Notes under the pieces: model-generated
Databases searched by the model: none
The model's input: only the letters and a program-made list of their open reading frames with translations
What the model was told of the DNA's origin: nothing
Part shown: in pieces, positions 1-30,914 of the stretch
Numbering within the stretch: position 1 is the first letter of the stretch
How the letters are laid out: each line of letters opens with the position of its first letter
Made by a program: the position numbers and the translations under genes
NCBI GenBank assembly: GCA_946480785.1
Contig: CAMLLD010000078.1
Location: 1-30,914, forward strand
From: an uncultured Blastocatellia bacterium
Lineage (GTDB): Bacteria; Acidobacteriota; Blastocatellia; Pyrinomonadales; Pyrinomonadaceae
DNA length: 30,914 bases
Direction of reading: 5' to 3'

Positions 1-1
1 T

Positions 2-1687
2 TTAGATCGCGATCATGAATTCGACAGTGGTTCGCGCATCGCGCTCTCCGAACTCTCTGCCATTCAAATTCAGAACCTCGCGACAACCGGCAAGGTTTGG
101 GGCTTTCTGAAATATTACCATCCGCTGATCATCGCCGGCGAGCGCCACTGGGATTACGACTTATTGCGAGTGTTGCCTGCGATCCTCGCGGCGCCGGATC
201 GCGCCACGGCCAACGCCGCCCTTGCCAAATGGATTGCGGGACTTGGACCAGTCAAACCGTGCGATTGCGTGAAACTGAATGAGAACGACATCCATCTCCG
301 TCCCAGACTCGCGTGGCTGGCCGATAAGAAACTTCTCGGCGCCGAGTTGAGCGCCAGCCTGCAATCTATTTATGCCAACCGAGTAGTTAATACAAAGCAG
401 TTCTACGTCTCTCTGGCCCCGCAAGTGGGTAACGCTTCGTTCGATCACGAACTGAGTTACCAGACTATCAAGTTGCCTGATCCCGGCTTTCAGATACTCG
501 CGCTTTATCGCTTCTGGAACATCATCGAATACTGGTTTCCGTATCGCGACGTCGTGCCCGAGGACTGGGACAAAGTGTTGCTGGACTCACTGCCGAAAAT
601 TGCTTTGGCTAAAACTCCGGATGCTTACAAGCTGGCCATGATGGAAGTGATTGCGAAGGTCCACGACACGCACGCCAACCTGTGGAGTTCGCTCGACGTG
701 CGGCCGCCTACGGGCACTTGCCAGCTTCCCGTAAATGTTCGCTTCATCGAAGGCGTTCCCGTGATCACAAGCTTCGCCGGGCAAGTTGGTGAAACCAGCG
801 GCTTGAAACGCGGCGACGTAATCACCGCACTCGACAACGTGTCCATCGCGAAGCTTGTGGATCAATGGAAGCCGTACTACGCAGCGTCCAACGAGCCAAC
901 TCGGCTGCGGGACATCGCGCGACAACTGACACGCGGAGACTGCGGCAAGACGACGCTACGCATCAGCCGAAACAATGCCGCGATGGACATCAGTGCGGAA
1001 CGTGTGCCGGCAAAGGATCTCAAGGGCATTGAATACACGCACGATCTTCCCGGCGATACCTTTCGGCTGCTGTCGAAAGACGTCGCTTATCTGAAACTTT
1101 CGTCGGTGAAGATAGCTGAGGCTGCGAAGTACATCGAGTCGGCGGCAGGCACGAAAGGTTTGATAGTCGACATTCGCAACTACCCGTCAGAGTTTGTGGT
1201 CTTTGCGTTGGGCTCGCTCTTTGTCGATCAGAAAACTGATTTTCTCCGGTTCACTCAAGGAGACCTGTCCAATCCGGGAGCTTTTCACTGGGGCGCGCCG
1301 TTGTCGCTGGAACCACAGCAGCCGCACTATCCGGGCAAGGTCGTGATTCTGGTGGACGAGGGCTCGCAAAGCCAGGCGGAGTACACCGCGATGGCTTTTC
1401 GTTCCTCGCCGCGAGCAGTTGTTATCGGCAGCACGACCGCAGGCGCCGATGGCAACGTCTCCGCGATTCCCTTGCCCGGCGGCCTCCGCTCCATGATTAG
1501 CGGAATCAGCGTTTTCTATCCTGACAAGAAACCGACTCAGCGCGTCGGAATAATTCCGGACCGCGAAGTAAAGCCGACTATCGCGGGCATCCGCGCCGGC
1601 CGCGATGAAGTGCTCGAAGCCGCCATCCGCGAGATTGTGGGAAAAGACGTCCCCGCCGCGCAGATCGAAAAGATGATCGAGCATTGA
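2..1687 (+). CDS. S41 family peptidase, 5'-truncated by window edge
   Basis: The reading frame is open from base 2 to the TGA at 1685-1687, giving 561 residues with the N-terminus lost off the left edge. An ATG-like start further in would cut a conserved segment (TGKVWGFLKYYHP...HWDYDLL, about residues 31-54) typical of the domain that precedes the catalytic core in acidobacterial and Bacteroidota S41 proteases, so I keep the frame open to the edge. A PDZ-like segment follows (GLKRGDVITALDN, bases about 799-840). The C-terminal tail-specific-protease core has the stretch VDEGSQSQAEYTAMAF, which should hold the nucleophilic Ser (about base 1370), followed by IGSTTAGADG. By family, it is a periplasmic serine/lysine-type protease cleaving near C-termini; the substrate is unknown. 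Family call is firm; the true start cannot be seen. Confidence 0.88.
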   Translation, partial: LDRDHEFDSGSRIALSELSAIQIQNLATTGKVWGFLKYYHPLIIAGERHWDYDLLRVLPAILAAPDRATANAALAKWIAGLGPVKPCDCVKLNENDIHLRPRLAWLADKKLLGAELSASLQSIYANRVVNTKQFYVSLAPQVGNASFDHELSYQTIKLPDPGFQILALYRFWNIIEYWFPYRDVVPEDWDKVLLDSLPKIALAKTPDAYKLAMMEVIAKVHDTHANLWSSLDVRPPTGTCQLPVNVRFIEGVPVITSFAGQVGETSGLKRGDVITALDNVSIAKLVDQWKPYYAASNEPTRLRDIARQLTRGDCGKTTLRISRNNAAMDISAERVPAKDLKGIEYTHDLPGDTFRLLSKDVAYLKLSSVKIAEAAKYIESAAGTKGLIVDIRNYPSEFVVFALGSLFVDQKTDFLRFTQGDLSNPGAFHWGAPLSLEPQQPHYPGKVVILVDEGSQSQAEYTAMAFRSSPRAVVIGSTTAGADGNVSAIPLPGGLRSMISGISVFYPDKKPTQRVGIIPDREVKPTIAGIRAGRDEVLEAAIREIVGKDVPAAQIEKMIEH

Positions 1688-1799
1688 TTCCAGGCAAAAC
1701 GCCACACGACAAAGACGGCCAATGAAAAGATCTTTATGAACCCGTCTGATGGTGATATATGCACCGTCAAAGCAAACAAGCAGATGGGAGGACGCTACG

Positions 1800-2021
1800 A
1801 TGACAAGGTCACTATGTTGTCGCTTGGTGGGACTGGCAGCGATGTTGTTATGCCTGACAGCACTACTCGTTCCCGCGGCAAGTCAACAAACGAGCTGCTG
1901 CCAAAGTTGTCTGAACCGATTCTTTCAATGCGATGGCAACACGAAAGTTTGCTGCCAGATTTATAACTCATGCGTGCAGCAGTGCGCGGGAGATTGCCCG
2001 GTCTGCCCTGACGCGAAATAA
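1800..2021 (+). CDS. Small secreted cysteine-rich protein (73 aa)
   Basis: ATG at 1800 is chosen because a strong GGGAGG lies about 8 bases upstream; an earlier in-frame start at 1749 has no such site. The product begins with a clear Sec signal peptide (MTRSLCCRLVG, then a Leu/Ala-rich core ending ...PAASQQ). The mature part is only about 45 residues and contains ten cysteines, including two CC pairs (SCCQSC, VCCQIYNSC, QQCAGDCPVC). Such density suggests a disulfide-knotted extracytoplasmic peptide or a metal-binding peptide. I do not recognise a named family. It lies 112 bp after the S41 gene in the same direction and converges with the genes at 2081-3728. Confidence 0.6.
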   Translation: MTRSLCCRLVGLAAMLLCLTALLVPAASQQTSCCQSCLNRFFQCDGNTKVCCQIYNSCVQQCAGDCPVCPDAK

Positions 2022-2080
2022 GCAGCCCTGTAACAGCGATCGTGACGTAAACCTGCCGGGTCAAACGTCTGCGTTCAGTT

Positions 2081-2608
2081 TCAATCGGTTCTCAGAACAT
2101 ACTGGTGTGGCGCCTGAAGCAGGTACTGCTTCCCTTCGTTGCCGCTGAGACGCAGCACAACATCGACATAAACGCCGGGACCCCACTTGGGCCCACCGCG
2201 AACCGAAATTTCACACACCGGTGAGTTCGGACATTTGATCCACGTATCCTTATTCTGTGCGTTTCCGCCGCGCAAATCAGAGACTTCCCATACCTCTTCG
2301 CCGAAAAGGATCCATGCTCGTTCCAGGCGAATGCCGCTCGGGAGCGGTTGCTTGTCGGCACTGGTGACTTTGAACGCTACCATCAGACCTGTGCCGTCCA
2401 CACCCACGCTACCCGGCTCGAAATTGCGCCACGGATAAGCGGATAAACGCAAAGTTCTGTTATCGATCGCGATCATCGTCGGCGCGTTTCGCAGGTCCTT
2501 AAGGGAAACCGACGAGTCCTGACTCGGTTGGCCTATCAGCACACAAAGCTGCTCAGGCGAAGACGCCGCGAGCAGCGATACAAACAGTAAACTCAGAATC
2601 ACATTCAC
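2081..2608 (-). CDS. Hypothetical exported protein
   Basis: The frame is open up to 2722, but that would overlap the upstream propeller gene by about 100 bp. The GTG at 2606-2608 puts a hydrophobic signal-like segment at the very N-terminus (VNVILSLLFVSLLAASSPEQ), giving 175 residues. No convincing ribosome binding site was seen, and a TTG at 2644 or a GTG at 2602 are alternatives. The body is beta-rich (ERAWILFGEEVWEVSDL, WGPGVYVDVVLRLSG) with two cysteines (CPNSPVC) that could form a disulfide. No family recognised. It follows the YVTN propeller gene closely and is probably co-transcribed with it. Confidence 0.55.
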   Translation of the reverse strand: MNVILSLLFVSLLAASSPEQLCVLIGQPSQDSSVSLKDLRNAPTMIAIDNRTLRLSAYPWRNFEPGSVGVDGTGLMVAFKVTSADKQPLPSGIRLERAWILFGEEVWEVSDLRGGNAQNKDTWIKCPNSPVCEISVRGGPKWGPGVYVDVVLRLSGNEGKQYLLQAPHQYVLRTD

Positions 2609-2624
2609 TGGATCACTAAAACAG

Positions 2625-3728
2625 TTACGGGGATTTGTTAACAAACTTAATGCACTGTCCCTGGTTCTTGAAAGGACCGACTGGCGGCGCGAACTTTTTA
2701 TAGCCACCGTTCTTGCACTCATCTTTTGTCTGCGGGGCTGCCGAAGACATGATCGCTACAACAGCAGGATTGATGCCAACAGGGATCGTAGCAACTACGG
2801 TATTCGTGGCAGTGTCGATGACTGATACCGTGTTGGTGCTGGAGTTCGCAACATAAACTCGAAGACCGTCGGATGTGACTGCCACGCCATTTGGCGCGGC
2901 GGCGACCGGGATGGTCGCAACGACAGTGTTCGTCGCCGTATCGATCACAAAGACCGTGTTGCCCTGTATATCACTAACATAAACTCGAGTGCCGTCCGGT
3001 GTGATGGCCAGACCGATGGGAGCAACACCGACGGGAATGGTATCGATCACGGTGTTTGTCGCCGTGTCGATGACTGCGACCGTACCGTCGCGCTCAGTCA
3101 CTACATAAGCGCGAGTGCCGCAGGGTGTGATAGCAAGTCTGAACGGAAGATTTCCGACCGGGATAGTCGCAATCACAGTGTTGGTCGTCGCATCGATCAC
3201 CGAGACCGTGTTGCTCAGTTCATTAGCAACATAAACGCGAGCGCCATCGGGTGTGACGGCCACACCATGCGGAACAACCCCGACCGGGATCGTGGCGATC
3301 ACGGTATTCGTTACAGTGTCAACAACCAAAACCGCATTGCTGGGGAAGTTTGTCACATAAGCCCGTGAACCGTTCGGCGCAAATGCTATCCCACCGAAAC
3401 CAAAGCCATCCAGGATCGTCGCAATCACAGTGTTGGTCGCCGTATCAATCACTGAGACCGTGTCGCTCTGGTTGTTGACAACATACACGCGAGTGTTGTC
3501 GGGTGTGATCGCCAGCTCAAACGGACCCGCGCCAACAGGGATAGTAGCGACCACGGTGTTAGTCGCGGTGTCGATAACGGAAACCGTCTGGCCGTTGGCA
3601 TTGGACACGTAAGCGCGTGTCTGAGCCTGTGTTGTGCTCACGGCGGCGCTGAGACCTATGAAGATCAGCAATGCGTATGTGAGAGTGAAAGCGAAGCGTG
3701 TGAAGGATGTAGTAAATCTGTATAGCAT
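2625..3728 (-). CDS. Seven-bladed YVTN beta-propeller protein with C-terminal Cys module
   Basis: A 367-residue exported protein. The ATG at 3728 follows GAGGGGG by about 6 bases. Residues 1-36 are a signal peptide (ending STTQAQ). Residues 39-332 are exactly seven tandem 42-residue YVTN-type repeats, each with a (A/V)YV start, a VIDTATNTV centre and an ATIPVG strand, which is a complete propeller. The last 35 residues form a separate small module, KDECKNGGYKKF followed by FKNQGQCIKFVN, with two cysteines; similar Cys/FKNQGQC tails occur on diverse secreted bacterial proteins. The role is probably extracytoplasmic binding or scaffolding; the ligand is unknown. It lies 35 bp downstream of glgC on the same strand. 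Confidence 0.85.
   Translation of the reverse strand: MLYRFTTSFTRFAFTLTYALLIFIGLSAAVSTTQAQTRAYVSNANGQTVSVIDTATNTVVATIPVGAGPFELAITPDNTRVYVVNNQSDTVSVIDTATNTVIATILDGFGFGGIAFAPNGSRAYVTNFPSNAVLVVDTVTNTVIATIPVGVVPHGVAVTPDGARVYVANELSNTVSVIDATTNTVIATIPVGNLPFRLAITPCGTRAYVVTERDGTVAVIDTATNTVIDTIPVGVAPIGLAITPDGTRVYVSDIQGNTVFVIDTATNTVVATIPVAAAPNGVAVTSDGLRVYVANSSTNTVSVIDTATNTVVATIPVGINPAVVAIMSSAAPQTKDECKNGGYKKFAPPVGPFKNQGQCIKFVNKSP
2733..3614 (-). repeat. Seven tandem 126-bp coding repeats (YVTN blades)
   Basis: Seven consecutive units of 42 codons with no spacers encode the blades of the propeller. Units are most alike at the VSVIDTATNTV(V/I)ATIPVG core and differ at the start and around the P(F/H/N/I) turn. 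Similarity between units suggests internal duplication or gene conversion. Confidence 0.85.
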
Positions 3729-3763
3729 ATTGCCCCCTCGATATGTGCTGAAGACGACGAGGA

Positions 3764-5059
3764 TTAGATCACAGTACCGTCGGGGATGACGGCGTTCTTC
3801 GGCACGATGATGATGCTGTCGCGAATGAAATAGGAACCGTTTGGACCATCAGCCTCCGCCGTGCCGGCTTCATTCAGCAGCCGTGCGTTGGCGCCGATGC
3901 GCGCGTTCTTGTCGATGATTGCGCGCTTGACGACAGTTCCCTCGCTGATGCCGACGCGTGGCAGTCCCCGGCCCATATCGCTGCGCATCTCTTCAAACGT
4001 CTGATAGAAATCAGCGCCCATCATGTACGACGCGTCGATCTGCACGCCCTTCGAGATGCGGCTGCGCACACCGATTACGGAGTTCGTCACTTTCGCGCCA
4101 TTGATGATGCAACCGTCGCCGATGATCGAATCGTTGATCTCCGTCTCTTCGACTTTCGACGGCGGCAGGTAACGCGCGCGCGTGAACACGGGCGCTTCCG
4201 CGTCAAACAAATTGAACTTCGGAATCTTCGTCGTGAGATCGAGGTTCGCGCGATAGAACGCGTCGATCGTTCCGATGTCTTCCCAGTAACCGTCGAACAT
4301 AAACGCTTCCACATGTCCCGACGAGATCGCTGCGGGAATCACTTCCTTACCGAAGTCCATCCAGCTCGGATCCTCGCGCAGCAAACTCTCGAGCCGGTCA
4401 TACTTGAAAACGTAAATGCCCATCGACGCGAGAAACGGCCGGCGCTTCGCTTCGTTCGCATCGAGACCGAGTTGCGTCGTGTCGACCTGCATCGACATCA
4501 ACTCATCGCCTTTCGGCTTCTCTTTGAACTCGACGATGCGGCTGTGCTCGTCTGTTTTAAGTAAACCAAACTCACTCGCCGCGCGCGCCTCGCACGGAAT
4601 CACCGACACCGTCACGTCGGCATTCGAATCGTGATGGCGTTGCAGAAACTGGCGATAGTCCATGCGATAAAGATGATCGCCCGAGAGAATCAACAACGTG
4701 TCGATGCCCCAGTCTCTGATGTGCGGCAACACCTGCCGCACCGCGTCGGCAGTGCCCTGAAACCAGTGCGGGCTATCAGGCGTTTGCTCGGCCGCGAGCA
4801 CCTCGACAAAGCCGTCTGAGAATTGCGAGAAGCGATACGTCTGCGCGATGTGGCGATTGAGCGACGCGGAGTTGTACTGCGTTAGCACGAACGTGCGCAG
4901 GATGTCGGAGTTGATGCAGTTGGAGAGCGCGATGTCGACGAGTCGATATTTACCACCGAGCGGGACTGCGGGTTTGGAGCGTTGTTGCGTGAGCGGAAAG
5001 AGGCGATTACCGGCGCCACCGCCGAGAATGACAGCCAACAGTTTTGCGCTTGCAGGCAT
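3764..5059 (-). CDS. glgC: Glucose-1-phosphate adenylyltransferase (ADP-glucose pyrophosphorylase)
   Basis: A 431-residue protein of normal length. It makes ADP-glucose from ATP and glucose 1-phosphate, the committed step of bacterial glycogen synthesis in the cytoplasm. Visible signatures: the nucleotide-binding [12 protein letters not shown] (residues 13-24), [27 protein letters not shown] (98-109), [10 protein letters not shown] (126-135) and [10 protein letters not shown]. The C-terminal part (from about residue 290) has the hexapeptide-repeat pattern of a left-handed beta-helix ([25 protein letters not shown]). The start is 31 bp downstream of deoC with no strong ribosome binding site. 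No other glycogen genes are nearby, so its position after deoC/rpiB is notable; it may share their transcript. Confidence 0.95.
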
Positions 5060-5090
5060 GAGTTGATCTTGGCAAAAGGTAGAACACTTG

Positions 5091-5990
5091 TTAATACGCT
5101 AACGATCCCGACGCGACCGTCTTTTTACCCGCCGCTTCCTGCGCGATCTTCACGCCCACACTCGCGCCGATGCGCGTTGCGCCCGCTTCGACCATCTTGC
5201 GCGCGTCTTCGAGACCTTTCACGCCGCCCGAAGCTTTGACGCCGAGATCCGTTCCGACCGTGCGTCGCATTAACGCGACGTCGGCGACAGTCGCGCCGCC
5301 TTTTGAAAAGCCCGTCGAGGTTTTTACAAAGTCCGCGCCGGCTTTTTTCGCCGCGAGACATGCACGCACTTTTTCATCGTCGGTTAGGAGCGCCGTTTCA
5401 ATGATCACTTTGCAAATCGCGTCGTACTCGTGCGCGACTTCCGCCACCGAACGAATGTCGTGTTCGACGAGACAATCATCGCCGCTCTTCAACGCGCCGA
5501 CATTGATCACCATGTCGAGTTCGGTTGCGCCATCGAGCAGCGCGCGTCGTGCTTCGTAAGCTTTGACGTCAGGGAGGGTCGCGCCGAGTGGAAAACCGAT
5601 CACCGTGCAAACGGGCACGCCGCTGCCGCGCAGGTTACACGAAGCGACGCGCACCCACGTCGGGTTCACACAAACGGATGCAAACCGATAACTCGCCGCT
5701 TCCTGGCAAAGCTTTTTGATGTCTTCATCCGTCGCCTCGGGTTTCAACAGCGTGTGATCGATCAAGCTGGCCCATTCTCTCGCCGTCGCCGTCTCACCCA
5801 ACACGAGCCCGATGCGCGCCGCGCCCGCGTCGACGATGCGATGCATCCGTTCGGGGCAGCGATGAAAACACTCCGACGTACAGCCGCACATCGCGGCCTG
5901 CTCGACACCATCACCACTCAACCGCGCCACAATCGCGTCGGTGATCTGCTCGATTAATTTCTCGTAATCGCCGTTACTTGAGTAGGCCAT
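5091..5990 (-). CDS. deoC: Deoxyribose-phosphate aldolase with N-terminal helix and Cys cluster
   Basis: Class I aldolase cleaving 2-deoxyribose 5-phosphate to glyceraldehyde 3-phosphate and acetaldehyde. With the ATG at 5990 the protein has 299 residues, about 75 longer than usual; a TTG at 6011 is an alternative start. The core runs from about residue 76 ([12 protein letters not shown]). It has [14 protein letters not shown] with Asp159, VKTSTGFS with the Schiff-base Lys223, and VKASGGVK with the second catalytic Lys252. The extension starts with an amphipathic helix (residues 9-24, [16 protein letters not shown]), then a cluster of four cysteines (35, 37, 41, 45) in a [13 protein letters not shown] motif. 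The helix resembles BMC encapsulation peptides (inference). It starts 21 bases after the rpiB stop, so the two are surely one operon. Confidence 0.93.
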
Positions 5991-6011
5991 GAGACGAAAA
6001 GATTCTACCAA

Positions 6012-6794
6012 CTAACGTTGATACTGTCGCTGGATGGCGTCGATCTTGGCGACGCGCTTACGGTGGCGGTCTTCGGTGAGGTCGGTGGAGAGCCACGCGG
6101 TGACGATGTCGCGCATCTCGGCGCTCGTGATGGTTTTGCTGCCGAGTGTGAGGACGTTTGCGCCGTTGTGCTCGCGCGAATTCTTGGCCACGGTGACGGA
6201 GTAACAGGCCGCGGCGCGCACACCGGGAACTTTGTTCGCCGTCATCGCACTGCCGACTCCCGCGCCGTCGATGATGATCCCGAGATCCGAATTGCCCTCG
6301 GCTACAGCACGCGCGACGGCGTGCGCGAAGTCGGGATAATCGACTGCCTCTTCCGAGTCGGTGCCGAAATCCTGCACTTTGTGACCGAGTTGACCCAACA
6401 GGACCTTCAACTCCTCTTTCATCTTAAACCCGCCGTGGTCCGCACCGACGGCGATCAAATTAGCCCGCTTCGAGCCGCGGCGTGAGTTGCGCCGCACGAG
6501 TTGAATGTTCCGCTCTTTGATGATGTCGGCGGCGAGCGGTGTGAGTCGCGCGTCTTCGCCGATGCGCAACACCGCGCCGTCGTCCAACCCGCGCACATCG
6601 TCTTCAGTGATGACGCTTTTCGCCGACTCGTCGCGCGTCACAGCGCCGCTGCTCGGCGTTTCCGTTTCCGGTACGGTGTTGACGAAGCGCGTGGGCGTGC
6701 TGCTTTCAGGCGCGGCCGTTGTTTCAGACGCAGACCCGGCCTTTTCCAACACGTCGCGCACTAAAGCCCGAATTCGATCGCGAGTCTCATCCAT
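6012..6794 (-). CDS. rpiB: RpiB/LacA/LacB-family sugar-phosphate isomerase with BMC-like N-terminal extension
   Basis: A 260-residue protein. The isomerase domain begins at about residue 112 (IAVGADHGGFKMKEEL) and continues with FGTDSEEAVDYPDFAHAVA, the TANKVPGVRAA loop and SREHNGANVLTLGS. This family interconverts ribose 5-phosphate and ribulose 5-phosphate, or related sugar phosphates. The usual catalytic Cys of the ICGTG loop is replaced by Asp176 (IIIDGAGVG), so substrate or mechanism may differ. Residues 3-19 form an amphipathic helix (I8, L11, V12, V15, L16), followed by a Ser/Thr/Pro-rich linker (21-60). Residues 61-102 have ITEDDVR and RLTPLAAD, resembling my memory of the EutT N-terminus. 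Its ATG overlaps the end of the upstream nucleotidase gene by 8 bases, indicating translational coupling. Confidence 0.88.
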   Translation of the reverse strand: MDETRDRIRALVRDVLEKAGSASETTAAPESSTPTRFVNTVPETETPSSGAVTRDESAKSVITEDDVRGLDDGAVLRIGEDARLTPLAADIIKERNIQLVRRNSRRGSKRANLIAVGADHGGFKMKEELKVLLGQLGHKVQDFGTDSEEAVDYPDFAHAVARAVAEGNSDLGIIIDGAGVGSAMTANKVPGVRAAACYSVTVAKNSREHNGANVLTLGSKTITSAEMRDIVTAWLSTDLTEDRHRKRVAKIDAIQRQYQR

Positions 6795-7713
6795 TCTCGT
6801 CTCTCAAACGAAGCACGCGCCCGGTGGCCCCGACTAGTTTGCCGGTCCGGAACGTGAAGTCCATTCGCCCCACGTTGATGCCGCTCTTGCCGACCTGGAA
6901 GATCAACGTCTTCGCGCCGCACGGTTGTGTTTGCTCGGCGGGTTCATCCATGAACAGATGGCTGTGGCCGCTGGCGATGAAATCGATGCCGTCGACTTGC
7001 GCCGCGAGTTTCACGTCGTCGATGCCCGTGCTGGGCCGATCTTTGAAAGGGTAACCGAGATGCGACATGCAAACGACGAGCGCGCACCGCTCCTGTTCGC
7101 GCAGAGTCTTCACCACGTTTTTCGCAGCAATCACCGGATCGTTGTAAGTGATGCCCTTGAAGTTCTCGGGCGTGATGAGCGCGGTGGGACTGATGCCCAG
7201 ACCAAACAAGCCGATGCGTATGCCGCCGATGGTCTTCACGACGTACGGCTTGACGCGGCCTTCGAGCGCGGTGCCTTTCACGTCGTAGTTCGTCGACACG
7301 ATGTCGAAGTTGGCAAACTTCAACGCCGCCGCGAGTGCTTCGACGCCGTTGTCGAATTCGTGATTGCCGAGCGTGCTCGCATCGTAACCGATTGCCGACA
7401 TCGCTTTGTATTCGACTTCGCCGCGGTAGAAGTTGAAGTACGGCGTGCCTTGCAGCACGTCGCCCGCGTCGATCAGCAGCGTGTTAGGATTTTCTTTGCG
7501 AATGCGTTTGACGAGTGTAGCGCGACGCGCAACGCCGCCCTTCCCTGCGTTGCGGTCGTTCGGTGGAAGCGGATCGATCTGCGAGTGCGTGTCGTTTGTG
7601 TGCAGGATCGTGATGACGACTTCATCCGCCGCGAAAGCGACGCTACGTGGCAGCGTGACGAGTGCCGCGCCGAAGATCGCGGACGACCTCAGAAACTTTC
7701 GCCGATCGATCAT
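6787..7713 (-). CDS. 5'-nucleotidase metallophosphatase domain protein (UshA N-domain), Tat-exported
   Basis: A 308-residue protein. The N-terminus has a twin-arginine signal (MIDRRKFLRSSAIFGAAL). The rest is the metallophosphatase half of the UshA/5'-nucleotidase family: ILHTNDTHSQIDP (first metal ligands), LIDAGDVLQGTPYFN, STLGNHEFDNG (catalytic NHE) and FIASGHSHL. The protein stops where the C-terminal substrate-binding domain would normally begin; that domain is encoded by the gene immediately upstream, whose stop overlaps this start in an ATGA. By family it hydrolyses 5'-nucleotides or other phosphate esters in the periplasm with a two-metal centre. It presumably works together with the neighbouring C-domain protein. 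Confidence 0.9.
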   Translation of the reverse strand: MIDRRKFLRSSAIFGAALVTLPRSVAFAADEVVITILHTNDTHSQIDPLPPNDRNAGKGGVARRATLVKRIRKENPNTLLIDAGDVLQGTPYFNFYRGEVEYKAMSAIGYDASTLGNHEFDNGVEALAAALKFANFDIVSTNYDVKGTALEGRVKPYVVKTIGGIRIGLFGLGISPTALITPENFKGITYNDPVIAAKNVVKTLREQERCALVVCMSHLGYPFKDRPSTGIDDVKLAAQVDGIDFIASGHSHLFMDEPAEQTQPCGAKTLIFQVGKSGINVGRMDFTFRTGKLVGATGRVLRLRDENG

Positions 7714-8597
7714 CGCGGTTCCTCCGGTGTGCCTTTCGGTCTTGGTCCAACCTGCACGTAACGATTGTCAACGTGCGCGCGAATCACGCGGCCCGCGGCG
7801 GTTTCGCTTTTCACGTATTCCATCATCGCGTCGCGCAACGTGATGTTCAGCGGCGTCACCGATTTTGCTTCCTTGAGCACGGCGTAAGCGCCGCCGCCGA
7901 CTTTCAACAGGTAATCGATCGTGACGATCGTGTAGAGCTTGTTGGGATCGATCTCCTGCTCGTGTCCCTCGGCGTCGATCAATTTGCCGCTGAGGAAGTC
8001 CGGCCGGTTCTGATCGTTCCACTTGTACTGCAGCCGCGCGCCCGACTGCGCGTCGCGCACGAGGGGAGGTAACAGCTTCAGCAAGTTCGCGCCGCTGATC
8101 TCTACGACCATCAACGCGTTTTCAAACGGCAGCAGTTCGAAGACGTCGGACGCACGCAGTTCGCCTTCGGAAATCGTGTTCTTGCGCAGGCCGCCGGCGT
8201 TCATGATCGTGAGATCAACGCGCTCGCCGAGTTTGCTTTCCGCGTAAGCTCTGATGCCGTCGGTGACGAAGTTTCCTAACGTGCCCGCGCCGACTGGCTC
8301 TTTCTTCAACGGATGGTCCAGGCGGCCGATGACGTTACTCAGTGCGCGCACCTTCGCGCTGTAAGGCGCGAGTAGTTTCTCCATTTCCGGATCGGCCGGA
8401 ATGCTTTCGTCGACGACTATCTGGGAGCTGCGAACGCCGATCTTGACGGGCGCGTTGCTGGTTGCGGGTTTGGCTGGACTCGGCGTTGCTTCACACGGTT
8501 GGATCGCGGTTGTTTGTGCGAGCGCCGGTATGCTGAAGGCAGCGAGCGCAACGACGAGCAGCAGAGTGCGAATGGAATAGTTGGGGCTATGACGCAT
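7710..8597 (-). CDS. 5'-nucleotidase C-terminal domain protein (UshA C-domain)
   Basis: With the ATG at 8597 the product has 295 residues and starts with a Sec signal peptide (SIRTLLLVVALAAFSIPALAQ). A Pro/Ala-rich linker follows, then a 5'-nucleotidase C-terminal domain: VGAGTLGNFVTDGIR, MNAGGLRKNTISEGELRASDVFELLPFENALMVVEISG, and a YTIVTIDYLLKVGGGAYAVL segment near the end. In UshA this domain supplies the nucleoside-binding pocket but no metal site, so alone it should not be catalytic. An alternative ATG at 8642 would add 15 non-signal-like residues. Its stop overlaps the start of the metallophosphatase gene by 4 bases (ATGA). Confidence 0.88.
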   Translation of the reverse strand: MRHSPNYSIRTLLLVVALAAFSIPALAQTTAIQPCEATPSPAKPATSNAPVKIGVRSSQIVVDESIPADPEMEKLLAPYSAKVRALSNVIGRLDHPLKKEPVGAGTLGNFVTDGIRAYAESKLGERVDLTIMNAGGLRKNTISEGELRASDVFELLPFENALMVVEISGANLLKLLPPLVRDAQSGARLQYKWNDQNRPDFLSGKLIDAEGHEQEIDPNKLYTIVTIDYLLKVGGGAYAVLKEAKSVTPLNITLRDAMMEYVKSETAAGRVIRAHVDNRYVQVGPRPKGTPEEPR

Positions 8598-8676
8598 TGA
8601 CCTAAAGGAAGAGCTTGCATAGTATGTCGCACCACACGGCACACAGGCAAACGTCTTGCAAAATCAATCCGGGCAC

Positions 8677-8685
8677 GAGAAGGAG
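8677..8685 (+). promoter_or_regulatory. Ribosome binding site that fixes the hpt start at TTG 8692
   Basis: A purine-rich GAGAAGGAG ends 6 bases before the TTG at 8692. No comparable site precedes the earlier in-frame TTG at 8656. Confidence 0.6.
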
Positions 8686-8691
8686 AACGAG

Positions 8692-9258
8692 TTGGCTACC
8701 TCTTCAGCGCAAGTCACTTCGGAATTCAGCAACCCCAACCTGCAAGTCCTGCTGTCAGAGGAACAGATTCGCGCTCGCATCAACGAACTCGGCGCGCAGA
8801 TCACGCGCGATTACGCTGGGCTGAATCCGCTGCTGATCGGCGTGTTGAAAGGCGCGTGCTTTTTTCTCAGCGATCTGATGCGCGCGATCGACACGCGCTT
8901 GAGTCTCGAGTTCATGGCGATTTCGAGTTACGGATCTTCGACGCGGACTTCGGGTGAAGTTCGCATCATGAAAGATCTCGACGTGCCGATCGAGGGCCGT
9001 CACATACTCGTCGTCGAGGACATAGTCGATACGGGGCTCACGCTTTCGTACCTGCTGGCGAACCTGCACGCGCGCGGCGCCGCGAGTGTGAAGCTGGCGG
9101 CGCTGCTCGATAAATTTGAGCGGCGGCAGAAGGAAGTGCCGATTGACTATCTCGGCTTTCAGATTCCTGACGAATTCGTCGTCGGTTACGGTCTGGATTT
9201 TGCCGAACGCTACCGCAACCTGCCTTTCATCGCTGTCCTGAAAAACCCCGAGGCGTAG
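8692..9258 (+). CDS. hpt: Hypoxanthine phosphoribosyltransferase
   Basis: A 188-residue protein starting at TTG 8692 by its ribosome binding site. It transfers phosphoribose from PRPP to hypoxanthine or guanine (purine salvage, cytoplasm). Signatures: PLLIGVLKGACFFLSDLMR (residues 47-64), the MAISSYGSST flexible-loop segment, the PRPP motif VVEDIVDTGLTL (107-118) and the C-terminal FVVGYGLDFAERYRNLPFIAVL with the purine-contacting region. The length is normal. It is divergent from the split 5'-nucleotidase operon (94 bp between starts) and is followed after 4 bp by the metallo-hydrolase gene. Its position beside deoxyribose and nucleotide-hydrolysis genes fits a purine salvage role. Confidence 0.94.
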   Translation: MATSSAQVTSEFSNPNLQVLLSEEQIRARINELGAQITRDYAGLNPLLIGVLKGACFFLSDLMRAIDTRLSLEFMAISSYGSSTRTSGEVRIMKDLDVPIEGRHILVVEDIVDTGLTLSYLLANLHARGAASVKLAALLDKFERRQKEVPIDYLGFQIPDEFVVGYGLDFAERYRNLPFIAVLKNPEA

Positions 9259-9262
9259 ACTT

Positions 9263-10153
9263 ATGAAAACTCTCGTCGTTGCTTTGTTGCTGGTGTTTGC
9301 TTCGTCAGTCGCGGCTCAGGAAACCGACTATTCGAAAGTGCAAATCAAGGCGACGAAGGTTGCCGGAAACGTCTACATGCTTGAAGGCGCGGGCGGAAAC
9401 ATCGGCGTCTCGGTTGGCACAGACGGCATTTTGATTGTCGACGATGAGTTTGCGCCGCTGGCTGACAAGATTCGCGCGTCGTTGAAGACGTTGGGCCAGG
9501 GCAAGCTGCGTTTCATTCTCAACACCCACTGGCACGGCGATCACACGGGCGGCAATGTCGCTTTCGGTCCAGAAGCACCGATCATCGCGCACGACAACGT
9601 CCGGCAGCGGCTCTCGACCGAACAGAAATCCGAGTTCTTTAAATCGACCACGCCGCCGTCGCCGCCGGAAGCATTGCCGGTGATTACGTTTGACCAGTCG
9701 TTGTCGGTCCATTTCAACGGCGAAGAGATCCGGGCAATTCACTTCCCGCACGGGCACACTGACGGCGACAGCGTCATCTTCTTTACCGGATCGAACGTGG
9801 TCCACCTCGGCGACGACTTCTTCTCGGGAAGTTTTCCGTTTGTCGATCTGGAGAGTGGCGGCAGCGTTGAAGGACTGATCACAAACATTGCCACCTTACT
9901 GGAGAAAATACCCGCGGGAGCAAAACTGATTCCCGGGCACGGCCCCATCTCCACCCTCGACGATCTCAAGTCCTATCACCGGATGCTCGTCGAAACCACC
10001 GGCATCGTCCGCCAAAAGATCGCCGCGGGAAAGACGTTGGCCCAAATCAAATCCGAAGGTCTCCCCGCCGAATGGTCCTCCTGGGGCGCCGGCTTCATCA
10101 AAACCGACATGTGGCTCGAACTCGTCTACCGCAGTCTGACAGCGAAGAAGTAG
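9263..10153 (+). CDS. Exported metallo-beta-lactamase-fold hydrolase
   Basis: A 296-residue protein with an N-terminal signal peptide (MKTLVVALLLVFASSVAAQ). The MBL-fold metal site is complete: NTHWHGDHTGG with H89, H91, D93 and H94, then FPHGHTDGDS, HLGDDFF and IPGHGP. The family is zinc-dependent; members of this periplasmic subgroup include quinoprotein-relay-like and cyclase-like hydrolases, and nothing here shows a true beta-lactamase. A GAGGCG ribosome binding site overlaps the end of hpt, which stops 4 bases upstream, so the two are co-transcribed. Substrate unknown. Confidence 0.9.
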   Translation: MKTLVVALLLVFASSVAAQETDYSKVQIKATKVAGNVYMLEGAGGNIGVSVGTDGILIVDDEFAPLADKIRASLKTLGQGKLRFILNTHWHGDHTGGNVAFGPEAPIIAHDNVRQRLSTEQKSEFFKSTTPPSPPEALPVITFDQSLSVHFNGEEIRAIHFPHGHTDGDSVIFFTGSNVVHLGDDFFSGSFPFVDLESGGSVEGLITNIATLLEKIPAGAKLIPGHGPISTLDDLKSYHRMLVETTGIVRQKIAAGKTLAQIKSEGLPAEWSSWGAGFIKTDMWLELVYRSLTAKK

Positions 10154-10213
10154 GCCACAGATTTACACAGACGAACACGGATTTAACCGGTATCCGTGTT
10201 AATCCGTGTTCGT
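10154..10213. repeat. Intergenic repeat with inverted repeat between convergent genes
   Basis: The sequence begins GCCACAGATTTACACAGA and contains an inverted repeat: ACGAACACGGATT at 10171-10183 and AATCCGTGTTCGT at 10201-10213, with a shorter internal copy ATCCGTGTT at 10192-10200. A related unit (GCCACAGATTTT, then GATTTACACAGA) occurs at 15413-15454. The type resembles short palindromic intergenic repeats dispersed in some genomes. It lies between the convergent MBL and deoB genes, could act as a bidirectional terminator, and supplies the last codons and stop of deoB. Confidence 0.65.
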
Positions 10214-11383
10214 TAACTCTCCCAAAAAGCTCTCGCCGGCGGTTAAGCGCAACCCGAAGTTCTCCGCGATGGTTTGGCCGATGTCGGAGAGGGAGGAGCG
10301 GGTGCCCAGGTTCACACCCGGACGAGCGGACTTGCCGTAGACCAATAGGGGCGCGTACTCGCGGGTGTGATCCGAGCCGCGGAAGGTCGGATCGTTGCCG
10401 TGATCGGCGGTGATGATCATAAGGTCGTCGTTACGCATTACAGATTCGATCTCGGGCAGACGCGTGTCGAAGTGTTCGAGAGCTTTCGCGTAACCCTCGG
10501 TGTCGCGGCGGTGGCCGTAAAGCATGTCGAAGTCGACGAGGTTCGAAAAGATCAAACCACGCGTCGGCTCTTCGAGCGCACGAAGAGTTTGTGAGATGGA
10601 TTGTTCGTTGTTCTTCGCTGCCAGGTCCTGAGTAACACCAAGCGAGTCGTAAATCGAAGCGATCTTTCCGATGCACACGACGTCGAGATCTGCATCCGCC
10701 AGCGCGGGCAACAAATTCTCGCGCGGCGGCGGCACCGCATAATCATGCCGGTTCTCGGTGCGGTAGAACGCGCCCGGCTCGCCGAGGAACGGCCGCGCAA
10801 TAACACGCCCGACCTTGTGCTCGCCGTCGAGAATGCGGCGCGCGACTTCACAGATCTGATAAAGCCGTCCGAGCGGAATCACCTCTTCATGCGCGGCGAT
10901 CTGAAACACCGAATCCGCAGACGTGTAAACGATCGGCTTGCCGGTAACGACGTGCTCTTCGCCGAGCACCTTGATGATCTCCGTGCCTGAAGCCGGAATG
11001 TTGCCGAGCACGCCGGGCACCTCAGCCTCGCGCACAAAGCGATCGAGAACAGACGAGGGAAAGCCGTTCGGATACGTCGGGAAAGCGCGTTCGAGAATGA
11101 TCCCGGCCATCTCCCAATGTCCCGTCGTCGTGTCCTTGCCGTTCGAACGCAAAGCACAACGGCCGTAAGAACCAACAGGATGATCGATCGGCGGCAGGTT
11201 CGCGAGCGGACGAATGTTGCCGAGCCCGTAGCGCTGCAAGTTCGGCAAGCTGACGGCGCGCGATTCGAGTATGTGTCCGAACGTGTCCGAACCCGCGTCG
11301 CCCCACTCGGGCGCGTCAGGCATGGCGCCGATCCCGGCGCCGTCGAGCACGATTAATAAGATTCGATTAAAGGGTTTCGGCAT
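10199..11383 (-). CDS. deoB: Phosphopentomutase
   Basis: With the ATG at 11383 the protein has 394 residues, the normal size; the frame runs on to 11626 but that part overlaps the upstream gene and lacks family sequence. It interconverts (deoxy)ribose 1-phosphate and 5-phosphate in nucleoside catabolism. Alkaline-phosphatase-superfamily metal-site motifs are visible: RILLIVLDGAGIGAMPDA near the start, GSDTFGHI, GRCALRSNGKDTTTGHWEMAG with the catalytic Thr region, VDFDMLYGHRRD and ITADHGNDPTFRGSDHTREYAPLL. The last residues (about ELTNTD) and the stop are encoded inside the inverted repeat at 10171-10213. It starts 10 bp after the VWA gene stop. DeoB feeds DeoC, encoded about 5 kb away. Confidence 0.95.
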   Translation of the reverse strand: MPKPFNRILLIVLDGAGIGAMPDAPEWGDAGSDTFGHILESRAVSLPNLQRYGLGNIRPLANLPPIDHPVGSYGRCALRSNGKDTTTGHWEMAGIILERAFPTYPNGFPSSVLDRFVREAEVPGVLGNIPASGTEIIKVLGEEHVVTGKPIVYTSADSVFQIAAHEEVIPLGRLYQICEVARRILDGEHKVGRVIARPFLGEPGAFYRTENRHDYAVPPPRENLLPALADADLDVVCIGKIASIYDSLGVTQDLAAKNNEQSISQTLRALEEPTRGLIFSNLVDFDMLYGHRRDTEGYAKALEHFDTRLPEIESVMRNDDLMIITADHGNDPTFRGSDHTREYAPLLVYGKSARPGVNLGTRSSLSDIGQTIAENFGLRLTAGESFLGELTNTD

Positions 11384-11393
11384 CGAGGATGGA

Positions 11394-12578
11394 TTATTGT
11401 TTCGGTGCGTAGTAACCGTCGCGCGCGCGAACCTGTGCTTTCGTTTGCACTCCCTTGACCTCGAGCTTGATCGTGCGAAACTTTCCGTCGCGCGCTTTGT
11501 TGGTCGGATAGTAACCGATGCTGTAAAGCGTGCCGATATCCGCGGCGACACGCGCAAACGCAGCGCGCGCATCGGCGAGCGTGGCCGCCGGAAAACTTCG
11601 ACCACCGGACACACGGGCGAGATCATTCATCTCACGGCGCGCGATGTTGTAAAGCTCGCGGCTGATCGACATTCTTTCAAATGGTCCCATGCTGCAGAAG
11701 CTGTTGAAGTCTTCCGCCTTCGGCGGCGGCGTAATCAAACGGCGATAACGCTCGATCTGTCTTTGCGAAAGCGAGAGCTGGCCGTCGTCCTGGCAGTCTT
11801 TCATCAGACGATCTTCAACGAAGTCTTCCGTGTTGATCTGCACGAAGTAACACGCGACACCAGCTTGCGACAGTTTCAGTTTCGCGGTGGCGAAATCGGA
11901 GTTACTCGCCGAGTCGACGCCATCAGTCAAAGCAACCACAGCGCGCCGCCCGCGCACTTCATCACTCGGCGGATTCTGAAACACCGAGTCAACCACTTTT
12001 TGCAGCGCGTCGTAATAAGGAGTGCCGCTGCTCGAGCCGAGGTTCTCGATCGCATTGCGCAACTCGCCGCGATCGCCCGTCAACCGCGACAGCACGTCGA
12101 CAGTCGCAACCGCATCGTTGCCGTTTCGCGCCGTGTTGAAAGCAACGATGCCGACGCGATCGCCCGGACGCAGCGCTTCGATAAAACTGTTCGCCGCAGC
12201 GCGAATCAACGCCACGTCGTCGCGCGTCGAGCCGGACGTATCGAGCAAGAGCGCGATCTCGAAAGGCGTTTCGGTGGTGCCGAAGTTGGCGATCGTTTGC
12301 GGCTGGCCGTCTTCGATGAGACGAAAGTTTTCGGGTTTGAGACCCGCAAGCGGATGGCCCGTACTGTCAGTCACCACCGCGGGAACGGAAACGAGCTGCG
12401 TGTCCGTACGGATGACGTCGCCTTCTTCGAGATCCTGCGAACCGCTTGTCGCCGGTGGCGCTGGTTTTTGCGCTTCGGTAGCTGGATCCGGATTGTTGTT
12501 GACACGACGCGGTCGTTGCTGTTGTTGAGGGAAGACCGAAACCGCAAATAGAAAGACGCTGAGTATAAACAGACGCAT
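11394..12578 (-). CDS. VWFA-related acidobacterial domain protein
   Basis: A 394-residue exported protein. Signal peptide at 1-17 (MRLFILSVFLFAVSVFP), then a Gln/Pro/Asn-rich low-complexity linker, a short beta domain (residues about 58-100, VSVPAVVTDSTGHPLAGL, FRLIEDGQPQTIANF) and a von Willebrand factor A domain starting at about residue 107 with the MIDAS motif DTSGST (D113, S115, S117). A further VALTDGVDSASNSD segment follows. This architecture is the VWFA-related family that is greatly expanded in Acidobacteriota; its function is unknown, presumably metal-dependent protein binding outside the cytoplasm. It is the first gene before deoB. Confidence 0.9.
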   Translation of the reverse strand: MRLFILSVFLFAVSVFPQQQQRPRRVNNNPDPATEAQKPAPPATSGSQDLEEGDVIRTDTQLVSVPAVVTDSTGHPLAGLKPENFRLIEDGQPQTIANFGTTETPFEIALLLDTSGSTRDDVALIRAAANSFIEALRPGDRVGIVAFNTARNGNDAVATVDVLSRLTGDRGELRNAIENLGSSSGTPYYDALQKVVDSVFQNPPSDEVRGRRAVVALTDGVDSASNSDFATAKLKLSQAGVACYFVQINTEDFVEDRLMKDCQDDGQLSLSQRQIERYRRLITPPPKAEDFNSFCSMGPFERMSISRELYNIARREMNDLARVSGGRSFPAATLADARAAFARVAADIGTLYSIGYYPTNKARDGKFRTIKLEVKGVQTKAQVRARDGYYAPKQ

Positions 12579-12683
12579 AGCTAAAATCAGATGGGCTCGT
12601 GGTGAGAATATAAACCCCCTGCCGCGTAAACTGCAAAACCCTGCTTGCAGATCGAGGGCGTCACTTAGCGGAGCGGGCGAAGC

Positions 12684-12712
12684 TTGACACTCCCTACCGC
12701 CTCGCTTAGCAT
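12684..12712 (+). promoter_or_regulatory. Sigma70-type promoter for the tRNA-Val/tRNA-Asp unit
   Basis: A perfect -35 TTGACA (12684-12689) and a -10 TAGCAT (12707-12712) are separated by 17 bases. This predicts a start near 12719, about 100 bases before tRNA-Val. The rest of the 12579-12819 gap shows nothing else I can support. Confidence 0.6.
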
Positions 12713-12819
12713 GACGACTCGCTGCGGTTCATCGTTGTTTGAGACGCGTGCCCTGCCGAGTTTTTCTGCGAGTTGTGATGTTGTTGAGAACGGGCCGGCG
12801 ACAGGGCTGGCTCTGATGA

Positions 12820-12894
12820 AGGCACGTACGTCAATGGTAGACGGCTTCCCTTACAAGGAAGAGGTTGGGGGTTCGAGTCCCTCCGTGCCTACCA
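12820..12894 (+). tRNA. tRNA-Val (UAC)
   Basis: The sequence folds as a complete cloverleaf. Acceptor AGGCACG pairs perfectly with CGTGCCT. The D stem is CGTC/GACG and the anticodon stem CTTCC/GGAAG encloses CTTACAA with anticodon TAC. The T arm is GGGGG-TTCGAGT-CCCTC with one G-T pair, and CCA is encoded after discriminator A. The D loop is short (7 bases). Confidence 0.93.
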
Positions 12895-12917
12895 AGCCTC
12901 AGCGGAAGCGAGTTCTT

Positions 12918-12998
<81 letters not shown>

Positions 12999-13014
12999 AC
13001 ATTATTACGAAAAT

Positions 13015-13050
13015 CGGCACTTCGATCATTTCGAGGTGCCGTTTTCTTTT
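13015..13050 (+). terminator. Intrinsic terminator after tRNA-Asp
   Basis: An 11-bp stem (CGGCACTTCGA / TCGAGGTGCCG, one G-T pair) with a 5-base loop TCATT is followed by TTTTCTTTT. It lies 18 bases after tRNA-Asp, inside the island, so it now ends the tRNA transcript. Confidence 0.8.
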
Positions 13051-13242
13051 GTCCCTACGGATTCGACTACGGAAACTGTTGATGGATTGGTCGTCTTCGC
13101 GTTGACACGAGTCTCCGCGAACTGTCTTAGGCGGACATAATTAATCAGAATTCTATCCGGCGAAACTTCCCAGCATGGTCTAAAGTCTTTGATATCCGTT
13201 ACCTGTAGGTCGCGGGCCTGAGTATTGTCGCGAGGAGTAGTC

Positions 13243-13572
13243 ATGAATAAGAGTAATATGCGCTACCGACCGAATAACGCTGTTACTATGATGGGCCGAT
13301 CGACACGGTCGACCGTAGAAGACGTTCGTCCTATTGTTCCGTCCGTTCTGACCAGCGCAATATCGACCGGCGTTACGCTCGTCAGCATAGGAAAATATCA
13401 ACTCGGTCTCGTTATCGCTGCTGGCGGTTGCGTCGCATGTTTATTGCTGGTGGTGACCGCGAAGGCATGTGATTGGATTGGCGGCAACAATCAGTACTTA
13501 GAACTAACACTGCCCTCGTGGCCACCGAAAAACCGGAACGTCCAGTTTGAAAGCGCTACTCGGACGAAGTAA
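13243..13572 (+). CDS. Small membrane protein, unknown function
   Basis: A 109-residue protein. ATG 13243 is chosen because GAGGAG lies 5 bases upstream. The N-terminal 40 residues are polar and basic. Two adjacent hydrophobic segments follow (about residues 43-58, LTSAISTGVTLVSIG; and 61-80, LGLVIAAGGCVACLLLVV), joined by a short KYQ turn, i.e. a membrane hairpin. The C-terminal 28 residues are polar (WPPKNRNVQFESATRTK). I recognise no family. It is the first gene of the tRNA-Asp island and is followed 44 bp later by another unknown gene on the same strand. Base composition is more AT-rich than the flanking core genes. Confidence 0.6.
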   Translation: MNKSNMRYRPNNAVTMMGRSTRSTVEDVRPIVPSVLTSAISTGVTLVSIGKYQLGLVIAAGGCVACLLLVVTAKACDWIGGNNQYLELTLPSWPPKNRNVQFESATRTK

Positions 13573-13616
13573 CTGCCGAACTTGATTATAATGGATTGTC
13601 CAACGGAGTTTTGAGT

Positions 13617-14198
13617 ATGTCGCAGCAAAATACCGTAACCAATAACAGTTGTCGTTACTGCTCTAGACCCGAACTGTGGGACGTTGATTTTTCAAATTGC
13701 GCAGAGCACAAAGAATCAGGAATTGCAGCTCGGGGCCATTTTTTAAAACGGATCAAGAATCCACATTATCCAGCTTGGCCTATTCAATGCATTTTTCGAC
13801 AAAAAGGCGATCAGCATTCCAAGCTCTTACTAGGAAAAGATCATTTTGCCCGAAAATGGGATCCGCTTGATGTTGAGATTCTCGGATTGGGAGGTCTAAC
13901 CGATCACCCTCCGATGCCTCCGGTGCCCCTATTCGGAATAACGCATTCGTATTCGCCACTGAATAAAGCAATGACGAGTAGGTATATTCTGTGGAACGCG
14001 TGCAGGATTAAGCATCAAGAGTTTGATTTCGTAATAAAACTTCATTGGTGGCCCGACCATAACCGGATATTCTCCGTTGAGGGCCTCCGGTTCGACAGCG
14101 CCGCTGAGGCCGACGTTCTGAGGGATGCATTATCGATATTGGTCCTGGAAGGGGTCGGAAGCCATCCGAATACTTTACGAGTAATAAGCAGTTTTTAA
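13617..14198 (+). CDS. Unknown protein with N-terminal Cys/His cluster
   Basis: A 193-residue protein. ATG 13617 follows GGAG by 8 bases; an upstream in-frame TTG at 13596 lacks a site. The N-terminus holds CRYCSRPELW...NCAEHKE, a possible zinc site (CxxC, then C and H). The remainder is aromatic-rich and looks globular, with alternating strands (FDFVIKLHWWPDHNRIFSVEGLRFDS) and a final helix (AAEADVLRDALSILVLEG). No family recognised. The stop TAA is preceded by five T residues, and the -1 frame continues without interruption into the small gene at 14216-14416, so this may be the first part of one 266-residue product. Island gene. Confidence 0.6.
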   Translation: MSQQNTVTNNSCRYCSRPELWDVDFSNCAEHKESGIAARGHFLKRIKNPHYPAWPIQCIFRQKGDQHSKLLLGKDHFARKWDPLDVEILGLGGLTDHPPMPPVPLFGITHSYSPLNKAMTSRYILWNACRIKHQEFDFVIKLHWWPDHNRIFSVEGLRFDSAAEADVLRDALSILVLEGVGSHPNTLRVISSF

Positions 14199-14215
14199 CG
14201 CACCTCAACGCTGCT

Positions 14216-14416
14216 GTGCTCGAAAGTTACCTGAACGGCCGCATCCCTTCACAGATCGAAATCGCGGAAGCTCTATTCCCGGAATCTCATGACAGCCCTC
14301 GCGAATTACGAAGATGGTTAAAAACAAGCTGGCGGAAATGGCAGTGGAAGGACATTGTGTCAGCCATAATTGAGGATGAAACAGAGAAGAAGCCGACGTT
14401 TAGCCAGTCCATCTAA
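14216..14416 (+). CDS. Small helix-turn-helix-like reading frame, possibly the 3' part of the preceding gene
   Basis: The only start in frame is GTG 14216, with no ribosome binding site. The 66-residue product (YLNGRIPSQIEIAEALFPESHDSPRELRRWLKTSW) has a helical, HTH-like look with several tryptophans (WRKWQWKDI). The frame is open upstream of the GTG through the end of the preceding gene, in the -1 register, so a ribosomal frameshift at the T run (14192-14196), a sequencing indel, or a disabling mutation could each explain it. I cannot tell which from sequence alone. The 129 bp after it hold no gene I can support. Confidence 0.4.
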   Translation: MLESYLNGRIPSQIEIAEALFPESHDSPRELRRWLKTSWRKWQWKDIVSAIIEDETEKKPTFSQSI

Positions 14417-14545
14417 GGAAGTCAATTTGGAATTCCGCAATGGCAGTCTAAGAGCTGTAATTGGTCTAATAACCTAAATTTCTCACGCTGAATGTGCACA
14501 TTAGGATTGTTTGATGTAGGATGCGGTTACTGGAGGCGAAGGTCA

Positions 14546-14770
14546 TTGAAATCCATCAAAATCATTATTGAAAAGCACGCAGATGGGTACATCGCCTACC
14601 CGCTTGGCCTCAAAGGTGTGGTCATCGGCGAAGGAGATTCCTACGAGGAAGCCTTAGCCGATGTGAAGTCTGCCATCCGATTCCACATCGAGACGTTCGG
14701 GGCGGAGGCTTTAGAAGACGAGTCTCCCGTACTGGAAGCTTTCATTGCCGAAGCCGGGGTAGCAGCCTAG
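14546..14770 (+). CDS. hicB: HicB family antitoxin
   Basis: TTG 14546 gives 74 residues and has GGAGG 9 bases upstream; an ATG at 14492 would add 18 residues unlike the family. The sequence KSIKIIIEKHADGYIAYPLGLKGVVIGEGDSYEEALADVKSAIRFHIETFG is a HicB partial RNase-H-like fold domain, here with no separate DNA-binding tail visible. It neutralises HicA and often autoregulates the operon. The stop TAG overlaps the HicA GTG by one base, so the pair is translationally coupled. Antitoxin-first order is less common than toxin-first but well known for this subgroup. Confidence 0.85.
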   Translation: MKSIKIIIEKHADGYIAYPLGLKGVVIGEGDSYEEALADVKSAIRFHIETFGAEALEDESPVLEAFIAEAGVAA

Positions 14771-15009
14771 TGGCGAAGTTCCCTGTAGATGCGCCGAGAA
14801 ATAGAGTAATAAAAGCGCTAGGAATTCTCGGCTTTCGGATCGTGAGGGAGCGGGAGCACATTGCTTTGATAAGAGATAACCCTGACGGAACACAGACTCC
14901 ACTCACGATGCCTAACCACGCACGCCTGAAGAGTTCGACCTTACGCGCAATCTGCACCCAGGCTGGCATCCCGCGCGATGATTTTCTCAGAGCTTATGAG
15001 CAAAGCTGA
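14770..15009 (+). CDS. hicA: HicA family toxin (mRNA interferase)
   Basis: A 79-residue protein beginning at GTG 14770. It matches the YcfA/HicA dsRBD-like fold: VIKALGILGFRIVREREHIALIRDNPDGTQ, PLTMPNHARLKSSTLRAICTQAGIPRDDFLRAY. His30 (REREHIAL) is in the place of the catalytic histidine of HicA RNases. By family it cleaves mRNA in the cytoplasm when free of HicB. It is probably an addiction module that stabilises the island; the pair looks intact. Confidence 0.85.
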   Translation: MAKFPVDAPRNRVIKALGILGFRIVREREHIALIRDNPDGTQTPLTMPNHARLKSSTLRAICTQAGIPRDDFLRAYEQS

Positions 15010-15014
15010 TAGAG

Positions 15015-15051
15015 CGTGTTTCATGCTTTCTCTCTGATGTAATGAAGCACG
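15015..15051 (+). terminator. Possible weak terminator after hicA
   Basis: A 10-bp stem (CGTGTTTCAT / ATGAAGCACG, one G-T pair) with a 17-base loop; the following TGCCTTTTC is only a weak T tract. Confidence 0.3.
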
Positions 15052-15181
15052 TGCCTTTTCGAACCGTGACCGTTAAGTTCAGCGTGACATTTTCGGCATC
15101 AGTAGATTAGCACCCTTCCCGCAACTGCTGGAACAAACCAAGCGATTCTGTCGGTGGCGATAGGAAAAAGTTGCGAAGATT

Positions 15182-15199
15182 GTCCCGTCGGCTCCGCCA
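15182..15199 (+). repeat. Right attachment-site repeat
   Basis: Exact 18-base copy of the tRNA-Asp 3' end (12980-12997). The bases to its left do not resemble the rest of tRNA-Asp, arguing against a decayed second tRNA gene. Confidence 0.75.
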
Positions 15200-15214
15200 T
15201 TAAGTTCAACAATG

Positions 15215-15244
15215 AAGACCAGCCCACGGCTGGTCTTTGTTTTA
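15215..15244 (+). terminator. Strong intrinsic terminator beyond the right att repeat
   Basis: A perfect 10-bp stem (AAGACCAGCC / GGCTGGTCTT) with a CAC loop is followed by TGTTTT. It lies 16 bases after the tRNA 3'-end copy, which is where the original tRNA-Asp terminator would have been before island insertion. Confidence 0.8.
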
Positions 15245-15275
15245 TGGGCTTTTACTAATAATCCGCGCGCTGCTA

Positions 15276-15303
15276 TTGACCCGGCCAATTTTTTGATTAC
15301 AAT
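15276..15303 (+). promoter_or_regulatory. Sigma70-type promoter upstream of a structured RNA and moeA
   Basis: -35 TTGACC (15276-15281) and -10 TACAAT (15298-15303) are separated by 16 bases. Transcription would start near 15310. Confidence 0.55.
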
Positions 15304-15309
15304 CCCCTC

Positions 15310-15412
15310 CAACGGTGAATGTGGTTGCCGGGGTGAGGACGGTGACCAATCGAGGCTGAATGCCTCCGCCAACCTTGAGAGGCCGGTCCTAAAACCGGCC
15401 TTTCGGTTTTTT
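15310..15412 (+). ncRNA. Candidate structured RNA (leader or small RNA) before moeA
   Basis: A transcript from the promoter at 15276-15303 would be about 100 nt. It has a closing stem GGTTG (15323-15327) / CAACC (15370-15374) around a perfect hairpin GAGGC-TGAAT-GCCTC (15352-15366), then an intrinsic terminator. It could be a riboswitch or attenuator for moeA or a free small RNA. Given moeA downstream I considered the molybdenum-cofactor riboswitch, but I do not recognise its conserved parts from memory. Confidence 0.4.
15380..15412 (+). terminator. Intrinsic terminator ending the candidate RNA
   Basis: An 8-bp stem (AGGCCGGT / ACCGGCCT) with loop CCTAAA is followed by TTCGGTTTTTT. It lies 44 bases before moeA, so moeA expression requires read-through or another promoter. 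Confidence 0.75.
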
Positions 15413-15454
15413 GCCACAGATTTTGGCCACGATTTACACAGATAGACACGAACC
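15413..15454. repeat. Copy of the CCACAGATTT...TTTACACAGA intergenic repeat
   Basis: It shares GCCACAGATTT and GATTTACACAGA with the repeat at 10154-10213, though here without the inverted repeat. It fills the space where the moeA ribosome binding site would be. Confidence 0.5.
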
Positions 15455-15456
15455 AG

Positions 15457-16665
15457 ATGATTTCGGTAGCGGAAGCTATTCAGATCGTTAGACAACACAC
15501 GCGGCCGCTGCCGTCCGAACGCGTAAAGCTTCATGACGCTCTCGGTCGCGTACTCGCCGAAGAGATCGTCGCCGACTCCGATCTGCCGCCGTTCGATCGT
15601 TCGCAGATGGACGGTTACGCTGTGCGCGCCGAGGAAACGAGCGACGCGCCGGTGCGTTTGCGCATCGTCGGTGAGTCGGCGGCGGGCAAGGGTTGGCATC
15701 ACGAACTCAAACAAGGCGAAGCCGTCAGAATCATGACCGGCGCGCCCGTGCCTGTCGGCGCTGACAGCGTGCAGCAGGTTGAACTCGCTCACGAGCTCAA
15801 AGACGGCACGGTCGTCGAACTGCTCGAAGCGGTCGAGCTCGGTAAGTCGATCGTCAAACGCGGCGCGGAGATCAAAGCCGGCGAGATCGTTTTGCAAAGC
15901 GGCCTCAGGATTAACGCGGCGATGATGGCGGTGCTCGCGGCGTTTGGTTATGCGGAAGTCGCAGTGGGACAGCGTCCACGCGCCGGCGTGCTCGCCACCG
16001 GAACGGAGCTCGTCTCCGTTGACGAAAAACCCGGCCAGGATCAGATTCGCGATTCCAACAACTACTCGATCTCTGCTTACGCGCAACTCGCCGGCGCGTT
16101 GGTCCAACGTGTCGCATTCGCGCGTGACGAAACATCGGTGCTGAAAAATCAGATCGCTGAGGCCTCGGAGAGTTGCGACGTTATCGTTACGTCAGGCGGC
16201 GTCTCGATGGGCGTTTACGACGTCACGAAAGCGGCACTGAAAGAACTCGACGCGGAGATCTTCTTCGAACGCGTCGCGCTACGTCCCGGCAAGCCGACGG
16301 TTTTCGCACGACTGCCGAACGGCACGCTTGTCTTCGGCCTGCCGGGTAATCCGGTTTCGGTTGCGGTGACGTTCAATCTGTTCGCGCGGACGGCGCTGCT
16401 GGCGATGCAGGGCGTGACCGAGCCGGCGCTCAAATACGAAACCGCGGTGCTGGCGCGCAGCGTGAAAGGAAACACGGATCGCGACAGTTATCTGCCGGCG
16501 CAACTCACCACGAATGACGACGGCGAGCTGATCGCGTTTCCGCTTAAGTGGGGCGGCTCGTCTGACTTCGTCGCGTTCGCGCTGACGACCGCGCTCGCGA
16601 TCGTGCCTGCGGGAACGAAAACACTCGAAGCAAACTCGCTGGTGAAGGTGTTGCGCTTGCCCTAA
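15457..16665 (+). CDS. moeA: Molybdopterin molybdenumtransferase
   Basis: A 402-residue protein of normal length that inserts molybdate into adenylylated molybdopterin, the last step of molybdenum-cofactor synthesis (cytoplasm). Domain order is complete: N-terminal PPFDRSQMDGYAVRA (residues about 44-58), GEAVRIMTGAPVPVGADSV, the MoCF-binding domain with GVLATGTELV, IRDSNNYSI and VTSGGVSMGVYD, then KPTVFARLPNGTLVFGLPGNPVS, and a C-terminal beta domain. The ATG at 15457 has no ribosome binding site because a repeat ends just before it. It is followed by moaC after 27 bp, forming a Mo-cofactor operon. Confidence 0.96.
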   Translation: MISVAEAIQIVRQHTRPLPSERVKLHDALGRVLAEEIVADSDLPPFDRSQMDGYAVRAEETSDAPVRLRIVGESAAGKGWHHELKQGEAVRIMTGAPVPVGADSVQQVELAHELKDGTVVELLEAVELGKSIVKRGAEIKAGEIVLQSGLRINAAMMAVLAAFGYAEVAVGQRPRAGVLATGTELVSVDEKPGQDQIRDSNNYSISAYAQLAGALVQRVAFARDETSVLKNQIAEASESCDVIVTSGGVSMGVYDVTKAALKELDAEIFFERVALRPGKPTVFARLPNGTLVFGLPGNPVSVAVTFNLFARTALLAMQGVTEPALKYETAVLARSVKGNTDRDSYLPAQLTTNDDGELIAFPLKWGGSSDFVAFALTTALAIVPAGTKTLEANSLVKVLRLP

Positions 16666-16692
16666 GCTGAGGATTGTTATCTACTCTGCGCC

Positions 16693-17160
16693 ATGAGTCA
16701 GCTTTCTCACGTCGACGATCAGGGTCGCGTCCGCATGGTCGACACGAGTGACAAGGAAACCACTGCGCGCCGCGCGGTCGCGTCAGCGCGAGTGTTGATG
16801 AACGCCGAGACGGTGGCCGCACTGCGTGCTCATCGCACACCGAAGGGCGATCCGTTGGAAGCGGCACGACTCGCGGGCATCATGGCCGCGAAACGCACGG
16901 CCGATCTGATTCCCCTTTGTCATCCCCTGCCCTTAACGCACATCGACGTGCAGGCAGAGTTGATCGATACCGGCGTTTCGCTAAAAGCCGACGTCTCGAC
17001 GAAGGCGCAAACTGGTGTCGAGATGGAAGCGCTAACCGCAGTCTCCGTCGCGGCGCTCACGATCTACGACATGTGCAAAGCACTCGAAAAAGGCATGACG
17101 ATCACTGACATTCGTCTCGAAAGCAAGACGGGCGGGAAATCCGGCGACTACTCGGCTTAG
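16693..17160 (+). CDS. moaC: Cyclic pyranopterin monophosphate synthase
   Basis: A 155-residue protein of normal size. It converts the MoaA product (3',8-cyclo-7,8-dihydro-GTP) to cyclic pyranopterin monophosphate. Signatures: [19 protein letters not shown] near the start, [33 protein letters not shown] with the active-site His, [29 protein letters not shown] with the catalytic Asp and Lys, and [10 protein letters not shown] at the end. It is co-directional with moeA. No moaA, moaD, moaE or moaB is present in the window. Confidence 0.96.
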
Positions 17161-17238
17161 CGGAACATCCTGTCTGCGTTGTGCGTTTTAGCCCCTGCGA
17201 ACTAAAATACGCTCAAACCGCCAGCCGGAGTATTAAAG

Positions 17239-18027
17239 ATGAGAATGAGAATTTCACACGATGCGCGACCGCAGGCTATGACGCTGCTCGTGGCCGCAAT
17301 AATTTCAGTGCTGCTCTGGTTCATTCCTTATGTGGAAATTCTCGGATACCCGTTCAGACTCTTCGTCACGTTTATCCATGAAGGCTCACACGCACTCGCC
17401 GCTGTGTTGACCGGCCACTCGGTGCAGAGCCTGAGCGTTTCGTTCGACACGAGCGGGCTCACGCAGCGCGAGCCTGCCGGCCTGCTCGCAAACATGTTCA
17501 TCTCGAGCGCCGGTTACATGGGCTCGATGGCTTTCGGCGCGTTGTTACTGTTTCTGATTCGGAAGTCCGTGAAGAGCCGCTTCATTCTCGCCGCCTGCGG
17601 AGTACTTATCGCCGCGCTGACTCTCGTATTTGGCGTGTTCACCTCAGCATTCACTTTTGCGGCGTGGCCCAGTATTCCGTTCACGCTAGTCTCCGGCGGC
17701 ATTATTTCAGCGGGGCTGTTCCTGGTGGCCAAGTTTGCGACAAAGCGCGTGGCGACGTTCTTCGTCAGCTTTCTCGCAGTGCAATGCGTGCTTAACGCGT
17801 TGCTCGATCTAAAGACAGTCTTCTTCCTCTCGACGCCGTTTGCACCCACGATTCCGAACGACGCGGTGAACATGGCAAACTATACGGGAGTGCCCGCCAT
17901 TCTGTGGGCCGCGCTCTGGATCGCGCTGGCGCTGGGAATACTATGGTGGGCGATGCGACTCTACGTCGCCGGCCGCGACAAAGGCTATCAGCCGGATCTG
18001 CCGTTTGAAGAAATCCCTCCGATCTAG
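17239..18027 (+). CDS. M50B-like integral membrane metalloprotease family protein
   Basis: A 262-residue protein. ATG 17239 has GGAG about 8 bases upstream. HEGSH (residues 47-51, in LFVTFIHEGSHALAAVLTGH) lies in an N-terminal transmembrane region and matches the HExxH zinc motif of the M50B-like family. About six hydrophobic segments follow (for example YMGSMAFGALLLFLI, FILAACGVLIAALTLVFGVF, ILWAALWIALALGILWWAM). No clear second motif (NPDG) typical of site-2 proteases was seen. The substrate and even protease activity are unknown. The stop codon overlaps that of the convergent TonB-dependent receptor gene in a CTAG. Confidence 0.82.
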   Translation: MRMRISHDARPQAMTLLVAAIISVLLWFIPYVEILGYPFRLFVTFIHEGSHALAAVLTGHSVQSLSVSFDTSGLTQREPAGLLANMFISSAGYMGSMAFGALLLFLIRKSVKSRFILAACGVLIAALTLVFGVFTSAFTFAAWPSIPFTLVSGGIISAGLFLVAKFATKRVATFFVSFLAVQCVLNALLDLKTVFFLSTPFAPTIPNDAVNMANYTGVPAILWAALWIALALGILWWAMRLYVAGRDKGYQPDLPFEEIPPI

Positions 18028-21008
18028 AAGGTGAACCGGGCCTGAAGCTGGAACATCCGCGGCGGATCGATGTTCGCAAACGCCGGGATCGCATTCGGAG
18101 AAGTTCCCACCGCACCAACAAACTGTCCAAACGTCGGCAAGGCAATCGCCGTATCGCCGTACACCGTCACGCCACGCCCGAGAAAGTTTCCGTGATTGAA
18201 AAGGTTGAAGCCTTCGAGCCGCAGCAGGACGCTCGTGCGCTCTGACGTCTTGAAGCGCTTCTCGATGTAGGCGTTTACTTCCGAAGTCGGCGACCCGCGA
18301 AACGCTGACTTGCTGAGAATCACGCCGTTGACAACCGGCCGGTCGTTATTGATCCCGTCGCCGTTGTTGTCGATGCCCGTCGTCGCATTGAACGGCCGGG
18401 CCGAAGCAAACGTCGACACCGTTCCCGCCGTGAAGTCCCACGGAAAGCGATACTGAACAGTCACGACGCCGCGATGGCGCTGGTCCACCACGCTCGGACC
18501 GCGCTCGATCTCGCCGAGCTCAGTGATGTTGCTTTCGTTTGGTCCAATGCCGTTGCCGTCCGGCTCGAAAGTGTTCGTCGCGCTCGAAAACGTGTAACTG
18601 ACCGACGCGTACAAACGCCGGCTACCACGATAACTAAACTGCGTCTGCAAACCGTTGTAGTCCGCAACGCCGAGATTCATGATCACGTTCACCTGGCGAA
18701 CGCCGCCGGGCGCCGGCAGAATCGGCCGCGTGAGATTCGCTGCAGCGACGCTTCTCGTTTGACCCGGCGCAGTACGCGGGAAAGGCGTGGGCGCGTTTAG
18801 ATCGACAGTGCGATCGAGATTGGACCAGTGTTGGCGAACGTAGTCGGCGCCGAAGAAGAAGCCTTTGAAAAATTCGCGCTCGGCGCCGAGGGTAAAGACC
18901 TGGCTGCGCGGGTTCACCAGTTCGTCCGGATAGTTCGGCAGCTTATCGAAGTTCAATCCGAACCGCGCAAACTGCTCGCGGTAGAAGTCGCGCAAGCCGG
19001 CGCGGATCGTGATGTCGCGAGCAGGCAGTTGCGACGCCGGAATGGTCTTCGGATCGACGTTCACCGGGAGACACGAGCCGACGAGACAAGTCGGGAATCC
19101 GGGTTGGCCCAGGATCGCGGTGTAGGTCGTCAGACCATCGAGTCCGTTAACGAGATAACCCGCCACGGCATTCGCACGAATCTGCGTGTAGTACATCGCG
19201 TAGCCGCCGCGAATCGCGAGCCGCGGATCACTGCCCGGATGCCAACCGAAGCCAATGCGCGGCGCGAAATTCTTTTTCGCGTCCGTGAGTGTCTGCCGGT
19301 CGTAGCGCAGCCCGACGTCGAGCGTGAAGTTACTACGCAGATGCATACTGTCCTGAATGAAGAGCGTGTTGAGCCACTGCGGCAACTCGTAACTGTTGAT
19401 CCCGAAGTCGATCGGTTGCGTGTAGTTCTGCACGTCGTTCAGCGTCAACTGTCCGAACGGCGCGGTCGTCGTGTTCTTGAACGTAAACGTACCGAGGATC
19501 GCGGTGCCCGGCTCACTGCCGAAACCACCCGACGTGTGATGAATGACGCTGCCGCCGAACCGCAAATAATGCTTGCCCAACGACCACGAGATCGTGTCGG
19601 TGAATTGATATTGATGACTCCAGAGATCCGACGCGCGTGATTGGCCGATCGTGAACGGCACCGCGCCGCCGCGAGTGTAAGTGGTCGACAGGTTCTGTGC
19701 TTCCCAAAGCGTCACCGGATCGCCGTGCAGATACGCAAAGCGCGCTTCGTTTATGAGCCGCGTGTTGATGACGGCGGTGTGATTGATCTGCATGGTCCAC
19801 GCGCGACGCGAATAACGACGCGCGACGCTCGGCGCGTTTGTGCCGCCGACCGCATCCTGCGGATTGTCGTCGAAGAAACGGTCCACGTTCATGCGCACCG
19901 CGAGGTTCTGGTTCGACGTGAGCTTGTGATCGACGCGGGCGTCTAAAAGAAACTGTCGATAGTGTCCGGTGTAAGCAAGATTTCCATCCGGCGGCAAAAC
20001 AAACGCCGGCAGCGAGGTCGAAAGAAACGTCGTGCGGTTCTGCCGCGTGTAATCTGCCGTGGCAAAGAAAAAGGTGCGGTCTCGGACGATTGGACCACCA
20101 ATCGTGCCGGAGTACTGCTGCAACGCATCGGGAACATCGACGGGATTGATCGCGCGCAGCGTGCTCGGCGTGACGCAAGTCGGCACCGTGCGTGGACAAA
20201 AGTCTCTGGTCGAAAACGTCTTCGCTTGCCAGTCGCCGGGACGAAACATGAACAACGCTTCGCCGTGTAAGTCGTTCGTGCCTGATTTGGTAACGATGTT
20301 CAGCGCCGGTCCCGCGGTCCAACCATACTCAGCCGAGAAAGCATTCGAGAGAATCGCGATCTCCTGAATCGCGCCAAGCGGGATCGTCGCGACGGCCGTT
20401 TGCCGGCCCCAGCCCTCGTCGTTGTTCGCGCCGTCGAGCGTGACGGTCGTGGCGCGGCGCGATCCCGCGCCGGTGATGAAATAGATCTGATTGACGAAAA
20501 GGTCGCCCGTTCCCTTCCCCTGGCGAAAAGCGGAATTCAGCAACGGCAGCGTGGTCGTCTTGCGGCCGAGGATCGGCGTCTCGTTTATACGGTCACTGCG
20601 TAAAGGAATGCCGATCAACGGATCGGCGCGCACGCCTTCAGTAGTGCCGTAGATGGTGACTTCGGCATTTGGCGATCCTGCGGCCAACGTCACCTTGATC
20701 GTCGCGGTTTCACCCGAGCGCAACGTGAGACCGCTGCGTTCCTCGTTGCCGAAACCTTCGCGCGCGACCGTCACCTTGTAAGTTCCGGTGAGCGACAAGC
20801 CGGGGAACGTTGCCGCGCCGTCAGTGCCCGTGACAGCCTCGCGTGAGTCACCGGTCGCAGTGTTCGCGACAGTGACCTTCGCGTCCTTTACGACCGCGCC
20901 GGTTTGGTCCGCAACGACGACGATCATCGACGCAGTGTTCGGTGACTGCGCCAGCGCGGTTGCGGCGACGAGAATGATGAGCGAAGGTAAAAGCAGCAGT
21001 CTTTTCAT
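18024..21008 (-). CDS. TonB-dependent receptor with carboxypeptidase-regulatory-like domain (Oar-like)
   Basis: A 994-residue outer-membrane protein. ATG 21008 starts a signal peptide (MKRLLLLPSLIILVAATALAQ); the frame extends 12 residues upstream without a good site. Residues about 25-115 are a carboxypeptidase-regulatory-like beta-sandwich (VVVADQTGAVVKDAKVTVAN, FPGLSLTGTYKVTVAREGF). A plug-like region follows (LDGANNDEGWGRQTA, IPLGAIQEIAILSNAFSAEYGWTAGPALNIVTKSGTNDLHGEAL), then a long beta-barrel ending in an aromatic residue (FQLQARFTF), the usual signal for barrel insertion. This type is expanded in Acidobacteriota; the substrate is unknown (possibly oligosaccharide or peptide). No TonB box was identified with confidence. 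Confidence 0.92.
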   Translation of the reverse strand: MKRLLLLPSLIILVAATALAQSPNTASMIVVVADQTGAVVKDAKVTVANTATGDSREAVTGTDGAATFPGLSLTGTYKVTVAREGFGNEERSGLTLRSGETATIKVTLAAGSPNAEVTIYGTTEGVRADPLIGIPLRSDRINETPILGRKTTTLPLLNSAFRQGKGTGDLFVNQIYFITGAGSRRATTVTLDGANNDEGWGRQTAVATIPLGAIQEIAILSNAFSAEYGWTAGPALNIVTKSGTNDLHGEALFMFRPGDWQAKTFSTRDFCPRTVPTCVTPSTLRAINPVDVPDALQQYSGTIGGPIVRDRTFFFATADYTRQNRTTFLSTSLPAFVLPPDGNLAYTGHYRQFLLDARVDHKLTSNQNLAVRMNVDRFFDDNPQDAVGGTNAPSVARRYSRRAWTMQINHTAVINTRLINEARFAYLHGDPVTLWEAQNLSTTYTRGGAVPFTIGQSRASDLWSHQYQFTDTISWSLGKHYLRFGGSVIHHTSGGFGSEPGTAILGTFTFKNTTTAPFGQLTLNDVQNYTQPIDFGINSYELPQWLNTLFIQDSMHLRSNFTLDVGLRYDRQTLTDAKKNFAPRIGFGWHPGSDPRLAIRGGYAMYYTQIRANAVAGYLVNGLDGLTTYTAILGQPGFPTCLVGSCLPVNVDPKTIPASQLPARDITIRAGLRDFYREQFARFGLNFDKLPNYPDELVNPRSQVFTLGAEREFFKGFFFGADYVRQHWSNLDRTVDLNAPTPFPRTAPGQTRSVAAANLTRPILPAPGGVRQVNVIMNLGVADYNGLQTQFSYRGSRRLYASVSYTFSSATNTFEPDGNGIGPNESNITELGEIERGPSVVDQRHRGVVTVQYRFPWDFTAGTVSTFASARPFNATTGIDNNGDGINNDRPVVNGVILSKSAFRGSPTSEVNAYIEKRFKTSERTSVLLRLEGFNLFNHGNFLGRGVTVYGDTAIALPTFGQFVGAVGTSPNAIPAFANIDPPRMFQLQARFTF

Positions 21009-21143
21009 AATCACGTTCCCACGACACTGACGGTCGTTCAGCATAGCGTTGGTTGATACGGGCGGGAGGAGTCGAAACTCTATCGTCGCCGGCCAACTAC
21101 TACCAGCCGTCGTAATCTGCTTGGCAGGCGAAATGTTCGGGGG

Positions 21144-22154
21144 TTAGCTGAGGAACTTAACGACTTGTTCGAGGAACGTGTGCACCGCGGCCAGCACTTG
21201 CGGCCGGCTCTCGATCGATACTCCGGTGACAACCACTGCGCTGAGCACCAGCCACGGCATGAAGCGAAACAGCGGCGCACTGCTGACTAAGTGGCGCGGA
21301 TCCGTCGCGGCGAGTTCGACGAGCCGGCGCACGCGCACCTTAACGCGCGGCGTGTCCTCGTCATCCGACAGAAACGCGGAAACTGACGCGGGCATGATCT
21401 GCTGCTGGCCCTTCGGAATCATCTTCGCGATCCGCACGAGCGCCGACGCGAGATTGAGTGCGACGATGGAACTGCGTTCGGCTGCGTGTTCGTCGGCAGC
21501 GGATTCCGACGCGTCGCTCCACGCGCGATCGAGCGAACGGCCGCACGGAGTCAGCAGGAGGGCGGCGCGGCTGATGCGCATCACCGAGCGTTTGAAGTTA
21601 TCGCGGGCGGCGAGATGTCCGCACTCGTGAGCGATCGCCGCGGCTAGTTCTTCCTGGCTCAACGAGTCGAGCACCTGGTGCGCGATGAAGAGTCGTGGCC
21701 GCAGCGCGCCGACGACGGCGATGAGCGGAAACGAGTGTTGGACCACAAACGTCGGTACGGCGATCGCGTCGAGTTGAATCGGAGTCGACGTCGCGAGCCA
21801 CTGTTTCAGCAGCGAACGCGTTGCGAGCCACGAGCGCAACCCGCGCGCGATTGCGAGCGCCACGCCGACAGCGGAAAGCGCCGCCAGCGTTCCGAGTTTC
21901 CAACTGACGAATTCTTCTGTTTTGTGTGGCTCGTAGATGAGATACGACGGGATCATGAAAGCGGCGAGTGCGACGATCGCGATCACCGGCGGCCCGATGC
22001 GCATCACGAACAGGATCTCCGCTCGCGTGCGCGCCGAGCATCTGCGTAGCAATCGCTTACTGGCGCGGCCCGCGCCGGCGGCGGCCATCGTTGCCGTCGC
22101 GTTGATCGCCAGCAAGAGCGCAAGTAAGAGAGTGATGCCGAGGAATGCGTACAT
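21144..22154 (-). CDS. M56/M48-like membrane metallopeptidase (BlaR1-like, no sensor domain)
   Basis: A 336-residue protein. Hydrophobic segments lie at about 1-25, 50-74 and 85-105, with another near 295-315. The zinc motif HECGH is at 176-180 (EELAAAIAHECGHLAARD), and ESAADEHAAE at about 217-226 supplies the third ligand. A PTFVVQHSFPLIAVVGALRPRLFI segment typical of the M56 peptidase domain precedes it. Unlike BlaR1/MecR1, the protein ends soon after the last membrane segment, with no penicillin-binding sensor domain. It is encoded 6 bp after the BlaI-type repressor, the usual partner it would cleave on receiving a signal. Confidence 0.88.
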   Translation of the reverse strand: MYAFLGITLLLALLLAINATATMAAAGAGRASKRLLRRCSARTRAEILFVMRIGPPVIAIVALAAFMIPSYLIYEPHKTEEFVSWKLGTLAALSAVGVALAIARGLRSWLATRSLLKQWLATSTPIQLDAIAVPTFVVQHSFPLIAVVGALRPRLFIAHQVLDSLSQEELAAAIAHECGHLAARDNFKRSVMRISRAALLLTPCGRSLDRAWSDASESAADEHAAERSSIVALNLASALVRIAKMIPKGQQQIMPASVSAFLSDDEDTPRVKVRVRRLVELAATDPRHLVSSAPLFRFMPWLVLSAVVVTGVSIESRPQVLAAVHTFLEQVVKFLS

Positions 22155-22160
22155 CGAACG

Positions 22161-22601
22161 TTATCTTCGTTTCAGTTCGCGCTTCTTTTCCTGAACGAGG
22201 CGATCGAGCTCGTCGAGCAACTCGCGATCTCGTTCGGTGATCGTGTCGACGATGCAGGCGAGCACCGGTTCGACCTGATCCGCACCGTGACCGAGCAGGC
22301 CGTCGACGACGTCCTCTTTGATCCCGCGCTCGAAGTCCTCACGACTCACCACCGCCGAGTACAAGAAGGCGCGACCGTCTTTACGTCGCGCCAGCAGGTT
22401 CTTTTTGAACAGCCGATCGAGCGTGGTCATGATCGTGGTGTAAGCGATCCGCTCGTCGAACGCGCGGTGAATGTCGCGCACGCTGATTTCGCCGAGCCGC
22501 CACGTTTCTTCGAGCACCTCGCGCTCGAGTTTTCCGAGCGCAAAACAGGCAATCTCGCGCGGCCGCCGAAACCCACGCAGCAGAAATCGAGAGGTTTTCA
22601 T
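22161..22601 (-). CDS. BlaI/MecI/CopY family transcriptional repressor
   Basis: A 146-residue protein. The winged-helix domain is recognisable: LGKLEREVLEETWRLGEISVRDIHRAFDERIAYTTIMTTLDRLFKKNLLARRKDGRAFLYSAVVSREDFERG. A C-terminal charged helix for dimerisation follows (ITERDRELLDELDRLVQEKKRELKRR). The protein represses its own operon until the partner M56 peptidase inactivates it. A TGTACA palindrome lies just upstream of the start in TTGTACAGAG and could be part of the operator, though the full TACAnnTGTA dyad of this family is not present. The target genes beyond the M56 gene are unknown. Confidence 0.9.
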   Translation of the reverse strand: MKTSRFLLRGFRRPREIACFALGKLEREVLEETWRLGEISVRDIHRAFDERIAYTTIMTTLDRLFKKNLLARRKDGRAFLYSAVVSREDFERGIKEDVVDGLLGHGADQVEPVLACIVDTITERDRELLDELDRLVQEKKRELKRR

Positions 22602-22643
22602 AACTTGTACAGAGCTCCGACCGGCTTCAGTTTTCGTTGGGGC

Positions 22644-23120
22644 TTACTTGGCCGGTTTAATGGCCAACGTTTGGAGCACCACAGTATCGTTTCCGGTTTC
22701 GATTGACAAGGTCGAGCCTGACGACACTGTAAAAAACTCGTCGATGGCGCGCTTCTGACGCTGGCCGTCGATCACCGTGTACATGTCCTCACCGCTGCGC
22801 ACCTGCACGATCAAGAATCCCGTTTCGGGAAACTTATCGATACGCTGCCGGTTCGGAATATTCCAATTGCGGAGTGTCATCTGAACCTGACCCTGGCCAG
22901 CCGAAAGCAACTTCGGATTCTTGAGTGCCGCGCGGCCATCGAAACGCTCGATCGGTTGCAACGGCAGCGTCGCGTCGAACTTTTCCCGCGCTTCTCCTTC
23001 ATTCGCCGGACTGGCAGAAGGCGAGGGCGACGGCGACGGCGACGGACGCTGAGCAAAACAGACGAGCGCAACGGTCCCTACAAGCAACAAACCCAGGCAC
23101 ATTACAAAGTAGCGCTTCAT
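22644..23120 (-). CDS. Exported hypothetical protein with Pro-Ser repeat, possibly cupin-like
   Basis: A 158-residue protein. ATG 23120 has AGGAG 7 bases upstream. It has a signal peptide (YFVMCLGLLLVGTVALVCFAQ), a low-complexity PSPSPSPSPSASP stretch, then a compact beta-rich part (FLIVQVRSGEDMYTVIDGQ, FFTVSSGSTLSIETGNDTVVLQTLAIKP). The end resembles the end of the protein at 24766-25242 (hydrophobic strand after a Gly-Ser/Thr turn), and both may be cupin-like; this is inference. It is the last of a three-gene unit and starts 17 bp after the propeller gene stop. No enzymatic residues recognised. Confidence 0.7.
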   Translation of the reverse strand: MKRYFVMCLGLLLVGTVALVCFAQRPSPSPSPSPSASPANEGEAREKFDATLPLQPIERFDGRAALKNPKLLSAGQGQVQMTLRNWNIPNRQRIDKFPETGFLIVQVRSGEDMYTVIDGQRQKRAIDEFFTVSSGSTLSIETGNDTVVLQTLAIKPAK

Positions 23121-23137
23121 GATGTTTCTCCTGCCGT

Positions 23138-24742
23138 TCATGGCGAAAGCATGTAGACGTTGTTGCCGCCAGTCGCCACGTAAATACGCCCGTTTGCTAT
23201 GGCGGGCTCATTGTAGACCATGCTGCCGGACAGGGCGATGTTGGCCAGCACTGCCGGTTCAGGCACAAACTTGTAACCCATGATCAGACACAGGGCGTTG
23301 GAAACGTCGGGATTGCTGCAACGATAAGCCGGAGGCGGGACGAGGCTCGGATCAGCAATCGCCACGAGGTGGCCCGTGTCCGTGCCGACGTAAACGATGC
23401 CGTTTGTGATCGTCGGATTACCGAGAGAGTAAGTCGCGCCCGAAGCATTCGGTACGTCGATCAACCAGCGCAGTCGATCGGCGTCGGCGGCGCAGACGTT
23501 GAAGGCGTGCAGTCGTTTATAACCGCCGGTCACGCCCGAGATGGTGAGATTCAAACCACCATTCATCGCAACGTAAACATCGCCCCAGGCCGCGCCGCCG
23601 CGCATGTAGCGAGTGTCGCCATGAGTGGTACCGTCGCCTGGCGTAAACGGAATCGCATGCGGCGGAAACGACCAGCGGCGCGTGCCCGGACCTTCGTCGA
23701 GCGCGTGCGTCCAGCCGTCCTTCATCGTCGAGATGGCGACCTCGCCGCAGCTCGTCGACATGATAGTCGCGCCCGCCGACCAATCCGGATCGCCGTCCAT
23801 GATCCACGGCACCGGTTGGAACTTCCAGACGATCGCTCCGGTATTGCGGTTCAGCCTGATCATGCTGAGTCCGTTGTTCGGCGAAGGCTCGGTTGGCGCG
23901 CCTGACTTCGTGTTGCCGGTCGTGATGAAAACACTGTCACCGTGGGCCGCGACCGGCGCCCAGACGCCACCGCCTCGCGTCGTGTCGGCGCACGTGCCGG
24001 TGCTGCAATAAGTGAAACCCGCATCGATGGTGCCGTCCGCGAGCTTCACCGCAACGACCCGCCCCTTTTGAATCGGGTTGTCACACTGATCGGCGACGCC
24101 GACGTAAACCCTGTCCTCGAAAACGATCGGCGACGAGTAGCCGAGGTTCTCGTGAAACTCCGTTGTGCTGCCGCTCGTCAGACCGGTCAAGCGAGCGATG
24201 AGCGGCGACTTCCAAATCTCCGCTCCGGTCTTGGCGTTCAGCGCAAACAGCCGGCTGTCGCCGAGGTGCATGCCGATCGACTGATCGGGCGCGGCGAAGA
24301 TCACGGCGTCAGTGCCGTTGATCTTTGTGAGCGTGGCACTCGACGCAATGCCATAGCTCGAAGGATTGCATTTGAATTTTGTGACGAGTGGCGGGGCGCT
24401 GGGAGCGGGATATTGCCAGAGGAGTGTGCCCGTGTCGCCGTTCAGTGCGTAGAAGTAGCCGTTGCCGTTGCCGATGTAAACGATGTTGTCGTTAATAACC
24501 GGCGAAGCGCGGAAGCCCGCGTTTCCGGTTGGACCAGGCGGAGGTGCGGTCCAGGTCCAGCGTACAGCGAGGCCCGGAACTTTTGCGGGATCGGACAACG
24601 CGGTTTTGGTCGGCTGATTCGACGTGCGCCGGGCGTCGTAGTGAAAAGAATGCCACTCCTGCTCTTTGCATCCTGCAAGGAAAGTTAATAGGAAGATAGC
24701 GATAGCTGGTGTGATTAGATGGGGGCGAAAGTTGGGTTTCAT
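23138..24742 (-). CDS. PQQ-binding-like beta-propeller lipoprotein
   Basis: A 534-residue protein. ATG 24742 follows GGAGG by 5 bases. An N-terminal lipoprotein signal ends in LAGC with the lipidated Cys25. The rest is a PQQ-dehydrogenase-like propeller: RASPVINDNIVYIGNGNGYFYALNGDTGTLLWQ, SRLFALNAKTGAEIWKS, MIRLNRNTGAIVWKFQ, AIANGRIYVATGGNNVYML. Several Cys pairs (for example CSTGTCAD and YRCSNPDVSNALC) may be disulfides. I see no catalytic Asp/Glu/Ca signature of the quinoprotein dehydrogenases, so it may be a binding or structural propeller. It sits between two small exported genes on the same strand. Confidence 0.85.
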   Translation of the reverse strand: MKPNFRPHLITPAIAIFLLTFLAGCKEQEWHSFHYDARRTSNQPTKTALSDPAKVPGLAVRWTWTAPPPGPTGNAGFRASPVINDNIVYIGNGNGYFYALNGDTGTLLWQYPAPSAPPLVTKFKCNPSSYGIASSATLTKINGTDAVIFAAPDQSIGMHLGDSRLFALNAKTGAEIWKSPLIARLTGLTSGSTTEFHENLGYSSPIVFEDRVYVGVADQCDNPIQKGRVVAVKLADGTIDAGFTYCSTGTCADTTRGGGVWAPVAAHGDSVFITTGNTKSGAPTEPSPNNGLSMIRLNRNTGAIVWKFQPVPWIMDGDPDWSAGATIMSTSCGEVAISTMKDGWTHALDEGPGTRRWSFPPHAIPFTPGDGTTHGDTRYMRGGAAWGDVYVAMNGGLNLTISGVTGGYKRLHAFNVCAADADRLRWLIDVPNASGATYSLGNPTITNGIVYVGTDTGHLVAIADPSLVPPPAYRCSNPDVSNALCLIMGYKFVPEPAVLANIALSGSMVYNEPAIANGRIYVATGGNNVYMLSP

Positions 24743-24765
24743 TTTTACCTCCACATCGATGTGAG

Positions 24766-25242
24766 TTAAGGGACCCTGACGACGTAAGCCCGCAAAGTGA
24801 GGGGCACGTCCTTCGCGGCAACCTTGAGCTGCTCGCCTTCGGAAACCGAGAACGTTGAACCGTTCCCGACGTCCTGTCCTCCTCTATCGCCGATCGCTAC
24901 CGTCCCGTTTCCGTTTCGAACTTCAAACGTCGCGGCGCCCTGCAGCGGCACGGCGACCGCTTCGCGGCCGGGCGCAACGAGAAAGTCCTGCACGTCGACG
25001 TGGTAAGGATCTTTTGCTGTCGGCTCGACGGTGTAGACAGTTCGCGTCGCGAGACCCGGAGAGACTTGCGTGTAGCCTTTTTGCGGTTCCACATTCGACA
25101 GCTTCATCTGGTCCGGCGGCGGTGGCGACGGCAAAGGACCCGTTCCGCTGGCGCCGCCGCTACTGCGGCATGCGCCCTGGAACTGGAGGACCAGCAACAA
25201 AGCGAACGTTAAAAAGGTGAGCGTGGTCTTAGGTATTCTCAT
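24766..25242 (-). CDS. Exported hypothetical protein, possibly cupin-like
   Basis: A 158-residue protein. ATG 25242 has GGGGG about 5 bases upstream. The signal segment (TTLTFLTFALLLVLQFQGAC) ends near a cysteine, but QGAC is a poor lipobox, so lipidation is uncertain. A Gly/Pro/Ser-rich linker (GGASGTGPLPSPPPPDQ) is followed by a beta-rich domain: YHVDVQDFLVAPGREAVAVPLQGAATFEVRNGNGTVAIG, then GSTFSVSEGEQLKV and LRAYVVRVP, in keeping with a cupin-like fold. It is the first gene of the three-gene unit with the PQQ-type propeller. Confidence 0.7.
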   Translation of the reverse strand: MRIPKTTLTFLTFALLLVLQFQGACRSSGGASGTGPLPSPPPPDQMKLSNVEPQKGYTQVSPGLATRTVYTVEPTAKDPYHVDVQDFLVAPGREAVAVPLQGAATFEVRNGNGTVAIGDRGGQDVGNGSTFSVSEGEQLKVAAKDVPLTLRAYVVRVP

Positions 25243-25446
25243 AAGAACCCCCACTTTCAATCGAAGGATGCGACCCCTTGAGACCGATGGAACGATGCGC
25301 GAGGTGAACGGTTGTCTCCAGGCTGATTTTGGCGAGTCGGTCGTGTGGGCAGGCTCGTGAAGCTTCAGCCTTCTGGGAAAATTGCAGCCGCACCATACTC
25401 GCCTACAAACAAATAGTCAACAATTTGCTTGTGATAAGTGGACCGT

Positions 25447-25475
25447 GTGACTTGCGCGCTTATTCACGGTATCAT
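25447..25475 (+). promoter_or_regulatory. Candidate uvrA promoter
   Basis: -35 GTGACT (25447-25452) and -10 TATCAT (25470-25475) are separated by 17 bases, with a start predicted near 25482, about 50 bases before uvrA. The rest of the 25243-25531 gap shows nothing I can support. Confidence 0.4.
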
Positions 25476-25531
25476 TTCCGGTTTGCTAAAGAGCCGGATT
25501 CGCGTCTGTGGAGTCCCGCAGTGTTTTAAGC

Positions 25532-28384
25532 ATGTCGCAAGAAGCTATCCAAGTCAGAGGCGCGCGCGTCAATAATCTCAAGAACGTCTCGTTCTCAATC
25601 CCGATCAACCAGATGACGGTGGTCACGGGCGTGAGCGGCTCGGGCAAGTCGTCGCTCGCTTTCGACACGATCTACGCCGAAGGACAGCGGCGCTATGTCG
25701 AATCGCTTTCGGCGTACGCGCGACAGTTTCTCGAGCGCATGGACAAGCCCGACGTCGACGAGGTCAGCGGCATCGCGCCGGCGATCGCGATCCGGCAAAA
25801 GAACTCGACGCGCAATCCCCGTTCGACCGTCGGCACGCAAACCGAGATTTACGATTATTTGCGACTGCTCTTCGCACGCGTCGGCCAGACGTTTTGCCGC
25901 GTCTGCGGACGGCTCGTCTCGCGCGACTCGCCGGAATCCGCGGCTGATGAGGTACTCAGCACTTTGCCTGAAGGCACACGGTTCTACGTGCTCTTTCCGG
26001 CTGGGGTGGGAACCGCCGCACGGGCGGACGAAGAAACTGAGAAGCCGTCGAAACGGCGCGCATCTGCGTCCGTGCGGCAATCGATTACGGCGCACGTAAT
26101 GAGTCTGATGCAGCGCGGTTTCACACGGCTTTTTGTTGACGGCAACGTGATCGAGCTCAACTCGCCGGACGATTTCACTCGCAACGATTTTAAAGACGTT
26201 TTCGTGCTTGTGGATCGTTTGACGGCGCGTTCTGATGTGCGCCAGCGCCTCGTCGATTCGCTCGAGATCTGTTTTCAGGAAGGTCACGGCAGCGCGGTGA
26301 TCGAAACTGCTGGACCAGACGTGCAGCGTTTTCGGTTTTCCGAACACTTCGAATGTCGTTACGACCGCACCGTCTACGCGACGCCCGAGCCGCGTCTGTT
26401 CAGTTTCAACAATCCGTACGGCGCGTGTCCGACGTGCCAGGGATTTGGCAACACGATCGGACTCGATCTGAACTTGGTAATTCCCAACCCGGGTCTGTCT
26501 TTGAAAGAAGGCGCGATCGAACCGTGGACCAAGCCGCAGCACGAGTGGGCCATGTCGGAGCTGAAGCAGTTCTGCCGCTCGGAAAAGATCTCGATGACCA
26601 CGCCGTTCAATCAACTGCCGCGCGCGGACCAGCGGGCGATCGTTGAAGGTCGCGGGGACTTCGGCGGCGTGCGTGGTTTCTTCGAGTGGATGGAGACGAA
26701 GAAGTACAAGCTGCACGTGCGTGTGTTTCTGTCGAAGTATCGCGGCTACACGTTGTGTCCTGATTGCGGCGGCGGACGTTTGCGGCAGGAGGCGCGCGAC
26801 GTTCGCGTCGGCGGGCGCACGCTGCCGGAGTTGTGCTCGTTGTCGATCAAGGATGCGTCCGAGTTTTTTGATTCGCTCGAGCTCTCGACCGAACAGGCGG
26901 CGATTGCCGAACGGATCTTGTTTGAAGTGCGGCGTCGTTTGCGGTTTCTGGTTGAGGTCGGGCTTGATTATCTAACGTTGGACCGTCTCGCGTCGACACT
27001 CTCCGGCGGTGAAGCGCAGCGCATTCAACTCGCGACGAATCTCGGATCGTCACTCGTCGGCGCGCTTTACGTGCTCGACGAGCCGTCGATTGGTCTGCAT
27101 CCGCGCGACAACGATCGTTTGATTCGTCTGTTGAAAAACCTGCGCGACATCGGTAACACGGTGCTCGTCGTCGAACACGATGCCGAGATGATGCGTTCCG
27201 CCGATCACATTCTCGACATCGGTCCCGCAGCAGGCGAGCTCGGCGGACGCGTGATCTACGAGGGCGACTTTCCTGGTCTGTTGCATGACGAAGCTTCTTT
27301 GACTGCGCGCTATCTTCGCGGTGACGCGGAGATCAAAGAGCCAAAGCAACGACGTTTGCCGCAGAAACGGCGCATCACGATCCAGGGCGCGTCCGAACAC
27401 AACCTCAAATCGATCGACGTTGAGATTCCGTTGGACATGCTTGTGTGTGTGACGGGCGTGAGTGGTTCGGGCAAGTCGACGCTGATTCACGACTGCATTT
27501 ACGCGGGGCTGAAGAAACAGCGCGGCGATTGGCAGGGACACGTCGGCGCCTTTCAGAGGCTCGAAGGCGGGCAGTTTATCGACGATGTAATTCTCGTGGA
27601 CCAGTCGCCGATCGGGCGCACGCCGCGTTCGAATCCGGTGACGTACATTAAAGTTTATGACGCGATTCGCGAAGTGTTTGCCGGCACACGCGAGGCACAA
27701 GCGCGCGGCTTCGATCCGTCGCACTTCTCGTTCAACTTGCCCGGCGGGCGTTGTGAAGTTTGCCAGGGTGACGGCACGGTTACGGTCGAGATGCAGTTTC
27801 TCGCGGACATCGAGCTGGTTTGCGAAGAGTGCAAGGGCACGCGGTTCAAGCAACAGATTCTCGACGTGCGTTATCGCGGCAAGAACGTGCACGAAGTGTT
27901 GAGCATGACGGTGCGCGAAGCGATCAACTTCTTTCGCGAAGTGCCGAAGATTACGAACCGTCTGCGTGTGCTGGATGACGTGGGGCTCGGTTATCTGCGT
28001 CTGGGCCAATCGGCAACGACGTTGTCCGGCGGTGAAGCGCAGCGTATCAAACTCGCAGCGCACTTGTTGAAGCGTACTGGCGCGAAGACGCTCTACATCT
28101 TCGACGAGCCGACGACGGGCTTGCACTTCGACGACATCAACAAACTACTCGCCGCGTTTCGCGCGCTGATCGATGCGGGCGGATCGTTGCTGGTGATCGA
28201 ACACAATCTCGACGTGATCAAGACCGCGGACCACATCATCGACCTCGGCGCGGAAGGTGGTGATGCGGGCGGTTACGTTGTCGGCGTAGGCACCCCCGAA
28301 GAGATCATGAACCTGCCGCAGTCGCACACCGGCCGCTTTCTGCGCGACTACCTGGCGAAGTCAAACGGGCACGTACAGCCCTGA
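25532..28384 (+). CDS. uvrA: Excinuclease ABC subunit A
   Basis: ATG 25532 gives 950 residues (normal length); an upstream in-frame GTG at 25508 is less likely. UvrA is the DNA-damage sensor of nucleotide excision repair and loads UvrB. It contains two ABC ATPase modules: Walker A GVSGSGKS at residues 33-40 and again near residue 642, signatures [19 protein letters not shown] and [19 protein letters not shown], and Walker B segments [15 protein letters not shown] and [15 protein letters not shown]. Zinc modules are visible ([33 protein letters not shown]...CEECKGTRF). All expected parts are present. It is followed after 40 bp by a yqeY-type gene. Confidence 0.97.
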
Positions 28385-28424
28385 GCGCAGCGCACACCGC
28401 GCTTATGAAACCGGAGGATCCTTT

Positions 28425-28877
28425 ATGAGTCTTAGCGAACAGATAATCGCTGACCTGACCGCGTCGATGAAGGCGCAGGACACGCAGCGCACCTCGACGT
28501 TGCGGATGGTGAAAGCCGCGATGATGAACCGCAAGATCGAAAAGGGCAGCGAACTCGACGACGACGAGATGCAGAAGCTTTTGGGTTCTCTCGTGAAGCA
28601 ACGGCGCGATTCGATCGAGCAGTACGAGAAAGCCGGCCGCCAGGAACTCGTTGACAAAGAGCAGGCCGAGATCGCCGTGATCGAAACCTACCTCCCCCAA
28701 GCCGCCTCTGCCGCCGAAATCGAAGCGGCAGTCACAGCCGCCATCGCCGAAACCGGCGCCACCTCCATCAAAGACATGGGCCGCGTCATGAAAGCCACCC
28801 AAACCCTCCTCTCCGGCAAAAACGCCGATGGCAAGCTCGTGGCAGACACCGTGAAGGCGAAATTAACTGCAGGATAA
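28425..28877 (+). CDS. GatB/YqeY domain protein
   Basis: A 150-residue protein starting at ATG 28425 with GGAGG upstream. The sequence matches the YqeY family: LSEQIIADLTASMKAQDTQRTSTLRMVKAAMMNRKIEKG, LVKQRRDSIEQYEKAGRQELVDKEQAEIAVIETYLPQ, and the C-terminal KDMGRVMKATQTLLSGKNADGKLVADTVKAKL, related to the tail domain of GatB. The role may concern tRNA-dependent amidotransfer, but stand-alone members have no firmly assigned function. It is co-directional with uvrA and converges with the hydrolase gene, only 11 bp separating the stops. Confidence 0.92.
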   Translation: MSLSEQIIADLTASMKAQDTQRTSTLRMVKAAMMNRKIEKGSELDDDEMQKLLGSLVKQRRDSIEQYEKAGRQELVDKEQAEIAVIETYLPQAASAAEIEAAVTAAIAETGATSIKDMGRVMKATQTLLSGKNADGKLVADTVKAKLTAG

Positions 28878-28888
28878 CCTGACGGACT

Positions 28889-29974
28889 TCACTGCCCACA
28901 TTTGAACGACTCGGGGTAGGAGGCGAGGTAGGTTCGCACGGCGGGTGGGAGGGGGCGGAGGAAGTCGGTGGCGTTGAAGGAGCGTTCGATTAGATCGCGG
29001 TTGGCTTTGCGAGTGTAGTCGGTGAACTTTGCGGTTACGTCGCCGGTTTCCGCGGAGTTGACGTCGAAGATCTTCACCGTTGTGCCGCACGCGTAATCAA
29101 AAGCTTTCATATCGACCCACTTGATCTGCGGGCTTTGCAACGTGCGGAAGTAGATCCGCCCGCGCTTCTGATCGTAAACGGCGGTCCATTGCGACGGATC
29201 CTTCGTCGGGTTCTTTTGCGCCGCGTCGCTCAGGACCTCGAAGGCGTACTTGATTGCCTCGTCGCCTGTTAACGGGCGTCTTTCATATTCCTCGGTCTTC
29301 TTCGTCGCTCTCACAAAACGGTCGAAAGAATCGTTCGTGGTCGTCTTCGCCACATCAGCGTGCGACGCAAAATTTCGCGAGTCGTCGTAGGTGTTGTTCG
29401 TGAGCGCGGGTATCGGCAGATTCGCTCCGGTGTGAACGATCATTTGACCCTGAATGAACTCCAATGTGGCCGCGTTTCCCGCTTTGTCGCTGATCAGGTA
29501 ATGCACTTTCACTTCGGATTCAATGCGAACCGCTGCGCCGTTCTTGATCGCTTCGCTCGTGGTGCCTGAAGTGTCGAGCAGATACTGCACCCACTCCTGC
29601 GTTCCGAGCGCGGGCCGCGCGTCGGCGCGCGGATATTCTGTTTCGTCGAGCCAGAGCTGTTCGACGACGAGGCCGGCTTCGTTCATACCGCCGGCCGGGT
29701 TCTCGCGGCCATACTGGTTGAAGGTGACGCTGCCATACTTCGATACCCATTTCGCGACGTTGTCCGACTCGACAGTTGTAGCGATCTTCGCGACGCCACG
29801 CTTATTGATCATCACGAGCCCATCGCCAATGATCCAGTCGTAATTGCGTCCGAACAGGACTTCACCTTTGCCCACAAGGCAGAAGGTCGTGCAAGCAAAC
29901 GGCGCTAGGGGAAACGAAACGAGAACCAGAACCACGCAAATGATCGAACCCAACGTCGACGCAAACTTTTTCAT
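28889..29974 (-). CDS. Exported linear amide C-N hydrolase (choloylglycine-hydrolase-like Ntn hydrolase)
   Basis: A 361-residue protein. ATG 29974 has GAGG 6 bases upstream. The signal peptide (residues 1-27, ending APFA) is followed directly by Cys28 (CTTFCLVGKGEVLFGRNYDW), so cleavage by signal peptidase would expose the Cys as the N-terminal nucleophile of an Ntn hydrolase. Other family positions: Arg43 and Asp46 in GRNYDW, and Asn98 in NPAGGMNEAGLVVEQLWL. By family, it hydrolyses linear amide bonds (bile-salt, penicillin V or acyl-homoserine-lactone amides); the substrate here is unknown, and its location would be extracytoplasmic. Confidence 0.87.
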   Translation of the reverse strand: MKKFASTLGSIICVVLVLVSFPLAPFACTTFCLVGKGEVLFGRNYDWIIGDGLVMINKRGVAKIATTVESDNVAKWVSKYGSVTFNQYGRENPAGGMNEAGLVVEQLWLDETEYPRADARPALGTQEWVQYLLDTSGTTSEAIKNGAAVRIESEVKVHYLISDKAGNAATLEFIQGQMIVHTGANLPIPALTNNTYDDSRNFASHADVAKTTTNDSFDRFVRATKKTEEYERRPLTGDEAIKYAFEVLSDAAQKNPTKDPSQWTAVYDQKRGRIYFRTLQSPQIKWVDMKAFDYACGTTVKIFDVNSAETGDVTAKFTDYTRKANRDLIERSFNATDFLRPLPPAVRTYLASYPESFKCGQ

Positions 29975-30083
29975 GACAAACCTCGGAACTTGAAATCGGC
30001 AGGCGAGAGAGATTAATTTGATGGCGACGCTCAATTCCTCAAAGGGCGCTCAATTCTCTCTCAATTGTTTCTCAGTACTGGCT

Positions 30084-30914
30084 ATGAGCACGTCCGGCGA
30101 ACAGTTTTACGAGTTTGGCGACTTCCGCATCGACGTCGCCAACCGCCTGCTGTTCCAAGACGGACAGGCGTTGTCGCTTACGCCGAAGACTGTCGAGACG
30201 CTGATCGCGTTGGTAAGAAGCAAAGGCGAGGTGCTGAACAAAGACGAGTTGCTGAAAACGATCTGGCCGGATCGTATAGTCGAGGAAGGAAATCTCACGC
30301 AGAACATCTACCTGCTGCGCAAAACGCTCGGCAAAGCGCCGGACGGAAAGGACTACATCGAAACAGTTCCTCGCCGCGGCTATCGTTTCGCCGGCGAACT
30401 ACGCACAACGTCACGAACAAACTCAGCAGAACAATCGAGAGTACGTGTCTCGCGGTCTCGCTGGCTGTGGCTAGCAGGCGCGCTGCTAGTGGCGGTATCA
30501 GCGATCACCGGTTACTTCGCGCTGAGTCGCACAGTCAAATCCTCCGGCGCGAACCCTGCGCCCGCTACCGAGCCGTACAAGAAAGGACTCTACTTCGCAA
30601 GCAAAGGAACGACAGCCGCTCTCGAACAATCGATCCAGCAATTCGAAGAAGCGCTGCGCCTCGACCCCAACTCAGCCCTCGCCTACGCGGCACTATCTCA
30701 ATCTTACGCAGCGCTAAGCTCGCATTACGACGCCCAGGCGCTAACTCCAAACGAAGCTCTCACCAAAGCAAAAACGGCCGCCACGAAAGCAGTCGAACTG
30801 GACGATTCACTCGCCGAGTCACATACGGCGCTCGCCCTCGTGAATCAACATTACGATCTCGACTGGCCGGCAGCCGAGAAACAATTCCGTCGCGCTGTGG
30901 AGTTGAACCCGAAC
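30084..30914 (+). CDS. CadC/OmpR-type winged-helix transmembrane regulator with TPR region, 3'-truncated
   Basis: Open to the right edge; 277 residues seen. ATG 30084 has no strong ribosome binding site. Residues about 8-106 are an OmpR/PhoB-type winged helix (FGDFRIDVANRLLF, LTPKTVETLIALVRSKGEVLNKDELLKTIWPD, NIYLLRKTLG, IETVPRRGYRFAGEL). One transmembrane segment follows at about 127-147 (WLWLAGALLVAVSAITGYFAL), placing the C-terminal part outside the cytoplasm. From about residue 165 are TPR-like helices (EQSIQQFEEALRLDPNSALAYAALSQSYAAL, AEKQFRRAVELNPN). CadC-like architecture; signal and target genes unknown. It is divergent from the Ntn hydrolase gene. Confidence 0.9.
   Translation, partial: MSTSGEQFYEFGDFRIDVANRLLFQDGQALSLTPKTVETLIALVRSKGEVLNKDELLKTIWPDRIVEEGNLTQNIYLLRKTLGKAPDGKDYIETVPRRGYRFAGELRTTSRTNSAEQSRVRVSRSRWLWLAGALLVAVSAITGYFALSRTVKSSGANPAPATEPYKKGLYFASKGTTAALEQSIQQFEEALRLDPNSALAYAALSQSYAALSSHYDAQALTPNEALTKAKTAATKAVELDDSLAESHTALALVNQHYDLDWPAAEKQFRRAVELNPN

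Follow-up and report, generated by a model that had tools for sequence, protein, structure and literature searches.

The window, by which we mean the whole 30,914-nucleotide stretch of DNA analysed here, contains a run of minus-strand genes that are all read in one direction and encode a split 5'-nucleotidase, an RpiB-like protein, DeoC and GlgC, together with a divergent gene for hypoxanthine phosphoribosyltransferase (HGPRT). Both genes of the DeoC/RpiB-like pair lie where the original prediction had placed them. Gene-level study covered the window up to about 10.2 kb plus two further genes for a synteny check, and profile searches covered the whole window. The genes of interest are as follows.

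3764..5059, minus strand: GlgC, downstream of the pair and in the same direction
5091..5990, minus strand: DeoC, deoxyribose-phosphate aldolase with an N-terminal extension (ATG start at 5990; the listed TTG open reading frame starts at 6011)
6012..6794, minus strand: RpiB-like protein, consisting of helix, linker, module and isomerase (family models and AlphaFold)
6787..7713, minus strand: metallophosphatase half of the split 5'-nucleotidase (8-base overlap with the RpiB start)
7710..8642, minus strand: 5_nucleotid_C half of the split 5'-nucleotidase
8656..9258, plus strand: HGPRT, divergent (TIGR01203)

The nearest named proteins and contigs to the window are those of Pyrinomonadaceae. Relatives of the locus were compared as a set of 80 loci (L numbers), the best 80 of 567 DeoC relatives found in genome contigs. 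An RpiB-like frame is present in 64 of the 80 (24 of the first 26) and is fused to DeoC in two. A match to the window HGPRT lies near the RpiB/DeoC pair in 41 of the 80 and reaches beyond Pyrinomonadaceae; GlgC and the split nucleotidase lie close to the pair in some of the Pyrinomonadaceae relatives. The 5'-nucleotidase, which is encoded by two overlapping genes in the window, also occupies two frames in L002–L004, L006–L008 and L012.

DeoC matches TIGR00126 at 285.1 bits (cut-off 117.3), with the match starting near residue 73 (ATG numbering) and the upstream part forming extra sequence. Translation probably starts at the ATG at 5990 and not at the TTG at 6011, because aligned homologues start at or near that Met. 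D159, K223 and K252, which we take to be the catalytic residues, are invariant columns across 79 sequences. AlphaFold places a helix at residues 7–25 (pLDDT 73 over residues 11–20, lower at the ends), followed by a low-confidence stretch to about residue 62, and an EQITD..ARL pattern is conserved in the helix of aligned relatives.

5916..5972, minus strand: DeoC N-terminal helix, residues 7–25, putative encapsulation peptide (AF2; similar helix in shell-adjoining DeoC)
5856..5888, minus strand: four-cysteine stretch of the DeoC extension, residues 35–45
5142..5774, minus strand: DeoC catalytic domain (TIGR00126)

At least four cysteines occur in the DeoC extension of 56 of the 72 scored extended loci (L050 and L063 left out), and the cysteine-rich stretch is a possible metal site. 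Across the window and L001–L077, the stretch is of the CxC type in many Acidobacteriota; a ferredoxin-like CxxCxxCxxxCP is present in L032, L047, L049, L054 and L062, and L015–L029 and L065 have two cysteines or fewer. In one relative (L024:5006-5899), a single in-frame TAG breaks the DeoC frame in that assembly.

RpiB models match the RpiB-like protein only from residue 114 on (PF02502; TIGR01120 at 144.5 bits, cut-off 138.65). The parts of the protein are listed from the N-terminus, with the codon of one active-site residue at the end.

6738..6791, minus strand: N-terminal helix, residues 2–19, putative encapsulation peptide (AF2, pLDDT 82–83)
6639..6737, minus strand: Ser/Thr/Pro-rich disordered linker, about residues 20–52 (pLDDT <50 for most)
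6489..6638, minus strand: 50-residue module, residues 53–102 (AF2, pLDDT 84 at the start, then 93–96)
6042..6455, minus strand: RpiB isomerase domain, residues 114–251 (PF02502)
6267..6269, minus strand: Asp176 codon, at the position of catalytic Cys66 of E. coli RpiB

Both proteins thus have, in the AlphaFold models, the form of bacterial microcompartment (BMC) cargo, a terminal helix of 15–20 residues on a flexible linker, and helix plus linker is the form described for encapsulation peptides (PMC8217296). The original prediction had proposed that each protein carries an N-terminal extension starting with a short amphipathic helix, followed in the RpiB-like protein by a Ser/Thr/Pro-rich linker and by the motifs ITEDDVR and RLTPLAAD within residues 61–102. 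The starts of the family matches and the AlphaFold models agree with the extensions and helices, the linker is as described, and the motifs fall at residues 62–68 and 83–90. Amphipathicity is the weak point: neither the DeoC nor the RpiB-like helix, taken singly, has a hydrophobic moment above shuffles (22% of shuffles as high). Amphipathicity was therefore rejected as proof of encapsulation peptides, and the case rests on conservation and company. The extensions of the pair are kept in aligned homologues (80–96% identity), variable linkers apart, and are recognisable in other phyla.

The catalytic Cys that is a canonical feature of RpiB (E. coli Cys66) is missing from the window protein. Among 70 aligned rows, many of them close relatives, this position is Asp in 69, the window included, with one gap, and the position of E. 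coli Thr68 is Ala in 66. Motif scoring likewise returns Asp in 63 of 63 scored RpiB-like proteins, two being unscored. The partner RpiB copy is of the Asp type in all six relatives with the pair that were read, and the other RpiB copies keep Cys in 18 of 18 read: seven in four pair-bearing genomes, five in five shell-less members of the class searched below, and six in five Bacillaceae. One further weak RpiB match, in genome G047, lies outside this Cys/Asp scoring. Judged by sequence, the Asp-type partner RpiB is a distinct subclass. In characterised RpiB, the base is reported to be Cys, with a neighbouring Thr as the O2-to-O1 proton shuttle; in the M. tuberculosis enzyme, the base is Glu75, so that an acid at another position can serve (PMC4783025, PMC3212906). 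Asp may simply be the base in the partner RpiB, or the chemistry may differ. As 2-deoxyribose has no 2-OH, the RpiB-like carrier may not isomerise pentose phosphates at all; our guess is that it opens the deoxyribose 5-phosphate ring for DeoC. The Cys-to-Asp change provides a marker for the partner RpiB and a testable question in enzymology.

The module between linker and isomerase resembles parts of known microcompartment proteins. A profile of the RpiB module ranks E. coli EutT residues 2–45 best of 3,913 sequences, 13 real and 3,900 shuffled (E 2.8e-4; best shuffle 1.1), and hhalign gives 79% for the module against EutT; the proposed likeness of residues 61–102 to the EutT N-terminus is thereby borne out. 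A module of the same kind forms the C-terminus of an aldehyde dehydrogenase (ALDH) encoded in satellite shell loci of relatives (9 loci; hhalign 92.6%, E 4.5e-7). Against 18,950 NCBIfam models at E 0.01, RpiB modules match only TIGR02536 (19/20), two PduM models (9/20 and 3/20) and EutT (4/20), and ALDH modules match only TIGR02536 (7/9) and EutT (1/9), with every family match scoring below the curated cut-off for its full-length family. The likeness falls at the C-terminus of PduM and TIGR02536 and at the N-terminus of EutT. Within Pfam, the RpiB modules reach only PF15953 (PduM-type; 7/20, below cut-off), no family of the module's own was seen, and E. coli EutQ 1–84 and EutT 1–94 fall outside Pfam matches. 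A sequence search for a solved structure of the module returned none that is convincing, the best match being a phosphoserine phosphatase (E 0.46).

The likeness to EutQ is less direct. The ALDH module profile places EutQ and then EutT first of the 3,913 sequences, weakly (E 0.031 and 0.17; best shuffle 0.33), and hhalign gives 51% for the ALDH module against EutQ. Direct comparison of the RpiB module with EutQ is insignificant (hhalign 3.5%), and a combined RpiB and ALDH profile finds EutT at E 1.2e-6, with EutQ missing from its seven best matches. E. coli EutQ 1–49 matches TIGR02536 at the same place (E 0.0012). The EutQ link thus runs via the ALDH module and TIGR02536, since the RpiB module has no significant direct match. 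In Salmonella EutQ, residues 9–41 contact the shell and residues 62–99 contact cargo peptides (PMC12487888). PduM bears an N-terminal signal helix, comparable to the putative one of the RpiB-like protein; absence of PduM partly separates core and shell, and a 2025 study described PduM as lacking known homologues by sequence outside Pdu compartments (PMC12108088). The module is therefore like the EutT N-terminus (2–45), the PduM C-terminus and, less surely, EutQ 4–39, but unlike in EutQ, EutT and PduM it occurs here as a fusion with a sugar-phosphate enzyme and with an ALDH. The least certain step of our analysis is that the module would be a shell-side linker, a role taken here by the RpiB-like protein and the ALDH. 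If true, a shared module would account for the way in which PduM and EutQ both keep shell and core joined.

Locally built BMC-H and BMC-P profiles detect no shell genes in the whole window, in agreement with the original prediction. The window likewise has no satellite-ALDH match at E 1e-10, and there is no aldehyde dehydrogenase among the ten window proteins scanned. Similar pairs do adjoin shell genes in other loci. Shell genes are present in the surrounding contig DNA of 12 of the 80 DeoC loci (L036, L050, L053, L056, L059, L061, L063, L066, L071–L073 and L076), and ten of these 12, mostly from Chloroflexota, also have an RpiB-like gene. The shell-adjoining DeoC carries the same kind of extension where scored (L050 and L063 lack the scoring motif), and an N-terminal helix stretch can be seen by eye in shell-adjoining RpiB, for example in L036, L050, L053, L056 and L071. 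Inspection by eye finds helix, linker and module in four of the ten shell-adjoining RpiB-like proteins (L036, L050, L053 and L071), and helix and linker, with no visible module, in the other six. None of L001–L029 has shell genes in its surrounding contig DNA, several of these contigs being short.

Shell genes were also sought in 49 genomes (G numbers) behind 50 of the 80 loci, all of them relatives, the window's own genome not being among them. BMC-H is present in 44 of 44 non-Bacillaceae genomes versus none of five Bacillaceae with unextended DeoC, and BMC-P in 40 of the 44. The expected shell genes elsewhere in the genome are thus found, in relatives. Across the 162 genomes of the class of G002, BMC-H is present in 153, DeoC in 142, the DeoC-extension profile in 133 and the RpiB module in 138; neither the profile nor the module matched in any of the nine members without BMC-H. 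When DeoC-bearing genomes of this class are tallied, the extension profile occurs in 130 of 134 with shell genes versus 0 of 8 without. The four shell-bearing exceptions are G069, with a 291-aa DeoC frame and perhaps a divergent extension, G086, with a partial match, G136, in which DeoC is cut by the contig start, and G175, with a truly short 235-aa frame and shell genes present. Six of the eight genomes with DeoC and no shell have DeoC frames of 223–258 aa from which the extension is absent. The remaining two, G065 and G066, have a divergent helix-type DeoC extension by eye and no BMC-H or BMC-P above cut-off, which argues against a strict rule. The possibility that extensions are equally common without BMC genes is therefore countered by the profile (0 of 9 members lacking BMC-H) and retained in part by these two genomes. 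The shell-less genomes are probably a few clades, so that the contrast would amount to few independent events. In at least six genomes, the extended DeoC is accompanied by a second DeoC frame that is short. Pair and shell locus lie on one contig in G002:C15, about 110 kb apart, and in G017:C6, about 78 kb apart, which makes a binning artefact less likely. A divergent DeoC extension is also seen in L142 and L143 (G067 and G066); shell genes are weak in G067 and undetected in G065 and G066, and the three genomes perhaps hold a compartment in decay.

The main shell locus of G002, G004 and G017 (L111, L113 and L119) encodes a PF00596 aldolase, a protein with PF06971 and PF02629 that is presumably a Rex-like regulator, BMC-H, three BMC-P and a small protein; the Pfam scan was run on L111 and the likeness carried to L113 and L119 by BLAST. 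A helix-type peptide can be seen by eye at the C-terminus of the class II aldolase (PF00596) of L111, and another at the N-terminus of the small protein. This small protein (L111:8863-9297 and L113:8794-9384) is encoded beside the BMC-P genes and has a helix-type start and a Cys-rich C-terminus (CDHCAMCSSRGF); its L111 copy has no family above cut-off. Satellite loci encode BMC-H, the ALDH, BMC-P, an ACT-domain protein and DUF711. The ACT-domain protein adjoins the satellite shell genes and DUF711 at L114:8583-9065 and L118:5348-5827; in the L114 copy, a helix-type start can be made out by eye.

TIGR02518, the model of acetylating acetaldehyde dehydrogenase, gives the satellite ALDH 593 bits, short of its cut-off of 620. 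This model reaches 490–603 bits in 23 of 24 shell-bearing genomes (the exception is G012) versus 53 bits or fewer in four shell-less ones, and also weakly matches other dehydrogenases in all 14 control genomes. The likeness of the satellite ALDH to acetaldehyde dehydrogenases agrees with the product of DeoC, acetaldehyde. A PduL-type PTAC is absent from all 28 genomes, 24 of them shell-bearing; PduL was accordingly rejected as the CoA-recycling enzyme, a point against the compartment reading.

These shell loci correspond to the ACI type, which is described as having a class II aldolase with a C-terminal peptide, BMC-H, a BMC-P triplet, an ALDH on a satellite and a hydroxyacid dehydrogenase (PMC8217296). 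The relatives have the PF00596 aldolase with its C-terminal helix-type peptide, the BMC-P triplet, at least one BMC-H and the satellite ALDH (L112, L114 and others); the hydroxyacid dehydrogenase (PF00389/PF02826) of the ACI definition was not found among 20 proteins scanned from the relatives' shell and satellite loci. The catalogue counts 125 ACI loci, from Acidobacteria only, and places ACI in the group of types that possess an ALDH but no enzyme obviously generating the aldehyde; its main text names no DeoC/RpiB for ACI (PMC8217296). The original prediction had assigned the compartment to the sugar-phosphate-utilising (SPU) class on the strength of the pair. That a DeoC/RpiB pair is the SPU signature agrees with the description in the catalogue (PMC8217296), and the window has both the PF01791 DeoC and the PF02502 RpiB; of the further features of an SPU locus, shell genes and ALDH are absent from the window, and the shell is distal in relatives. 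The class assignment itself found no support, the relatives' shell loci answering to the ACI description, and an SPU shell in the Pyrinomonadaceae relatives was rejected on the ACI-type gene content of the loci read. The locus thus shares with SPU BMC loci the PF01791/PF02502 pair and an ALDH of the acetaldehyde kind (PMC8217296, PMC4207490), but differs in that the pair is detached from shell genes and the relatives' shell loci resemble ACI, their partners being a class II aldolase, DUF711 and an ACT-domain protein. The SPU signature pair apparently works here as a detached locus beside an ACI-type shell. HO BMCs also have a distal PF01791 enzyme, in some cases with an N-terminal extension like an encapsulation peptide, but are those of Haliangium and other Myxobacteria, and no RpiB partner is mentioned in the catalogue's account of them (PMC8217296). 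A literature search of titles and the beginnings of abstracts, with subscription papers and supplements (the catalogue's Supplementary Data 2 included) outside its range, found no paper on ACI plus DeoC, on an Asp-type RpiB or on this module across families.

We consider it likely that the pair forms a cargo locus detached from its BMC, whose ACI-type shell is encoded elsewhere, with the module tying cargo to shell. Gene content, extensions, sharing of the module, co-occurrence with shell genes and similar pairs beside shell genes are observed directly, and the co-occurrence in relatives supports the original claim of BMC cargo with distant shell genes. From these observations we infer that the two enzymes are encapsulated and that the module links cargo to shell, and likewise the nature of the substrate and the presence of a shell in the window's own cell. 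DeoC and the RpiB-like protein would be encoded in a nucleotide-salvage cluster (split 5'-nucleotidase and adjoining HGPRT), and their N-terminal helices would gather them with other cargo of the distal ACI-type shell. The RpiB-like module may help to tie this cargo to the shell, by analogy with the EutQ N-terminus, which binds shell and cargo peptides in Eut compartments (PMC12487888). The start of the nucleotidase is twin-arginine-like by eye, and this together with the gene neighbourhood suggests that nucleotide scavenging feeds the compartment.

Other explanations of the pair fit less of the evidence. A true SPU compartment, with an SPU shell in the window's genome from which the signature pair has moved away, would account for pairs of the same kind beside shell genes in 10 of the 80 loci, mostly from Chloroflexota, which fit the SPU description (PMC8217296). 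The shell loci of Pyrinomonadaceae relatives nevertheless carry the PF00596 aldolase, BMC-P triplet and satellite ALDH of the ACI description, and L001–L029, several on short contigs, have no shell genes in the surrounding DNA, making this explanation improbable. It is quite improbable that the extensions are relics, inherited from an SPU ancestor by enzymes that are now cytosolic. Such decay could be read into the distance of the pair genes from shell loci, the fewer cysteines left in L015–L029, and G065 and G066, which keep the extension without detected shell genes; yet the extension is conserved in close homologues and absent from six shell-less genomes with short DeoC frames, the module is common to the RpiB-like protein and the satellite ALDH, and a short DeoC accompanies the extended one in at least six genomes. 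Encapsulation peptides alone can drive cargo condensation (PMC12339742), so the extensions might instead build a metabolon of DeoC, RpiB and ALDH with no shell-loading role, but co-occurrence with shell genes and the limitation of module matches to BMC families at E 0.01 render this highly improbable.

If the pair is detached cargo of an ACI-type shell, DeoC and its partner may provide the aldehyde-making enzymes that have been missing from an acidobacterial organelle. The tagged pair, conserved in most of the class searched, would supply ACI with its aldehyde-making enzyme, and points to nucleic-acid sugars as the ACI substrate. A wider joint reading is tentative, and somewhat unlikely to hold in all its parts. 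A single 45-residue core–shell linking module would be present in EutQ, EutT, PduM, TIGR02536, part of the compartment-type RpiB-like proteins and the ACI ALDH, doing the job of EutQ where EutQ is missing. The RpiB-like protein would be an Asp/Ala subclass that serves as ring opener for DeoC or acts chiefly as an adaptor; together with DeoC it would provide the missing ACI signature enzymes, and the organelle would be one for nucleic-acid sugars. A separate, unexpected match concerns EutQ itself: residues 1–83 of the E. coli protein (L123:8755-9004) match the start of the EutA model NF007991 (E 1e-8).
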